Shown: piece after piece, positions 1 through 56,991 of the stretch
Position numbering within the stretch: position 1 is the first letter of the stretch
Layout: the number at the start of each line of letters is the position of its first letter
Assembly (NCBI GenBank): GCA_003155915.1
Contig: PMFA01000016.1
Span: forward strand, 38,745 to 95,735
Length of the DNA: 56,991 nt
Reading direction: 5' to 3'
DNA from: Acidimicrobiaceae bacterium
GTDB lineage: Bacteria > Actinomycetota > Acidimicrobiia > Acidimicrobiales > RAAP-2
Position numbers and translations under genes: made by a program
Notes under the pieces: generated by a model
What the model was told of the DNA's origin: nothing
Seen by the model: the letters and a program-made list of their open reading frames with translations, nothing else
Databases searched by the model: none

Positions 1-184
1 GCGCGGCGATCACGCGTTTCTTAGGTCGGTGGTCGACCTCCATTGCGACCATGGGCGCAGTAATTACATTTGGGTTCAGATCGGAGGGCCGACGTCAACA
101 ATCCGACTGGCGATTGGAGCGCTGGACTTGCAATTCGTTAAATCGTCGGTGAAGGAAAGATTTCGTGGCCCTGCGCGATTTTCA

Positions 185-772
185 TTACGTCTGCGGCACT
201 GCGTGGCCCTCAACGGGGGTGACGGTGACTTCGCGGATCGTCTGACAGAAATCAATCGGCCTGAGGACGAACTCGAACGAATACAAGGCAGACGATCGCG
301 CGGGCAGGCGGAAGTCGATCAACGTTGCGATACACGTCGCCGGCTTGCTTGGCGGTGAGACATTGTCGTTGGGATAACTGATGCCGAAGGATGCAGCTCC
401 ACCTGGACGCAGCACAACGCGCTGTGCCTTTGGTTGGGAATAGAGCACGTTTGACTGGTGCGAGATCGAGACCTTCACGGGTACGCCGCTTGCTGTGGAG
501 AAGATCACTTCGTATGGGTAACCCTGCAAAACACACGATTTGGTGCCGATGTTGACGATGAGGAAGGTGTAGCCAAGGGGAATGTTGGTGGAGCCCCCAC
601 CTCCACCTTGTTCCGTGGCGACCTGTAATTGAGCTTGCAGGCACTCTGTGACGCTCGGACTTGACGCGGACGCTTCATTGGCCCTAGTGACCGACCAGGT
701 CACAATCGCAAAAGCCCCTGCGACAACAATCAAGACAAGTGCTGCTGAGCCGTACCGTCTTCTTAACGTCAC
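185..772 (-). CDS. Exported/anchored DUF4232-like protein
   Basis: Predicted membrane-anchored or secreted protein of 195 residues. After a short basic start (RRR) there is one hydrophobic segment (about residues 10-30), then a Ser/Gly-rich stretch and a beta-rich domain with paired cysteines (ECLQAQ, SCVLQGYP, ATCIAT, FCQT) and the GYP signature. This resembles the DUF4232 family, and the window holds a second such gene at 4216-4746. Function is unknown; the family is common in actinobacterial cell envelopes. I prefer GTG at 772 because a TAGAGT box lies 7 bases upstream; a TTG at 823 would add 17 residues. It has TTA and AGA codons that look unusual for this GC-rich window. Confidence 0.72.
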   Translation of the reverse strand: MTLRRRYGSAALVLIVVAGAFAIVTWSVTRANEASASSPSVTECLQAQLQVATEQGGGGGSTNIPLGYTFLIVNIGTKSCVLQGYPYEVIFSTASGVPVKVSISHQSNVLYSQPKAQRVVLRPGGAASFGISYPNDNVSPPSKPATCIATLIDFRLPARSSALYSFEFVLRPIDFCQTIREVTVTPVEGHAVPQT

Positions 773-779
773 AATTGCA

Positions 780-785
780 ACTCTA
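780..785 (-). promoter_or_regulatory. Putative -10 box, leaderless start of DUF4232-like gene
   Basis: TAGAGT on the minus strand, 7 bases before the GTG at 772. No Shine-Dalgarno is visible. It fits the TANNNT-N6-8-start pattern seen repeatedly in this window. Confidence 0.45.
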
Positions 786-886
786 GGAACTAATCCCAGA
801 AAGAAATCGTATGGACAACGCAACTAGCCGTCTTGGCAGCAATGGGCCGACCTACACAACTGGAGAGTTGCCGGTTGGCAGCCTTC

Positions 887-1171
887 TTAGCTGTGTGAAT
901 TAGTTGGACGGGTCTCAATCTTGCGAACTTTCGGCCGTACTCGAATCAAGTAGTAGATGGCAATGAAACAACCGAAACCGTAGAAGAACGTGAAGATTGC
1001 GATCACGATGATCCACGCGACCTTCGAAGAGCCCGCTTCATAGAAGTCTCGCTTCGAGTGCGATGACACGTCGACAATCGCCCAAATTGATAGCCCAACA
1101 AAAGCCAAAAGCACCATTGGGACCACCAGCACGATTAGGAGATCTGGTCCGAAAATCTCACTGGTGAACAT
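887..1171 (-). CDS. Small two-TM protein, PLDc_N-like
   Basis: A 94-residue membrane protein with two hydrophobic segments (about residues 10-33 and 48-72) and a basic C-terminal tail (RVRPKVRK). The WAIVDV motif at the end of the first segment, then a soluble loop and a K-WIIVIAIF second segment, resembles the PLDc_N (phospholipase D nuclease N-terminal) small-protein family. Such stand-alone proteins have no known catalytic activity. It sits between two other minus-strand membrane or exported genes with gaps near 100 bases. The ATG at 1171 is preceded by TAAGGT 7 bases upstream. Family assignment is moderate. Confidence 0.65.
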   Translation of the reverse strand: MFTSEIFGPDLLIVLVVPMVLLAFVGLSIWAIVDVSSHSKRDFYEAGSSKVAWIIVIAIFTFFYGFGCFIAIYYLIRVRPKVRKIETRPTNSHS

Positions 1172-1178
1172 GCGGCCG

Positions 1179-1184
1179 ACCTTA
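1179..1184 (-). promoter_or_regulatory. Putative -10 box, leaderless start
   Basis: TAAGGT on the minus strand 7 bases before the ATG at 1171; matches the leaderless promoter pattern of this window. Confidence 0.4.
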
Positions 1185-1276
1185 TTCCAAGTTGCAAGGC
1201 CAACTCACACAATCCGACTGGCGGTTTCAGTCGTGGGCCAAGGTTCATCGCGGAACACCACCTGGTTCGTGCGGGT

Positions 1277-1975
1277 TCAATATTGTTGAAACGAAGAATA
1301 TGAGCGGAGCGATAGAGCGCTCATCCACCCAAAGCCCGTGACTACAGAGAGCCGTTGGAACATTCCGCCCTTTCCCCCGAGATTTGGTTTCGCACCAAAG
1401 GCAGCGCCAAACATTACGAAAGTAGCCACCATCAAGATGCTGGAACCGGCCGAATAGGTCGCCCACCAGTAGTCTCGCCTTCTGCCGGACGACACGGCTG
1501 AAAGTACGCCCGCCAGCGGTATACCAACGAAAATGGGGATAGCGAAAAGATTGTGCGATGTACCGGACCGAGTCCGCGCCGGACTTTGAGATGCACTGGT
1601 GTTTGGTCCATCGTCAACAGTCGACGGCGGCGGGAATCCACCTACTGGGTCGGTCACGAATACCCCTGAGCCGATCAGTCCGACTCCAGCTGCCCCAACG
1701 AATGCCGGAACGAGTCGTGATCCGACGACCTTTCGCGGGCATCTTGCAAGTCCCGATGCGGCGCAGACATACAGGGAGCCGGTGAGAATGAAATTGGCGC
1801 GCTGGGGCCAACCGTTTCGTCCCGTCCCCAACGAACTCACAGCATGACGCTTCCAGTCATATCCGGCTCGCTTAGAACCGATGACCGTAAAGACAGCTAC
1901 GAAGAGCGGACCTGCCAACGTCCCAAGTGCGGTTCGAGCGAGGTAACTCCTGGGCCGCAACTCCACTGGTGTCAT
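1277..1975 (-). CDS. DUF998-like multi-pass membrane protein
   Basis: A 232-residue integral membrane protein with about six hydrophobic segments. Features that recall DUF998 are the early membrane helix followed by YDWKRHAVSSLG, a FVTDPVGGFPP motif near residue 105-115 at the end of the third helix, and an SHNLFAIPIF motif with a conserved His before the fourth helix. The role of DUF998 proteins is not established. ATG at 1975 is preceded 7 bases upstream by TACCAT. The last residues (LRSYSSFQQY) look unstructured. Codon usage looks more AT-rich than the core genes further right, so recent acquisition is possible. Confidence 0.65.
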   Translation of the reverse strand: MTPVELRPRSYLARTALGTLAGPLFVAVFTVIGSKRAGYDWKRHAVSSLGTGRNGWPQRANFILTGSLYVCAASGLARCPRKVVGSRLVPAFVGAAGVGLIGSGVFVTDPVGGFPPPSTVDDGPNTSASQSPARTRSGTSHNLFAIPIFVGIPLAGVLSAVSSGRRRDYWWATYSAGSSILMVATFVMFGAAFGAKPNLGGKGGMFQRLSVVTGFGWMSALSLRSYSSFQQY

Positions 1976-1982
1976 GGTGCAA

Positions 1983-1988
1983 ATGGTA
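1983..1988 (-). promoter_or_regulatory. Putative -10 box, leaderless start of DUF998-like gene
   Basis: TACCAT on the minus strand, 7 bases before the ATG at 1975, with no ribosome binding site between. Confidence 0.4.
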
Positions 1989-2168
1989 CTTCCGACCTAT
2001 CGAACGAGATCATGAGCAATCAACTTCATACACACAACGACGCACGAGTTGTGTCAAGGTCGCTGGTGCGACATGAACCCCTCCGGGCAATGGCCCACGT
2101 GGCGACCTCATCGTGTGCCTCCACGTACGAGAGGACGTGAGGGAAGAAACGTCCGATCAAGCGCAGTG

Positions 2169-2717
2169 CTAAATCGAGTCGATGAAGTGGTCCGGTGGCA
2201 CTCCGGGAAGCGTCGGTACCGGACGAGTCTCCTCTGACCACTGTCCGGGCCCGAAGACTGCGTTCGCGATGTGCCGCCAAAATATCCCCGCACCGGTGTT
2301 GTCGTGTTGAAAAGCAATCGTCCACGGTCCCTCGTGTCGTCCCAGCACGTTGAGCGCGAATTGGGTGCCGACTCCTTCGCGGCGCGCCACCGGGGTAACC
2401 CAGAATCCGTCAATTGACCGCCGTTCGCCGGTGAGCCCCCGGATAAGGGCGAATCCAATTGGGGCGTCTTCGCCGGTCTTGGGATGGGCCCGCCACGCCA
2501 GATACGCCGCACCGTCGGCCATTGGGAACCCGTCCAACAGCGCCGCTTGGTAACGACCATCCGCGTACGGCAGCCCGTTCACGATGGTGGCCAAATCGTG
2601 TCGATAGGCCTGCCACAACCAGGCCACGATTGTCCGCTGTTCGTCACTCACGGGTCGAACGCTGAAACCCGACTCCGTTGCGACGTCGGCGAGCCGACCG
2701 GGATCATCGGCTCTCAC
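2169..2717 (-). CDS. GNAT-family N-acetyltransferase
   Basis: A 182-residue protein whose second half has the GNAT fold signature: beta strand IGFALIRG, acetyl-CoA-binding VTPVARREGVGTQFA (the R-x-x-G-x-G/A loop, about residues 107-121) and a following GAGIFWRHIANAVFG segment typical of the family's last helix-strand. It would transfer an acetyl group from acetyl-CoA to an amine; the substrate cannot be read from sequence. GTG at 2717 is chosen because a TATAGC box lies 8 bases upstream on the minus strand. It is divergent from the beta-propeller gene at 2889. Confidence 0.75.
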   Translation of the reverse strand: MRADDPGRLADVATESGFSVRPVSDEQRTIVAWLWQAYRHDLATIVNGLPYADGRYQAALLDGFPMADGAAYLAWRAHPKTGEDAPIGFALIRGLTGERRSIDGFWVTPVARREGVGTQFALNVLGRHEGPWTIAFQHDNTGAGIFWRHIANAVFGPGQWSEETRPVPTLPGVPPDHFIDSI

Positions 2718-2725
2718 GCGACGAG

Positions 2726-2731
2726 GCTATA
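2726..2731 (-). promoter_or_regulatory. Putative -10 box, leaderless start of GNAT gene
   Basis: TATAGC on the minus strand 8 bases before the GTG at 2717. Confidence 0.4.
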
Positions 2732-2876
2732 TCAACGTCTTTGACTACGCTGTTCGCTCGTTTCGTTGATGGCGAAAAGTGACTCCAAGACCACGTGCAC
2801 TGTTGGTCGTTCGGTCCTCGTGTCAGTGAACGCAGTTCGCGGAGGACACTCTGCGTGCCCCTTTGAGATTTAGCGG

Positions 2877-2882
2877 TACTCC
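2877..2882 (+). promoter_or_regulatory. Putative -10 box, leaderless start of beta-propeller gene
   Basis: TACTCC on the plus strand, 6 bases before the ATG at 2889. It lies in the 171-base divergent region between the GNAT gene and the propeller gene. Confidence 0.35.
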
Positions 2883-2888
2883 GGTACC

Positions 2889-4154
2889 ATGAGTCCCATG
2901 CCGAAGCTCCGCCCCTCGGCTCCTCGAAACCACGGGCGCTGGCGCCCGGCGGGCGTCGCCCGACTCGGCGTGGTGCTGCTCGTCGTCGCCTTCGTGGCCC
3001 TGACCTTCAACTTGATCCTTTCGAGTATGGGCAACTCCGATTCCTCCACGACCACCTCGACGACCGCGTCCACGACGCCGATCGCGACGACGACCACACT
3101 GCCCCTCAACAAGATCGTCCCGCCGGGCCCCAAGGCGTCGTCACGCCGGCTCGTTCTCTACAAGGTGATCACCGGCTACATCTCACCCAAATCCGTGATG
3201 TCGACGAACACCGGACTCGTCTTCGCCCAGAACATGATGTACCGCCACACGATGACGGTCTATAACTCATCGGGAACGCTGCTCAAGACCATCAGTGACG
3301 GTGTCGCGTTGGCGCACTTCGGTGTTCGCGGGCGACCGGGACTTACCCACGGCGCGCCGGTCGAGGCGGCCGTGACGCCCGACGGCAAGGACGTGTGGGT
3401 CTCGAACTATTCGATGTTCGGCTCGGGCTCGGGTCCCGAAGGCTCCGACACTTGCACGCCTGGCTCGTCGTTGGCGGCCGGTGACACGACCAGCTTCGTC
3501 TACGAAGTCAGCACCGAGACGTTGTCGGTCGTGGGCGTCGCCGAGGTCGGCATGGTGCCAAAGTACGTCGCGGTGACGCCGAACGACAAGTACGTCGTCG
3601 TCACCAATTGGTGTTCTTGGACCGTCAGCATCGTCAACGAGGCGACGCACCACCTGGTCGCAACGATTCCCGTCGGCGCCTATCCGCGCGGTATCGCGAT
3701 TTCGCCCGACTCTCACCTCGCCTACGTCGCGATCATGGGTTCGGACGTGATCGACGTCATCAGCCTTTCGACCTTCAAAGTCGTCGGACAGATCGGCGGC
3801 GTCGACAACGTGCGCCACGTCGTCATCGATCCCCAGAACCCGGACTTTCTCTACGCCTCGCTGAACATCCCGGGCGACGTCGTCAAGATCAATCGACTGA
3901 CCGGCAGGATCCTCGCCGAAGTGCACACCGGCTCAGACTGCCGTTCCTTGGCGATCTCGACCGACGGCACGGCGCTCTACGTCGTGAACTATCTCTCCAA
4001 CACGGTGACCGAGTTAGCCGCGAGCAATCTCAAGATCCTCCAAGTCGTGCCGACCGGCACCAATCCGGTCGGGGTCACCTACGACGGCACCACGGGACGA
4101 GTCTGGGTCGCGGTCTACACCGGCGAGATACTGGTCTTCAACACCAAGCCGTAG
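2889..4154 (+). CDS. Anchored YncE/YVTN-type beta-propeller protein
   Basis: A 421-residue exported protein. Residues about 24-47 form a single membrane anchor after a basic Pro/Arg-rich cytoplasmic tail; residues 52-73 are a Ser/Thr linker (TTTSTTASTTP, TTTTLP); the rest is a beta-propeller. Propeller blades show repeated ending patterns: AVTPDGKDVWVSNYS, AVTPNDKYVVVTNWCS, AISPDSHLAYVAIMGS, AISTDGTALYVVNYLS, and TYDGTTGRVWVAVYTG. These match the YVTN repeat family (surface-layer type propellers). The ligand is unknown. It is followed after 61 bases by a DUF4232 gene on the same strand, so the two may be cotranscribed. Confidence 0.8.
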   Translation: MSPMPKLRPSAPRNHGRWRPAGVARLGVVLLVVAFVALTFNLILSSMGNSDSSTTTSTTASTTPIATTTTLPLNKIVPPGPKASSRRLVLYKVITGYISPKSVMSTNTGLVFAQNMMYRHTMTVYNSSGTLLKTISDGVALAHFGVRGRPGLTHGAPVEAAVTPDGKDVWVSNYSMFGSGSGPEGSDTCTPGSSLAAGDTTSFVYEVSTETLSVVGVAEVGMVPKYVAVTPNDKYVVVTNWCSWTVSIVNEATHHLVATIPVGAYPRGIAISPDSHLAYVAIMGSDVIDVISLSTFKVVGQIGGVDNVRHVVIDPQNPDFLYASLNIPGDVVKINRLTGRILAEVHTGSDCRSLAISTDGTALYVVNYLSNTVTELAASNLKILQVVPTGTNPVGVTYDGTTGRVWVAVYTGEILVFNTKP

Positions 4155-4215
4155 TCGTCGGATCGTTCGTCGACAGCGGCGCCACGGATCGCCGAGTGCT
4201 CACAAGGAGGTGGCA

Positions 4216-4746
4216 GTGAAGAGATTGGCTGTCGCACTGGTCGCCGCGCTCGTGGTCGCGTTGGTGCCCACATTGGCGAGCGCAACACAAGCCGCTTCGA
4301 GCACGCCGTCGTGCACGCGACTCGTCGTCGGCACGACGACGGTCGAGGGCGCCGACGGAGCGGGATACTTGACCATTCTCTTCGCCAACGCCGGCGTGAC
4401 CTGCGAACTCAGCGGTTATCCCTCGGTTCAATTCTTCGTGCCCCACGCCACGCGTCTGCGTGGTCACGACGTCCATCGCTCCTCGATGGTCTTCGTGGAA
4501 CTCGCACCACGCCGGGTCATCCTCGAGCACGGTCAGGTCGCGTCGGTCGGCGTGACCTGGTCCGACGATCCGAAGTCCCATCAAACGTGTTCGACAACAC
4601 AGTGGGCGAACGTGGTACTGCCGGGTCCCACTCGACAGAATTATCAACCCTCGGCGAACGCCACGCCGTGCGGTACGACGGTATGGGTGACGCCCTTCGA
4701 AGACGGAGCGGAGCCCGACTTCACTTGGAACGCTCCGCCGTCATGA
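4216..4746 (+). CDS. Secreted DUF4232-family protein
   Basis: A 176-residue secreted protein. The start is set by AAGGAGG at 4204-4210, five bases before the GTG at 4216; a GTG at 4210 lies inside that binding site and is unlikely. Residues 1-25 are a classical signal peptide (KRL, hydrophobic core, then TLASAT-QA). The mature part has the DUF4232 pattern: CTRLVV near the front, a beta strand with FANAGVTCELSGYPSVQF, and two later cysteines (QTCSTTQW, TPCGTTVWV). No catalytic motif is seen, and function is unknown. It is a paralogue at family level of the gene at 185-772. Confidence 0.82.
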   Translation: MKRLAVALVAALVVALVPTLASATQAASSTPSCTRLVVGTTTVEGADGAGYLTILFANAGVTCELSGYPSVQFFVPHATRLRGHDVHRSSMVFVELAPRRVILEHGQVASVGVTWSDDPKSHQTCSTTQWANVVLPGPTRQNYQPSANATPCGTTVWVTPFEDGAEPDFTWNAPPS

Positions 4747-4852
4747 TCATCCGGAGTGACGCCCGTTCTGGAGTGCCTGGTGCCCTGCGCTACCTTGCAA
4801 AGAGTGGAGGGACGAACGTGAATCTAGGACTACGTCGAGATCGGAATTCATT

Positions 4853-5635
4853 ATGACAAATCGAGTGGACGAGATCGACCTCTCATTGTCGATGGACAAA
4901 GCCAAGTCCATAGAAAGGGTGGCGGCGGCCCAGCACCGCCTGACGCAACTCCGCCTCTTCACGGCCGGTCTTCTCGACCCGAAGGTCGTTGCCCCGGGGC
5001 TCGTGGTTCTGTTCGAAGGTTTCGACGCTGCTGGCAAGGGCGGTGCGATTCGCCGCTTGACCGCCAGTATCGACCCGCGTCACGTTCGCGTCGTGCCGAT
5101 CGGTACTCCGACGGCTGAAGAACTCCGACACGTGTTCCTTTGGCGTTTCCAGCCCTACATCGCCGGGACCGGTGGCATGACGGTCTTTGACCGCTCGTGG
5201 TACGGACGTCTCCTCGTCGAACGTGTCGAAGGTCTCATCGACAAAGAGACCGCCAAGCGCTCGGGCCAGGAGATCGTGGAGTTCGAGCGATTGCTCGTTG
5301 ATAATGACGTCACGCTCGTCAAGTTCTGGTTGCACCTCTCGGACGAGCAGCAACTGAAGCGCTTCAAGGACCGCGAGAGCGATCCCTTGAAACAGTGGAA
5401 ACTCACGCCCGAAGACTGGCGCAACCGAGAAAAGCGTGGGGCGTACCTCGACGCGCTCAAGGACATGGTCGAGATGACCGATAAGCCCCACGCGCACTGG
5501 GACCTCATTCCCTCCGACAGCAAGCACTACTCGCGCGTCGCCGTCCTCGAGACGTTGATCGAGCGCTGGGTCCACGACCTGGAGCGGCGCGGCCTCAAGG
5601 CACCGAAGCCACGAAGTGGCGACTATCTCAGCTAG
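4853..5635 (+). CDS. ppk2: Polyphosphate kinase 2 family protein
   Basis: PPK2 enzymes move phosphate between inorganic polyphosphate and nucleotides (ADP/GDP or AMP, depending on class). This 260-residue protein is close to one PPK2 domain. It shows the Walker A motif GFDAAGKGG at residues 56-64, Walker B DRSWYGR at 113-119, the lid region with RESDPLKQWKLTPEDW (about 178-195) and the conserved HAHWDLIPSDSKHYSR stretch near the C-terminus. The residue that separates PPK2 classes cannot be judged here. A Ppx/GppA phosphatase is coded at 34518-35441, so both polyP building or use and polyP cleavage are represented. No clear ribosome binding site precedes ATG 4853. Confidence 0.9.
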   Translation: MTNRVDEIDLSLSMDKAKSIERVAAAQHRLTQLRLFTAGLLDPKVVAPGLVVLFEGFDAAGKGGAIRRLTASIDPRHVRVVPIGTPTAEELRHVFLWRFQPYIAGTGGMTVFDRSWYGRLLVERVEGLIDKETAKRSGQEIVEFERLLVDNDVTLVKFWLHLSDEQQLKRFKDRESDPLKQWKLTPEDWRNREKRGAYLDALKDMVEMTDKPHAHWDLIPSDSKHYSRVAVLETLIERWVHDLERRGLKAPKPRSGDYLS

Positions 5636-5689
5636 TACCTCGCGAGGACTCCGTGGCGCGTGGTCGACACGAAGGAAATGGAGGGCGCA

Positions 5690-6337
5690 ATGACGAACGT
5701 ATTGGTTCGTAACTTCTCGATCTCGCTCGATGGCTACGGCGCCGGGCCGTCTCAAGACGTCGAACATCCGCTCGGAATTGGAGGCAACCTGCTCCACGAA
5801 TGGATATTTGCCACCCGCAGCGGGAGGCAGATGATCGGCGCTGACGGCGGAACTGAAGATATCGACGACGCTTTCTTCGCGGCGCGCGATTCGGGCGTTG
5901 GCGCCACGATCATGGGTCGGAACATGTTCGGCCCCCTACGTGGTCCGTGGGGCGAGAACGAATGGTCCGGCTGGTGGGGGGAAGAGCCGCCCTTTCACCA
6001 TTCGGTATTCGTACTCACGCATTACCCGCAGCCCTCGATTGAAATGCGAGGTGGGACGACGTTTCGTTTCATCGACGGCGGAATCGAGGCGGCGCTCGAG
6101 GCAGCGCTCGACGCCGCGGGTGAACGTGATGTTCTCGTCGCGGGCGGCGCATCAACGATTCGGCAATACCTTCGAGCGGGGCTCATCGACGATATGCGTC
6201 TCGCGATGGTGCCCGTCTTGCTCGGCGGCGGCGAACGACTGTTCGAGGATCTCGGACCCAGCGCTGCAGACTACGAATGCGTCGAGCACGTCTGTTCGCC
6301 ATCCGTCACTCACGTCCGCATTCAGCGATCCAAGTGA
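5690..6337 (+). CDS. RibD C-terminal / dihydrofolate reductase-like protein
   Basis: A 215-residue member of the RibD C-terminal-domain family, which has the dihydrofolate-reductase fold and uses NAD(P)H. Signs are the N-terminal VRNFSISLDGYGAG strand, the MGRNMFGP segment, and the nucleotide-binding region DVLVAGGASTIRQYLRAGL, then DDMRLAMVPVLLGGGERLF. These stand-alone proteins are usually annotated dihydrofolate reductase family; the real substrate is unknown. The start at ATG 5690 is fixed by GGAGGG four to five bases upstream; in-frame GTG 5660 and ATG 5678 lie before that site. It is followed by an F420-type oxidoreductase on the same strand. Confidence 0.82.
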   Translation: MTNVLVRNFSISLDGYGAGPSQDVEHPLGIGGNLLHEWIFATRSGRQMIGADGGTEDIDDAFFAARDSGVGATIMGRNMFGPLRGPWGENEWSGWWGEEPPFHHSVFVLTHYPQPSIEMRGGTTFRFIDGGIEAALEAALDAAGERDVLVAGGASTIRQYLRAGLIDDMRLAMVPVLLGGGERLFEDLGPSAADYECVEHVCSPSVTHVRIQRSK

Positions 6338-6452
6338 GTCGCCTTCGATGCCCCCTTTCCAGTGAAGGAAACTGACAACTCCAGCGGAGCGGACCGCTCA
6401 TCCCGTTTCGCTCACTCGCGTGTGCCGCACGAACATCTGGAACACTGAAGAG

Positions 6453-7406
6453 ATGGATTCTCGCTACGGCATCACGATCCCCTTCGACGGCGTCTCGCTT
6501 CGGGACCACAAGGAGTGGTTCCACCGAATCGCCGATCTTGGCTACACCGACCTTTGGTCGGCTGAAGTCGACGGCACTGACGGTTTCACACCGCTCACGT
6601 TGGCCGCGATCTGGGAACCTCGTCTGAATCTCGGCGTCGCGGTCACGCCGGTCTTCACGCGGGGTGCGGGCCTGCTGGCCATGAGCATCGCCGCCATGGC
6701 CGAAGTGGCCGAAGGTCGGTTCATCATGGGGCTGGGCGCATCGAGCGAACCGGTCGTCCAACGCTGGAACGGCGTGAAGTACGAGAAGCCCTACGCGCGC
6801 ACCCGCGACGTCCTGCGCTTCGTGAAACAAGCCCTCGACGGCGAGAAGATCGACGAGATCTTCGAGACGTTCGAAGTCCATGGCTTCAAGCTCTCGCGCC
6901 CGGTCCTGGTGCGTCCGCCGATCCTGCTCGGGGCACTGCGCCCGGGCATGTTGCGCCTCGCCGGCCGAGAGGCCGACGGCGCCATCCTCAATTGGCTCGG
7001 GGCCAATGACGTCGCGAAGTGTCGGGCCGAGGTCGGCGAGGGAAAGACGATCGCGGCGCGACTCTTCGTCGTGCCCACGGCCGACGCCGACCTCGCGCGA
7101 ATGATCGGGCGACGCATGATCTCGTCGTACCTGACGGTGAACGCCTACGCCGAGTTCCACCGTTGGCTCGGGCGCGCAGACGCGTTGCAGCCGATGTGGG
7201 ACGCCTGGGCCGAGGGCAATCGCAAACTCGCGAACGAGCTGATCCCCGACTGGGTCGTCGATGAACTGATCATCCACGGCCCCTACGAGGCCTGTCGCGA
7301 ACACGTCCTTCGCTACATCGAGGCCGGCGTCCAGATTCCGACGCTCGCCATCGTCCCCTTCGGCGTCGACCTCAAAGAGGCCGTCGAGGGACTGGCGCCT
7401 CGTTAG
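6453..7406 (+). CDS. LLM-class F420-dependent oxidoreductase
   Basis: A 317-residue TIM-barrel protein of the luciferase-like monooxygenase class, probably using reduced coenzyme F420. Recognisable parts are the N-terminal YGITIPFDG strand, WFHRIADLGYTDLWSAEV, the VTPVFTRGAGLLAMSIAAMAEVAEGRFIMGLGASS segment that forms part of the cofactor pocket, RTRDVLRFVKQAL, and PPILLGALRPGMLRLAGREADGAI. The overall pattern resembles the Rv3093c-type subgroup. Substrate unknown. F420 synthesis genes lie at 27117-28738, which makes the cofactor available. ATG 6453 is preferred over GTG 6420: AACACT lies 6 bases before it. Its stop overlaps the stop of the convergent acyl-CoA dehydrogenase. Confidence 0.85.
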   Translation: MDSRYGITIPFDGVSLRDHKEWFHRIADLGYTDLWSAEVDGTDGFTPLTLAAIWEPRLNLGVAVTPVFTRGAGLLAMSIAAMAEVAEGRFIMGLGASSEPVVQRWNGVKYEKPYARTRDVLRFVKQALDGEKIDEIFETFEVHGFKLSRPVLVRPPILLGALRPGMLRLAGREADGAILNWLGANDVAKCRAEVGEGKTIAARLFVVPTADADLARMIGRRMISSYLTVNAYAEFHRWLGRADALQPMWDAWAEGNRKLANELIPDWVVDELIIHGPYEACREHVLRYIEAGVQIPTLAIVPFGVDLKEAVEGLAPR

Positions 7407-8713
7407 ACCTTTTCGGCTTCGAGGAACTCCAACATGCCCGCGAACTTCTCGCGCGCCGCCGCGGTGCGCGTGGGGATGAACTCAGTGGGGACCTCGCTCG
7501 GCGTGTAGTTCTTCAACGCGTGACGTGCCACGGTCTGGCGGTGAACTTCGTCGGGGCCGTCGTAGATCCGCGCGGCGCGCGCCCAGCGGTACATCGCCTC
7601 CAAGGGCAGGTCGGTGGAATAGCCGAGCGCCCCGTGCGTCTGGATGGACCGGTCGATGACGTTGTGCAGTACCGTCGCCCCGTAGTACTTGATCATCGCG
7701 ATCTCGTCGCGCGAGGCCGACGCGCCGACCTTATCCATCTTCCAGGCGGCGTGGAGCGTCATCAAGCGCGCCGCGTGCATCTCGGCGCGTGAGTCGGCGA
7801 TCCAGTTCTGCACGGTCTGCTTCTCGGACAACAGCGAACCGTGGGTGAAACGACTGACGGCGCGTTCGCACATCATGTCGAAGGCGCGCTGGGACTGCCC
7901 GAGCCAACGCATGCAGTGATGGATCCGACCCGGTCCGAGGCGCGCCTGCGCGAGCAAGAAGCCCGAGCCCTCCGGACCGATGAGGTTCTCGCCCGGTATC
8001 CGCACGTCCACGTAACGAATCTCGGCGTGGTTCCCGAAGCGCCCGTAGTGGTTCTCCGGGTCATCCATCGAGCCGACGTCGCGCACGATGTCGACGCCCG
8101 GCGTGTTCGCCGGCACCACGAACATCGATGATCCCTGGTACGGGTGGATGTCGGGATTGGTCACCGCCATCACGACCAGGATGTCGGCCACCGAGCCGTT
8201 CGTCGTGTACCACTTGTGACCGTTGATGACCCACTCGTCACCGTCTTTGACGGCGCGCGTCTTCAAGAGTCGCGGATCGCTCCCGGCCGTTTCCGGTTCG
8301 GTCATCGAGAAGCCCGATCGAATCGTCCCGTCGAGCAGTGGCTGGAGCCAGCGCTCGCGCACGTACTCTTGTGCGTCGCCGGTCATCTCCATGCCCGCCG
8401 CCAACAGTTCGGCGTTGCCGCTGTCGGGCGCGTTGTTGCCGAACACGACCGGGCCGTAGGGCGTCTGGCCGAGTATCTCGTGCATGAGTCCCAGTCGGAC
8501 CTGACCGAATCCCGTGCCGCCGAGTTCTTGGGGCAAGTGAGCGGCCCAGAGGCCGCGCTCGCGCACCTGGTCTTGCAGGGGCTTGATGAACGCCAGCGCC
8601 TGGTCGTGGCTGAGGTCCAGTGTCTCGATGGGCATGATCTCTTCGCGCATGAAACCGCGCATCCAGACCAGTTGCTCCTCGAATTCCGGTTCGGTCTCAA
8701 AGTCCCACGCCAT
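7403..8713 (-). CDS. Acyl-CoA dehydrogenase (ACAD10/11-like)
   Basis: A 436-residue FAD enzyme that oxidises an acyl-CoA to the 2-enoyl-CoA. It has the full family layout: helical N-domain with LPQELGGTGFG, FAD-binding SMTEPETAGSDP (about 140-150) and WYTTNGSVAD, middle beta-domain, and the C-terminal helical domain with QTHGALGYSTDLPLEAMYRWARAARIYDGPDEVHRQ. In the position where many family members have the catalytic Glu (IYEGT) this one has Asp (IYDGP), as in ACAD10/11-type and several actinobacterial FadE proteins. ATG 8713 has a good upstream site (GGAAGGTGG). Substrate is not deducible; a thiolase follows at 9396 on the other strand. Confidence 0.9.
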   Translation of the reverse strand: MAWDFETEPEFEEQLVWMRGFMREEIMPIETLDLSHDQALAFIKPLQDQVRERGLWAAHLPQELGGTGFGQVRLGLMHEILGQTPYGPVVFGNNAPDSGNAELLAAGMEMTGDAQEYVRERWLQPLLDGTIRSGFSMTEPETAGSDPRLLKTRAVKDGDEWVINGHKWYTTNGSVADILVVMAVTNPDIHPYQGSSMFVVPANTPGVDIVRDVGSMDDPENHYGRFGNHAEIRYVDVRIPGENLIGPEGSGFLLAQARLGPGRIHHCMRWLGQSQRAFDMMCERAVSRFTHGSLLSEKQTVQNWIADSRAEMHAARLMTLHAAWKMDKVGASASRDEIAMIKYYGATVLHNVIDRSIQTHGALGYSTDLPLEAMYRWARAARIYDGPDEVHRQTVARHALKNYTPSEVPTEFIPTRTAAAREKFAGMLEFLEAEKV

Positions 8714-8814
8714 AGTCCACCTTCCTTTGTGGCCACTCTACGTCGGAGAAAATATGACTGGCGAAGGGCGCGGTACGCCTCCCTACACTGTGAGAGCGAA
8801 AAGATCGGAGCGCC

Positions 8815-9330
8815 GTGGCCAAGAAGAAACAGACCCCCAAGACCGTCAAGGAACTACGGATCGGCGTCGTCGACACGATGTTCGCGCGTTTTGACATGGG
8901 CGCGTCGGCGCGCGCCGAACTCGAGAGTTGCTCGGGCTTCGGCGAGTCCTTCACCGTCATCTCGCGCACCGTGCCGGGCTTCAAAGACTTGGCCGTCGCG
9001 GCGATGAACATGATTCAAAAGGACGGTTGCTCTATCGTCGTCGCCCTCGGCATGCCCGGATCGGCGCCGATCGACAAGCAGTGTGCCCACGAGGCATCCC
9101 AGGGCATCATGCAGGCCCAACTGATGACCGCGACGCCGATCCTCGAGGTCTTCGTGCACGAAGACGAGTCCGACGATCCCCAAGTCCTCGCCAAGGTTTT
9201 CGACGACCGCTCACGCAAGCACGCGCGCAACGCGTACTGGATGCTGTTCGACCCCGACCAGTTGAGCCGTCGAGCGGGTCAGGGTGTTCGCCAGGGTTTC
9301 GGTGACGCGGGACCACTCACCAGCGCCTAG
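8815..9330 (+). CDS. ribC: Riboflavin synthase, archaeal RibC type
   Basis: A 171-residue protein that matches the archaeal riboflavin synthase family, which is related to lumazine synthase and not to the usual bacterial two-domain riboflavin synthase. It would convert two 6,7-dimethyl-8-ribityllumazine into riboflavin plus the pyrimidinedione. Matching blocks along the whole length are GVVDTMFARFDMGA (17-30), RTVPGFKDLAVAA, GCSIVVALGMPG, CAHEASQGIMQAQLMT, EVFVHEDE, and the C-terminal GQGVRQGFGDAGPL. GTG at 8815 follows CGGAG by 7 bases. No other rib gene is nearby. It is read divergently from the acyl-CoA dehydrogenase. Confidence 0.88.
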   Translation: MAKKKQTPKTVKELRIGVVDTMFARFDMGASARAELESCSGFGESFTVISRTVPGFKDLAVAAMNMIQKDGCSIVVALGMPGSAPIDKQCAHEASQGIMQAQLMTATPILEVFVHEDESDDPQVLAKVFDDRSRKHARNAYWMLFDPDQLSRRAGQGVRQGFGDAGPLTSA

Positions 9331-9395
9331 GTCGTCGAATCGGCTCGGCCTTGGTTATGCTCCACTTACCTTGCAGTAACCAACAGGAGGAACCC

Positions 9396-10604
9396 ATGCC
9401 CGAAGCCGTCATTGTCGCCACCGGACGTACCCCCATCGGGCGCGCGTTCAAAGGCTCGCTGGTCGACATGCGACCCGACGACCTCACCGCCCTCGTCGTT
9501 CGAACGGTGTTGGCCACGCTGCCCGAACTCGACCCCCAGAGCGTCGAGGACCTCATGGTGGGCTGCGGACAGCCGGCCGGCGAGTCGGGATTCAACGTCG
9601 CACGCGTCGCCGCACTGCTCGCGGGCCTGCCCAATGTGCCCGGCGTGACGGTGAATCGTTACTGCTCGTCGTCACTGCAGACCATTCGCATGGCCGCGCA
9701 CGCGATTCGCGCCGGCGAGGGTGACGTCTTCGTCGCCGCTGGCGTCGAGACCGTGTCGCGCTTCGCGAGCGGCGCCTCGGACAGCGGCAAGGCCACCAAT
9801 GAACTCTTCTCCGACGCCATGGAACGAACGGCGAAGCGCTCCGAACGCGCCGACGAGCCGTGGTCGGCGCAGCCCGGACTTCCCGATATCTACATCGCCA
9901 TGGGTCAGACCGCCGAGAACGTCGCGGAGTACGAGAAGGTCAGCCGCCTCGAGATGGACGAGTTCGCCGTTCGAAGCCAAGAGCTCGCCGTGGCCCACCA
10001 GGAGAACGGCTTCTTCGAACGAGAGATCATCCCCGTCACCTTGCCCGACGGCACCGTCGTCACCAAGGACGACGGACCGCGCGCCGGCACGACCTTGGAG
10101 CGCCTCGCGACGTTGCAGCCCGTCTTTCGCGAGGGCGGTTCCATCACCGCGGGCAACGCCTGTCCCTTGAACGACGGCGCCGCGGCGGTCGTGGTGATGA
10201 GCGACACGCGCGCCAAAGAGCTCGGGATCAAGCCCCTCGCGCGCATTGTCTCGAGCGGCGTCAGCGGTCTCAACCCCGAAATAATGGGTCTGGGCCCGAT
10301 CGAGGCCTGTCGTCAAGCACTCAAGCGCGCCAACATGACCATCGACGACATCGACCTCGTCGAGATCAATGAAGCGTTCGCCGCGCAGGTGATCCCGAGC
10401 GCCGAGCACCTCGGCATCACGCTCGACAAGCTCAACATCCGTGGGGGCGCCATCGCGCTCGGTCACCCCTTTGGCATGACCGGCGCTCGCATCATGACCA
10501 CGTTGTTGAATTCGCTGGAAGACGCCGGAGCACGGTTCGGCCTGGAGTCGATGTGCGTCGGCGGCGGTCAGGGAATGGCCATGATCGTCGAGCGGCTGGA
10601 CTGA
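9396..10604 (+). CDS. Acetyl-CoA acetyltransferase (thiolase)
   Basis: A 402-residue thiolase, joining two acyl-CoA units or cleaving 3-ketoacyl-CoA. Active-site residues are all visible: nucleophile Cys90 in NRYCSSSLQT, His357 in GGAIALGHPFGMTGAR, and Cys387 in MCVGGGQGMAM. EINEAFAAQVIP, the NEAF motif, is also present. Start ATG 9396 is set by AGGAGG at 9385-9390, five bases upstream; an in-frame upstream ATG at 9351 has no such site. Length is normal for the family. With the acyl-CoA dehydrogenase at 7403-8713 it suggests fatty-acid or ketone-body type CoA metabolism; direction of catalysis cannot be told. Confidence 0.92.
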   Translation: MPEAVIVATGRTPIGRAFKGSLVDMRPDDLTALVVRTVLATLPELDPQSVEDLMVGCGQPAGESGFNVARVAALLAGLPNVPGVTVNRYCSSSLQTIRMAAHAIRAGEGDVFVAAGVETVSRFASGASDSGKATNELFSDAMERTAKRSERADEPWSAQPGLPDIYIAMGQTAENVAEYEKVSRLEMDEFAVRSQELAVAHQENGFFEREIIPVTLPDGTVVTKDDGPRAGTTLERLATLQPVFREGGSITAGNACPLNDGAAAVVVMSDTRAKELGIKPLARIVSSGVSGLNPEIMGLGPIEACRQALKRANMTIDDIDLVEINEAFAAQVIPSAEHLGITLDKLNIRGGAIALGHPFGMTGARIMTTLLNSLEDAGARFGLESMCVGGGQGMAMIVERLD

Positions 10605-10634
10605 GAACGGATCTATGCGGAAGGAGACACCGAG

Positions 10635-10847
10635 ATGATTTTTCTCTACATCGCCCTTGGCGTTGTCGCGTGCGCGGGCGTCGGGAAGATCGTCACGCGA
10701 TCAAGCGATCGCAACTACAAGCGCTGGGGACAAGCCAGCGGAGGTGACCGACGTCTTGTAAAGCCGCTGCCCTTCGTCGTCGATCCCGTCGAGAATCCAC
10801 GCAATGTGGATGACGGCACTGAATTCGGTTACAAGGAGTTCGACTGA
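10635..10847 (+). CDS. Small single-TM hypothetical protein
   Basis: A 70-residue protein not recognised. Residues 1-20 are hydrophobic (FLYIALGVVACAGVG), a likely signal anchor, followed by a basic segment and an acidic C-terminal tail (VDDGTEFGYKEFD). AAGGAG at 10620-10625 lies 9 bases before the ATG, supporting a real gene. It follows the thiolase after 30 bases and may be translated from the same message. No conserved motif is seen. Confidence 0.55.
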   Translation: MIFLYIALGVVACAGVGKIVTRSSDRNYKRWGQASGGDRRLVKPLPFVVDPVENPRNVDDGTEFGYKEFD

Positions 10848-10951
10848 CGTCAGAGTTGTACCGGACACTCGCTCGGGTAGGACCACGACGATTATCCATT
10901 ATTTTCGACGACCAATCGATTGAAGCGTTGACGCGGTGACAGAATCGACGG

Positions 10952-11818
10952 ATGAAAGTCGAATTGATCGAATCGGTTGATGAATTCATCGCGGCAACGA
11001 AGCTGTTCCGCGCGGTCGACCCCCTGCGTACGAACGTCATCGGCAGCGTGTCGCTGGCGGTCTCGGAGGGCGACAGGTCCTACGACGACTACCGCTGGTG
11101 GGTAGTGCGCGACGATGACAGTCAAGTTGTGGGTATCGCCATGCGCACGAGTCCCTTCAATATGAACATCGCCCCCATGGCGAAAGACGCTGCGCGGGCG
11201 CTGGGGCGCAGCGTCGGTCACTACGACGACGCCGTCCCGGGAGTATCCGGTTCCCAGGACATCGTTGACGCTCTGATTGAGGGATACGTCGCGTCGAAGA
11301 GCCCCGGGTCCAGGCGCGTCGTGTCAGTGCAACGTCGCGACCTCCTCTATGAGTTGGAAGAGTTGATGACCCCCGACGTCGAGGGTTTCGCACGACCCGC
11401 GCGCGGCGATGAAGTTGATCTGCTCGCGCGGATGTTGAGTGAGTTCATGCGAGAAGTTGAACTCACGCCGATTTCGTACGCCGAGGCCCGCGAGGCGGCA
11501 TCACGCCAGATAGAGAACCTGGCGCTCTACTGCTGGGAGGTGAATGAGAAGATCACCGCGATCGCCGGCCACGCACCCGTCGTCAACACCGACTCGGACG
11601 CCATCGGGCGCGTCGGTCCGGTCTACACGCCGCCGGAGTTTCGCCGCCACGGCTACGGGAGCGCCGTCACGGCGCACGTATCGCGACAACTCATCGAAAA
11701 AGGCGCGCGCGTCATGCTCTTCGCCGACGCCGCCAATCCGACGAGCAACGGTATCTACCAAGAGATCGGCTACCGACTGGTGGACGAACTCGTCGAGATG
11801 CACTTCGAAGGGTCGTGA
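10952..11818 (+). CDS. GNAT-family N-acetyltransferase, large form
   Basis: A 288-residue acetyltransferase. The C-terminal half carries the GNAT core: RVGPVYTPPEFRRHGYGSAVTAHVSRQLIEKG (about 210-240) includes the V-x-T-P-x-x-R-x-x-G-x-G acetyl-CoA loop, followed by MLFADAANPTSNGIYQEIGY, the typical N-x-x-S-x-x-I-Y-x-x-I-G-Y ending. The N-terminal half (WWVVRDDDSQVVGIAMRTSP) may be a degenerate first GNAT-like domain. The substrate is unknown. A CAGAAT box 6 bases before ATG 10952 fits the leaderless pattern weakly. Its stop converges on that of the Trm112-like gene with 31 bases between. Confidence 0.8.
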   Translation: MKVELIESVDEFIAATKLFRAVDPLRTNVIGSVSLAVSEGDRSYDDYRWWVVRDDDSQVVGIAMRTSPFNMNIAPMAKDAARALGRSVGHYDDAVPGVSGSQDIVDALIEGYVASKSPGSRRVVSVQRRDLLYELEELMTPDVEGFARPARGDEVDLLARMLSEFMREVELTPISYAEAREAASRQIENLALYCWEVNEKITAIAGHAPVVNTDSDAIGRVGPVYTPPEFRRHGYGSAVTAHVSRQLIEKGARVMLFADAANPTSNGIYQEIGYRLVDELVEMHFEGS

Positions 11819-11849
11819 CCCTTCAAAACCACAACGACGCGGTATCGCT

Positions 11850-12074
11850 CTACTTGCCGGTCTTGATGACGCTCGGGTCGCTCGTCCAGGCGTCGTGCTC
11901 GGCGTCGGTCGCGGGCTTGGTCTCGTCGGGTAGCAGGACGGCGATCGAGTCGCGCACTTCGTAGACCACGCGCTTTCGCGGGTTGTAGAGGACGTTCTCG
12001 CTCGGCACGTAGAGCAGCTCGCCGTGATCAACTGGGTCTTCGAGCAACGCCAGTAAGAAACTGTCGAGCGCCAT
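11850..12074 (-). CDS. Trm112-like small protein
   Basis: A 74-residue protein of the Trm112p/YcaR type: LLALLEDPVDHGELLYVPSENVLYNPRKRVVYEVRDSIAVLLPDE spans nearly the full domain (seen at residues 5-50). The cysteines that bind zinc in some relatives are absent, as in many bacterial members. In eukaryotes Trm112 activates methyltransferases; the bacterial role is unclear. It lies downstream of a GT-C-like membrane protein on the same strand, a common neighbourhood for these small proteins. ATG 12074 is preferred over the in-frame start at 12119 because GGGAAG precedes it. Confidence 0.78.
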   Translation of the reverse strand: MALDSFLLALLEDPVDHGELLYVPSENVLYNPRKRVVYEVRDSIAVLLPDETKPATDAEHDAWTSDPSVIKTGK

Positions 12075-12176
12075 GACTACTTCCCTTCCCCGTGGTGATT
12101 TCGAGAACGTGGTCGCCACCTGATTCGGTGACGAGCACTCTCGAGTCCCTAGAAACCGTACTCGCCCGTCGAAGCC

Positions 12177-14651
12177 TCAGATTGCGAGGTCGTCCAGGCT
12201 TGGCTGGCGACGCGCCCGCATCCGGCGTCGGACGTAGATGAAGAGCACCGCGACACCGGCCAGCGACGTCAGGTCCGTGATGATATTGCCGAGCGTGAGC
12301 ATCGGTGTGCTGCCGTAGTTCATCGAGACGTTCTTCGAGGTCGGGATCACGACCATCAGGTTCGGGCTCACGCGATACGGTCCCGTCGCGCCCGTGGCGT
12401 GCCAGCGCGGGAAGTACGAGATCTTAACCAACACCGGTACGCCGATCTGACTCACGTGGAATGAAATCGACTGCAGTCCGACATTGACGTCACTCACGGT
12501 GACCTTGGGCAGCGAGGTGTTCATGTCCATCGTGTTCACGCTCGTGGCGGTCGGCCAGTTCGAGGGGCCCGTCGTGGCCGCCACGGTCCCCCACAGTTTG
12601 GGATCGAGCCACCAGGTCGTGTTGGCTTGGAGCCATCCGACGCGGCTCGCCGTATTGGCCACGATGTTGGGCAGGCTCGAGAGCCCCACGACCATCGGAC
12701 TCGAAGCGATCTTGTAGATGAACCACTGGTCCCCCGGCGACGGCCAGACCTTCGTCTTGGCGATCAACTTGAGTTCGGGATCGGCGTTCGCCTGCTTGAT
12801 GGTCGCCGGGGAGAACGCGACGTAGTAGCGCACGCCCAGCATCTGGAGGTGCTCGACGCCGAGGGCGACGTCGAGACCGCCGTAGGGCAGGCCGACCATC
12901 GGGTTACTCGGGGAGACGCTGAGCTCGGCCTGGTCGAGGAAGTGATACGGCGTCGTGGCCGAGGACTCGAAGAAGAGTCCCTCCATCGAGTCGATGCAGT
13001 TGTTCGTCCAGTACGGCATCAGCATCAGCGCCTCGGGCGTCCCGAAGCGGTTCTGGTCGGCGTTGTACTCCCACATCGCGCGACCGCAGCCGTACTTTTC
13101 ACCGACCTTGGCCATCGTGGTCATGAGGTCCTGGTACTCGGGCCACGCGGGCTTGGCCTGATAACCCGAGTAGTTCCACTGGGCCCAACTCGAGACCTGG
13201 TTGCCGGTCGTGTTGAGCGAGAGCGCCGACGCGACTGGCGGTATCAGTCCGGGCACCGTCGTCAACAGTCCGAGGATGAGGATCACGACGGTGGCCCGCA
13301 GACTGCGCCGTTGCCAGCGCGCGACGTCATCTTCTACTTCCACTTCCTCGTTCTCGTCCGGGAACGAGGACGCGACGAAGGTGTCGTCGTCACCGGTGAC
13401 GTGAGGCGCCGCAACCGGCACCGCGACGGCATCGGGGACGGTCGCCTCGTGGGCGAAGCTGAAGCGGCTCTCACCGATCTGGACCACGAAACGACCGATC
13501 TTGTTCGGCGCCCGCCGGGACCAGCGCAGGAGCACGTACCCGAAGAGCCAACCGGCGCTCAGGTGGATCGTGATGAACCAGAACGGCACGAGACGCTCGT
13601 TCCAGATCACGTTCTGCGGGTCGAACACGTAGGCGCCGATCGAGAGCACCGTCAGCGTCGTGAGGATCATGCCCAAGCGGTCGCGCACCCAGAAGGCCAC
13701 GATCAGAGCGATGATCGCGAGCACGATGACCCAGCGGTCACCGGCCGCGCCACCGGTCGACGTGAACCAGCCGAGTTGAGTAAAAATGTCGTGCAGCGTG
13801 TTCACGGGGTCATTCGTGTAGCCCATCGAGTTCGTGTACTTCTGGGTCGTGACGAATGACGTCAACCACCAGGCCGAGAGTCCTACCGAGATCAGCCCGG
13901 CCACGATGGCGAATCGCAGCGGCCGTGAGTAGTCGCCCCTCACGTCCTCATCATTGGGGTCGCCGATGCCGCGTCGCTGCAAGAGTTCGAAGATCACGAC
14001 GACGATGACGGCTTCGATGGTCCAGAACCAGGGCAAGATGTGCGCCGCGAGCGTGGCGCTGAGCGAGATCGCGGCCAGCCAGTAGCCCCGACCGGTGCGC
14101 ACGCCGCGCGCGAAGAGACCGATCGTCAAGAGACTCAGCGCGAGCGAGAGCGCGAACGCGTACTCCCCCGCCATCGAAGAAAAGAGGTTCCCGCCGTCGA
14201 TGGTGAACGAGGCGTCGAAGAGGAAGGGCAGCGTCGCCACCGCCAACGCCGCCGGTATCGGACGCGGGGCCTTGAAGAGCCGTCCCATCATGTAGGCGGT
14301 GACCGGCATAAGCACCGAACCGAGGATCGTCGCAAGCTTGAAGGCGATGGCGAAGCCGACGATGTAGCTGCCGAACCACGCGAGCAGGTCCGGCAAGACG
14401 AAGTAATAGGTGTAGGCGGGCATGCCCGCGAACCAGCCGGGGTCCCACGGCGTCAGGTTGAAGGGATTGCCGACCGACTTCAGGTACGCCGGCACCGCTA
14501 AGTGCGAACCGGTGTCCCCGCCGGTGATGAGCGTATTGGAGAAGATCAGTGACGGGTGCAACTCCCACATCGTGACGAAGATGACCGCGATTATGACCAG
14601 CGCGTCGAGTCGAGCGCCCGGAGTGTCGTGGCGTCGGATCCAGTCGCGCAT
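12177..14651 (-). CDS. Large membrane protein, GT-C-like (PTPS-related family)
   Basis: An 824-residue integral membrane protein with about ten or more hydrophobic segments in residues 15-410, a cytoplasmic acidic loop (ENEEVEVEDD, about 430-440), a further TM (about 447-465), a large extracytoplasmic domain and a last TM near residue 790. The N-terminal GGDTGSHLAVPAYLK with PGWFAGMPAYTYYF resembles the 6-pyruvoyl-tetrahydropterin-synthase-related membrane family, which looks like GT-C lipid-linked sugar transferases; the acidic residue in GGDTGSH would be the candidate catalytic Asp. Activity is inferred only. The ATG shares its A with the TGA of the CPBP protease gene (TGATG), so the two are translationally coupled. 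Confidence 0.78.
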   Translation of the reverse strand: MRDWIRRHDTPGARLDALVIIAVIFVTMWELHPSLIFSNTLITGGDTGSHLAVPAYLKSVGNPFNLTPWDPGWFAGMPAYTYYFVLPDLLAWFGSYIVGFAIAFKLATILGSVLMPVTAYMMGRLFKAPRPIPAALAVATLPFLFDASFTIDGGNLFSSMAGEYAFALSLALSLLTIGLFARGVRTGRGYWLAAISLSATLAAHILPWFWTIEAVIVVVIFELLQRRGIGDPNDEDVRGDYSRPLRFAIVAGLISVGLSAWWLTSFVTTQKYTNSMGYTNDPVNTLHDIFTQLGWFTSTGGAAGDRWVIVLAIIALIVAFWVRDRLGMILTTLTVLSIGAYVFDPQNVIWNERLVPFWFITIHLSAGWLFGYVLLRWSRRAPNKIGRFVVQIGESRFSFAHEATVPDAVAVPVAAPHVTGDDDTFVASSFPDENEEVEVEDDVARWQRRSLRATVVILILGLLTTVPGLIPPVASALSLNTTGNQVSSWAQWNYSGYQAKPAWPEYQDLMTTMAKVGEKYGCGRAMWEYNADQNRFGTPEALMLMPYWTNNCIDSMEGLFFESSATTPYHFLDQAELSVSPSNPMVGLPYGGLDVALGVEHLQMLGVRYYVAFSPATIKQANADPELKLIAKTKVWPSPGDQWFIYKIASSPMVVGLSSLPNIVANTASRVGWLQANTTWWLDPKLWGTVAATTGPSNWPTATSVNTMDMNTSLPKVTVSDVNVGLQSISFHVSQIGVPVLVKISYFPRWHATGATGPYRVSPNLMVVIPTSKNVSMNYGSTPMLTLGNIITDLTSLAGVAVLFIYVRRRMRARRQPSLDDLAI

Positions 14652-15400
14652 CAATGAACCGATCGCTGGTGGATGAGCACGGCGATGGCGACACCGTTAA
14701 AGGACACGTGCGTCACGATGCTCGGCACCAGACGCCTCGTTCGCCACACGAGCGTCGCCAACACGACACCCAGGAAGAACAGGCCCGCGAACTGCAACGG
14801 CTCACCGTGGGCGAGGGCGAAGAGGACCGCGCTGAGTACGACACCCAGCACGACGCTCGCGCGAGAACCGCCCCTTCGGCCGCCTTCACTCAACGCTCGA
14901 AAGAGCACGCCGCGAAAGAGCCATTCCTCCATTATGGGTGCCAAGAACGTGGTCATGATGATCAGGAGGACGAAACTCGCGCCAACGACCGAGCCGAACA
15001 GATGGTTCACCGGGCGATTCAGGTGGTGCACGTGAAAGGGAATGTAGGCGGCGTCGACGATGAACTGACAGGCGACGCCGACCGCCATGTAGATGAGGTC
15101 ACTCGGGCGTACCTGCCACTGGTGAGGGAGCGAGCGCAGGTTGCCGTAAGCGTAGGCGTAGTAGATCGCCCCGGCGAAGCCCGTCCACAGCCCGAGCAGT
15201 CCGAGCACGTTCGCCCACCAGGGAGGTGAACCGGCGTTGGCGAGTGCACTGAGCCCGCCCGGGTAGTGAGCCAGCGACACGCCGACGAGCTGGAAAAGTG
15301 ATCCGAGAATCTGCCCGGCGAGGAAACCGACGAAGGCCGCCACCACGATGGCCCACACTCGCGGACGTTCGACTGTTTCGGCGTCGATCAAAGAATCCAC
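14651..15400 (-). CDS. CPBP-family intramembrane metalloprotease
   Basis: A 249-residue membrane protein of the CPBP/CAAX-protease (Abi) family. The three motifs are in place: EEWLFRG (glutamate pair and Arg, about residue 160), FALAHG (His of motif 2) and HVSFNG (His and Asn of motif 3), lying in or next to membrane helices. These are predicted glutamate-dependent intramembrane proteases; target unknown. Start GTG 15400 is preferred to TTG 15406 because a TAGGGT box lies 8 bases before it and no ribosome binding site exists. It is coupled to the following GT-C-like gene and read divergently from ftsH. Confidence 0.85.
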   Translation of the reverse strand: MDSLIDAETVERPRVWAIVVAAFVGFLAGQILGSLFQLVGVSLAHYPGGLSALANAGSPPWWANVLGLLGLWTGFAGAIYYAYAYGNLRSLPHQWQVRPSDLIYMAVGVACQFIVDAAYIPFHVHHLNRPVNHLFGSVVGASFVLLIIMTTFLAPIMEEWLFRGVLFRALSEGGRRGGSRASVVLGVVLSAVLFALAHGEPLQFAGLFFLGVVLATLVWRTRRLVPSIVTHVSFNGVAIAVLIHQRSVH

Positions 15401-15408
15401 AAACAATT

Positions 15409-15414
15409 ACCCTA
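15409..15414 (-). promoter_or_regulatory. Putative -10 box, leaderless start of CPBP protease
   Basis: TAGGGT on the minus strand 8 bases before GTG 15400, in the 77-base divergent region shared with ftsH. Confidence 0.4.
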
Positions 15415-15465
15415 ACAAGCGGTCAGTTTTCCACAGGTGCAAGACGATACGTCGCAGTTCACCTC

Positions 15466-15471
15466 TAGTCT
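15466..15471 (+). promoter_or_regulatory. Putative -10 box, leaderless start of ftsH
   Basis: TAGTCT on the plus strand 6 bases before the ftsH GTG at 15478; no Shine-Dalgarno is visible. Confidence 0.4.
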
Positions 15472-15477
15472 GGTCTG

Positions 15478-17496
15478 GTGAGTAACGCACCCGAGGAACC
15501 GTCCGGCTACAAGAAGTACGTACCGGGAGGCGACAAGCCCATGGCGCCCGACGCCCGACGACGACTCTTGATGATTGGCTGTATCGCGTTCGTGTTCGCC
15601 ATCTTCATCATTCCCCCGCTCTTCGCCCACAAGAACGTCAAGACGCTCTCGTATTCGAGACTGTTGAAGGACGCGGCCCACCAGAAGGTGGACACGGCGG
15701 TCATCAACTCGTCCTCGGGCGTGATCACCGGCCAACTGACCAACGGCACGAACTACACGACCAACGGCCCGACCACCGTCATCAACAGCGACGTGACGAA
15801 GCTTCGAACCACCGACAACGTGGCGGTGACCTTCTCCAATCCGTCAAATATCTTGGCCGCGTTGCTGCCGTATCTGATCTTGGCGGCCATCTTCATCGGC
15901 TTCATGGTCTTCCTCTCACGCCAAGCGCGAAATCAGATGACCGGCATGATGTCGGTCGGTCGTTCCAAAGCGAAACAGTTCAACCAGGATCGTCCGAAGA
16001 CGACCTTCGCGGACGTCGCCGGATACTTCGGCGTCAAGCAAGAGATCAGTGAGATCGTCGAATTCTTGAAGACCCCCGGTCGCTACAAAGAGATCGGCGC
16101 GTTGATCCCGAAGGGCATCTTGCTCGTCGGACCTCCGGGCACCGGAAAGACGATGCTCGCGCGCGCCGTGGCGGGCGAAGCGGGCGTGCCGTTCTTCTCG
16201 GTCTCCGGTTCTGACTTCATGGAGATGTTCGTCGGCGTGGGCGCCAGTCGAGTGCGCGACCTGTTCGCCACGGCGCGCAAGCAGGCGCCGGCCATCGTCT
16301 TCATCGACGAGATCGACTCCATCGGACGTAAGCGCGGCGCCGGACTCGGCGGCGGCCACGACGAGCGCGAACAGACGCTCAATCAGATGCTCAACGAGAT
16401 GGACGGCTTCGACCCCTCCGAGGGCGTCGTCGTCATCGCCGCCACCAACCGTCCCGACGTCTTGGACCCGGCACTCCTTCGTCCGGGCCGCTTCGACCGT
16501 CAGATCGTGGTGCCGCTGCCGGACCTAGAGGAACGCCTGCCGATCCTGGAGGTTCATTCGAAAAATAAACCGCTCGATCCCTCGGTCTCCTTGGAGATGG
16601 TGGCCCGGGGCACGCCCGGCATGAGCGGCGCGGACCTGGCAAATCTCGTGAACGAGTCGGCCCTGCACGCCGTTCGCCGACACTCCTCGACCATCGGCAT
16701 GGAGGACTTCGAATCGGCGCGCGACCGCGTGATGATGGGACAGCTACGCGACACCATGGTCCTGATGGACGACGAGCGCGAGCGCGTCGCCTATCACGAG
16801 AGCGGACACGCGCTGTTGGCCTACGTCCTCGACAAGACCGATCCCCTGCACAAGATCACGATCATCCCGCGCGGGATGGCCCTCGGCGTGACGATGACGT
16901 TGCCCGAAGAGGACCGCCACATCGTGGCGCGCCAGTACCTCGAGGACTCGCTCTGCATGCGCATGGGCGGTCGCGTGGCCGAGCTCCTCGTCTACGGCGA
17001 CCTGTCCACCGGCGCCGCCGACGACCTCCAGCGCAATACCGAACTGGCGATCCGCATGGTCCGTGAGTGGGGCATGTCCAAAGAGATCGGCCCGATGGCC
17101 TGGGGATCGAACAACCAGGTCTTCCTGGGCGAGGACCTCATGCACACCCGCGACTACTCGGATCACACCTCACAGGTGATCGACGACGAGGTGGAGCGAA
17201 TCCTTCGCGAGCAAGAGTCACGCGCCATCGAAGTATTGACCCTGCACCGCCGCGGCCTCGAGGCCCTCACGCGCGCACTGCTCGAGCACGAGACGATCGA
17301 CGGCGAGACCGCCGCACGATTGATCGACGAAGCCCACGGTGAACAGGTCCACCCCGAGGGCACGAAGACCGTCAGTTCACTCGCCGGTGTGGGCGCCGCG
17401 TCGGCGTCGAAGAAGAGTCCGACACCGACGCCGCCGGTCGCCCCGGTCACACCACCGCTGCCCGGTTGGCAGCCGCCGACCCTACCGGCCGTCTAA
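15478..17496 (+). CDS. ftsH: ATP-dependent zinc metalloprotease FtsH
   Basis: Membrane-bound AAA+ protease that unfolds and degrades membrane and cytosolic proteins. 672 residues. Two TM helices (about 30-50 and 125-146) flank a periplasmic domain. AAA part: Walker A GPPGTGKT (218-225), Walker B FIDEID (275-280), second region of homology with [20 protein letters not shown]. Protease part: zinc motif HESGH (440-444; most relatives have HEAGH) and the third-ligand region [13 protein letters not shown]. The Pro/Thr-rich C-tail is typical of actinobacterial FtsH. The last 15 bases overlap the convergent DUF5719 gene. GTG start with a TAGTCT box 6 bases upstream. Confidence 0.97.
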
Positions 17497-18834
17497 GCCC
17501 GAAACGACCGTCATCCCCGCCGGTCTGGTCGGCAGGGTGAGCGCCACCAACAACGTTGGTCGTGAGGCATTCACGATCATCACGACACCGCGGAGATCCG
17601 CGAGCGCCGGATCGAGGCTGCGCACACTCTCGGTCGAATCCCCCGCCAGGCGTAATTGCGCCGGATGCGACGTCGCACCTCGCAGTGTCGTGACGTCGAT
17701 CGAGATCGATCGTGACGAGGTGTTGGTGAGCGTCGCCGCGTCGAATCCCCGGCCCGTGAAGTCGCCCACCAAGTACTCCGGTTCGGGCGAGGTCGGCGCG
17801 CTTAACGCGACGTCGTTTCCCGTGCCCGTCGCGAGCGCCGGAATCACCGGCTGACTCGAGGTCATCGCCACGCTCGCGTAGCCCGCCACCGGGATGGCCG
17901 GGTTGGGCGTGATCGACGCAACGGCGCTGCCGTAGGGCGGCACCGTCAACGTCTGGTTCGGCACGTGATACTTGGCCAGTGTTACCTTCAGCGTGACGTT
18001 CGCCGGCGTGGGCCCGGGATTGGAGAAGCGAATCTGCGCGGTGGCGTTGTTGGCCGTCGTGACCAGAGGGAAGATCGCCGTGGTCAGGGCCTGCTCGACG
18101 CCGGTGTTGTACGACACGGTGGGACCGGACTTCTGCAGTCCGACAATATCGAGGGTGCCGCGAAGTACGCGCACGTGAACACCGACGTCGCTCAAGTCGA
18201 CGATCTCGGTGCCGAGGTCGATCTCGGCCTGGGAGTGGGCGGCGACCGCGTAACCCTGGAACCTCTGCGGGGCGACGTAGCCCGACGAGGAGAACGTCGA
18301 GACGTTGAAGACCGCGGGCGTCTCGGTGGGGTTGTAGACGCTCAGGATCGCGCTGGAACCAACGGTGGTGTCGAAGCCCGCGGCGAACCAATTCGTGATG
18401 CCCGTCGAAATGCACGGCGCCTCGCTGGTGTGGTCCTTGGTCACCTCCACGCCCACCACCCCGCCACCGCTCACCTGGGCTCCGACACCGAAGAAGTCGC
18501 CGCGGACACCGACGCTCGGATCGAACCCGTACTGCTGGTACGCGCGAAGTGTCATCTCCTGGGAAATGGCGACACCGAGGTTCGAGACGTGATCGATCGT
18601 GACCTCGTGCGAACGAGCGGTCGTATTGAGCAGGATCACGCGACCGGACTCGCCGAGTTTGTCACTCGAGAACCCGGTGCAGTACAGCGCCGTGGATTCG
18701 GCGTGGCCGTTGAGCGCGAGTGCGCTCGGCAGTTGTGAGGGATCGACGCTCGTGGCCGTGGAGCTGAGTATCCCGACGACGACCAGCACGAGCGCCAGCA
18801 CCGCCAGCAACGGAACGCGACGGAAGTTATTCAT
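17482..18834 (-). CDS. DUF5719-like extracytoplasmic protein
   Basis: A 450-residue exported protein: one N-terminal hydrophobic segment (about 8-25, signal or anchor) and then repeated beta-sandwich-like strands. The paired patterns AILSVYNPTETPAVFNVST and AQIRFSNPGPTPANVTLKV look like two or more copies of an Ig-like bacterial domain, and AALTNTSSRSISIDV may be a third. This layout and the position directly after a giant GT2 membrane protein fit the actinobacterial DUF5719 family. Function unknown; probably helps the glycosyltransferase on the outer face of the membrane. ATG 18834 lies within the last 8 bases of the GT2 gene, so translation is coupled. Confidence 0.75.
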   Translation of the reverse strand: MNNFRRVPLLAVLALVLVVVGILSSTATSVDPSQLPSALALNGHAESTALYCTGFSSDKLGESGRVILLNTTARSHEVTIDHVSNLGVAISQEMTLRAYQQYGFDPSVGVRGDFFGVGAQVSGGGVVGVEVTKDHTSEAPCISTGITNWFAAGFDTTVGSSAILSVYNPTETPAVFNVSTFSSSGYVAPQRFQGYAVAAHSQAEIDLGTEIVDLSDVGVHVRVLRGTLDIVGLQKSGPTVSYNTGVEQALTTAIFPLVTTANNATAQIRFSNPGPTPANVTLKVTLAKYHVPNQTLTVPPYGSAVASITPNPAIPVAGYASVAMTSSQPVIPALATGTGNDVALSAPTSPEPEYLVGDFTGRGFDAATLTNTSSRSISIDVTTLRGATSHPAQLRLAGDSTESVRSLDPALADLRGVVMIVNASRPTLLVALTLPTRPAGMTVVSGLDGR

Positions 18835-21800
18835 CGAGTTCCCTCGCGTGTCGCGGACGCGCCGGCCGACGCCGAGCGGTGAAGAGCCACTCGAGTCGAT
18901 TGATCCAACCGAATCCCAGCCATACGAGCAGCCACATCAACAATGTGAAACCCGCGAGCAGCGCGTTCAAGGGCAAACGACGAAGGACGAGCTGGCCCTC
19001 GGGCCCCACGCTGTGGCCACCCCCGCCGCTGGCCGTGGCGCTGACGTGAAAGATCGGCGTCCAGAGATGGTCGATCGCGCGCGACGCCGGTTGGCCGTTG
19101 ACGTTGAGACCGAAGGCGCTCGCCGGGGCGAGGCCGGCCTGGACCGTCGCGCCGACGATCACCGGGCCCGTGTTGGACGTGCTCGAGAACACCGGCGTCG
19201 GGGCCGTCGTGCCGGCGACGCTCTCGGAGACGATGCCGTGGAAGAGCGAATTGGAGAACACCTCGACCGACTTGGTCTGGAATTCGAGCGAGAGGTCGCT
19301 CTGGCGTCCGAGCGCCGTCAACAAGACGCTCGGTACGGGGTGCAGCGGCACGGTCTGGACTCCCTGGAGTTCGGGCGCCGATGAGTTCATCACCACGATG
19401 GTCGAAATACCGGCCGGTGCGAGGAGCCGACCGAGTCGCACCGTTTGGCCCTTCAGCGCCGACTCGACCGCGTCCAAGACGACGTTGCTGGTGCCCGAGT
19501 CGGGCGTCGTGAAGAGCGAGGTCCCACCGGGCAGTCCGTTCATCGACGTCGCGGCGGCGAGGCCGGGCGCCACCGACCATCCGGCCAGGGGCAGCACCGA
19601 CGGGTCTCCGAGCCACAGCACGCGGTACCCCCCGGCCGACGACGGCGCCAACGTGCTCAGCGATTCGGCGACGCTGGTCGTAGGCAGGTCGAATCGTCCA
19701 CTCGCGAAGATCGCCGCGAACGGCACGGCCGCCACGATCAGCGCCGTCACCGATAGTCCCGCGGCGACCTGGCGCCACCCGAAACCGGCCTGGCGTAGGT
19801 CGTTCTCCAGGGCGCTGACGCCGAGGCCGATGAGCAACGCGAGCATCACCACGTAGAGCGCCAAGAGCACGTCGAGGTCGGGGGCGAACGAACCCATCCA
19901 GTGACGCGCGTCGAGGGCCGCAACGACGAGCGTCAGGGTCGCGATCGACGCCGCCTTCGTGGCGATGCGGCGCCGCTCACCTCGGCTGAGCAGGAGTCCG
20001 ACGAGCGCCATGCCCGGCAGCAGCCAACCGGCCCAGGACAGTCCGAATCCGCCGTCGGCACCGCGCAGCAGGTTCAGAAACGACGGAACCGACCAGGGCC
20101 CGCGCGCGAGACCGAAGACGCCCAGGGCGCGGCGTCCGGCCAGCCCCACGTCGACGCTGAGGGGCAAGAGGAGAATGGCGACGTTGAGCCATATGGAACC
20201 GAGGAAGCGCCACGGACCCGAGGTGTTGACCCCTTCGTCGGTTTCGAAGAGACGTGCGAGAAACACACCGAGGACGATCAGCGTGACGACGATCAGCGTC
20301 GCCGGCGCCATCGCGGTGAGGATCGCGACGAGCATCACCGCGATCATGCGCTGGCCCGACAACGTGGTTCGCCAACCTCGGTGACCGAAGGTCACCGGTT
20401 CGCCGTAAGGCTGGGTTCGAAAGCCGGGCACGTTCATCAACTCGAAGAGCCGTCGAACGATGAACGGCAGTCCCGCCACGACGAGCAGAACGTCGACGCG
20501 GCCTTGACTGATCATGTCGAGACCGAGCGGCAACGCCATGTAGGCGAGCGCGCCAATGAGGCGAGCGCGATTAGAGACTCGCCCCTTCAAGAGTCGACTG
20601 ACGCCGATCGCTCCAACCGGGATGGCGAAGATCAACATCAGGCGGACCAGGATCCCCATTCGACCGAGGACGAACGTGCCCGCGAAGGCGAGCACCGCGT
20701 ACCCGGGCATGCCCGGCGAGCCGGTCCCGACGCCGTTGGGCGACCACGACGCGAAGAAGTGTCGCCACATCATCCACCACGAGTCGAGCGGCGCGAGTCG
20801 TCCGATCAACGGGAGGTGCGTCACGACGAGGTTGCGCGAACCAATGAGCCACAGCACGATGACCACGAGGACCATCACGGCCTGCGAGCGAAAGGACGTC
20901 AACACCCGAGCCGGTCGGCGACGCAGTTCCATCATCGCGCTGTCGGGAATCTCGTCGAACTCCTCGTCTTCGGAAAACGCCGCCGCGAACCCGACTGCGT
21001 CGGCGTCGAACTCGTGGGACTCGAGCGCCTCGGGCGGGAGGATGCCGCGGGCGCGGTCCAGCCCCTCGCGCGCCAACACGACGACGAAGCGCTTCAGGCG
21101 GCTCGCTCCCCCGACCTGTAATCGACGGAGCTCTTCATCGGAGAGGACCTGGATCTCGTGACGCTGGCGTCGGCGCTCACGTATCCGACGTCGGTGATTA
21201 AAGAGCCAGCGCCACGAACCGAGGATCGCGCCGGCACGGTCCGAGTCGCGACCGACGATCGCGAGGACAAACTCCATCGAATCCATCAAGAACAGCGCGA
21301 ACAGGGTCGTAAAGGCGTAGCGCCGACCCCACCCGGTCGCCACCACCAACAGCTGGTGTCGGCGCTGTAGGTCCTGGCGGCTGGCGCGACGAGTACCGAG
21401 TGCGGTGACCGGCCGCTCACCGGAAGCGATGGTCTCGCGGTGTGCGACCTTGGCCGTCGGGGCCACCACGATGCGAGCACCAGCAATCTGCGCGCGCCAA
21501 CAAAGGTCGAGGTCTTCACCCAGAACCGGGATCAGCGGATCGAATCCGCGCAGCGTGGCGAAGAGGTCGCTGCGCACGAGCGTGGTGCCCCCGGGCGCGA
21601 CGAAGACGTCGCGCTCGAGGTCCTGTTGACCGTGGTCGATCTCGCCCAACTCCACGCGCTCGTGCACGACCCCGAATCGGTCACAGGTCTGGCCGACGTG
21701 CAACAGCACCATCGGGTCGTCGTAGGAGACGACCTTCGGGGTGACGACGCCCGCGTTCGTTCGAAAGGCCGCCTCCACCATCATCTGGACCGCGTCCGGT

Positions 21801-22093
21801 TCGAGACGCACGTCATCGTGACAGAAGAGGAAGAAGGCCGAGCCCTCGACCATCAGCGACGCCTCGTTGCACGCCGCCGCGAAGCCACGATTCTCGTCGA
21901 GCAGCCGGACGAAGGCGTTGGGGGCGACCGCGGCGACGCGGGCCGGGACGTGCTCGGTCTCCCCGTTCGCGACGACGAGCAGGCTTAGTTCCTCGTAGCT
22001 CTGGACCGCGAGAGAAGCGACTGCGGCTTCTAAACCCGGCCCAGAACCGGTGGTAACGACGACGGCAACGACGGCCGGAGCTCGAGATTCCAT
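18827..22093 (-). CDS. Giant GT2 glycosyltransferase fused to membrane domain
   Basis: A 1088-residue protein. Residues 1-230 are a GT-A, family 2 glycosyltransferase: strand VVAVVVTTG, LDENRGFAAACNEA, metal site HDD at 92-94, APGGTTLVRSDLF and the acceptor-side GEDLDLCWRA with ED at 193-194. A second cytosolic section (about 240-400) is Arg-rich and acidic. Residues about 408-800 hold some ten membrane helices, then a beta-rich extracytoplasmic domain and a last TM near 1050-1070 with a basic tail. Proteins of this design sit next to DUF5719 in many actinobacteria and probably build a surface glycan; donor and acceptor are unknown. TAGCCT 10 bases before ATG 22093 may be its own promoter. 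Confidence 0.88.
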   Translation of the reverse strand: MESRAPAVVAVVVTTGSGPGLEAAVASLAVQSYEELSLLVVANGETEHVPARVAAVAPNAFVRLLDENRGFAAACNEASLMVEGSAFFLFCHDDVRLEPDAVQMMVEAAFRTNAGVVTPKVVSYDDPMVLLHVGQTCDRFGVVHERVELGEIDHGQQDLERDVFVAPGGTTLVRSDLFATLRGFDPLIPVLGEDLDLCWRAQIAGARIVVAPTAKVAHRETIASGERPVTALGTRRASRQDLQRRHQLLVVATGWGRRYAFTTLFALFLMDSMEFVLAIVGRDSDRAGAILGSWRWLFNHRRRIRERRRQRHEIQVLSDEELRRLQVGGASRLKRFVVVLAREGLDRARGILPPEALESHEFDADAVGFAAAFSEDEEFDEIPDSAMMELRRRPARVLTSFRSQAVMVLVVIVLWLIGSRNLVVTHLPLIGRLAPLDSWWMMWRHFFASWSPNGVGTGSPGMPGYAVLAFAGTFVLGRMGILVRLMLIFAIPVGAIGVSRLLKGRVSNRARLIGALAYMALPLGLDMISQGRVDVLLVVAGLPFIVRRLFELMNVPGFRTQPYGEPVTFGHRGWRTTLSGQRMIAVMLVAILTAMAPATLIVVTLIVLGVFLARLFETDEGVNTSGPWRFLGSIWLNVAILLLPLSVDVGLAGRRALGVFGLARGPWSVPSFLNLLRGADGGFGLSWAGWLLPGMALVGLLLSRGERRRIATKAASIATLTLVVAALDARHWMGSFAPDLDVLLALYVVMLALLIGLGVSALENDLRQAGFGWRQVAAGLSVTALIVAAVPFAAIFASGRFDLPTTSVAESLSTLAPSSAGGYRVLWLGDPSVLPLAGWSVAPGLAAATSMNGLPGGTSLFTTPDSGTSNVVLDAVESALKGQTVRLGRLLAPAGISTIVVMNSSAPELQGVQTVPLHPVPSVLLTALGRQSDLSLEFQTKSVEVFSNSLFHGIVSESVAGTTAPTPVFSSTSNTGPVIVGATVQAGLAPASAFGLNVNGQPASRAIDHLWTPIFHVSATASGGGGHSVGPEGQLVLRRLPLNALLAGFTLLMWLLVWLGFGWINRLEWLFTARRRPARPRHARELDE

Positions 22094-22173
22094 GGGCCCT
22101 TCAAGGCTACTTGGCCCCTAAAGGCCGCCTCGGCTGCTTTCAGCGATGCCTCGCCACGTTTTGTCGTCAATTC

Positions 22174-23076
22174 CTAGGATTCACCACGTCGCTGACGCAT
22201 TTCATCGATGACGTCGCGCAAGGACACGTCGAGCGCGATTGTGGGGCGCCACTTCGTCGCGCGCCGCAGTTTCTCGTAACTGCCGCACGACACCGGGACT
22301 TCGACCGGTCGAATGAGTGACTCGTCAGTGATCAGACGAACGTGCGGTGCGATGGCTTCGACGAGACGTTGCGCTATGTCGAACAACTCGACGTCGACGC
22401 CCGAGGCGATGTTGTACACCTCGCTACTGAGCCCGTGAACAACGAGGAGTCGATAGGCGCGCACGACGTCGCGCACGTCACTGAAGTCGCGTCGCGTCGA
22501 CAGGTCGCCGACGACGATTTCGTCGACGCCGTCGGCCACGGCCTGGAGCAGTCGATTCGCGATCGCCGGCACCACGAAGTCGGTGGACTGACCCGGTCCC
22601 ACGTGGTTGAACGGTCGAGCGATCACGATGCGCTGGTTCCGCTCGCGAACCAGGTCGCGGGCCACGTGCTCGACCTCCACCTTGCTCGAGGCGTAGGGGT
22701 TGGCCGGCGCGACGCGAAACGTCTCCACGAGCGGTAGGTCCTCGGGCGCCACGACGCCGTAGACGTCGGCGGAACTCACGATCACGACGCTCGCCGTGGG
22801 CACGACTTCATGAACGGCGTCGAGAACGTTCTTCGTGCCCAGCACGTTCACGCGGGTGTACTCCACCGGATTCGACCATGACGCGCCGACCGCCGTCAGG
22901 GCCGCGAGGTGATAGATCGCGTCGGGCTGCACGCTCTCCAATACGGCGAGCACGCTCTTCACGTCGGTCACGTCGCATTCGCGGTCGACGCCGACGGCGT
23001 CGTCGCCGTTGGCGCGTAGGTGTCCGAGCAGGTGACGTCCGACGAAGCCGCTGGCCCCGGTGACGAGCGCCTTCAT
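22174..23076 (-). CDS. NAD-dependent sugar-nucleotide epimerase/reductase (Rmd-like)
   Basis: A 300-residue short-chain dehydrogenase of the extended type. It has the N-terminal GASGFVG nucleotide motif (7-13), catalytic YASSK (Tyr-x3-Lys, near 148-152) with Ser in VSSADVYG, and the ARPFNHVGPGQSTDFVVPA block that is characteristic of GDP-mannose 4,6-dehydratase and GDP-6-deoxy-mannose reductase (Rmd) enzymes. At 300 residues it is closer to Rmd than to the longer dehydratase. It would supply a GDP-deoxysugar for the neighbouring glycosyltransferases. ATG overlaps the preceding gene's TGA (ATGA), the last link in a five-gene coupled chain that starts at 27077. Confidence 0.82.
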   Translation of the reverse strand: MKALVTGASGFVGRHLLGHLRANGDDAVGVDRECDVTDVKSVLAVLESVQPDAIYHLAALTAVGASWSNPVEYTRVNVLGTKNVLDAVHEVVPTASVVIVSSADVYGVVAPEDLPLVETFRVAPANPYASSKVEVEHVARDLVRERNQRIVIARPFNHVGPGQSTDFVVPAIANRLLQAVADGVDEIVVGDLSTRRDFSDVRDVVRAYRLLVVHGLSSEVYNIASGVDVELFDIAQRLVEAIAPHVRLITDESLIRPVEVPVSCGSYEKLRRATKWRPTIALDVSLRDVIDEMRQRRGES

Positions 23077-24191
23077 CGTCGCGCCGCCATCTCATAAGCC
23101 CTCACGTGCTGGGCGACCGAAGAGTCCCAGGTGAAGATCTCTGCTCTCTCGCGCGCGCGCCGCGCCCAGCGCGCGCGCTCGTCATCGCTCATATCGAGGG
23201 CGGTCGCGAGCACTTCGGCCAGCTGTAGAGCGTCGCCGGCGGACGCGAGCAGCGCGGCGCCGCCGGCGATCTCGGACATGACGGTATCGGCGGACGTCAC
23301 GACGATCGCCCCGCAGGCGAGCGCTTCGAGGACCGGCAGTCCGAATCCCTCGCCACGCGAGGGGTACGTCACCGCTCGAGATTGGCGCATGAGGGCGGGC
23401 AGTACCGCCTCATCGACGAAGCCGAGGCGACGAATCCTCGAACGCGCGCCGTGCGCGGTGATCCGCGCCTCGATCTCCTTCACGCCCCAGCCGGGCTGTC
23501 CGGCCAGCCACAGCTCCACGTCGTCGTCACGGCGCGCGATCTCTTCGAAGGCGTCGAGTAGGACGTCGATGCCCTTACGAGGTTCGAAGGTCCCCAAGAA
23601 GAATATGTAGGGTCGTTCGGCCGCTAAGCCGAGCGCGCGCAAGAGTTCCGCGTCGCCACTCGAATCGGCGCTGAAGCGCTCGAGGTCAACGCCGAGCGTC
23701 GCCACGACCACGGGCGCGTGCTCGGGAACCTGCTCGTCCAATTGACGAGCGGTGAACTCACTGATGGTGACGAGCACGTCGGCGTGGGTCGCCGCGTAGG
23801 CGATGGCTCGACGAAAGAACGGCACCTTCGAGCGCTCGTGCCACTCGGGGTTCGTGAGAAACGTGAGGTCGTGGATCGTCACCACCGTCGGCGTCGAGGA
23901 GTGACGCGGCATCGTGTAGTGCGGCGAGTGCCACACGTCAACCGATCGCGCCGTCGAACTGCGACCGGCCACCCACGCCTCGTAGAGCAGTCGAGTGGGC
24001 CGGGCGTTGGGGACGATCGAGGCGATGTGCGTCGACGGCGACCAGTCGTGCCAGCGCAGGGTGTCGTCTCGGCGCGTGACCAGCGTCGTCTCGACGCCGG
24101 TGGCCGGAACCCGGCGCGCCAGTTCACCGATGTAGCGACCGGCCCCGGCGAGGCGCGGGGGTACGGCCGACACGTCGAGGGCCAGTTTCAT
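23073..24191 (-). CDS. GT4-type (GT-B) glycosyltransferase
   Basis: A 372-residue GT-B glycosyltransferase. N-domain: DVSAVPPRLAGAGRYIGEL, a glycine-rich acceptor-side loop, then WHSPHYTMP and TIHDLTFLTNPEWHERSK. C-domain: YIFFLGTFEPRKGIDVLLDAF (the G-T-x-E-P-R-K-G phosphate-binding motif) and PSRGEGFGLPVLEALACGAIVV, the E-x7-E motif that binds the donor nucleotide. Family 4 of this subtype includes mannosyl and rhamnosyl transferases; the sugar is unknown. Start ATG 24191 forms an ATGA overlap with the upstream gene; a longer open frame to 24551 lies inside that gene and is not used. Confidence 0.88.
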   Translation of the reverse strand: MKLALDVSAVPPRLAGAGRYIGELARRVPATGVETTLVTRRDDTLRWHDWSPSTHIASIVPNARPTRLLYEAWVAGRSSTARSVDVWHSPHYTMPRHSSTPTVVTIHDLTFLTNPEWHERSKVPFFRRAIAYAATHADVLVTISEFTARQLDEQVPEHAPVVVATLGVDLERFSADSSGDAELLRALGLAAERPYIFFLGTFEPRKGIDVLLDAFEEIARRDDDVELWLAGQPGWGVKEIEARITAHGARSRIRRLGFVDEAVLPALMRQSRAVTYPSRGEGFGLPVLEALACGAIVVTSADTVMSEIAGGAALLASAGDALQLAEVLATALDMSDDERARWARRARERAEIFTWDSSVAQHVRAYEMAARR

Positions 24192-25264
24192 CGCCACGCC
24201 ACCAGGTGATCGAGGGCGACGTTGCGCCACGTGAGATCGGCCACCGATTGACGTCGAGCGGTTTGACTTTCGTAGTCGTCGCCTTCGCGCAGCGCCGCGA
24301 GCAGTCCCTCGGCGATTGACTCCACGTCGAGTGGATCGACGCGCACTACGCGCTCGTTCGACGCGACGCTGGGCGTCGTCGCACTGGCGACGACGCGAGT
24401 GCCGACGTTCAGTGCCTCGACCGGCGGCAGTCCCCACCCTTCGGCGAGTGGGACGTACGCGACGACGGTGGCGTCGCGATAGAGACCCAGTAACAGTTCG
24501 CGCGACACCAAACCCACTACGGTCGCGCCGCCGGTCTCGACCCCGCCCCAACCACTGGGGCCAACGAGCACCAGTGAGCCGAGATCGGGAATCTTGGCGG
24601 ACGCGATTCTGTGAGCGGCGATGAGACGCTCGATGTTCTTGCGGGGTTCGCGCGTGCCCGCGTAGAGCGTGAACGGTCCGTGCACGCCGTGCGCGGCGAG
24701 CAGTTCGTGCACCGCCGATTCGGAGGCCGCGTTGTAGACGTCGTCGTCGACCCCGAGTCGAACGCGGTGGATCCGCGACGCGTCGATACCGACGTCGACG
24801 AGTCGATCGGCCAGTCCCGGTGAGGTGACGAGAACGCGAAGGTCTTTGCGATCAACGATCAACTTCAGTCGGCGATCGTGGAAGCGTACGCCCGTCGGCG
24901 TCGAGATTCCCGGCTCGTCACGCCACAACAGGTCGTGCATCGCGATCGAGTGCACCGCGTCGGCGGCTCCTCCCGCGAAGGGGCCGGCCATCGACGTGGC
25001 GTGTACGACGTTCGACTCCTTCGGGACGCCCAGTGGCCAGATCGGCCAGAGCCGCGATAAGAGCCGCACGCCGAAGGGCGCGTTGACACCGCGCAGCGGC
25101 AGTTCGTCATCGACCGTGGCCCCCTTGGGCCCGAGGCCGACGACGTCGAGCGACGGATCGGCCAGGTCGTGCAGCCCCGTCGCCAGGCCACGGACGTACG
25201 TCGCGATGCCGCCGGGCTGGGGCCGGCTGAGCTGCTCGATCGAGATGGTGATCGTACGCTTCAC
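24188..25264 (-). CDS. GT4-type glycosyltransferase
   Basis: A 358-residue GT-B glycosyltransferase related in layout to its downstream neighbour. N-domain: SIEQLSRPQPGGIATYVRGLATGL (acceptor loop), VVHATSMAGPF and SIAMHDLLWRDEPG. C-domain: FTLYAGTREPRKNIERLIAAH and VPLAEGWGLPPVEALNVGTRVVAS carrying the E-x7-E donor motif. The protein is shorter in the linker than its neighbour but complete. GTG 25264 overlaps the upstream TGA by four bases (GTGA), so it is coupled. Sugar specificity unknown; the presence of a GDP-mannose-type pyrophosphorylase nearby makes mannose or a deoxymannose a reasonable guess. Confidence 0.85.
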   Translation of the reverse strand: MKRTITISIEQLSRPQPGGIATYVRGLATGLHDLADPSLDVVGLGPKGATVDDELPLRGVNAPFGVRLLSRLWPIWPLGVPKESNVVHATSMAGPFAGGAADAVHSIAMHDLLWRDEPGISTPTGVRFHDRRLKLIVDRKDLRVLVTSPGLADRLVDVGIDASRIHRVRLGVDDDVYNAASESAVHELLAAHGVHGPFTLYAGTREPRKNIERLIAAHRIASAKIPDLGSLVLVGPSGWGGVETGGATVVGLVSRELLLGLYRDATVVAYVPLAEGWGLPPVEALNVGTRVVASATTPSVASNERVVRVDPLDVESIAEGLLAALREGDDYESQTARRQSVADLTWRNVALDHLVAWR

Positions 25265-26268
25265 GACGTCCAGCCTCGCACGACCTCGTGGTACAGCGAG
25301 AGGTAGGCCCGCGCCGCCGTGTCCGGCGCGAAATCGACCGCGCGCGAACGCCCGGCCGCCACCATGATCGAGCGCCGCGACCCGTTGGTCCATACCTCTT
25401 CGAGCGCGTCACGAACTTCGTGATCGTTGGCGAAGAGGGCCGCGGCCCCCTCCAGGAGCTCGCGGTTGATCTCGGTCGCGCGCGCGAGTGTCGGAACGCC
25501 AGCCGAAAGCGCGGCGATGGCGAAAGACGGGAAGCGCGCGCCGTCCGAGAGGTGCATCACGACCCGGGCGTTCGCCAGTGCGTCGCGCGCGTCGTGACGG
25601 GCTCGGATCGTGATCGCGAGTCCGCTCGAGCGAATCTTCTGTCCGGCGGCCGTGCTCGCCAACGCCACGACGCGCGAACCGTGTCCCTGCGCGAAGGAAA
25701 TCAGTTGCGGCGCGAGCTCGACGAAGAGGTCGTCGACGCCCGTGATGTTGACGACGAGGTCGGTGCCGTCACGGGTCACGTCGACGTGCGGCACCGCCGG
25801 CGGCACCACGACCACCCGACTTCGGGCCACGCCGAGGACACTGATGACCTCGTGACTCGCGCTACGACTCGACGCGACGAGCGTCGCGCCGCGCTGGACC
25901 GCGCGTCGAAGCTGGGCGATGCGCAGATGGGTTCGGGTTTCGCCCCGCAGTGGTCGCAGGTCGTCGACCGAGACGATCAACGGGATGTTGTGCGTCGGTG
26001 GCGTGGCGAGTCCGGCCACGTGCAACACGTCCACCGGCGGCAAGAGACCGTCGATCGAGCGTCCGCGACTTCGCCGCCACAGTGGCGACCAGAGTGCGCG
26101 AAGGGCGAGGTGCGTCTCGTTGTTCGTGGCCGAGGTGCGCGAGCGAAAGCGCACCAGATCGCACTCGCCGGTGCGGTCGAGCGCGTCGGCCAGATCGGTC
26201 ATCGAATTGCCCAGCGACTCGAGCGAACCGTCCAGGTCCAGTCCGACGCGAAGGTTCGAGGGACTCAC
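25261..26268 (-). CDS. Divergent GT4-like glycosyltransferase
   Basis: A 335-residue protein with GT-B architecture but weaker motifs than its two neighbours. Recognisable are VDVLHVAGLATPP, PLIVSVDDLRPLRGETRTHLR (matching the H-D-L region of the other two with Asp-Asp), TLVASSRSASHEVISVLGV, and a reduced donor motif in LSDGARFPSFAIAALSAGVPTLA where the usual first Glu of E-x7-E is missing. It may be a weakly active or non-catalytic partner, or use another site. GTG 26268 overlaps the serine hydrolase stop (GTGA), so it belongs to the coupled chain. Confidence 0.72.
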   Translation of the reverse strand: MSPSNLRVGLDLDGSLESLGNSMTDLADALDRTGECDLVRFRSRTSATNNETHLALRALWSPLWRRSRGRSIDGLLPPVDVLHVAGLATPPTHNIPLIVSVDDLRPLRGETRTHLRIAQLRRAVQRGATLVASSRSASHEVISVLGVARSRVVVVPPAVPHVDVTRDGTDLVVNITGVDDLFVELAPQLISFAQGHGSRVVALASTAAGQKIRSSGLAITIRARHDARDALANARVVMHLSDGARFPSFAIAALSAGVPTLARATEINRELLEGAAALFANDHEVRDALEEVWTNGSRRSIMVAAGRSRAVDFAPDTAARAYLSLYHEVVRGWTS

Positions 26269-27077
26269 GAACCAAGCGCCAACGTTCGCATCGCGCTCGT
26301 CCAGGACGGCCACAACTTGGTGGCCCACCCGCCGAACTCTTCGGTGCTCGTCGCCACGAGTCCGATCTGCTCGTCGGCGTTCAGCAGGATCAGGGCTCCG
26401 CTCTTGCCGAAGTGTCCAAAACTCGACGCGGGCCAGTTCCCCATCCAGTGATGTTTGTCACCTTGAATCTCCGGACCGAGCCCCCACGGACACGGTGAGA
26501 ATCGACCGAAGCCCGGCACGAATCCGCCGAGTTGCGGGGCGTAGGTCGTGATGAGGTGGTCGCGCGTCGCTTTGGTGATGCCGTCCGGTCGGAGCCACGC
26601 GACGGCGAACCGGGCCAGATCATTCGTTGAACCGACGACGCCGGTCGACGGTCGATCCTCCAGCCGGGTGCTCGTCATGCCGAAGGCGCGAAAGACCCGT
26701 TGTTGCAACCAATTGTCGGCCGTGTTCTCGCCGAGGATCGACGACACGGCGAGGTCGATGCCGTAGTTCGAGTAGATCCGCTGGGTCCCGACTTCGACCA
26801 CCGGATCGCCCTCTTCGAGTCCCAACCCACTGCTGTGCGAGAGCAAATTGGCGAGCGTCGAGCCGGGCGGGCCGACCGGCTGATCAAAACGTTGTAGTTC
26901 CCAGTCGCGCTCGACGCCGAAGGCCAACGACACGGCCATTTTGGAGACCGACGCCCACGCGCGAACCTCATTGAGATCGCCCTCTTCGGCGATCCTCTCG
27001 ACCAAGCCGTCCTTCAGTGACAAGAGCACCATCGAGGGCGTGCCGGGCCACCCGTCGAGAAGGGAGTTCGTGCTCAC
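26265..27077 (-). CDS. Serine hydrolase, class C beta-lactamase family
   Basis: A 270-residue member of the beta-lactamase/DD-peptidase (class C, EstB-like) family. The three active-site motifs are present: SVSK (S43-x-x-K46) in WASVSKMAVSL, YSN in RIYSNYG, and HFGKSG in place of the KTG-like third motif. It has no clear signal peptide, so it is probably cytosolic and an esterase or amidase acting on a small substrate rather than a resistance enzyme. Length is short for the family. GTG 27077 is preceded by TATCAT 8 bases upstream and no ribosome site. It heads the coupled glycosyltransferase operon and is divergent from cofD. Confidence 0.82.
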   Translation of the reverse strand: MSTNSLLDGWPGTPSMVLLSLKDGLVERIAEEGDLNEVRAWASVSKMAVSLAFGVERDWELQRFDQPVGPPGSTLANLLSHSSGLGLEEGDPVVEVGTQRIYSNYGIDLAVSSILGENTADNWLQQRVFRAFGMTSTRLEDRPSTGVVGSTNDLARFAVAWLRPDGITKATRDHLITTYAPQLGGFVPGFGRFSPCPWGLGPEIQGDKHHWMGNWPASSFGHFGKSGALILLNADEQIGLVATSTEEFGGWATKLWPSWTSAMRTLALGS

Positions 27078-27085
27078 AACACCCG

Positions 27086-27091
27086 ATGATA
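27086..27091 (-). promoter_or_regulatory. Putative -10 box, leaderless start of serine hydrolase/GT operon
   Basis: TATCAT on the minus strand 8 bases before GTG 27077. The divergent region to cofD is only 39 bases long, so the two promoters must overlap in their upstream parts. Confidence 0.45.
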
Positions 27092-27103
27092 CCGAAGGCC
27101 CCG

Positions 27104-27109
27104 TAGAGT
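27104..27109 (+). promoter_or_regulatory. Putative -10 box, leaderless start of cofD
   Basis: TAGAGT on the plus strand 7 bases before the cofD GTG at 27117. Confidence 0.4.
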
Positions 27110-27116
27110 CTCGAGG

Positions 27117-28031
27117 GTGATAACGGTTCTCAGCGGTGGTGTGGGTGCGGCGCGACTGTTGGCCACGTTGAGCGACACGCTCGACCCCAGTGAGATCACC
27201 GCGATTGTGAACGTCGGTGACGACCTCACTATGCACGGACTCACGGTCTGTCCCGACCTCGACACGATCATGTACACCTTGGCCGGTCTCAACAACCACC
27301 AACTCGGCTGGGGCCTCGAAGGTGAGAGTTGGCGAGTGATGCAAGAGCTCGACGCCCTGGGCGGCGAAGCCTGGTTCCGACTGGGTGATCGCGACCTCGC
27401 CACGCATCTCTATCGCTCACAGCGTCTCGCTCACGGCGCCACCAAAACTGAGGTCACCGCCGAGCTGTGCGATCGATTGGGCGTGCGCGTTCGGCTCCTA
27501 CCGGTCACCGACGACGCGCTCGCCACGTGTTTCGACACCGATCTCGGTCGAATGAGTTTTCAGGAGTACTTCGTGCGCCACCACCACGACGTCGCGGTCA
27601 GCGCGATCGACATCGTCGGCGCCGACGAGGCATCGGCGTCGAATGAGGTGCTCGAGTCCCTTCGCGACGCCTCGAAAATCGTGATCGCGCCGTCCAATCC
27701 GCTGATCTCCATCGATCCAATACTGCGCGTTCGTGGGGTGCGCGATCTCCTCGAGCAGCGCCGCGACGTCGTCGTCGGAGTCTCACCGATCATCGACGGT
27801 CACGCCCTGAAGGGTCCGGCCGATCGACTGCTGGCCGAGCTCGGACACGAGGTGTCCTGCCTCGGGGTGCTCGACTTCTACAAGGGACTGATCGGTACGT
27901 GGATCATCGACGAGGCCGACGCCACTCGGGCCGACGCGGTACGCAGTCGCGGCGTCGATGTCGTGGTCACGACCACGATCATGGCCGAACCCGAGAACGC
28001 CCGACGACTGAGCGCGGCGGTGCTGGCGTGA
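27117..28031 (+). CDS. cofD: 2-phospho-L-lactate transferase (CofD/FbiA), F420 synthesis
   Basis: CofD/FbiA joins the phospholactate-type moiety (phosphoenolpyruvate-derived in actinobacteria) to the deazaflavin FO to give F420-0 or its dehydro form. The 304-residue protein is full length. Diagnostic blocks are the N-terminal LSGGVGAARLL, VNVGDDLTMHGLTVCPDLDTIMYTLAG, GEAWFRLGDRDLATHLYRS, FQEYFVRHHHD and IAPSNPLISIDPIL, then VSPIIDGHALKGPADRL. Cytosolic. It is the first gene of a two-gene unit: cofE starts inside its stop (GTGA). GTG start follows TAGAGT by 7 bases. FO synthase (fbiC) is not in this window. Confidence 0.95.
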   Translation: MITVLSGGVGAARLLATLSDTLDPSEITAIVNVGDDLTMHGLTVCPDLDTIMYTLAGLNNHQLGWGLEGESWRVMQELDALGGEAWFRLGDRDLATHLYRSQRLAHGATKTEVTAELCDRLGVRVRLLPVTDDALATCFDTDLGRMSFQEYFVRHHHDVAVSAIDIVGADEASASNEVLESLRDASKIVIAPSNPLISIDPILRVRGVRDLLEQRRDVVVGVSPIIDGHALKGPADRLLAELGHEVSCLGVLDFYKGLIGTWIIDEADATRADAVRSRGVDVVVTTTIMAEPENARRLSAAVLA

Positions 28032-28738
28032 ACGAACTGCGCGTCATTCCCCTGCCGTCGGTCGCGATGGTGAAAGAGGGTGACGATCTCGTTGCGATGT
28101 TCCTCGAGGCGCTTGATGCATCGGGACTGTCGCTCGAACACCGAGACCTCGTCATCGTGACCAGCAAGGTGGTGTCGAAGTCGGAGGGCCAGGTCGTCGA
28201 CTTCGACGGCACCGAGGAACACAAGGCGTCGTTGATCGAGGGCGAGTCCGCACGGATACTGCGCCGCCGCGGGCCGCTTCGCATCACCGAGACGCATCAC
28301 GGTTTCATCAACGCCAACGCGGGGATCGACCTCTCGAACACCGACGACGGCACGGCCGTGCTGTTGCCCAAGGACCCGGACCGCTCCGCGCGACGGTTCC
28401 GAGCGGAGATCCAACGACGCTGCAGCGTCGAAGTCGCGGTCATCATCACCGACACGTTCGGTCGGGTGTGGCGCGTCGGTGTCACCGACGTGGCGATCGG
28501 TTCGGCCGGCGTGAAACCGGTACTGGATCTTCGCGGCACGAACGACGCCACCGGCCGGGTCCTCGAAGTCACCGAGGTCGCGATCGCCGACGAGATCGCC
28601 AGCGCGGCCAATCTGGTGCTCGGCAAGGCCGAAGCGACACCGTTCGCGATCCTTCGCGGTCTCGACGACGCGTACTTCGGTGACGGTTCGATCAAAGAAG
28701 ACGCTCTCCGTCGCTTGAACGAAGACCTCTTTCGCTGA
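28028..28738 (+). CDS. cofE: Coenzyme F420-0:L-glutamate ligase (CofE), single domain
   Basis: Adds L-glutamates to F420-0 using GTP and divalent metals. The 236-residue protein covers only the CofE domain: LPSVAMVKEGDDL, DLVIVTSKVVSKSEGQ, GPLRITETHHGFINANAGIDLSN (H and N/D of the nucleotide and metal site), LLPKDPDRSARRFRAEI and TDTFGRVWRVGVTDVAIG. Mycobacterial FbiB carries an extra nitroreductase-like C-terminal domain that reduces dehydro-F420-0; it is absent here, as in archaeal CofE. GTG 28028 overlaps the cofD stop by four bases. Its stop directly abuts the stop of the convergent sugar pyrophosphorylase gene. Confidence 0.94.
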   Translation: MNELRVIPLPSVAMVKEGDDLVAMFLEALDASGLSLEHRDLVIVTSKVVSKSEGQVVDFDGTEEHKASLIEGESARILRRRGPLRITETHHGFINANAGIDLSNTDDGTAVLLPKDPDRSARRFRAEIQRRCSVEVAVIITDTFGRVWRVGVTDVAIGSAGVKPVLDLRGTNDATGRVLEVTEVAIADEIASAANLVLGKAEATPFAILRGLDDAYFGDGSIKEDALRRLNEDLFR

Positions 28739-29764
28739 CTACACCCCGCCGAGGCGTACTTCGCCCGACAGTTCTGAGGCCGGCGCCACGTGCACATTCG
28801 CGCCCACGACGCACGTCGCGCCCAACTGGGAGTAGCGCCCGATCACCGCACCGGGTCCGATGATGGAAGAGCGTATGACGCAGTTACTCTGCACGATGGC
28901 CCCGGGCAAGAGCACCGCCTCTTCGAGGACCACGTGAGCGCCCACGACGCAGTCACTGTCGACGACTGAATTAGTGAGCGTCGCCGAGGCGTCGACGGTC
29001 GCCGAGGCGTGACGCCACGAACAGTTCACGATGTCGCTGAACACGTGCATTCCCTGACGACCGTTCAAGATGTCGACGTTCGCCTGCAGGTAGGTCTGGG
29101 GCGTCCCGGTGTCGAGCCAGTACGCGCCGTCGACCATGGCGAAGAGCTCGCCAGCGGCGGCGAGCGCCGGGAAGGTGTCACGCTCGACACTCACCCGGCC
29201 CACGGCCGCGATGCGATCCAGCGCACGCGGCTCGAAGATATAAGTCCCGGCGTTGACGTTGTTCGTCGGCGCCTCGTCGCGCGGTGGCTTCTCGACGAAT
29301 GCGATGACCCGACCGTCCGACGTCGTCGGCACGACGCCGAATCGCGAGGGGTCGTCGACGGGATGCAGGGCGATCGTGGCCTCTCCGCCGTGGTCGTGAT
29401 GGAACGCCCTCAACGTCGTGATGTTGAGGTCGGTGAGCACGTCACCGTTCACCACGAGGAACGTCTCGTCGAAGCCAAATTGGGTGGCGGCGAAGCGAAT
29501 GGCGCCGGCGGTGTCGAGGGGTTCGGGCTCGACGGCGTAGTTCACGCGCACGCCCGCGATCACGTTGCTCGGGTAGGCCTCGGTGAACTGCTCCGGGAGA
29601 TAGCCCAGGGAGAGCACCGTATCGGTGACGCCGTGGCGCGCCAACCATTCGAAGACGCACTCGATCATCGGTACACCGACGAGGGGCAACATCTGTTTGG
29701 GCGTCTCGTAGGTGAGCGGCCGTAGACGCGATCCCTTGCCGCCGACCAGAATGATCGACTTCAA
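28739..29764 (-). CDS. Mannose-1-phosphate guanylyltransferase-type sugar nucleotidyltransferase
   Basis: A 341-residue nucleotidyltransferase: N-domain with VGGKGSRLRPLTYETPKQMLPL (nucleotide loop and catalytic Arg/Lys), FLVVNGDVLTDL (metal Asp), FGVVPTTSDGRVIAFVEKP and NAGTYIFEP, then a C-terminal left-handed beta-helix of hexapeptides (about 245-335). It joins a sugar 1-phosphate to an NTP; in the matching actinobacterial neighbourhood beside cofD/cofE this enzyme is the GDP-mannose pyrophosphorylase, so GDP-mannose is the likely product. TTG is the only reasonable start; GAAGG lies upstream inside the previous gene. Two bases separate it from the upstream stop, so it is in one operon with 29767-30573. 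Confidence 0.85.
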   Translation of the reverse strand: MKSIILVGGKGSRLRPLTYETPKQMLPLVGVPMIECVFEWLARHGVTDTVLSLGYLPEQFTEAYPSNVIAGVRVNYAVEPEPLDTAGAIRFAATQFGFDETFLVVNGDVLTDLNITTLRAFHHDHGGEATIALHPVDDPSRFGVVPTTSDGRVIAFVEKPPRDEAPTNNVNAGTYIFEPRALDRIAAVGRVSVERDTFPALAAAGELFAMVDGAYWLDTGTPQTYLQANVDILNGRQGMHVFSDIVNCSWRHASATVDASATLTNSVVDSDCVVGAHVVLEEAVLLPGAIVQSNCVIRSSIIGPGAVIGRYSQLGATCVVGANVHVAPASELSGEVRLGGV

Positions 29765-29766
29765 GC

Positions 29767-30573
29767 TCAGCCCTTCGGCGTCGTCGTCGTGGTGCTCTTG
29801 ATCGTGGTGGTGGTCGAGCCGGACTTCACGGTCGTCGTCGTGGGCGGCGTCGTGACGGTCGTCGTCGACGTCACGGTCGTCGCGTCAGCGACCATCTCTT
29901 CGTTGGTCAACTTCCCCGGCGCCTTCGGCGTCACGCCGACCGGATCAAAGGCCATCGTGATTCGAATTTCGGGCGCGAACTTGATGGTCGCGGGATTGGT
30001 CGTGATGGTCGGCTTCTTCTGGCCGAACGTCGTCCAGTAGGCGTAGCTGACCTTACCGGCCTGGCCCGGATAGAGCGTGCCCTTGCCGGTCGGGCAGGCC
30101 TGTCCGTTGGTGTAGGACGTCTTGGGGTTCGACGCACCAAGTTGGTTCTTCGGGATATTCATCTGAGTCGAACTGATGAGGAGACCGGGATACTCGTTGC
30201 CGAACTGCGCCAACGTCGCGTTATTGCCGGAGTCGGCCGCGGAGACCGGACTGATCTTGAGCACGTCGGCCGTCAGCGCGTACATGCCCTGAGCCTTCAG
30301 CGTGGTATCGGTCGACAGGAACGGCAAGTTCTTGCCGCAGGCCTGAATCGAGAGGGCGGCGAACCAGGTGGTGCCGATCTTGGGCGCGACGCCCGCGGGG
30401 TTCTTGGGCGGGTGCTCGTACTCATAGCGTGCGAAGACGGTGGCGACCAGGCCCAGGACCACGATGACGACGAGCGCCCCGTAGAAGTTGCCGGGGCGCG
30501 TCTTTTTGTAGGCCTTGCCGCCTCCCGACGCCCCGACCCTACTTACCCATCTGCCTGTTGCGCTCTTAGCCAC
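29767..30573 (-). CDS. Single-TM anchored protein with Thr-rich C-tail
   Basis: A 268-residue protein not recognised by name. A basic cytoplasmic start is followed by one TM (about 31-49), then a soluble extracytoplasmic domain with one Cys pair (ACGKNLPF, QACPTGKG) and sequence such as KVSYAYWTTFGQ. The last 40 residues are almost only Thr with Pro, Lys, Ser and Val (TTTTVKSGSTTTTIKSTTTT). The extracytoplasmic tail would suit O-glycosylation. It precedes the GDP-sugar gene by two bases. Its GTG has TAGCGT 7 bases upstream and no ribosome site. Real function unknown. Confidence 0.72.
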   Translation of the reverse strand: MAKSATGRWVSRVGASGGGKAYKKTRPGNFYGALVVIVVLGLVATVFARYEYEHPPKNPAGVAPKIGTTWFAALSIQACGKNLPFLSTDTTLKAQGMYALTADVLKISPVSAADSGNNATLAQFGNEYPGLLISSTQMNIPKNQLGASNPKTSYTNGQACPTGKGTLYPGQAGKVSYAYWTTFGQKKPTITTNPATIKFAPEIRITMAFDPVGVTPKAPGKLTNEEMVADATTVTSTTTVTTPPTTTTVKSGSTTTTIKSTTTTTPKG

Positions 30574-30580
30574 GGAGGCA

Positions 30581-30586
30581 ACGCTA
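30581..30586 (-). promoter_or_regulatory. Putative -10 box, leaderless start of 29767-30573 operon
   Basis: TAGCGT on the minus strand 7 bases before GTG 30573. Confidence 0.4.
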
Positions 30587-30619
30587 CTAAAGAATGGGAC
30601 GTCGAAAAGTCGCTCCGCG

Positions 30620-30693
30620 TAGGGGCGGAGGGATTCGAACCCTCACTGGAGGCGGTTTAAGCGCCTTGCCTCTGCCAATTGGGCTACGCCCCC
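30620..30693 (-). tRNA. tRNA with UAA anticodon (tRNA-Leu), short variable loop
   Basis: A 74-nt cloverleaf can be drawn. Acceptor 7 bp GGGGGCG/CGCCCCU with a G1-U72 wobble and discriminator A73; U8 A9; D-arm with 3-bp stem GCC/GGC and an 11-nt loop; anticodon stem AGGCG/CGCCU closing the loop CUUAAAC, so the anticodon is UAA and reads the leucine codon UUA; variable region only 5 nt (CCAGU); T-arm GAGGG-UUCGAAU-CCCUC. The D-arm looks like that of leucine tRNAs, but leucine tRNAs in bacteria normally have a long variable arm. CCA is not encoded. The gene is read toward 29767-30573 and is single. Confidence 0.85.
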
Positions 30694-30732
30694 GTACACG
30701 GATGTTGCGTCGTAACCGTAATGCATTGTAAA

Positions 30733-30746
30733 GAGTTTCTAAACTC
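30733..30746. promoter_or_regulatory. Dyad symmetry in the tRNA-Leu / NlpC divergent region
   Basis: GAGTTTCTAAACTC: two 6-base arms with a 2-base centre. It lies in the 88-base AT-rich region between the tRNA gene and the NlpC/P60 gene, just upstream of the latter's predicted promoter. It could be an operator or chance in an AT-rich stretch. Confidence 0.3.
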
Positions 30747-30769
30747 CTTAATTTCATAAAACGGCTAAC

Positions 30770-30775
30770 TAGGCT
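30770..30775 (+). promoter_or_regulatory. Putative -10 box, leaderless start of NlpC/P60 gene
   Basis: TAGGCT on the plus strand 6 bases before the ATG at 30782; TTAATT at 30748-30753 is a weak -35 candidate at 16 bases spacing. Confidence 0.42.
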
Positions 30776-30781
30776 GTTTTT

Positions 30782-31951
30782 ATGATTCGCGTGCGTCGTC
30801 GGGGCACGACTCGATCAACTCCCCTCGTTGTGCTGGCCTTCAGCGTCGCCTCGTTGATCGTCACGCCCGTTGCCGCGCACGCGGCGAGCATCACCCAGAC
30901 CCAGGCCATGATCGAGGCGCTGACCAACCGACTCTCGCGCCTCGAAAAGACCAGCGAAATCACGTCCAACCAGTACGACGCGGACCGGGTCAAACTGGCG
31001 ACGATCACCGCGAACATCAAGAATCTCCAGGGTAAGGAAAAGGGCAAGCGCGCCGCGATCAAGGTGACGCAGAAGGCACTCGTCGCGGACATCGTGCGCG
31101 CCTACGTGCTCGGCGCCTCGGACGCGCAGATCATCGCGCTCTTCAACCAGAACGCGACCCAATTCGGCTCGCGCACGGTCTACGAGAACGAGGTCATCGG
31201 CAACCTCAACCAGTTGAAGCACGAGTACCAGAAGGAGAAGATCTCACTCGACACCACCATTCGACTCGTCGGCATCCAACGGGTTGACGCCGGTCGCCAG
31301 ACCTACGCGATGTCCCGCTTGCTCTCGCTCAACATCTACAACACCGACACGACACAAAGAACCCTCCACAAAATGACCCTCGCCTTGAAGGGTGAGATCA
31401 TCACCTACGAGATCCAACAGGGCGTCGTGGCCGCGAAGAGCCACGATCTCGCGGCCGAAGAGACCGCGATCACCGCCGCCTCCGCGGTCGGTGGACAAAA
31501 CGCGGCGAATGAAGTGACCAAAGCCATCGAGCAGGCCTCTCAGACGATCACCCTCGTCGACGTCGGCAGCACCGCCCAGGGTCTGGCGGCGGTCAAGGCC
31601 GCCGAATCTCAGATCGGCGTGCCCTACGTCTGGGGCGGCGAGACGCCCTACCGGGGCTTCGACTGTTCGGGCCTCGTCCAGTGGGCCTGGGCCAAGGCCG
31701 GCATCCAGATTCCGCGCACGACCGAGTCGCAGTGGCCCGACCTGGTCCACGTGCCCCTGAACGATCTCCAGCCGGGCGACCTCTTGTTCTACTTCAACCT
31801 CGACGGCGACAACGCCGTCGACCACGTCGTGATGTACGTCGGCAGCGGTCCCTACGGCTCCAGCACCGTCATCGCCGCGGCCTACACCGGCACGAACATC
31901 GGCTACGAGCCAGTCTTCACGAACGGACTAGAAGGCGCCGCGCGGCCCTAA
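30782..31951 (+). CDS. Secreted NlpC/P60 peptidoglycan hydrolase
   Basis: A 389-residue secreted wall hydrolase. Signal peptide residues 1-35 (RVRRRGTTR, hydrophobic core, AAHAAS); coiled-coil region about 36-250 of the kind that holds RipA-like enzymes inactive; NlpC/P60 domain about 265-385. Catalytic Cys295 is in GFDCSGLVQWAWAKAG and His348 in NAVDHVVMYVG. The third polar residue, usually His, Asn or Gln in a PH-type motif, falls at AAAYTG and seems replaced by Tyr or Ala. It would cut the D-gamma-Glu to diamino-acid bond of stem peptides, with a role in cell separation. Preceded by a TAGGCT box, ATG with almost no leader. Confidence 0.9.
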   Translation: MIRVRRRGTTRSTPLVVLAFSVASLIVTPVAAHAASITQTQAMIEALTNRLSRLEKTSEITSNQYDADRVKLATITANIKNLQGKEKGKRAAIKVTQKALVADIVRAYVLGASDAQIIALFNQNATQFGSRTVYENEVIGNLNQLKHEYQKEKISLDTTIRLVGIQRVDAGRQTYAMSRLLSLNIYNTDTTQRTLHKMTLALKGEIITYEIQQGVVAAKSHDLAAEETAITAASAVGGQNAANEVTKAIEQASQTITLVDVGSTAQGLAAVKAAESQIGVPYVWGGETPYRGFDCSGLVQWAWAKAGIQIPRTTESQWPDLVHVPLNDLQPGDLLFYFNLDGDNAVDHVVMYVGSGPYGSSTVIAAAYTGTNIGYEPVFTNGLEGAARP

Positions 31952-31957
31952 GTCGAA

Positions 31958-33733
31958 TCAGTTGTCGCGAACGGCGTTGGATTTCGCCGAGAGGACGCTG
32001 GCACCAACCTTGTTCGTCGCTCGCACTTCGAAGGAGTAGTGCAGTTTCTTGTTGAGTCCCTTGAAGCTGCACGTCATCGAGCTCGTGACGCAGGTCTGGG
32101 CCTTGGGGAGCGACACGACGGTGTAGGACGTAATCGCGCTACCACCGTCACTCGACGGTGCGCTCCAACGCACGGTGATGACGCCCTTCTTGTCGGCCGC
32201 CGTGACGTGTCGCGGCGCCGAGGCGACCATGGTTGGTGCAACGCCCGAGGAGTTCACCACGAAGAGTTGAATGCTCTTGCTCGCGTCGGCGTAGGAGCCC
32301 GCGACGCCGCAACTGCCGTCAGCGCTGCACGACACCTGGTAGATCGAGCCCAAGCCACCCTTGTTGAGCGACGACGTGCCGGGAACTTCGATCGGACTTG
32401 ACCACACATTGGAGGATTCGTTGACCAAGAAGACTTGGGCGTTGTTGCCGCCGTCGGTGTAGGTACCACCCGCGCTACACGCGCCCGCCGCACTGCACGA
32501 GATCGAGTCGAATGCCGCACCGGCGTTGTCATTCAAAGTTTGCACGCCCGGAATCTCCGACGCGGGACTCCAGACGTGATTCGCTTCGTCGTCGACGAAG
32601 GGCTGCGCGATTCCCTTCGCGTCAGCGAACCCACCAATGGCGCTGCAGTTGCCCGCGGACGGACACGCGATGCCGCCCAAACTATTACTGAGGCCGCTCC
32701 CGAGAAGTTGCGTCGCGAAAAGTTGGGTCGCGCTGGCCCACACGCCGCCGACCTCATTGATGATGAAGGCCTGGGACTGACCCGACGTATCCAAGTAGTT
32801 TCCGCCGGCGGCGCAGTCTCCGGGGGCGCCACACGACAGCGCGGTCAACGCGGCTTCGTTGACGCGACTCAGCGCCGCGACGCCCGGTATCGCCTCCACG
32901 GGGCCCCAGAGACCGTTGTTCTCATTGATGAGAAACGGCACCAAGGTCGTGCTCGTCGCACTCAGGACCAGAACGTCGCCACCGGCCACGCACGTCGTCG
33001 CCGACGCGCAGTCGAGGCCACCGACGATGGCGATGCCACTCGGATTGAACGACGCCGATCCCTGTGCTTCCACCGGCGCAGCCCATACGCCATTCGTCTC
33101 GGTGAAGATGATCGGCTGGGCGCTCTGCGTGACGTGGTCAACGAAGGAACCGAGGCCGACGCAGTTGGTGGCCGACGTGCACGAAAGCGTGCTCATCTCG
33201 CTGGCGTCTTCGACGCTCAAGATCGTAAAGTCTGGCACTTCGGTCGGGAACCCCCACGTTCCGTTCACCTGGTTCAGGACGAACGTGTGCACGATCGTTG
33301 CGCTATCGGTATAGGAGCCTTCCGCGGTGCAACTTCCGGCCGCGGGACACGAGATCGCGATAATTCCCGCGGCCCCTCCCGCGTTGAGCGCCGCGGCCAC
33401 TTCCGTGGCACTCCCCCACACGCCGTTGGTCTCTTGCGAGACGAAGGCCTGTTGCGCGGTCGAACCGTCCGTAAAGGTTCCGCCATTGACACAGTTACCC
33501 GACGACGTGCACACGATGGGACCCGGGGCTGCCGTGGACTGATTCAATGTCGCGAGTCCGGGCATCTCTATGGCGTTCGTCCAGTAGGCGTCCGCGCCCG
33601 CGTTGGCGATTGAAAAAAGGTTGAGACAGAGCACCGCGCTCACGGCGGACACGACCATGAGCAATCGGCCCCAACGGGGCCCCGAGTGATGGCGCATGAT
33701 CGGTAGTACGTACTTCGCACGCGAATCGATCAT
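31958..33733 (-). CDS. Exported protein of eight Cys-pair repeats plus fibronectin III
   Basis: A 591-residue exported protein. Signal or anchor about residues 24-46. Then eight repeats of 54-59 residues, each with C-x5-C (Cys pairs at 75/81, 129/135, 185/191, 242/248, 301/307, 357/363, 413/419, 469/475) set in a pattern like SC-SAG-C-AGG-YTD, then FVNE--GVW--EVPG. The spacing suggests an eight-bladed propeller with a disulfide per blade. Residues about 500-590 are a fibronectin type III domain (APRHVTAADKKGVITVRWSAP). Not recognised as a named family; perhaps adhesive. ATG 33733 is set by AGGAG six bases upstream, not the TTG at 33739. Converges with the NlpC gene, 6-base gap. Confidence 0.82.
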   Translation of the reverse strand: MIDSRAKYVLPIMRHHSGPRWGRLLMVVSAVSAVLCLNLFSIANAGADAYWTNAIEMPGLATLNQSTAAPGPIVCTSSGNCVNGGTFTDGSTAQQAFVSQETNGVWGSATEVAAALNAGGAAGIIAISCPAAGSCTAEGSYTDSATIVHTFVLNQVNGTWGFPTEVPDFTILSVEDASEMSTLSCTSATNCVGLGSFVDHVTQSAQPIIFTETNGVWAAPVEAQGSASFNPSGIAIVGGLDCASATTCVAGGDVLVLSATSTTLVPFLINENNGLWGPVEAIPGVAALSRVNEAALTALSCGAPGDCAAGGNYLDTSGQSQAFIINEVGGVWASATQLFATQLLGSGLSNSLGGIACPSAGNCSAIGGFADAKGIAQPFVDDEANHVWSPASEIPGVQTLNDNAGAAFDSISCSAAGACSAGGTYTDGGNNAQVFLVNESSNVWSSPIEVPGTSSLNKGGLGSIYQVSCSADGSCGVAGSYADASKSIQLFVVNSSGVAPTMVASAPRHVTAADKKGVITVRWSAPSSDGGSAITSYTVVSLPKAQTCVTSSMTCSFKGLNKKLHYSFEVRATNKVGASVLSAKSNAVRDN

Positions 33734-33837
33734 TGCCAACTCCTCGCGCGCACCATTTTGGCCCCGTCGGACGCGAGAATAGCAAAGTGCTCAAATTCAC
33801 AGTTCTGGAATGTGACCGCCGACGGGCTGACGCGGGC

Positions 33838-34485
33838 TCAGTCGCGTCGCGGCAAGAGCCAGTCGGCGACGAGTTCCGGAGCGCGGTCGCCCCACTCCTC
33901 GGCCGTGATGGCGTAGCGCGCGTGGTCTTCCCACGCGCCGTCGATCTCGAGGTAACGCTCGGCGATTCCTTCGAAGCGAATGCCGAGCTTCTCGACGACC
34001 CGTCGTGAGGGGGCGTTGCGCGGAATGATGTTCACTTCGATGCGGTGCAATTTCAGTGACTCGAAGGCGTACTGCAAGAGCACGACGACCGCCTCGGGCA
34101 TCAGACCCTGACCGGCGACGGCCTCGTCGATCCAGTACCCGACGAAGGCCGACTGCAGTGGCCCGCGCTGGATTGAGGACAGCGTGATTTCGCCGAGGAA
34201 GCGACCGTCTTGGAAGATGCCGAAGCCGAAGCCCGTGCCCAGTTGGCGTTCGCGTTCTCGAATCGCACAGCGACTCACGAAGCTGCGTTGGTCGTCGGCC
34301 AGGTGCGAGGCGTGCGCCGACCTCGGCTCCCACTTCAAGAGCCAGTCGCGACACCTCGTGCGAACTTCGTACCAGCCGTCGTAGTCCTGCTCGGTCATCG
34401 TGCGCAGTACTATTCGCCGGCCGTGCAGGGAGATGGGCGAATAAATGGCTGTTCGTGTGCTCACCGTGATCGAGTCCTCACTCAC
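33838..34485 (-). CDS. RimJ/RimL-type GNAT acetyltransferase
   Basis: A 215-residue acetyltransferase of the RimJ/RimL kind, which acetylate protein N-termini or small amines. Signature pieces are GRRIVLRTMTEQDYDGWYEVR, FGIFQDGRFLGEITLSS, GYWIDEAVAGQGLMPEAVVVLLQYAFESLKLHRIEVNI and NAPSRRVVEKLGIRFEGIAERYL, then WEDHARYAI near the end. These match the family along its length. GTG 34485 is the likely start, with 32 bases to the ppx gene upstream. In actinobacteria a RimJ-like gene is often found near this cluster. Target unknown. Confidence 0.88.
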   Translation of the reverse strand: MSEDSITVSTRTAIYSPISLHGRRIVLRTMTEQDYDGWYEVRTRCRDWLLKWEPRSAHASHLADDQRSFVSRCAIRERERQLGTGFGFGIFQDGRFLGEITLSSIQRGPLQSAFVGYWIDEAVAGQGLMPEAVVVLLQYAFESLKLHRIEVNIIPRNAPSRRVVEKLGIRFEGIAERYLEIDGAWEDHARYAITAEEWGDRAPELVADWLLPRRD

Positions 34486-34517
34486 CCATCGTTACAGGTC
34501 GCGGGTCGACGCGCATT

Positions 34518-35441
34518 TCACGCATCAAGGAGCGAATCGGTGATGCCGTCGAGAATGTCGTTCTCCGAAGTGAGTAACTCGTTCGCCCCCAGGCGGCCCA
34601 TGACCGCGGCGAGCACGTAGAGACCGGCGTGGAGCACGTCTTCACGCCCTTTGACCATTCCCGGGCGGGCCAATCGAACTTCCGGCGACTCCGCGCTGAG
34701 CCGGTCACGCCAGAGTTCGACGGTCGCCAACGTGATCCGGCGATGGTGCACCGCAGCGCGGTCGTAGTGCGCGAGGCCGGCGTCGAGTTGGGCGAGCGTG
34801 GAGACGGTACCGGCCAGCCCCACGAGTCGGACGTTTCCCACGAGTGGGGCGAACTCCGGTACTTGGGCCCAGGCGCGACTCAGTTCGGCCTCGATCATCT
34901 CGCGCGCCGCGGCGTCGCTCGCGCCACTCACCATGCCCTTGCCGAGCGCTCGCTCGGTCACGCGCACGCAGCCCAATTGCATGGAATAGCTCAGGAGGAC
35001 GCCGTCGATCTTCGTCGCCAGTTCGGTCGAGCCCCCTCCCACGTCGACGATCACCGTCGAGCGATCATCCGGGGGCAATCCCGTCGTGGCGCCGACGTAG
35101 GAGAACGCGGCCTCCTCGTTGCCGTCGAGGATCCTCACTTCCACGCCGGTTCGACGACGCGCCTCTTCAAGAAAGTCCTCGCCGTTGACGGCGTCGCGCA
35201 CGGCCGACGTCGCCACGAGCAGTCCGCGAGCGACGCCCACTTCGTCCATCATCGTGCGGTACTCGCTCAAGACGTCGTAGGAACGTTGCATCGCCTCGGG
35301 TACCAACGTCCTCGAGGCGTCAACGCCCTGACTGAGTCGGGTGATCCGCGCCTCTCGACGCAGCGCCTCGTTGCGTTCGTTCACGATCAACAGTCGTGTG
35401 GAGTTACTGCCGCAGTCCAGGGCGGCCACGACCTCAGTCAC
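34518..35441 (-). CDS. ppx: Ppx/GppA-family phosphatase (exopolyphosphatase-like)
   Basis: A 307-residue short Ppx/GppA enzyme of the actinobacterial type, removing terminal phosphate from polyphosphate (or pppGpp). N-terminal ASKHA nucleotide loop: AALDCGSNSTRLLI (residues 6-19); second loop IVDVGGGSTELA; the catalytic Glu region NEEAAFSYVGAT and SAVRDAVNGEDF are in place, plus VGLAGTVSTLAQL. It lacks the C-terminal HD-like domain of the long forms, as in Mycobacterium Ppx1/2. GTG 35441 overlaps the DUF501 gene end by eight bases. Together with PPK2 (4853-5635) it suggests polyphosphate turnover. Confidence 0.9.
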   Translation of the reverse strand: MTEVVAALDCGSNSTRLLIVNERNEALRREARITRLSQGVDASRTLVPEAMQRSYDVLSEYRTMMDEVGVARGLLVATSAVRDAVNGEDFLEEARRRTGVEVRILDGNEEAAFSYVGATTGLPPDDRSTVIVDVGGGSTELATKIDGVLLSYSMQLGCVRVTERALGKGMVSGASDAAAREMIEAELSRAWAQVPEFAPLVGNVRLVGLAGTVSTLAQLDAGLAHYDRAAVHHRRITLATVELWRDRLSAESPEVRLARPGMVKGREDVLHAGLYVLAAVMGRLGANELLTSENDILDGITDSLLDA

Positions 35442-35912
35442 GAACGTCCTCGAGCGTCAACTCCGGAAGTTCGATTTCGTTCGCCACGAGTTCGCCGACG
35501 GGATCACTCGCGCCCACGAGGTGGTTGGCCAGATGTGCGTGCAGGCACTTCACGCCGACGCGCGTGCCGCCGACACCGCCGCTCGGCTGCGCGCCGCCGG
35601 TGCGCACCGTGGCGAGGCGGCGGCGCGCGGCGTACTCCTCGTGCGTCCTTGCCAACGCGTCGCCCTCGACGAGGTCTTCGAAGCGGTGGACGCCCCCGTT
35701 GCCTTCAAGTCGGCTCACGGCTTCGTGGATCGCCGGGTCGACGAGCCAAAAGAGCGTGGGCATCGGCGTGCCGTCACGTAGGTGCGGTTCGTTCTCGATG
35801 ACGACCGGACGTCCGTCGAGTCGTCGCACGACGACCGCGCAGCGTCCCGAGAGGGGTCGACCGAGGTACTCCTCAACGACGGCGATGTCGCCGGGCGACG
35901 CGTCGCGGAAAC

Positions 35913-35916
<4 letters not shown>
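35434..35916 (-). CDS. DUF501 domain protein
   Basis: A 160-residue protein of the DUF501 family. Recognisable pieces are GRCAVVVRRLDGRPVVIENEPHLRDGTPMPTLFWL and GGVGGTRVGVKCLHAHLANHLVGASDPVGE, which carry the family's conserved Cys and His residues (CLHAHLA). Function is unknown; its place between the FtsB-like and Ppx genes is conserved in actinobacteria. The start is TTG within a TTGA overlap with the upstream gene, so it is coupled. No alternative start is better. Confidence 0.92.
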
Positions 35917-37680
<1,764 letters not shown>

Positions 37681-37708
37681 CTACAGGTTACTAGGCGCCC
37701 GAAATCAC

Positions 37709-39082
37709 TCAAGAAGTCGCTTCGACGATGCGTATCTCGTCACGCAACTGACGCGCGCGTTCACGCAGCACACCCTCTAAATCGACACCGGCCCACTGCG
37801 CCATCTCCACGAGCGCCACGATGGCGTCGCCCCACGTGCTCTCCACGTCCGAGCTGGACTGCGCGTCTTCGGCCCCCACGTGCGCCAACGACAGTGAGTG
37901 CACCGCGTCGATCGCCCTCGTGCGTGATCGCTCGCCGTCACCGCGAAGATCGACCAGCGCGGCCTTGCGCAGCAGCTTCGTGTACAGGATCAGCGCCGGC
38001 AGTTGCCACACGATGCCGTCAGTCACGCTCTCGCGACCCTTCTCGTCGCGCTTCAGAATCTCCCAGCGCGCCGCGACGTCATCGGAACCGTTCACCCGCA
38101 CGTCACCGAAGACGTGCGGGTGGCGACCATTCAGCTTGTTGCGCACGGCGTCGGCGATGGTGGCGAGATTGAAGATCTCCTCCTCGTCGCCCAGTTCGGC
38201 GTGAAAGACGATCTGGAACAGCAGGTCGCCGAGTTCTTCTTCCACGTGGGTCGCCTCGGCACTGCCGTGACCGTCTTCGACGCGCACGAACGCTTCGAGC
38301 GCGTCGAGCGTCTCGTAGGCCTCCTCGAGCAAGTGCCGCGTCAGGGACGCGTGCGTCTGCTCCTGGTCCCACGGACACTCGGCGCGCAATCGACGCATGA
38401 ACGCGACGAGGTCGTCCATGGCCTCGCCCGCCGTGCGAAGTCCGTCGATCCACAGGGACGTCAGGTGGTCGACGTCACCGAAAGAGACCAGTTCGTCCGC
38501 GGACAGTTCGACGATGACCTCATCGCTCAGTCCGACGTGATGCAGCACCGTGACGACGGTGGATTTCGGAAGCCGATCGGCGACGCTCGCCAGTATCTCC
38601 AACGAGTAGGTCTGCAAGACCAACAAGGGACCGGGGCCGCGCAGCGCTTCGACGTTGGCGAGCGCGTCAACGACGCGCAGCCCACTCGCCATCGGGTCGC
38701 GCCCGAGCGCGGCGCACGCGACGTCGATGACCGAGACGGCGGGCTCGAGCACCGTCGTGACGTCCGAACAAGCCATTAGGAGTTCAACCGTTCGCTCGGC
38801 CACCACCGGCGAACCGGGCACGGCGTAGACCACTTCTCCATCCGGAGCGCTGCGCGCCAGCTCGATGAGGTCGGACACGATGGCTTCGTAGAGCGCGTCG
38901 AAAGAGTCCGCGCGCTCATAGAACTCGTCGTAGCTGGCGACGTCGGGGAACGCCGCCGCCGCCGGGTGAACGCGGGTCCTCAGGCGAACGACCGGCGCTT
39001 CACGCAAGAGGTCGAAGGTCCGGCGCGTTATGAGTTCGGCGTCACCGGGACCGAGTCCGACGACTCGAAGGACGGGCTTCAC
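37709..39082 (-). CDS. mazG: MazG NTP pyrophosphohydrolase fused to tetrapyrrole-methylase-like domain
   Basis: A 457-residue two-domain protein. Residues 1-215 form a tetrapyrrole-methylase-like fold: VVGLGPGDAELITRRTFDLL at the start and YAVPGSPVVAERTVELL, with the SAM-type loops, as in YabN-type fusions. Residues about 230-440 are MazG, a hydrolase of NTPs to NMP and PPi: MRRLRAECPWDQEQTHASLTRHLLEEAYETLDAL (metal-binding E-E-x-x-E/D) and VEEELGDLLFQIVFHAEL. The second MazG half is shorter and less conserved. GTG 39082 overlaps the upstream stop (GTGA). Housecleaning role is inferred from family; no methylase partner is seen. Confidence 0.9.
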   Translation of the reverse strand: MKPVLRVVGLGPGDAELITRRTFDLLREAPVVRLRTRVHPAAAAFPDVASYDEFYERADSFDALYEAIVSDLIELARSAPDGEVVYAVPGSPVVAERTVELLMACSDVTTVLEPAVSVIDVACAALGRDPMASGLRVVDALANVEALRGPGPLLVLQTYSLEILASVADRLPKSTVVTVLHHVGLSDEVIVELSADELVSFGDVDHLTSLWIDGLRTAGEAMDDLVAFMRRLRAECPWDQEQTHASLTRHLLEEAYETLDALEAFVRVEDGHGSAEATHVEEELGDLLFQIVFHAELGDEEEIFNLATIADAVRNKLNGRHPHVFGDVRVNGSDDVAARWEILKRDEKGRESVTDGIVWQLPALILYTKLLRKAALVDLRGDGERSRTRAIDAVHSLSLAHVGAEDAQSSSDVESTWGDAIVALVEMAQWAGVDLEGVLRERARQLRDEIRIVEATS

Positions 39083-40170
39083 TTATAGGTCGAAGCGCCG
39101 ACGCCCAGGTTCGAGATTGTCGTCGAACCAACGTCACTGCTCGAGGGCGCGGCCGGCGCGAAGACCTCCGGGCCACTCGAGCCGAGTCCCCAACGACCGA
39201 AGGAGGGGTCGATCGCGATCACCGAGTAGTAGTAGAGGATGCGTTCCTTCTCGGTGTTGGCCGCGGTGGCGTTCGCGGTCTCGAGGTCGCTCAGGACCGC
39301 GCTCTCGGCCTGGGCGAAGGGCGTGGGCGTGCGCTTGGTGGGCGCGACGAACAGGTCGGCCTCGGCGTTGTCGTAGGTGATCTGTTCCGGCGTCGTGGGA
39401 AACGTGTTCAGGGGCGTCGACGCCGTGGCCGTGCGCACGCCGCTGAAGGAAGAACTCGTGGGTCCGAAGCAGCCGTAGACACCACCCTTCGACGCGGACG
39501 GGTCGGCCGAGAACTTCTTCGCCAGTTCCGCGACGCTCATCCCCTCGGACTGGGCTTCGTTGAAGTTCGTGATCTGCGTCGGATCGACGACGGCCACGCT
39601 CACGCAGATCGTGTCGTAGTTCGCGGTGTGCGTCGAGTAGTACTTCTTCATCGAGGTCACCGTGAGCGGCACCGTCGTGTCGAGTTTGGCGACGAGATCG
39701 AGCGAGGCCGCCTGCGAGGCGATCTCGAAGGTGCGCATCTCGGCGGGCATCTCGGCGAGCGCCTGGGCCGAGGTTCCGGTGCACGGCGTGCTCTGAGAGG
39801 CCGAGGCGGCGCTCAGTTCACCCAGGAGCGACGAGCGAGCCTTGGCCAACACCGCGGCGTCGGGGTGGAACTTCAACGTCGTCGTGGCGTAGTGGTCAAT
39901 GGCCAAACCTTCGACGCGCAGATTGGCCCACGCCGCGGCGCCACTGGCGCCCATCGAGGCGCCCCCGGCACCCGGCGCGAAGCTCGCCGATCCGAGGAGC
40001 GTGACGTAACAGTCCAACGTTGCGTTCGAAGAAATCGCTGACAGTTCACTGCGAAAGGTCGAACTCGCGACCGTCGAGCCGTTCACCGAGATTCCCGATG
40101 CGTTATTACTCAAGCCGTAGAGCGTGGCTCCGAGCAGGGCGATGACCAACAGAGCTACGAGACGGCGCAC
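39079..40170 (-). CDS. SurA-N-like exported protein between mfd and mazG
   Basis: A 363-residue exported protein with an N-terminal signal or anchor (residues 3-22). The first part (ISVNGSTVASSTFRSELSAI) resembles the SurA N-terminal chaperone motif (I-x-V-N-G-x-x-I-x-x-x-x-F-x-x-E-L), and SVAELAKKFSADPSASKGGVYGCFGP resembles a parvulin-type peptidyl-prolyl isomerase region. The gene's position between mfd and mazG matches the SurA-like lipoprotein of streptomycetes and mycobacteria, but there is no lipobox Cys after this signal. Probably an extracytoplasmic folding helper; isomerase activity is not certain. GTG 40170 has TAGGCT 6 bases before it. Confidence 0.78.
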   Translation of the reverse strand: MRRLVALLVIALLGATLYGLSNNASGISVNGSTVASSTFRSELSAISSNATLDCYVTLLGSASFAPGAGGASMGASGAAAWANLRVEGLAIDHYATTTLKFHPDAAVLAKARSSLLGELSAASASQSTPCTGTSAQALAEMPAEMRTFEIASQAASLDLVAKLDTTVPLTVTSMKKYYSTHTANYDTICVSVAVVDPTQITNFNEAQSEGMSVAELAKKFSADPSASKGGVYGCFGPTSSSFSGVRTATASTPLNTFPTTPEQITYDNAEADLFVAPTKRTPTPFAQAESAVLSDLETANATAANTEKERILYYYSVIAIDPSFGRWGLGSSGPEVFAPAAPSSSDVGSTTISNLGVGASTYK

Positions 40171-40176
40171 ACACTC

Positions 40177-40182
40177 AGCCTA
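40177..40182 (-). promoter_or_regulatory. Putative -10 box, leaderless start of SurA-like gene
   Basis: TAGGCT on the minus strand 6 bases before GTG 40170, in the 17-base gap after mfd. It would give the SurA-like/mazG pair a promoter apart from mfd. Confidence 0.4.
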
Positions 40183-40187
40183 GTAAA

Positions 40188-43100
40188 TCAGGCATTGGCC
40201 TCTTCGGCCACCGCGACCAGGGTGGCCAGCAACTCGAGCAGCGCGTGCGGCGTCGCCCCCTCGTTCGACACCTCGACGCGCAGTTCCTTCGTCCCTTCGT
40301 CGTAGGCCCGTGAGCCGAGCGTTCGTCGCACCCGCATCTGCTGGCTGAACGAGAGATCGAGTGGCGCGACTTTGACGACGGGCTTGGTGCGGATGCCGAC
40401 CCGCGCGGGCAGCACGACGACTGAATTCACGCCGTGTTCGATGCACACGAGGCGCAGTTCGCCCAGCTCGAGCAGGCCCTGGGCGGGCGCGGGCAATGGT
40501 CCGTAGCGGTCCAGCCATTCGTCACGCAGGTCGTGGAGTTCGTCAAACGTCGTCACGCCCACCAGTCGGCGGTAGGCCTCGAGCCGGGCGTCGTCGGCTT
40601 CGACGTAGCCCTTGGGCAGGTGCGCTTCGCCGGGCACGTCGAGATTGACCTGCACGACCTCGGGCACGACGAAGCCCTTCGCGTCGGCGACCGCTTCGGC
40701 CACCAGTTGTACGTAGAGGTCGTAGCCGACCGCGGCGACCGGACCCGACTGGTCGTGACCGAGGAGATTGCCGGCCCCGCGGATCTCGAGGTCGCGCATG
40801 GCGATCTTGAAACCACTGCCGAGCGCGGTGTTGTCACCGATCGTTCGCAGGCGCTCGTAGGCGGTCTCGGACAGGACCTGATCGGCCGGGTGGAAGAGAT
40901 AGGCGTAGGCGCGCTGGCCACTTCGACCGACGCGCCCGCGCAGTTGGTGCAACTGTCCGAGACCGAGGCGTTCCGCGCGGTCCACTATCAACGTATTGAC
41001 CGTGGGCAGGTCGATGCCCGACTCGACGATCGTCGTGCACACGAGCACGTCGAAGCGACCCTGCCAGAAGTCGACCATCACCCGTTCGAGCGTGCCCTCG
41101 TCCATCTGTCCGTGCGCGACGGCGATGCGCGCGTCGGGCACGAGCTGTCCGAGTCGTCGCGCCACCTGATCGATGTCCGAGACCCGGTTGTGGACGAAGA
41201 AGACCTGACCTTCGCGCAAGAGCTCTCGTCGCATCGCCTCGACCACCGCCGCCTCGTTGTACTCGCCCACGTGCGTGAGGATGGGCCGGCGGTCGGCGGG
41301 CGGCGTCGTGATCATCGAAAGGTCGCGGATGCCGACGAAGGCCATCTCGAGGGTTCGCGGGATCGGGCTGGCGCTCAGGGTCAAGACGTCCACGCCGATC
41401 GAACGGGCCTTGATCGCCTCCTTGTGCGTCACGCCGAAGCGTTGCTCCTCGTCCACGACGAGGAGTCCGAGGTCCTTGAAGCCGACGTTCTCAGACAGCA
41501 GTCGGTGCGTGCCGATGACGACGTCGACGCTGCCGTCTTTCAGGCCGGCCAGCGTCTCTTTGGTCTCGGCGTCGTCGACGAAGCGACTGAGCATCGTCAC
41601 CCTGACCGGAAAACCGGCGAAGCGATCGCTAAACGTGGCGAAGTGTTGGCTCGCGAGCAGCGTCGTCGGTACCAGAATCGCCGCCTGCTTACCGTCCTGG
41701 ACCGCTTTGAAGACGGCGCGAATGGCGACTTCGGTCTTGCCGAAACCAACGTCAGCGCAGACCAGCCGGTCCATCGGACGCGCCAGTTCCATGTCGGCCT
41801 TCACGTCCTCGATCGCCTGGGCCTGGTCGGCGGTCAACGTGAAGGGGAAGAGGTCCTCCATCTCGCGCTGCCATTCGGTGTCGGCGCCGAAGGCGTGTCC
41901 GACGGCGACGTTGCGCTGGCGATACAGGTCCACCAACTCTTGGGCGACTAAGAACGCCGCGGCGCGCGCCTTGGCGCGGGTCTTTTGCCATTCGGCCCCA
42001 CCCATGCGCGAGAGCGCGGGGTGCTCGCCGCCCGAATACGGCGTCAGGGCGTCGATCATCTCGGTCGGCCAGTAACTACGCCCGTCCTTGAACTCCAGGA
42101 TCAAGTAGTCGCGCGTTGTGCCGTTGATCGCCCTCGTCGTCGTGCCCGAGAACCGCGCCACGCCGTGTTGGCGGTGCACGACCAGACTGCCGACGGCGAG
42201 GTCGTCGAAGAACCCGTCGACGTTGCGCGCGCGAGTGCGCGCCGCTCGGTGCACGCTCCGCCTCCCGGTGAGGTCACTCTCGCTCCACACGACGATCTCC
42301 GGGTCATCGATGCTGAAGCCCGACGCCAGCGAGCTCTCGAGCACGCTGAGGCGCACGTCGAGCACCCTGGTGGCGTCGGTCGTGACCTCCAACCCTTCGC
42401 CGCGCAGTTGGTCGGCCATGCGCTCGACGGCCGCGGCGTTCGACGTGAGCACCACCCCTCGACGTTTCGTCGACCACCCACGAACGTGCGCGGCGATGCG
42501 CGCAGCGTCGCCCTGGACGATCGGCGGCGACGTGAGATTGAGCGAACCGGTCGTCCCGGCGAGCGACGCGTCCAACGCGACGTCGATACGTCCTTCGAGG
42601 ACCCGCGACCAGTCCGCGTGCAACAGTGGGATCTGCGACGTCGCCTGCCAGGTCGCGGCCACCGCGTCGGTCAGTTCGCGCTCTTCGTCGAGGAGGTCGG
42701 CCAATCGGCTCGACACGCGATCCGGTTCGACCACGACCACGGTGGCGTCGTGGACTTCATCGAGCAACGTCCGCTGCTCATCCACGAAGAGGGGCATCCA
42801 GCCCTCCATGCCGTCGAAGAGCTGACCCGTCGCGAGTCGGTCGAACGTCGCGCGGCCCCACGCCATGGCGTCGATCATGCGCTCGGCGCCTTGACGCGCG
42901 TCGTGGCTCAAGAGCCATTCGCGCGCCGGGGCGATCACTGCCTCGTCGAGGTCGTGCAGGGAACGTTGATTGGCGATGTCGAAGGAGGTCAGTCGCTCGA
43001 CCTCGTCACCGAAGAAGTCGAGACGAATCGGCTCGTGTCCCTGCGCCGGCCAGAGGTCGACGATGCCCCCACGAACCGCGAACTCGGCGCGGTGTTCGAC

Positions 43101-43586
43101 GAGGCTCTCGCGTCGATAGCCGAAGCGTGCGAGTGACGCGATGAACTCGTCGCGGTCCAGTTCGCCGCCGCGACGAACTGGCAGCGGCGCAACGATGCCT
43201 TCGGGCGAGAGGACCTGCGCGATCGAACGGGCCGACGCGATGATGATTCTCGGAGCGTGACCCGTGGCGACGCGCCAGCGCAACAGTGCCCGGGTCGCCA
43301 TGGCCTGGTTGTCGGGACTGACGCGCTCGAGCGGATGCGTGTCCCAGCCCGGCCACAGGGCGACTTCAACGTCGGGGCCGACCAGCGCGGCGACTGACTC
43401 TCGTAACGCTTCGGCCTCATTCGACGTCGCCGTGACGCCGATCGTGAAGTCGTTCTCGACGGCGTAGGCCGCGACCGACAGTGGCGTCGCGAAAGAACTG
43501 GGTGAAAAAGTCCCGCGGGCGTTGTCGGCCCGAATCGCCGGGGCAACGCGTTCGAGGACTCGAACCAGGCCCGTCGCCTCAGTCAC
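40188..43586 (-). CDS. mfd: Transcription-repair coupling factor Mfd
   Basis: Superfamily 2 DNA translocase that frees RNA polymerase stalled at lesions and recruits UvrA. 1132 residues. N-part resembles UvrB (domain 1/2), the RNA polymerase-interacting domain starts near SLVVHRQHGVARFSG (about 465), and the translocase motor begins near 590: Walker A DVGFGKTEVA (about 612), DEEQ in LVVDEEQRFGV, motif III LTLSASPIPRTL, motif V IVESGIDLPTVN, VI LGQLHQLRGRVGRSGQRAYAYL. C-terminal TRCF domain is present. GTG 43586 overlaps the pth stop by four bases, so it is coupled. The gene's last bases lie 17 from the SurA-like gene. Confidence 0.97.
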   Translation of the reverse strand: MTEATGLVRVLERVAPAIRADNARGTFSPSSFATPLSVAAYAVENDFTIGVTATSNEAEALRESVAALVGPDVEVALWPGWDTHPLERVSPDNQAMATRALLRWRVATGHAPRIIIASARSIAQVLSPEGIVAPLPVRRGGELDRDEFIASLARFGYRRESLVEHRAEFAVRGGIVDLWPAQGHEPIRLDFFGDEVERLTSFDIANQRSLHDLDEAVIAPAREWLLSHDARQGAERMIDAMAWGRATFDRLATGQLFDGMEGWMPLFVDEQRTLLDEVHDATVVVVEPDRVSSRLADLLDEERELTDAVAATWQATSQIPLLHADWSRVLEGRIDVALDASLAGTTGSLNLTSPPIVQGDAARIAAHVRGWSTKRRGVVLTSNAAAVERMADQLRGEGLEVTTDATRVLDVRLSVLESSLASGFSIDDPEIVVWSESDLTGRRSVHRAARTRARNVDGFFDDLAVGSLVVHRQHGVARFSGTTTRAINGTTRDYLILEFKDGRSYWPTEMIDALTPYSGGEHPALSRMGGAEWQKTRAKARAAAFLVAQELVDLYRQRNVAVGHAFGADTEWQREMEDLFPFTLTADQAQAIEDVKADMELARPMDRLVCADVGFGKTEVAIRAVFKAVQDGKQAAILVPTTLLASQHFATFSDRFAGFPVRVTMLSRFVDDAETKETLAGLKDGSVDVVIGTHRLLSENVGFKDLGLLVVDEEQRFGVTHKEAIKARSIGVDVLTLSASPIPRTLEMAFVGIRDLSMITTPPADRRPILTHVGEYNEAAVVEAMRRELLREGQVFFVHNRVSDIDQVARRLGQLVPDARIAVAHGQMDEGTLERVMVDFWQGRFDVLVCTTIVESGIDLPTVNTLIVDRAERLGLGQLHQLRGRVGRSGQRAYAYLFHPADQVLSETAYERLRTIGDNTALGSGFKIAMRDLEIRGAGNLLGHDQSGPVAAVGYDLYVQLVAEAVADAKGFVVPEVVQVNLDVPGEAHLPKGYVEADDARLEAYRRLVGVTTFDELHDLRDEWLDRYGPLPAPAQGLLELGELRLVCIEHGVNSVVVLPARVGIRTKPVVKVAPLDLSFSQQMRVRRTLGSRAYDEGTKELRVEVSNEGATPHALLELLATLVAVAEEANA

Positions 43587-44200
43587 GAGCGGTTGACGCG
43601 TTGTTGGGCATCCTCGAATTCAAAGTCGAGCAGCGTCTCGATGGCGTCCGCAGCGGCGGCGACGTATTCGGCCATCGCGAGCTTCCTCGCACCGGTCGGG
43701 CGCTGCAGCACGTAGTCCGCGCCCTGCTCTTTGGACGGTGGTTTGCCGATCCCGATTCGCAGTCGCGAGAAATCGTTGGTGCCGAGCGTCTTGGCGATCG
43801 ATCGCAGGCCGTTGTGGCCCGCGAGACCGCCGCCGAACTTGAGTTGCAGCCGTCCCGGTTCAAGGTCCAACTCGTCGTGCGCGACGACGAGACGCGCCAG
43901 GTCCTCGAGTGACGTTCGCTTGAGCAGTGGCGGCAACGCGGCCCCGGATTCGTTCATGAACGTGGTCGGCACGGCCAGGGTGACCGGTCCGCGTGCGGTG
44001 GGCGCCGTGGCACTGAGGGCGCGCTGGCGACTCTCGTGGGTCAGTCGTAGGCCACGGCGCTCCGCGACGAGGCGAACGGCGTCACCGCCGACGTTGTGAC
44101 GTGACCCTTCGTACTCCGAACCAGGGTTCGCCAGTCCGAGGATGACCAGTGTGCTCGCACTCCCGCGTCGGTCGTGGTCGCGAAAGCGCCGCAGCGCCAC
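43583..44200 (-). CDS. pth: Peptidyl-tRNA hydrolase
   Basis: Releases peptides from peptidyl-tRNA dropped by ribosomes. 205 residues. Conserved sites: LGLANPGSEYEGSRHNVGG with the catalytic His, PTTFMNESGAAL with the active-site Asn, VAHDELDLEPGRLQLKFGGGLAGHNGLRSI with Asp and Asn. The protein has about 15 extra residues before the usual Val-Ile-Leu-Gly start; GTG 44200 is the only start codon in that stretch, so the extension may be real or translation may start from a rarer codon. It follows rplY by 6 bases. Confidence 0.95.
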   Translation of the reverse strand: MALRRFRDHDRRGSASTLVILGLANPGSEYEGSRHNVGGDAVRLVAERRGLRLTHESRQRALSATAPTARGPVTLAVPTTFMNESGAALPPLLKRTSLEDLARLVVAHDELDLEPGRLQLKFGGGLAGHNGLRSIAKTLGTNDFSRLRIGIGKPPSKEQGADYVLQRPTGARKLAMAEYVAAAADAIETLLDFEFEDAQQRVNRS

Positions 44201-44206
44201 GACGGG

Positions 44207-44809
44207 CTATTCCGCGGTTTCGGTCTCCGCGGCCGCCTTCACGGGGGCCGTGGTGCGACCGGGACGAGACGACACGACCGAAACAGTCGGGTCGCCGGCG
44301 GGCTCGACGCCCTTGGGCAACGCGAGCTCCTCGACGCGGATCGTGCCGCCGACCTTGAGATCGGAGATGTCGACGTCAATGTGGGTGGGGATCTGGTCGG
44401 GGCGGCTGCGTACTTCAATGGAGAACATCTGCTGGTCGACTTCCCAGTCGGCGTGTCGCACCTCGACCGCGTCACCGATCATGTGTAGCGGAACCTCGAC
44501 CACCACGGGTTCGTTGGGGTCGACGACCTGGAAGTCCACGTGGGCGACGGTGCCGCGCACCGGGTGACGCTGGATGTCACGGGCCATGACGAGGAACTTC
44601 TTGCCGTCGGCGTCGAGTTCGATCAGTGAGTTGATGCCCTGCTCGCCTGAGACGGCGGTGCGAAACGACTTGGCCTCCACCGCGATCGGCAGCGGCTCCA
44701 CGCCCTCGCCGTAGACCACGGCGGGGATCGAGCCAGCCAGGCGCAGGCGACGGGCGTTGCGAGAGCCCTTGCCCCGGGTGGTGGTCGCGTTCAAAGTGGC
44801 GTGTGACAT
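44207..44809 (-). CDS. rplY: Large ribosomal subunit protein bL25 (CTC form)
   Basis: A 200-residue 5S rRNA-binding protein of the long CTC form: N-terminal L25 domain (TTTRGKGSRNARRLRLAGSIPAVVYGEG) and the C-terminal beta domain (HMIGDAVEVRHADWEVDQ, VDISDLKVGGTIRVEELALPKGV). An Ala/Thr/Glu tail ends it. ATG 44809 is chosen: AGGAG six bases before it, and it begins with the usual short start. An in-frame stretch back to 45001 lies in the upstream gene region and is not used. Ordered with prs and pth as in many bacteria. Confidence 0.95.
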   Translation of the reverse strand: MSHATLNATTTRGKGSRNARRLRLAGSIPAVVYGEGVEPLPIAVEAKSFRTAVSGEQGINSLIELDADGKKFLVMARDIQRHPVRGTVAHVDFQVVDPNEPVVVEVPLHMIGDAVEVRHADWEVDQQMFSIEVRSRPDQIPTHIDVDISDLKVGGTIRVEELALPKGVEPAGDPTVSVVSSRPGRTTAPVKAAAETETAE

Positions 44810-44891
44810 CGAAACTCCTATCGAGTGGCTGGCGCAAAGGCTGCGCGCACAGGAAAACAAGTCTAGCCCGCCTCGCGCGAGGGCCCCAAGC

Positions 44892-45869
44892 TCAGAGCAG
44901 GTTCTCGCCGCCGAAGATGTCCGACACCGAGGCGTCCTCGAAAATCGCCGAAATCGCGTTCGCCACGATAGTCGCGATGGAGAGGATCTCGAGGTTCTCA
45001 AATCGCCTTTCGGGGCCGAGCGGCAGGGTGTCGGTGACGATGACGCGACTGATCGGTGCGTTGAAGAGTCGGTCCACGGCCGGCGGCGAGAAGACGGCGT
45101 GCGTGGCCATCACCCAGATCTCCTCGGCGCCGTGGGCCTTCAAGAGGTCACAGGCCGCCACGATCGTGCCGGCGGTGTCGATCATGTCGTCGATCAAGAC
45201 GCAGTGACGGCCGTTCACGTCACCGACGATGTGGCGCGCTTCGGCGATATTGGCCTGGCCGCGCGGGCGCGTCTTGTGGACCAGGGCGAGGTCACAGCCC
45301 AGGTGCTGGGCGTAGCGCTCGGCGACCTTCACGCGTCCGGCGTCCGGGGCGACGACGACCAGGTCGTGCGGGTTTTCGGCGTTGGCCTTCAGGTACTCCT
45401 CGAACACCGGCGCGGCGACCAGATGGTCGACCGGGATGTTGAAGAATCCCTGGATCTGGCCGGAATGGAAGTCGACCGAGAGCACGCGGCTGGCCCCGGC
45501 CGCCTGGAGCATGTCGGCGATGAGCTTGGCAGTGATGGGCTCGCGCCCGGCCGATTTACGGTCTTGTCGGGCGTAGCCGTAGTTGGGGATGACCGCGGTG
45601 ATGCTCTTGGCCGACGCGCGTTTGGCGGCGTCGATCATGATGAGCTGTTCCATCACGGCGTCGTTGACCGGCGTGGCGTGTGTTTGCACGATGAACACGT
45701 GCGCGCCACGGATCGACTCGTCGAAACGACAGTGGATCTCGCCGTCGGCGAACTCGCGCAGATTGGCTTCGGTGAGCGTGACGCCGAGCTTCTCGGCGAT
45801 GTCCATCGCGAGGGCCGGATGACAGCGCCCCGTCACCATCACGAGGCGCCGTTTGGCGAGTGTCTCCAC
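44892..45869 (-). CDS. prs: Ribose-phosphate pyrophosphokinase
   Basis: Makes PRPP from ribose 5-phosphate and ATP. 325 residues, normal length. Sites: REFADGEIHCRFDESIRG, PNYGYARQDRKSAGREPITAKLIADML with the flexible loop, DFHSGQIQGFF, VVVAPDAGRVKVAERYA, and the PRPP motif VLIDDMIDTAGT. GTG 45869 has no ribosome site; TACGCT lies 6 bases upstream, so prs probably has its own leaderless promoter in the short gap after glmU. Cytosolic. Confidence 0.97.
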   Translation of the reverse strand: METLAKRRLVMVTGRCHPALAMDIAEKLGVTLTEANLREFADGEIHCRFDESIRGAHVFIVQTHATPVNDAVMEQLIMIDAAKRASAKSITAVIPNYGYARQDRKSAGREPITAKLIADMLQAAGASRVLSVDFHSGQIQGFFNIPVDHLVAAPVFEEYLKANAENPHDLVVVAPDAGRVKVAERYAQHLGCDLALVHKTRPRGQANIAEARHIVGDVNGRHCVLIDDMIDTAGTIVAACDLLKAHGAEEIWVMATHAVFSPPAVDRLFNAPISRVIVTDTLPLGPERRFENLEILSIATIVANAISAIFEDASVSDIFGGENLL

Positions 45870-45875
45870 GGCGCC

Positions 45876-45881
45876 AGCGTA
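45876..45881 (-). promoter_or_regulatory. Putative -10 box, leaderless start of prs
   Basis: TACGCT on the minus strand 6 bases before GTG 45869, inside the 31-base gap to glmU. Confidence 0.4.
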
Positions 45882-45900
45882 CAGGGTTGAGGGAGGTCGC

Positions 45901-46992
45901 CTAAGGGGTTCGGTAGGAGAAAGGCGTCACGACCTCGCCCGAGGCGATGACGGCGCCGGGCGCGAGCACGACGAATGACTCCACGCGAGCCTCGGCGCCG
46001 ATACGCGCGTTCGTCGCTTCGATCGTCGCCACTTGGGCCGACTCGCCGACGAACACGTCGTTCAGAATCGCGTTGGGCCCGATGCGCGCACCGCGCTCGA
46101 CGACGCAGTGTCCCTTCAAGACCGTGCCAGGCAGCAACGAGACCTCGGGCGCCAATTCGACGTCGGCGTCGACGTAGGTGTTGAGCGGGCTCCAGATGAT
46201 GACACCGCGATGCAGCCACTTCTCGTTGATCCGTGCGCGCAGCACCGACTCGGCGCCGGCCAACTGCACGAGGTCATTCACGCCGGCCGCCTCTCGGGGG
46301 TCCTCCAAAAGAAGTGCCTGTGTGACGTGACCGGCTTCGTGCAACACGGCGATGAGGTCGGTCAGGTAGTACTCGTTCTTCGCGTTCTGTCGACCGACGC
46401 GGCGAAGCGCCGGACCGAGCAGGCTCGCGCGCACCACCATGATCGACGTGTTGATCTCGGTGATCAATCGCTCGTCGGCGCTCGCGTCGCGCTCTTCGAC
46501 GATGCGCGCGATCGCGCCGTTCTTCGCGTGCACGATGCGTCCGTAGCCCGAAGGGTCATCGACCTCGGCGGTCAACACCGTCAACGCGGCTTGGCTCTCG
46601 CGATGCACGTCGAGCAGTCGGGCGACCGTGCTCGGACGAAGCAGTGGCGTGTCGCCCGGCAGGATCAGGACATCACCGTCGCTCGTGCCCAGTTCGTCGT
46701 CGATCGTCGGCAGCGCGACCGAGACCGCGTGGCCGGTGCCCAGTTGTTCACTCTGTTCGACGAACACCAGGTTGACGTCGGCGCGCGCGCGTTCGGTCAA
46801 GGCCTTCTCGACCCACGTCGCGCCGTGTCCGACGACGACGACCGTCGCGCGCACGTCTTCTTGGGCGGCGGCGTCGAGCACGTAGAGCACCATCGGGCGT
46901 CCGCAGAGGTGATGGAGCGGTTTAGGACGGGTCGACTTCATTCTCGTGCCTTCGCCCGCGGCGAGCACTACGACACAGGTTGGACGGCTCAC
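45901..46992 (-). CDS. glmU: GlmU-like uridylyltransferase, C-terminal acetyltransferase site missing
   Basis: N-terminal half is a good N-acetylglucosamine-1-phosphate uridylyltransferase: VVLAAGEGTRMKSTRPKPLHHLCGRPM, EQLGTGHAVSVAL, LILPGDTPLL, SGYGRIV, EINTSIM and KNEYYLTDLIAVL. The second half starts the left-handed beta-helix (VVERGARIGPNAILNDVFVG) but the protein stops at residue 363, while usual GlmU has about 450-480. The acetyltransferase site lies beyond: the Arg of the L-R-P-G motif is here Ala (FVVLAPGAV), and the following His, Tyr, Asn and Lys region is absent. The stop is 31 bases before prs, leaving no room for the rest. It should make UDP-GlcNAc only if another enzyme acetylates GlcN-1-P. 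Confidence 0.88.
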   Translation of the reverse strand: MSRPTCVVVLAAGEGTRMKSTRPKPLHHLCGRPMVLYVLDAAAQEDVRATVVVVGHGATWVEKALTERARADVNLVFVEQSEQLGTGHAVSVALPTIDDELGTSDGDVLILPGDTPLLRPSTVARLLDVHRESQAALTVLTAEVDDPSGYGRIVHAKNGAIARIVEERDASADERLITEINTSIMVVRASLLGPALRRVGRQNAKNEYYLTDLIAVLHEAGHVTQALLLEDPREAAGVNDLVQLAGAESVLRARINEKWLHRGVIIWSPLNTYVDADVELAPEVSLLPGTVLKGHCVVERGARIGPNAILNDVFVGESAQVATIEATNARIGAEARVESFVVLAPGAVIASGEVVTPFSYRTP

Positions 46993-46998
46993 CCCCCT

Positions 46999-47004
46999 AT
47001 TTAA
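46999..47004 (-). promoter_or_regulatory. Putative -10 box, leaderless start of glmU
   Basis: TTAAAT on the minus strand, 6 bases before GTG 46992, in a 36-base divergent region shared with the hydrolase gene. Confidence 0.4.
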
Positions 47005-47015
47005 TCATTTCCTTC

Positions 47016-47021
47016 TACGAT
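47016..47021 (+). promoter_or_regulatory. Putative -10 box, leaderless start of alpha/beta hydrolase
   Basis: TACGAT on the plus strand 7 bases before GTG 47029. Confidence 0.4.
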
Positions 47022-47028
47022 TCCACTT

Positions 47029-47928
47029 GTGACAGATTTCTCCTACGACGAGTTCGCTTACTTTCACGAGAACATGAGCGAATGGAATATTGAGTCGGCT
47101 GTGCCGAACGTGCGACGCTTCTTCGTCGCCGTCGACGGACTTCGCCAACTCAGCGGACTGCGTTGGGGCGACGGCGAACCCGAGTTGACGCTGCTGCACG
47201 GCGGCGCGCAAAACGCCCACACCTACGACACGGTCGCGCTCGCGCTGTCACCGCACTCACTCCTCGCCCTCGACCTGCCCGGTCACGGCCACTCCGATCC
47301 TTCGATCTATCCGGCCTCGGCGATCGCGAGTCACGCCCTGGACGTAGAGCGCGCGCTCGAACAACTCATCACGCCGCCGCGCCCGCTCGTCGGTATGTCA
47401 CTCGGCGGCCTGACGGCGTTGATCGTCGCGCACGACCGCTCGGACCTCGTGAGCGCGTTGGTCCTGATCGACATCACGCCGGGCGTCAACGCCGAGAAGG
47501 CGCGACACATCACCGACTTCGTGAACGGCCCGACTACCTTCGACGACTTCGACACGCTGCTCGAGCGAACGAAGCAACACAACCCGACGCGCACCGAGTC
47601 GTCACTTCGTCGCGGCGTCTTGCACAACGCCGTACAGCGCGCCGACGGTTCGTGGGTGTGGCGACACCAACAACACGGAAAGTCCGAACTCGAGGCGCCC
47701 GACGTCGGTGACCTCTGGGAGACGCTCTCGGAGCTGTCGATGCCCGTCACGTTGATCCGCGCGATGGGACCGGGCTCGGTCGTCGACGATGAGGACGAGG
47801 CCGAGTTCCTGCGACGGCTACCGAACGCGACGATCGTGCACGTCCCCGACTCCGGTCATTCGGTCCAGGGCGACCAGCCACTGGTCTTGGCCGCACTACT
47901 CGAGCATCACGCATTGGAGGTGAACTAG
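47029..47928 (+). CDS. Alpha/beta-fold hydrolase
   Basis: A 299-residue alpha/beta hydrolase. Oxyanion region LLHGGAQNAHTYDTVA, strand LALDLPGHGHSD, nucleophile elbow VGMSLGGLTAL (Ser at G-M-S-L-G), and the final His in PDSGHSVQGDQP; an acidic residue lies in the VDDEDEAEFL region before it. No signal peptide. Substrate unknown; similar proteins serve as esterases or epoxide-hydrolase-like enzymes. The tRNA-Gln gene starts in the opposite direction at the next base after the stop. Start GTG follows TACGAT by 7 bases. Confidence 0.85.
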   Translation: MTDFSYDEFAYFHENMSEWNIESAVPNVRRFFVAVDGLRQLSGLRWGDGEPELTLLHGGAQNAHTYDTVALALSPHSLLALDLPGHGHSDPSIYPASAIASHALDVERALEQLITPPRPLVGMSLGGLTALIVAHDRSDLVSALVLIDITPGVNAEKARHITDFVNGPTTFDDFDTLLERTKQHNPTRTESSLRRGVLHNAVQRADGSWVWRHQQHGKSELEAPDVGDLWETLSELSMPVTLIRAMGPGSVVDDEDEAEFLRRLPNATIVHVPDSGHSVQGDQPLVLAALLEHHALEVN

Positions 47929-48001
47929 CTGGCGGGGGAGGGCTCGAACCTCCAACCTACGGATTCAAAGTCCGTCGTTCTGCCGATTGAACTACCCGCC
48001 A
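47929..48001 (-). tRNA. tRNA-Gln (anticodon UUG)
   Basis: A 73-nt cloverleaf: acceptor UGGCGGG/CCCGCCA with the U1-A72 pair and G73 typical of glutamine tRNAs, D-stem GUUC/GAAC, anticodon stem ACGGA/UCCGU with loop CUUUGAA giving UUG, variable region AGGUU and T-arm GGAGG/CCUCC around UUCGAGC. The CCA end is not encoded. It reads CAA. It abuts the hydrolase gene's end without a gap. Confidence 0.95.
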
Positions 48002-48029
48002 CCACTGATGCCCGGACAATCTTCGGAGA

Positions 48030-48038
48030 TTCTTAGCG
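48030..48038 (+). promoter_or_regulatory. Shared motif TTCTTAGCG upstream of the response regulator
   Basis: TTCTTAGCG, followed 12 bases later by ACGCTTAAC (48050-48058). A near-identical TTCTTAACG lies at 50194-50202 before the redox operon. Possible regulator-binding element; only two copies were noticed, so chance is possible. Confidence 0.25.
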
Positions 48039-48108
48039 AATGTCTGAAGACGCTTAACACCAACCAGCAACACTAGAGCCTGTACTACCAAACTGAGAAA
48101 GCCGTGTC

Positions 48109-48807
48109 GTGACCGCCCCATCAACAAACTCCTACATCGCGATCGTCGACGACGACGCGGCGATTCGTAGCGCCCTCGGACGCGCCCTGCGCATGGAGAA
48201 CTACGACGTCGAACTGTTCGAGGACGGCCTCAGCGCGCTCAAGGCGATCCAACTGCGCGCCCCGGACGCCATCGTGCTCGACTTGCAGCTTCCGGATATC
48301 GACGGACTCGAGATCTGTCGTCGCATTCGCCGTTCCGGGGACACGACGCCGATTCTCATGCTGACGGCGCGCGACGCCGTGAACGACCGCGTGGCCGGTC
48401 TCGACGTGGGCGCCGACGACTACCTCGTCAAGCCCTTTGACCTGGCCGAGCTGTTGGCGCGGATGCGCGCGCTGCTGCGCCGTCACAACCTCATCGAGGG
48501 CGATGGTGCGGTACTGCGCTTCGAGGACCTTTCACTGAATCCCCAGACCCGCGAAGTTCATCGAGGCCCGAGGTCGGTCGAACTCACGAAGATCGAGTTC
48601 GACCTGCTGGAGTTGTTTTTACATCACCCACGACAGGTGCTCACGCGCGATCAGATCCTCGACCTCGTCTGGGGCTACAACTTCGACTCCGGGACCAACT
48701 CCCTGGCGGTCTACATCGGTTATCTTCGCCGCAAGCTCGAAGAGGCGAACGAAGTGCGACTGATCCAGACGGTGCGCGGCGTGGGTTACGCGCTTCGCAC
48801 CACGTGA
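48109..48807 (+). CDS. OmpR-family response regulator
   Basis: A 232-residue two-component regulator. Receiver domain: acidic pocket VDDD at 13-16, phospho-acceptor Asp58 in AIVLDLQLPD, Thr in MLTARDAVNDRVAGLDVGADDYLVKPFDLAEL with the conserved Lys. C-terminal winged helix (about 130-230) with RSVELTKIEFDLLELFLHHPRQVLTRDQILDLVWGY and VYIGYLRRKLE. The type resembles MprA. It is followed by its sensor kinase with a GTGA overlap, and then by the redox operon, which it may control. A TTA codon (48619-48621) is present. GTG 48109 has a weak GAGAAAG site. Confidence 0.93.
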   Translation: MTAPSTNSYIAIVDDDAAIRSALGRALRMENYDVELFEDGLSALKAIQLRAPDAIVLDLQLPDIDGLEICRRIRRSGDTTPILMLTARDAVNDRVAGLDVGADDYLVKPFDLAELLARMRALLRRHNLIEGDGAVLRFEDLSLNPQTREVHRGPRSVELTKIEFDLLELFLHHPRQVLTRDQILDLVWGYNFDSGTNSLAVYIGYLRRKLEEANEVRLIQTVRGVGYALRTT

Positions 48808-50159
48808 CCTTTCGCTCGCGCGTCATCACCGCGACGGTCGCCGCCGCGGCCATCGCCGTCATCCTCGCCTGTTTCGCCTCCTTCTTGACGACGCGCAATT
48901 CGTTGATTCACTCCGTTGATGAGTCACTCCACGCCGAGGCGACGCCGAGCGGCGGCGGTCACGAAATAAGCTTCGTAGCGTTCCTCGTGCTCCCGACGGG
49001 CCAGACGGTACTGCTGCCGACGGGCCAGACGGTACCTTCGTCGAGAATTCACGTCGACGCGACGATCCTGGCCGTCGCCAGGGGCAAGAGCCAGCCGGTC
49101 TATCGCACCGTCGCCATCGGAGGGAACAACTACCGCGAGCTCATCGTGCCCATCGTGGCCAATTCAATCGGGACGTGCGCGGACGTCAACGCCTGTCTGA
49201 TCAAGACGACGTCGGCCGAACTGTTCATCACCAACATCGACGGTCAAGTAAATGAGCTGCGCAATCTCGTGCGGACGCTGACCTTCGTCGCGATCGGCGG
49301 ACTCTTGCTCGCCCTCGGGCTCGGTCTGTTCCTCGCGCGAACCGCGCTACGACCGCTCGAGGAGGTGACGAACGAAATCGAGACGGTCGCCGAGACCAAC
49401 GACCTCGGGTATCGCCTCACCGAAGGCGACGAAGACGAACTCGGTCGACTCCGGCGCGTATTCAACCGGCTGCTCTCGTCCGTGGAAAGCAGCCAGATCC
49501 TGCAGCGCCAGTTGGTCGTGGACGCCAGTCATGAATTGCGCACTCCCCTCACTTCGTTGCGCACCAACGCACAAGTCCTGAGTCGCGCCCGGGAGTTGAA
49601 CCCCGACGATCTTCGTCAACTGACCGACGACATGGTCACGCAGGTCGACGAACTCGCTTCGCTCGTGACTGACCTCGGCGAACTCTCACGTGGCGAACGA
49701 AGTGAAGGCACGATCGAGACCCTGCGGCTCGACGACTGCCTCGATGAATGCGTCGACACGGCTCGCACCTACGCGCGAATCAAGGAGATCACGATCGACG
49801 TCAACGTCGAGCGATCGAACGTTCTTGGACGGCGCGATCGTCTCGAACGCGCGATCTCGAATCTCCTCACCAACGCGATCAAGTTCACGCCGAACGGCGG
49901 TCGCATCGTGGTCGAGTCGCGCGACGGCACGTTTTCGGTGAGCGACAGTGGCTCCGGAATCACCGAGACCGACCGGCCCTTCATCTTCGACCGTTTCTGG
50001 CGCTCGGCGTCGGCGCGGGCCCTTCCCGGATCGGGACTGGGCTTATCGATCGTCGCGCAAGTCGTCGCCGAACTCCAGGGCACCGTGTCGGTGGACCGCG
50101 ACCCCCAGCTGGGCGGAGCTCGATTCACGATCACGTTACCGATTGATGACAATCCGTAG
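48804..50159 (+). CDS. Sensor histidine kinase, HAMP type
   Basis: A 451-residue membrane kinase. TM1 about 8-27, extracytoplasmic sensor 28-157 with one Cys pair (TCADVNACL), TM2 about 158-178, HAMP about 179-232 (RPLEEVTNEIETVAETNDLGYRL), HisKA with His243 in VDASHELRTPLTSLR, and an ATPase domain with the N box NLLTNAIKFTPNGG, VSDSGSGITE and GSGLGLSIV. The sensor region holds an 8-residue tandem duplication (LPTGQTVL-LPTGQTVP). TTA codons at 50043-50045 and 50136-50138. GTG overlaps the regulator's TGA. The signal is unknown; the neighbours point to redox state or flavin status. Confidence 0.93.
   Translation: MTFRSRVITATVAAAAIAVILACFASFLTTRNSLIHSVDESLHAEATPSGGGHEISFVAFLVLPTGQTVLLPTGQTVPSSRIHVDATILAVARGKSQPVYRTVAIGGNNYRELIVPIVANSIGTCADVNACLIKTTSAELFITNIDGQVNELRNLVRTLTFVAIGGLLLALGLGLFLARTALRPLEEVTNEIETVAETNDLGYRLTEGDEDELGRLRRVFNRLLSSVESSQILQRQLVVDASHELRTPLTSLRTNAQVLSRARELNPDDLRQLTDDMVTQVDELASLVTDLGELSRGERSEGTIETLRLDDCLDECVDTARTYARIKEITIDVNVERSNVLGRRDRLERAISNLLTNAIKFTPNGGRIVVESRDGTFSVSDSGSGITETDRPFIFDRFWRSASARALPGSGLGLSIVAQVVAELQGTVSVDRDPQLGGARFTITLPIDDNP
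48993..49035 (+). repeat. 24-bp tandem duplication within the sensor domain
   Basis: The 19-base unit CCGACGGGCCAGACGGTAC occurs at 48993-49011 and 49017-49035, spacing 24 bases, in frame. It doubles LPTGQTV in the extracytoplasmic part of the histidine kinase, suggesting a recent slippage event. Confidence 0.9.
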
Positions 50160-50193
50160 AACTGGCACAACATAGCGTCAAATTTGCGGCGCT

Positions 50194-50202
50194 TCTTAAC
50201 GT
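50194..50202 (+). promoter_or_regulatory. Shared motif TTCTTAACG upstream of the redox operon
   Basis: TTCTTAACG, about 50 bases before the start of the Thr-rich gene, resembles TTCTTAGCG before the response regulator. It may be the regulator's target. Confidence 0.25.
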
Positions 50203-50255
50203 TTCCCTTTCATCTTCTTACGCCCGGGTGGGAGAATTCATCACTAAGGAGATCG

Positions 50256-50657
50256 ATGACCCCCTCGAAGCGCACCCCCCAGCAGCGCGACCGACGCTTC
50301 GCGCGCGCACGACATTTCACCCAAGCGATCTTCCTCGGGTCGTGTGCGACGTCGGCGCTCTTCGTCGGCTACGCGGCCAACGCCGCCCACTCGGTGACGA
50401 CCGTCGCGGTGACGCCGCCCACGACGAGTGCGGCGACGACGACTTCGGAGGTAACGACCACGACGGTGCACCACGAGACGGCGACGACCACTGTTCCGAA
50501 GACGACGCCCACGACTACCGCGCGCTCGGTCCCAACGACGCCGACGACGCTGAAGAAGGTCACGCCGACGACGGCCTATACTCCCCCGACGACCGCGCCG
50601 GTCACGACGACGACGGTCTGTTCGTCGACGCCGTCCGGTCGGGTGATCTGTTACTAG
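50256..50657 (+). CDS. Small anchored Thr-rich protein, first gene of redox operon
   Basis: A 133-residue protein not recognised. A basic cytoplasmic start (about 1-22, RRFARARH) is followed by one hydrophobic segment (about 25-45, FLGSCATSALFVGYAANA), and the rest is a Thr/Pro/Ala tail (TTTSEVTTTTVHHETATTT, KKVTPTTAYTPP) ending in CSSTPSGRVICY with a Cys pair. The classic ApbE flavinylation motif (D-x-x-S-G-A-T) is not present; the nearest is PPTTSAATTTSE. AAGGAG before ATG 50256 fixes the start. It takes the place where an FMN-binding protein would be expected, four bases before apbE, so it may be an anchor or linker of the redox complex. Confidence 0.7.
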   Translation: MTPSKRTPQQRDRRFARARHFTQAIFLGSCATSALFVGYAANAAHSVTTVAVTPPTTSAATTTSEVTTTTVHHETATTTVPKTTPTTTARSVPTTPTTLKKVTPTTAYTPPTTAPVTTTTVCSSTPSGRVICY

Positions 50658-50661
50658 GACC

Positions 50662-51564
50662 ATGATGAAGTTCGAGATCTGGGGTCTGACGGGCACCCTC
50701 GCCACCGAGCACGACGGGCAGATGGAAGAGGCCACGAAACGGCTCTGGTACTGGTTGGACGCGGTCGACGCCTCGTGCAATCGCTTCCGCGACGACTCGG
50801 AACTCTCGCGACTCAACGATAGTCACGGGGCGACGATGGCGATCAGTCCGACGTTGGAGTTGGCGCTCGAGGCGGCGTTGCTGACCGCCGACGTCACCGG
50901 GGACATGGTCGATCCCACCGTCCTGCCCGCGTTGCTCGCCCTCGGCTACGACCGGGACTTCGACGAACTCGCCCACGGCGACTCGATTCGCGAGCTCGCG
51001 TCGGTGCCGTCGATGGGACCGTCGTCGATCCACCTCGACCTCGACGAGCACACCGTCACGCTTGACCCGCCGTGTCAACTCGATCTCGGCGCGAGCGCCA
51101 AGGCGCTCGTCGCGGACCTCATCGCCGATGACGTCGCGCCCTCCGGCGGCGTGGTCGTGGAACTCGGCGGCGATGTCGCCGTGCGCGGCGAAGGACCGGA
51201 GGGGCCCTGGGCGATCTCGGTGAGCGACGCGCTCGTCCTCCACGGTAACGAACCGCGCGTCGCGCTGGTCCACGGCGGGATCGCCACGTCCTCGACGGCG
51301 TCGCGCACGTGGCGAGTCGGTGAGCGCATCGTCAACCACATCGTCGATCCGCGTACGGGACGCTGTGCCCAGGGTCTCTACACGACCGCGACGGTCAGCG
51401 CGAGCGACTGCGTACTCGCGAACGCCTTCGCGACCGCGGCGTTGCTCTGGAACGAAGACGCCAGCTACCACATCGCCCAGGCCGGCTGGTCGGCGCGTCT
51501 CGTACGGCGCGACGGTTCGGTGGAGTTCGTCGGCGGCTGGCCCGAGGACGGGGCGGCTCGATGA
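50662..51564 (+). CDS. apbE: ApbE-like FAD:protein FMN transferase
   Basis: Transfers FMN from FAD to Ser/Thr of target proteins. 300 residues. Family marks: CNRFRDDSELSRLN near the front, MVDPTVLPALLALGYDRDF, PPCQLDLGASAKALVADL (the D-L-G-x-x-A-K motif), GVVVELGGDVAVRG, HGGIATSSTASRTW and VNHIVDPRTGRCAQGLYTTATVSAS (H-I-V-D-P-R-T-G). No signal peptide is visible, so it is probably cytosolic, which would imply target modification before export or on the cytosolic face. ATG 50662 (or 50665) starts four bases after the Thr-rich gene. Coupled to the heme membrane gene by ATGA. Confidence 0.92.
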   Translation: MMKFEIWGLTGTLATEHDGQMEEATKRLWYWLDAVDASCNRFRDDSELSRLNDSHGATMAISPTLELALEAALLTADVTGDMVDPTVLPALLALGYDRDFDELAHGDSIRELASVPSMGPSSIHLDLDEHTVTLDPPCQLDLGASAKALVADLIADDVAPSGGVVVELGGDVAVRGEGPEGPWAISVSDALVLHGNEPRVALVHGGIATSSTASRTWRVGERIVNHIVDPRTGRCAQGLYTTATVSASDCVLANAFATAALLWNEDASYHIAQAGWSARLVRRDGSVEFVGGWPEDGAAR

Positions 51565-52202
51565 TCGCCCTCACCTCGCCCTACCTCTGGTACGTCACGC
51601 GCGCGACCGGACTCGTGACGCTGGTTCTCTTCACGATCGTGGTCTGTCTCGGCACATTCGTTGCCAATCGGGTGGGCGGGACCAACGTCGGTCGTTTCGA
51701 ACTCAACGAGCTGCACCGATCGGTGTCGATGACGGCGATGGCCTTTCTGGTCCTGCACATCCTCTCGACGATCCTTGATAGCTACGTACCCACCGGTTGG
51801 CTGTCGGCCGTCATCCCGATGACCTCGTCCTACAAACGCTTCGACGTCGCCCTCGGCGCCGTGGCGTTCGATCTGATGCTCGCGGTGTGGGCGTCGAGCC
51901 TGATGAAGGCGCGCATCGCCAACGGATCGTGGCGATTCATCCACTGGCTCTCCTGGTTGGCGTTCGTGGCCGCGACCTCGCACGCTTTCCTCATCGGCAC
52001 CGACGCTCGCTCGGGCATCGGTCTCGCGGTCGTCATCAGCTGTGCGCTCGCCGTCGTCGCCACCGCTCTGTGGCGCTACCTGAAGCGGCCCACGCGCGCG
52101 TTGGGCCGAACGGCACTGTCGCCCCTCGCGCGGCACGGGGCGCCCCGCGACACGAAGAACGCCCCCGGCGAAACCCACCGGCGAAATCGAGTGCGGCGAT
52201 GA
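51561..52202 (+). CDS. Ferric-reductase-like transmembrane heme protein
   Basis: A 213-residue membrane protein with about five or six helices and the ferric reductase-like transmembrane domain. Two pairs of His at 13-14-residue spacing, H52 and H66 (ELHRSVSM, VLHILST) and H128 and H141 (FIHWLSW, TSHAFLIG), fit binding of two b-type hemes. The C-terminal 40 residues are basic and cytosolic. It would carry electrons between a cytosolic donor and an outer acceptor. It lacks the FAD/NAD domain of full ferric reductases; the next gene may supply it. Overlaps: ATGA with apbE and ATGA with the next gene. Confidence 0.87.
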   Translation: MIALTSPYLWYVTRATGLVTLVLFTIVVCLGTFVANRVGGTNVGRFELNELHRSVSMTAMAFLVLHILSTILDSYVPTGWLSAVIPMTSSYKRFDVALGAVAFDLMLAVWASSLMKARIANGSWRFIHWLSWLAFVAATSHAFLIGTDARSGIGLAVVISCALAVVATALWRYLKRPTRALGRTALSPLARHGAPRDTKNAPGETHRRNRVRR

Positions 52203-53473
52203 TGAGGGACGTCACACTGCCTCGTGTCATGTGGGGCGCCTCGGGTCGGCCGCTGACCCTTCGCGAACACGAGATGACGTTCGGCGCCGCGAAGGCGGGT
52301 GCCGCACTCGCTGGCGAACTCGAAGCCTCCGGACTCATGGGCCGCGGCGGCGCCAATTTCACGACCTCGAAGAAGGTGGAGCTCTTGCGCGCGCAGCGCG
52401 GCCATCACAAGGTCCTGGTCGTGAACGCGATGGAGGGCGAACCGGTGGGCCACAAGGACCGGACCCTCCTTTCGACAAACCCTCATCTCGCGCTCGACGG
52501 CGCCCAGTACCTGGCCGCCTTGATCGGAGCACGCCGCGTCGCGGTGTGCGTGTCGCGCAAGGACTCCGCGATCGTGCACCACGTGCAACGAGCCCTGCAC
52601 GAGCGCGAGCGTCGCGGCGGCGGTCCCGAGTTCATCTTGCACACTCCGCCGTGGCGCTACGTTGCGGGCGAGGAGTCGGCGCTCGTGCACTGGCTGAACG
52701 ACAACGAGACGATGCCGCAGTACCGACCACAGCGCCCGCACGTGCTGCACGTCGGTCGCTCCCCCGCGTTGGTCGTGAACGCCGAAACGTGCGCGCACGT
52801 CGGACTGATCAATCGATTCGGCGCCCACTGGTTTCGCGAACTCGGAACACCCTCGAGCCCCGGCAGCGCGCTGGTGTCGGTGTCGGGCGCCGTGCGTCGA
52901 CCGACGGTGCTCGAGGTCGCACTCGGGACGCCGCTGCGCTCGATTCTGCGCGAGGCCGGCGCCGACCCCGATCCGCTCGCGCTACTCACCGGCGGCTACG
53001 GCGGTGCGTGGCTCGACGGCGAACACCTCGACGCCGCGTACTCCAACGAATCTCTTCAACCCCTCGGCGCCACCGTCGGCGCCGGCATACTCGTCGTGGT
53101 GCCCAGGGGAGCCTGCGGGCTCGCCGAGACCCAGCGCATCGTGAAGTGGATGGCGAATGAGAGTTCGCGTCAGTGCGGTCCCTGCGCGTTCGGTCTGCCC
53201 GCGCTCGCCGAGGACCTGGGAGCCCTGCTGCACGGTGCACGCGATCCCCACGGTGTCTTGGTCCGGCTGAAGGAACGATGTTCGGTCATCCAAGGACGCG
53301 GGGCCTGTCGCCACCCCGACGGCGTCGTGCGACTCGTGGCTTCGGCTCTCACGGTCTTCGCCCGCCACATCGAGGACCACGTGAGCGGATCACCCTGTGA
53401 GGCGTTGACGACCCCGCGACGTTGGGTGGCCGTGCCGGCGCTGGAGCACGAGTCTGAGTTGGTGTGGGAATGA
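52199..53473 (+). CDS. NuoF-like NADH-binding/SLBB/FeS protein
   Basis: A 424-residue protein related to the NuoF/51-kDa subunit of NADH dehydrogenase. Nucleotide and FMN region: EASGLMGRGGANFTTSKK and VVNAMEGEPVGHKDRTLL; middle VAGEESALVHWLNDNE; SLBB-type section VSVSGAVRRPTVLEVALGTPL; C-terminal FeS region ESSRQCGPCAFGLPALAEDL and GRGACRHPDG. In NuoF the cluster motif is C-x2-C-x2-C...C; here the first Cys is Ser. The expected role is to take electrons from NADH and pass them to the ferredoxin or heme protein. ATG 52199 overlaps the heme gene stop; the frame open upstream to 51797 is only a shadow. Confidence 0.87.
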   Translation: MMRDVTLPRVMWGASGRPLTLREHEMTFGAAKAGAALAGELEASGLMGRGGANFTTSKKVELLRAQRGHHKVLVVNAMEGEPVGHKDRTLLSTNPHLALDGAQYLAALIGARRVAVCVSRKDSAIVHHVQRALHERERRGGGPEFILHTPPWRYVAGEESALVHWLNDNETMPQYRPQRPHVLHVGRSPALVVNAETCAHVGLINRFGAHWFRELGTPSSPGSALVSVSGAVRRPTVLEVALGTPLRSILREAGADPDPLALLTGGYGGAWLDGEHLDAAYSNESLQPLGATVGAGILVVVPRGACGLAETQRIVKWMANESSRQCGPCAFGLPALAEDLGALLHGARDPHGVLVRLKERCSVIQGRGACRHPDGVVRLVASALTVFARHIEDHVSGSPCEALTTPRRWVAVPALEHESELVWE

Positions 53474-53718
53474 CACGCCGCTCCGACCACTTCGTGTTGC
53501 GCGTCGATCCGATCCTCTGTGACGGATTCGGGCACTGTCACGAACTCGCGCCGGAACTGGTGCAGGTCGACGAGTGGGGGTATCCGATCATCCACGATCA
53601 GGCCACGTCGACGAGTGAGCTCGCACTACTGAAATCGGCGCGCCTGGCCGTGCGGGGTTGCCCCCGTCAGGCACTGCGAATCGAGCGCGTGACCAGCCAC
53701 TCCGAGACACCGCGCTGA
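53470..53718 (+). CDS. Small 3Fe-4S ferredoxin
   Basis: An 82-residue ferredoxin with exactly three Cys: C17 and C23 in LCDGFGHCHE and C64 in VRGCPRQAL, the C-x5-C...C-P pattern of single [3Fe-4S] (or loosely [4Fe-4S]) actinobacterial ferredoxins that feed P450s and other oxidoreductases. It ends the redox operon and would be an electron carrier for the NuoF-like protein or other flavoproteins. ATG 53470 overlaps the upstream TGA (ATGA); a GTG at 53464 is possible but is not supported by a ribosome site. Confidence 0.9.
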   Translation: MTRRSDHFVLRVDPILCDGFGHCHELAPELVQVDEWGYPIIHDQATSTSELALLKSARLAVRGCPRQALRIERVTSHSETPR

Positions 53719-53755
53719 GCGATGCCTTTTGGTCGCGGAGGCAAAAGCGACTAAG

Positions 53756-53761
53756 TTAGTT
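53756..53761 (+). promoter_or_regulatory. Putative -10 box, leaderless start of bS22
   Basis: TTAGTT on the plus strand 6 bases before ATG 53768; TAAGTT at 53752-53757 is an alternative. Confidence 0.35.
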
Positions 53762-53767
53762 CGAGCC

Positions 53768-53869
53768 ATGGGATCACTAATCAAGAAGCGCCGTAAGCGC
53801 ATGCGTAAAAAGAAGCACAAGAAGATGCTGAAGCGAACCCGCTTTCAGCGTCGCGCCGCCGGTAAATAG
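53768..53869 (+). CDS. Ribosomal protein bS22 (AURKAIP1/COX24 type), 33 residues
   Basis: A 33-residue, highly basic protein: begins MGSLIKKRRKRMRKKKHKK and ends with RTRFQRRAAGK. This matches the actinobacterial AURKAIP1/COX24-domain mini-protein found in mycobacterial small ribosomal subunits as bS22. It binds rRNA near the subunit interface in those species. Too short for usual gene finders. It has its own predicted promoter and converges on ispE with 13 bases between. Confidence 0.9.
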   Translation: MGSLIKKRRKRMRKKKHKKMLKRTRFQRRAAGK

Positions 53870-53882
53870 GCTTCTCCGACCC

Positions 53883-54635
53883 CTACTGGGGCGTCGTCGT
53901 GAGCGTGGATAACTGGAGAGGGCCCTCGGGGCCGGTCATGTCCCAACGGCTCTCCGTCGCGCCCAGGTGACCCTCCACGAACATCGACGAGCCTGATCCG
54001 GCCAGTTGCACCGCGGAGCCGATCTCGGCGCGCAGCCACGCTAGGGTCGACGCCAGTCTCGGTTCGACCCGGCCGGCCGGCTCTTCCAGGTGATTGGTCC
54101 CCTTCGCCGTCCAGCCGTCGGCCCGCATCTCGTCGTAGGCCCGGTAGCACGCGGCAGTCGAGACGCCGAAGTCCGGCACGATGAGCGTGAGGTTTCGTTC
54201 CTCGAAGGCCAAAGTGCTCAGTCGTTCTCCCACCCCTTCGACGAGGGCGCGTCCGCCGAGCTGGCAGAACGGCACGTCGCCGCCGAGGGTGACCGCGAGT
54301 TCATTGGACACTCCCCCGGCCCAGCGAAGGATGGCCGCCGCGTCGGCGCTCCCGCCGCCGAGGCCGCCGCCGACCGGGATGGACTTCTCCACGCGCACCC
54401 CGGCGCGACGTCCCACGAGCTGCAGGGCCCGCACGATCAGGTTGTTCTCGTCGGACACGATCTCGGTCGCGAACGGATTGAGGATCTCCAGGTGGTCCGT
54501 GGTGTCGTCGACGAAGAGGACGTCGTGGAGCGCAATGGTCGTCATCTCGCTACGCAGTTCGTGCAAGCCGTCGTCGCGCACACCAGTGATCTCTAAGTTC
54601 CACGTGAGCTTGGCGTGGGCCAGCAGTTCGATCAC
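53883..54635 (-). CDS. ispE: 4-diphosphocytidyl-2-C-methyl-D-erythritol kinase
   Basis: GHMP kinase of the non-mevalonate isoprenoid pathway; phosphorylates CDP-ME at the 2-position. 250 residues, somewhat short for the family. Sites: AHAKLTWNLEITGVRDDGLHELRSEM (AKVN-like substrate motif, here AKLT, with H-x-L), the ATP loop PVGGGLGGGSADAAA (about 86-100) and DVPFCQLGGRALVEGVGERL; the C-terminal AGSGSSMFV is the third GHMP motif. GTG 54635 overlaps the ksgA stop (GTGA). Thr replaces the Asn usual in AKVN. Confidence 0.93.
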   Translation of the reverse strand: MIELLAHAKLTWNLEITGVRDDGLHELRSEMTTIALHDVLFVDDTTDHLEILNPFATEIVSDENNLIVRALQLVGRRAGVRVEKSIPVGGGLGGGSADAAAILRWAGGVSNELAVTLGGDVPFCQLGGRALVEGVGERLSTLAFEERNLTLIVPDFGVSTAACYRAYDEMRADGWTAKGTNHLEEPAGRVEPRLASTLAWLRAEIGSAVQLAGSGSSMFVEGHLGATESRWDMTGPEGPLQLSTLTTTPQ

Positions 54636-55447
54636 TTGGCGGCGGCCAGTCTCGCGAATTCCTCGATCGTCAACTCTTCCGGTCGTCTCGTCTCGGCGAC
54701 GTCGGCGCGTTCGAAGACCCCCTCACTCGACCAACCCGCGAGCGATCGGCGCAGCATCTTTCGTCGTTGACCGAAGGACGTGCGGATGACCTCGAAGAGG
54801 TCGGCTTCGCTGACGAGTGACGGATCGACGCGCACTTCGGGGCGACGGATAATGGACACCAACGCCGATTCGACGTTGGGCTTCGGCAAGAAGACCGTCG
54901 GACTGACCTTGCCCACGACGCGCGCGTCAGCGAAGTACTGGAGGCGCAGCGACGCCGCGCCGTAGGCCTCGTCGCCGGCGTGAGCGGCGAAGCGCTCACC
55001 GACTTCCTTTTGCACCATGACGAGCATCCGGCGGATCAGCGGTTCGCTCTCGAGCAGATGCAATACCAGTGGCGTGGCGACGTTGTAGGGAAGATTGGCG
55101 ACGACAATGGCGTCGCGGCCCTGCAGGATCTCCGCGTACTCGGCCCGAAGAGCGTCGGCGTGATGGACCGTGACGCCGCGGGGTTCGACGATCGAGCGCA
55201 GTGGTTCGAGGAGGTAGCGGTCGACTTCCATCGCGTGCACCTCGGCGCCGGTTTCGACGAGGGCCAGCGTGAGCGATCCGAGACCGGCGCCGATCTCGAG
55301 CACGAGGTCGCCTTCGCCCACGTCGGCCAGGCGCGCAATTCTTCGAACCGTGTTGGGGTCGACGACGAAGTTCTGACCGAGCGCGCGCGAGGGTTTGAGA
55401 CCGTGTTCTTCAAGCAGTGCCCGAAGTTCGGTGCGGGTATGGGTCAC
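54632..55447 (-). CDS. rsmA: 16S rRNA dimethyladenosine transferase KsgA/RsmA
   Basis: Methylates two adenines (helix 45) of 16S rRNA with SAM. 271 residues. Sites: KPSRALGQNFVVDPNTVRRI, SAM-binding LVLEIGAGLGSLTLALVE, the acidic EVDRYLLEPL, HADALRAEYAEI, the catalytic NLPYNVATPLV, and the C-terminal helical domain (FGQRRKMLRRSL). GTG 55447 forms a GTGA overlap with the upstream PASTA-RlpA gene, so that start is preferred over TTG 55450. The next gene ispE is coupled too. Confidence 0.96.
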   Translation of the reverse strand: MTHTRTELRALLEEHGLKPSRALGQNFVVDPNTVRRIARLADVGEGDLVLEIGAGLGSLTLALVETGAEVHAMEVDRYLLEPLRSIVEPRGVTVHHADALRAEYAEILQGRDAIVVANLPYNVATPLVLHLLESEPLIRRMLVMVQKEVGERFAAHAGDEAYGAASLRLQYFADARVVGKVSPTVFLPKPNVESALVSIIRRPEVRVDPSLVSEADLFEVIRTSFGQRRKMLRRSLAGWSSEGVFERADVAETRRPEELTIEEFARLAAAK

Positions 55448-56460
55448 CAACTGACTTTAACGAGGACGACCCCTTTGGACAGAGGTGCCAGTTCAGCGAA
55501 CTGTTGCGTGTCGAGGTCGACCACCCGGTCCCCGTGGGCCGCCTCTCGGTCCGACGCGATGCAGTGGACGACCTTGCCGGTCGCGAGATCGCGGATCGTG
55601 ATCCGGGTGCCGCGCGGCAAGTACCAGGTAGCGCAGTGACCCGGGATGTAGCGGTACCACGTCGCGTCGCCGACGCGGTACTTGCCGTGCTTCTTCTTCT
55701 TGGGCTTCAAGGTCGTGGTCGTCACGGGTCTGCAGATCGTGGTCGTCGTCGTGGGCACAATCGTCGTCGTGGTCGTCGTCGCGCCGGCGATGGTTGTCGA
55801 GGACGGTTCTGAGGTGGTCGTCGTCGCTGGCGCCGTCGTCGTCGTGGGCGCGCAGGTCGGCTTCTTCTTCAGCGTCGTGGTCGTCACGGGTTTGCGAACC
55901 GGCTTTTTGGGCTTCGGTCGTCGGGTGGTGACGGTGAGTGTGATCGTGGCGTGCCAGCGCACTCGGGTCCCCGCCGCCGGGGATTGTCGCAGGACGACGG
56001 TCCATTTACTGTCCGAACTTCCTGGTCCGCGGGTATTAAAGAACAACTGCACACGTTTCATGACGGCGTAGGTCCGTATCCGCGACAGACCGACGAGCCG
56101 AGGGACCCGACGCGCGGCGTGCGGGTTCGCGCTCGACACCCGCACCGTCGCCTGGAAATGCCAGGGCACGACGGTGCCGGGCCGCGGCGACTGACCCACG
56201 GCCTCTTTCCACGTGCCCTTCGCGCTGCCCGGACCCGTGGTCACGAAATACAGCGCGTCGGCGTGCATGACGGCGTAGACCCGGGCGCGACTGAGCCCAA
56301 TGAGGTCGGGCATGTGACGACGGGCGTGTGTGGAGGCGTCAGCCGTCGCGGGCGCGACGAACACCGCGGACGCCATCAATGCGACGATCATGATCAGTAC
56401 CGACAACGGACGCGCCAGCGCCCGCGGGTTTGATGCCCTCAGATCTCCACCCTCCGCCAC
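55444..56460 (-). CDS. Exported PASTA-linker-RlpA-like wall protein
   Basis: A 338-residue exported protein in three parts. After a signal or anchor (about 20-40 from GTG 56460) come two PASTA-like domains (about 48-110 and 117-178): PDLIGLSRARVYAVMHADAL and PRLVGLSRIRTYAVMKRVQL, each with the GQSPRPGT / RQSPAAGT ending. A long Lys/Thr-rich linker (about 185-265) follows, then a double-psi barrel of the RlpA-like/expansin type: GDATWYRYIPGHCATWYLPRG and CIASDREAAHGDRVVDLD. PASTA binds muropeptides, the barrel probably wall glycan. Its position between tatD and ksgA is where rpfB usually sits. Start is uncertain: two GTGs at 56460 and 56463; others downstream. Confidence 0.82.
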   Translation of the reverse strand: MAEGGDLRASNPRALARPLSVLIMIVALMASAVFVAPATADASTHARRHMPDLIGLSRARVYAVMHADALYFVTTGPGSAKGTWKEAVGQSPRPGTVVPWHFQATVRVSSANPHAARRVPRLVGLSRIRTYAVMKRVQLFFNTRGPGSSDSKWTVVLRQSPAAGTRVRWHATITLTVTTRRPKPKKPVRKPVTTTTLKKKPTCAPTTTTAPATTTTSEPSSTTIAGATTTTTTIVPTTTTTICRPVTTTTLKPKKKKHGKYRVGDATWYRYIPGHCATWYLPRGTRITIRDLATGKVVHCIASDREAAHGDRVVDLDTQQFAELAPLSKGVVLVKVSW

Positions 56461-56466
56461 CACATC

Positions 56467-56514
56467 GGGGGAGAGGCAATACCCCCGGCCCACAACGCTA
56501 CGAGAGGGTGGGCC
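56467..56514 (-). promoter_or_regulatory. Two adjacent hairpins in the leader of the PASTA-RlpA gene
   Basis: On the minus strand, GGCCCAC...GTGGGCC (arms 56508-56514 and 56487-56493, 14-nt loop) and GGGGG...CCCCC (arms 56482-56486 and 56467-56471, 10-nt loop) stand back to back. They would fold just before the start codons, so could hide or expose the start. A known riboswitch was not identified. Confidence 0.4.
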
Positions 56515-56548
56515 TCGAGGCAACTCACCCTACAAGAATCCCGTGAAC

Positions 56549-56564
56549 AACCTGATTACAGGTT
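56549..56564. promoter_or_regulatory. Stem-loop just after tatD
   Basis: AACCTG-N4-CAGGTT, a 6-bp inverted repeat starting two bases past the tatD stop. There is no U tract, so a simple terminator is not evident; an operator or mRNA processing site is possible. Confidence 0.3.
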
Positions 56565-56566
56565 CT

Positions 56567-56991
56567 TTATCTAGGTGGCAACCGGAAAAGTCGGGCCGTA
56601 TTCGCACTCGTGGCCTCGCGAAGTTCGACGAAGCTCTCGTCGCGCAGTTCGGCCACGAATTCGCCCACGACCGTGACGAAGGCCGGCTCGTTGGCCCTTC
56701 CCCGGTACGGCACGGGCGCCAGGAACGGACTGTCGGTCTCGACGTGGAGCCGGTTCAACGGCACCGCGCGCACCGCCTCACGAAGCAGTTCGGCGTTCTT
56801 GAACGTGACGACCCCGGAGATCGAGATGTCACAGCCCAGCGAGAGACAGGCCTGCGCGTCATCGGGCGTGCCGGTGAAACAGTGCACGACGGTGCGCTCG
56901 GGTACGCCTTCGCTCTTCAAAAGTTCGAAGAGGTCGTCGAAGGCGTCGCGGGCGTGGATGACGAGGGCGAGGTCCAACTCGTGCGCCAGCG
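56567..56991 (-). CDS. tatD: TatD-family metal-dependent hydrolase (partial, 5' end outside window)
   Basis: The C-terminal 140 residues of a TatD-family DNase/hydrolase; the frame stays open to the right edge, so the true start lies beyond 56991. Seen are VIHARDAFDDLFELL, VVHCFTGTPDDAQACLSLGCDISISGVVTFKNA (metal-ligand His in HCF) and HVETDSPFLAPVPYRGRANEPAFV with the family's E-T-D metal Asp. TatD proteins are metal-dependent nucleases. In actinobacteria tatD stands upstream of rpfB/ksgA, which agrees with the order here. Confidence 0.93.
   Translation of the reverse strand, partial: LAHELDLALVIHARDAFDDLFELLKSEGVPERTVVHCFTGTPDDAQACLSLGCDISISGVVTFKNAELLREAVRAVPLNRLHVETDSPFLAPVPYRGRANEPAFVTVVGEFVAELRDESFVELREATSANTARLFRLPPR

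Follow-up and report, generated by a model that had tools for sequence, protein, structure and literature searches.

Organization of the operon

The window (the whole stretch of DNA analysed, 56,991 nucleotides from an Acidimicrobiaceae bacterium) holds five closely spaced genes that follow those of a two-component system. The features of the locus are as follows:

48109..48807, plus strand: OmpR-type response regulator (Pfam Response_reg 115.1 bits, Trans_reg_C 93.8 bits)
48804..50159, plus strand: HAMP sensor histidine kinase (Pfam HAMP, HisKA and HATPase_c above cut-off)
50246..50251, plus strand: AAGGAG, read in the sequence ahead of the ATG at 50256 and probably serving the tether gene as ribosome-binding site
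50256..50657, plus strand: tether gene, whose product has a basic N-terminus and a single hydrophobic segment, followed by a linker rich in Thr and a conserved tail
50619..50654, plus strand: tail CSSTPSGRVICY, the genus-wide cysteine loop at the C-terminus of the tether protein
50662..51564, plus strand: apbE, ApbE-type FAD:protein FMN transferase in which Asn occupies the position of the triad Asp (PF02424; alignment to solved ApbEs)
51561..52202, plus strand: ferric-reductase/MsrQ-like membrane cytochrome with four conserved His (PF01794; His conservation)
52199..53473, plus strand: NuoF-like protein (NADH, FMN, Fe-S) whose cluster cysteines are altered (PF01512, PF10589)
53470..53718, plus strand: small ferredoxin, presumably single-cluster (Fer4_15)

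The gene positions proposed in an earlier, sequence-only reading of this DNA were all recovered from the sequence and Pfam. The same is true of the Pfam-supported two-component pair directly upstream, whose genes overlap (48804 vs 48807), and of the tight coupling of the operon, in which ATGA overlaps join the last four genes and four bases lie between the end of the tether gene and apbE. A search for sigma-70-type promoters between 47900 and 54000 gave 0 matches, with 0.5 expected.

The identities assigned to the last four products are each backed by a Pfam score above the cut-off. ApbE reaches 136.2 bits with PF02424 (cut-off 25.6). According to PMC12052999, the catalytic triad of these enzymes is formed by Asp285-Ser241-His257 (V. 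cholerae numbering); in the alignment to solved ApbEs, the window protein keeps the His257 position, replaces the Asp by Asn, and shows an ATSS segment at the expected place of Ser241. No signal peptide was found in this protein by inspection.

The cytochrome scores 34.1 bits with Ferric_reduct (PF01794, cut-off 28), and the two His pairs pointed out in the sequence-only reading (His52, 66, 128 and 141) are invariant in 33/33 aligned cytochromes, including the window copy. The cytochromes of relatives carry an extra C-terminal domain that the window protein lacks. This domain, modelled for the locus L040 as eight strands at residues 264-373 with good scores, was considered as a flavin holder and discarded, given that a PDB search yielded 0 matches at E <=0.001; its best match (E 1.3e-3) is the NADPH oxidase SpNOX, and STEAP2 is the third.

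The NuoF-like protein is recognized by Complex1_51K (104 bits, cut-off 31.2) and NADH_4Fe-4S (51.6 bits, cut-off 23.5), and falls below the NCBIfam NuoF equivalog threshold (184.3 bits vs 558.65). The four cysteines of cluster N3 of complex I NuoF are incomplete in it, with the first Cys changed to Ser (ESSRQCGPC); Cys370 aligns with the fourth N3 cysteine, and Cys400 is invariant in an alignment of nine sequences. The ferredoxin scores 33.4 bits with Fer4_15 (cut-off 22.4), and of the three relatives with solved structures, two come from entries that bear a P450 in their name; its motif suggests that it is of the single-cluster, P450-partner kind. The tether protein, which matches no Pfam family above cut-off, is composed of one helix and a linker of low complexity that leads to a tail conserved at the C-terminus.

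Conservation and relation to MsrQ-like clusters

Conservation was studied in 33 loci from the taxonomic order of the window (L036-L068), chosen via NuoF similarity. The search for the gene order in other genomes, suggested in the sequence-only reading, revealed that the coupled arrangement is kept, as ApbE, cytochrome, NuoF and ferredoxin are encoded in this order on a single strand in 29/33 loci, so that it cannot be attributed to chance. The exceptions are L042, without a local ApbE, L043 and L048, with ApbE in a different arrangement, and L049, which ends at a contig edge. The tether gene sits between apbE and the cytochrome gene in two of the 29 ordered loci (L040 and L045). Homologues of both the response regulator and the histidine kinase appear in 16 of the 33 loci, as a raw count.

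A single-protein scan led to two loci, in Acidimicrobiaceae bacterium bog_564 and Actinomycetes bacterium JA1.bin20. Outside the class, the genomes G279 and G584, which lack an FMN_bind match, encode the tether, cytochrome and NuoF at one site and an Asn-type ApbE with a ferredoxin at another. Four tested relatives (G385, G314, G334 and G291) have no ApbE match, and their best NuoF hit has no adjoining cytochrome.

MsrQ-like flavinylation clusters are already known and, in Meheust 2021 (PMC8238504), 31 of them contain a NuoF-like gene, these being broadly conserved in Actinobacteria. As in that class, the gene for the PF01794 membrane protein of the operon overlaps apbE, and the combination of apbE, a PF01794 cytochrome and a PF10589 NuoF-like gene is shared. 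However, the operon differs in holding an anchored tail protein where the published clusters typically, albeit not absolutely, hold an FMN_bind gene, and in having a dedicated ferredoxin.

Tail of the tether protein and type of ApbE

A tether gene is present at 63/66 operon-type ApbE loci. Of the other three, L048 yielded none, L058 shows a tail-like ORF beside an assembly gap that is not among the accepted tethers, and L078 (G234) has no intact tether at the operon, with a solitary paralogue encoded elsewhere. The call for L129 is doubtful (end SATGTVA). The 39 tethers from outside the genus of the window were gathered without reference to their tails, and 27/39 carry [ST]G[AG][ST] within the last eight residues, in the form [ST]GA[ST] in 10/39 and [ST]GG[ST] in 17/39; the strict motif is missing from 12/39. 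Control windows taken from the linkers of these same proteins predict 1.02 motif tails, and shuffled linkers 0.88, with 0/4000 shuffles reaching 27. Taking one tail per genus and ApbE type, the motif appears in 23/31, compared with 0.64 expected. The idea that the tail is mere low-complexity sequence was ruled out by these linker and shuffle controls.

Tail and ApbE type change together across loci. Tails ending in [ST]GA[ST] are paired with an ApbE holding Glu at the position of the triad Asp in 9/10 cases, and SGG[ST] tails with one holding Asn in 17/17. Seen from the enzyme, the 13 loci with Glu-type ApbE show nine [ST]GA[ST] tails and no SGG-type tail, and the 26 Asn-type, non-Cys loci show one and 17, respectively.

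In the genus of the window, the tail takes another form, a two-cysteine loop C-x4-SG-x(3,4)-C at the C-terminus, conserved in 24/24 intact operon tethers. The window tail (PSGRVICY) lacks an [ST]GA[ST] with its acceptor Ser/Thr, showing SGRV at the site. These features raise the possibility, which we consider rather unlikely, that the tail has ceased to be flavinylated in this genus, that a disulfide acts as the outer redox carrier or as a structural clip, and that ApbE is a remnant or has another target. The invariance of the cysteines in all 24 tails, when the usual acceptor position is filled by Ser/Thr in 11/24 and lacks it in 13/24, would fit such a change, as would the Asn that replaces the triad Asp and the existence of another two-cysteine tail (ACGSKPC) at the locus L128. 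Nevertheless, the ApbE of the operon retains the His257 position and is present in 25/27 genomes of the genus, the tether being missing exactly in the other two, and in sister genera this same Asn type of ApbE accompanies tails of SGG[ST]-like form. Both genes are lost jointly: a tether match exists in 25/25 genomes with the operon ApbE (25/27 overall) and in 0/2 without it. In 24 of these 25 genomes it lies at the ApbE locus.

Candidate flavin carrier and proposed electron path

The known substrates of ApbE are FMN_bind, DUF2271 and DUF3570 proteins (PMC8238504), as well as NqrB/RnfD and Flavodoxin_4 clusters (PMC11334425). Of these, our searches covered FMN_bind, NqrB/RnfD and DUF2271. DUF2271 was found in 0/16 genomes. 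The case contemplated in the sequence-only reading, in which apbE serves an Nqr/Rnf subunit encoded elsewhere, finds little room, as an NqrB/RnfD match exists in 1/27 operon genomes. The co-occurring FMN-binding protein that the same reading proposed to look for did not materialize at the locus: no operon protein matches FMN_bind by Pfam, and the single match of the genome lies at another locus (G000:C28), beside a separate Asp-type ApbE. That the operon or its surroundings conceal an FMN_bind domain was excluded by Pfam for the window proteins and by a similarity search with the genome's own FMN_bind protein, which found no similar ORF in L036-L068 and recovered the known one in L135.

It could be argued that this is an ordinary MsrQ-like system, with ApbE modifying an FMN_bind protein elsewhere and the tether acting as a spacer or assembly factor. 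An FMN_bind gene is indeed typical of the published class (PMC8238504), and the window genome has one such protein. We nonetheless judge this explanation improbable. The C28 protein adjoins its own Asp-type ApbE, and in 10/12 FMN_bind-positive operon genomes FMN_bind shares a contig with a separate short-type ApbE. Moreover, in a set of incomplete and mutually related genomes, and with a search that may overlook divergent members (as happened with an FMN_bind-like ORF at L141 of G447), 15/27 operon genomes have no FMN_bind match; eight of these 15 encode a single ApbE, inside the operon. Among the FMN_bind-free genomes with a single ApbE is G074, from the genus of the window. The conservation of the tail would also be left without explanation.

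According to these data, the target of ApbE is likely the conserved end of the tether rather than a folded flavin protein, and the tail of this Thr-rich protein is the best candidate for the outer flavin carrier. Because of the tail motif, its matching with the ApbE type and the FMN_bind-free genomes with a single ApbE, the tail is well supported in the relatives as a candidate substrate of ApbE of a new kind; the two-cysteine tail of the window, without the usual acceptor, makes this less sure there.

The explanation that we favour, with moderate confidence, is a transmembrane electron-transfer unit whose ApbE serves the tether tail. NADH would reduce the NuoF-like protein (FMN, Fe-S), from which electrons would pass to the ferredoxin and then cross the cytochrome by way of two hemes, meeting the tether protein on the outer side. 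In the related families, the ApbE of the operon would place FMN on the tail Ser/Thr ([ST]GA[ST] or SGG[ST]), in which case the flavin would swing on a tether instead of being seated in a folded FMN_bind domain. Since ApbE has no signal peptide and the tail is expected outside, modification would have to precede export. In the genus of the window, the tail would have turned into a loop in which two cysteines flank an invariant Ser-Gly. This loop is probably still served by the ApbE, either at a different Ser/Thr within it or with its cysteines sharing the redox role. The path from NADH through Fe-S and heme to the outside, put forward in the sequence-only reading, fits the conserved parts and the published cluster class (PMC8238504); that reading did not recognize what the outer flavin carrier might be. 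Flow in the opposite direction, with an outer donor oxidized and electrons moving inward to ferredoxin and NAD+, is possible in principle in such systems (Meheust 2021, PMC8238504), and the sequence itself does not fix the direction. It seems very improbable here, as the NuoF-like protein resembles NADH-oxidizing subunits and the same source reads NuoF-containing clusters as having an NAD(P)H donor.

The known substrates share with the tethers a [ST]GA[ST]-type motif and an extracytosolic location, which for the tethers is predicted, whereas in the cited papers they are folded domains, from which a tail substrate would differ: no domain is recognized in the tethers, whose motif stands at the end of a chain of low complexity. 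No report of tail-type substrates appeared among the matches listed in PMC. Another parallel is provided by engineered flavin-tags. PMC12052999 describes that seven residues (D-x-x-[ST]-G-A-[ST]) are enough for ApbE, the Asp being nearly dispensable, and that such tags perform best at protein ends; a short terminal motif would therefore suffice in both cases. The tether tail would differ in being a tag of natural origin, in which Gly often replaces Ala, served by an ApbE whose triad Asp is changed to Asn or Glu. The chances seem to us about even that these loci represent a widespread actinobacterial system of natural C-terminal flavin tags on tethers, written by Glu- and Asn-type ApbEs, in which the tag of this genus is a cysteine-flanked loop, possibly a flavin and disulfide carrier. 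If true, a tail-on-tether substrate would fill part of the gap left by the 4% of surveyed genomes (670) with ApbE and no known substrate (Meheust 2021, PMC8238504), and the Glu- and Asn-type ApbEs, each with its own tail, could yield new labelling pairs. The C28 locus shares with the operon a ferric-reductase domain, an anchored protein with a Thr-rich linker and an ApbE, but its FMN_bind domain is a genuine one, its ferric reductase is full-length and its ApbE is of the Asp type.

The redox core of the operon

The sequence-only reading had described five genes behind a two-component pair, and these are present as it described them: a response regulator and a sensor kinase precede the tether gene (50256-50657, + strand; its product holds one helix, a Thr-rich linker and a conserved C-terminal tail), apbE, and genes for a cytochrome, a NuoF-like protein and a ferredoxin. 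The window genome assembly comprises 2.52 Mb in 29 contigs (completeness 95.65%), and the named relatives of the operon belong to an Acidimicrobiaceae bacterium from bog and an Actinomycetes bacterium. Other features of the window are:

30619-30693, - strand: tRNA-Leu (taa)
47928-48001, - strand: tRNA-Gln (ttg), directly before the response regulator gene
53768-53869, + strand: tiny ORF (33 residues, very basic) directly 3' of the operon, which we take to resemble ribosomal protein bS22

The cytochrome matches PF01794 (Pfam), and all 33 sequences aligned (33 of 33) keep its four histidines. The NuoF-like protein (52199-53473) aligns with complex I NuoF (E 1.4e-39), scoring 184.3 bits, below the NuoF equivalog cut-off of 558.65. 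It lacks the first N3 cysteine, replaced by serine in the cluster motif (ESSRQCGPC), while the fourth canonical cluster cysteine aligns with Cys370 and a C-terminal Cys400 is conserved in every sequence of an alignment of 9. Judging from these residues, the Fe-S site may be rewired throughout the operon family. The ferredoxin belongs to the single-cluster type (Fer4_15). The redox core is known in kind, because the combination of apbE, an MsrQ-like cytochrome and a NuoF-like gene has already been published (PMC8238504); that paper counts 1,797 MsrQ-like clusters, 31 of them with PF10589.

Tether proteins, their tails and the partner ApbEs

Tethers, which adjoin the operon ApbEs, begin with a basic N-terminus, followed by a single hydrophobic segment and a long linker of low complexity. 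They were gathered without regard to the tail, the criteria being gene position, the hydrophobic segment and the composition of the linker, from 70 fetched loci (74 minus four duplicates) and the window, which together yielded 68 ApbEs. Two of these, Asp-type (named for the residue at the catalytic-triad Asp place), have no tether; a tether stands at 63 of the remaining 66, usually encoded directly upstream of apbE; in loci L040 and L045 the tether gene separates apbE from that of the cytochrome. Basic residues predominate before the hydrophobic segment in 62 of the 63, a charge pattern that puts the predicted position of the tail outside the membrane. No Pfam family exceeded its cut-off for the window tether or five others tested. 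At L053, L057, L061-L063, L065 and L066, two anchored proteins stand in succession before apbE; at L057 and L061-L063 the first of the two likewise bears TGAS, close to an end that is acidic or Gly-rich.

The tails fall into three classes: (i) TTGAS-like (e.g. HATTGASVVVP); (ii) SGGS or SGGT, at the end or close to it; and (iii), in the window genus, C-x4-SG-x(3,4)-C (24/24). Outside class iii, the last eight residues contain [ST]G[AG][ST] in 27 of 39 tethers, against 1.02 expected from windows of the same linkers and 0.88 from shuffles, 0 of 4000 of which reached 27. Reduced to one per genus and ApbE type, the count is 23 of 31 against 0.64. The 12 tails without the strict motif are YSSGS, RSRGS, SGSTMP, SSSSF, GSSGF, VSAVS, SSGDS, VTGQT, SSNAS, ACGSKPC, ATGTVA and SSHGS. 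The two-cysteine tail among them, ACGSKPC, belongs to L128 (G038:C99:66500-77500), where the tether adjoins a Glu-type ApbE and no cytochrome match lies within the locus.

According to the review PMC12052999, the ApbE flavinylation motif is D-x-x-[ST]-G-A-[ST]; seven residues are enough as a tag, which works best at termini, the Asp is nearly dispensable, and replacing Ala by Val lowers flavinylation to about half. Class ii tails carry Gly for this Ala, whereas the substitution described in those passages is to Val.

The conserved ApbE triad is Asp285-Ser241-His257 (PMC12052999). Aligned to solved ApbEs, the window enzyme has His226 at the place of His257 and Asn at that of Asp285. Glu occupies the latter place in the partners of nine of ten [ST]GA[ST] tails (the exception, at L133, has Asn), while Asn-type ApbEs partner 17/17 SGG-type tails and 24/24 cysteine loops; Asp stands there in the three short-type ApbEs. 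Glu-type enzymes fall into two groups, the node uniting them having a support of just 0.61, and the L068 ApbE aligns poorly around the triad Asp place. In these alignments ApbE type and tail type change together, and the Asn-type is a candidate active enzyme.

From family roles we infer that electrons would pass from NADH through the NuoF-like protein, the ferredoxin and the hemes to the tail, and then to an outer acceptor. Because the operon ApbE shows no signal peptide by inspection, modification of the tail before export would be the simplest solution.

The cysteine loop of the window genus

Of 27 genus genomes, 25 encode the operon ApbE (a search with it finds nothing in G205 and only a weak match, E 1.1e-4, in G215), and the tether query matches the same 25 and neither of these two. 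Beyond the helix, genus tethers extend for anything between 54 and 113 residues, with the loop constant; the 21 loops of twelve residues all keep C, P, S, G and C. SGx[ST] is found in 11 of 24 genus loops, and no Ser/Thr at all follows SG in five, the window's included. The main rival to the window tail as an FMN acceptor assigns its loop cysteines a disulfide role. Six further genera of this family have the tails RTGGS, SGGTSR, SSGGS, VTGQT, VSGGS and YSSGS, four of them with the strict motif, so the cysteine loop looks like a derived state. G212 carries a solitary tether copy besides that of its operon; the operon of G234 has no intact tether, and the paralogue in this genome (tail CTTSPSGTTTCH) sits at another place, next to a RecA-like ORF:

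L143:3356-3727 (G212): solitary tether paralogue with cysteine-loop tail, away from apbE
L144:3292-3939 (G234): solitary tether paralogue with cysteine-loop tail, away from apbE

Known ApbE substrates and the distribution of the operon

An FMN_bind gene is a typical member of MsrQ-like clusters (PMC8238504), whereas Pfam finds none in the window operon. The single FMN_bind match of the window genome is at C28, flanked by a full-length ferric reductase on one side and a different ApbE on the other:

G000:C28:198113-200921 (L035:8114-10922, - strand): this second flavinylation locus encodes the ferric reductase, the FMN_bind protein, whose linker is Thr-rich, and an ApbE of the Asp type

Operon-type NuoF was matched in 27 of 148 genomes of the order (author-chosen cut-off E <1e-60; next best match 1e-47). 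ApbE is present in all 27, and the operon's own is the sole one in G074, G069, G137, G061, G021, G081, G125 and G050. FMN_bind matches are missing in 15 of the 27, a count from incomplete genomes that may also miss members, since the PF04205 search overlooked an FMN_bind-like ORF in G447. The other 12 each encode an additional ApbE, of a shorter type whose match to the profile breaks around positions 75-125; in 10 of them it shares a contig with FMN_bind (exceptions, G029 and G124). NqrB/RnfD was matched in 1/27 (G029), and DUF2271 in 0/16 genomes tested.

Outside the order, G279 and G584 (one genus) encode a tether (tail SRGS), cytochrome and NuoF at one place and an Asn-type ApbE with ferredoxin at another, with no FMN_bind match. 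Four relatives tested (G385, G314, G334, G291) gave no ApbE match, and no cytochrome at the one place searched, beside the best NuoF match. Large genomes of family f84 hold cytochrome-NuoF pairs with no tether or ApbE found nearby. Tether-like genes, judged by basic N-terminus, hydrophobic segment and linker components, also occur in G256, G330 and G447.

Cytochromes with an additional hydrophobic segment and a Ser/Thr-linked C-terminal domain, absent from the window genus, are encoded at L040 (6633-7787), L042, L044-L047, L051, L052 and L054; the L040 domain has eight strands in its model, without a clear PDB match.
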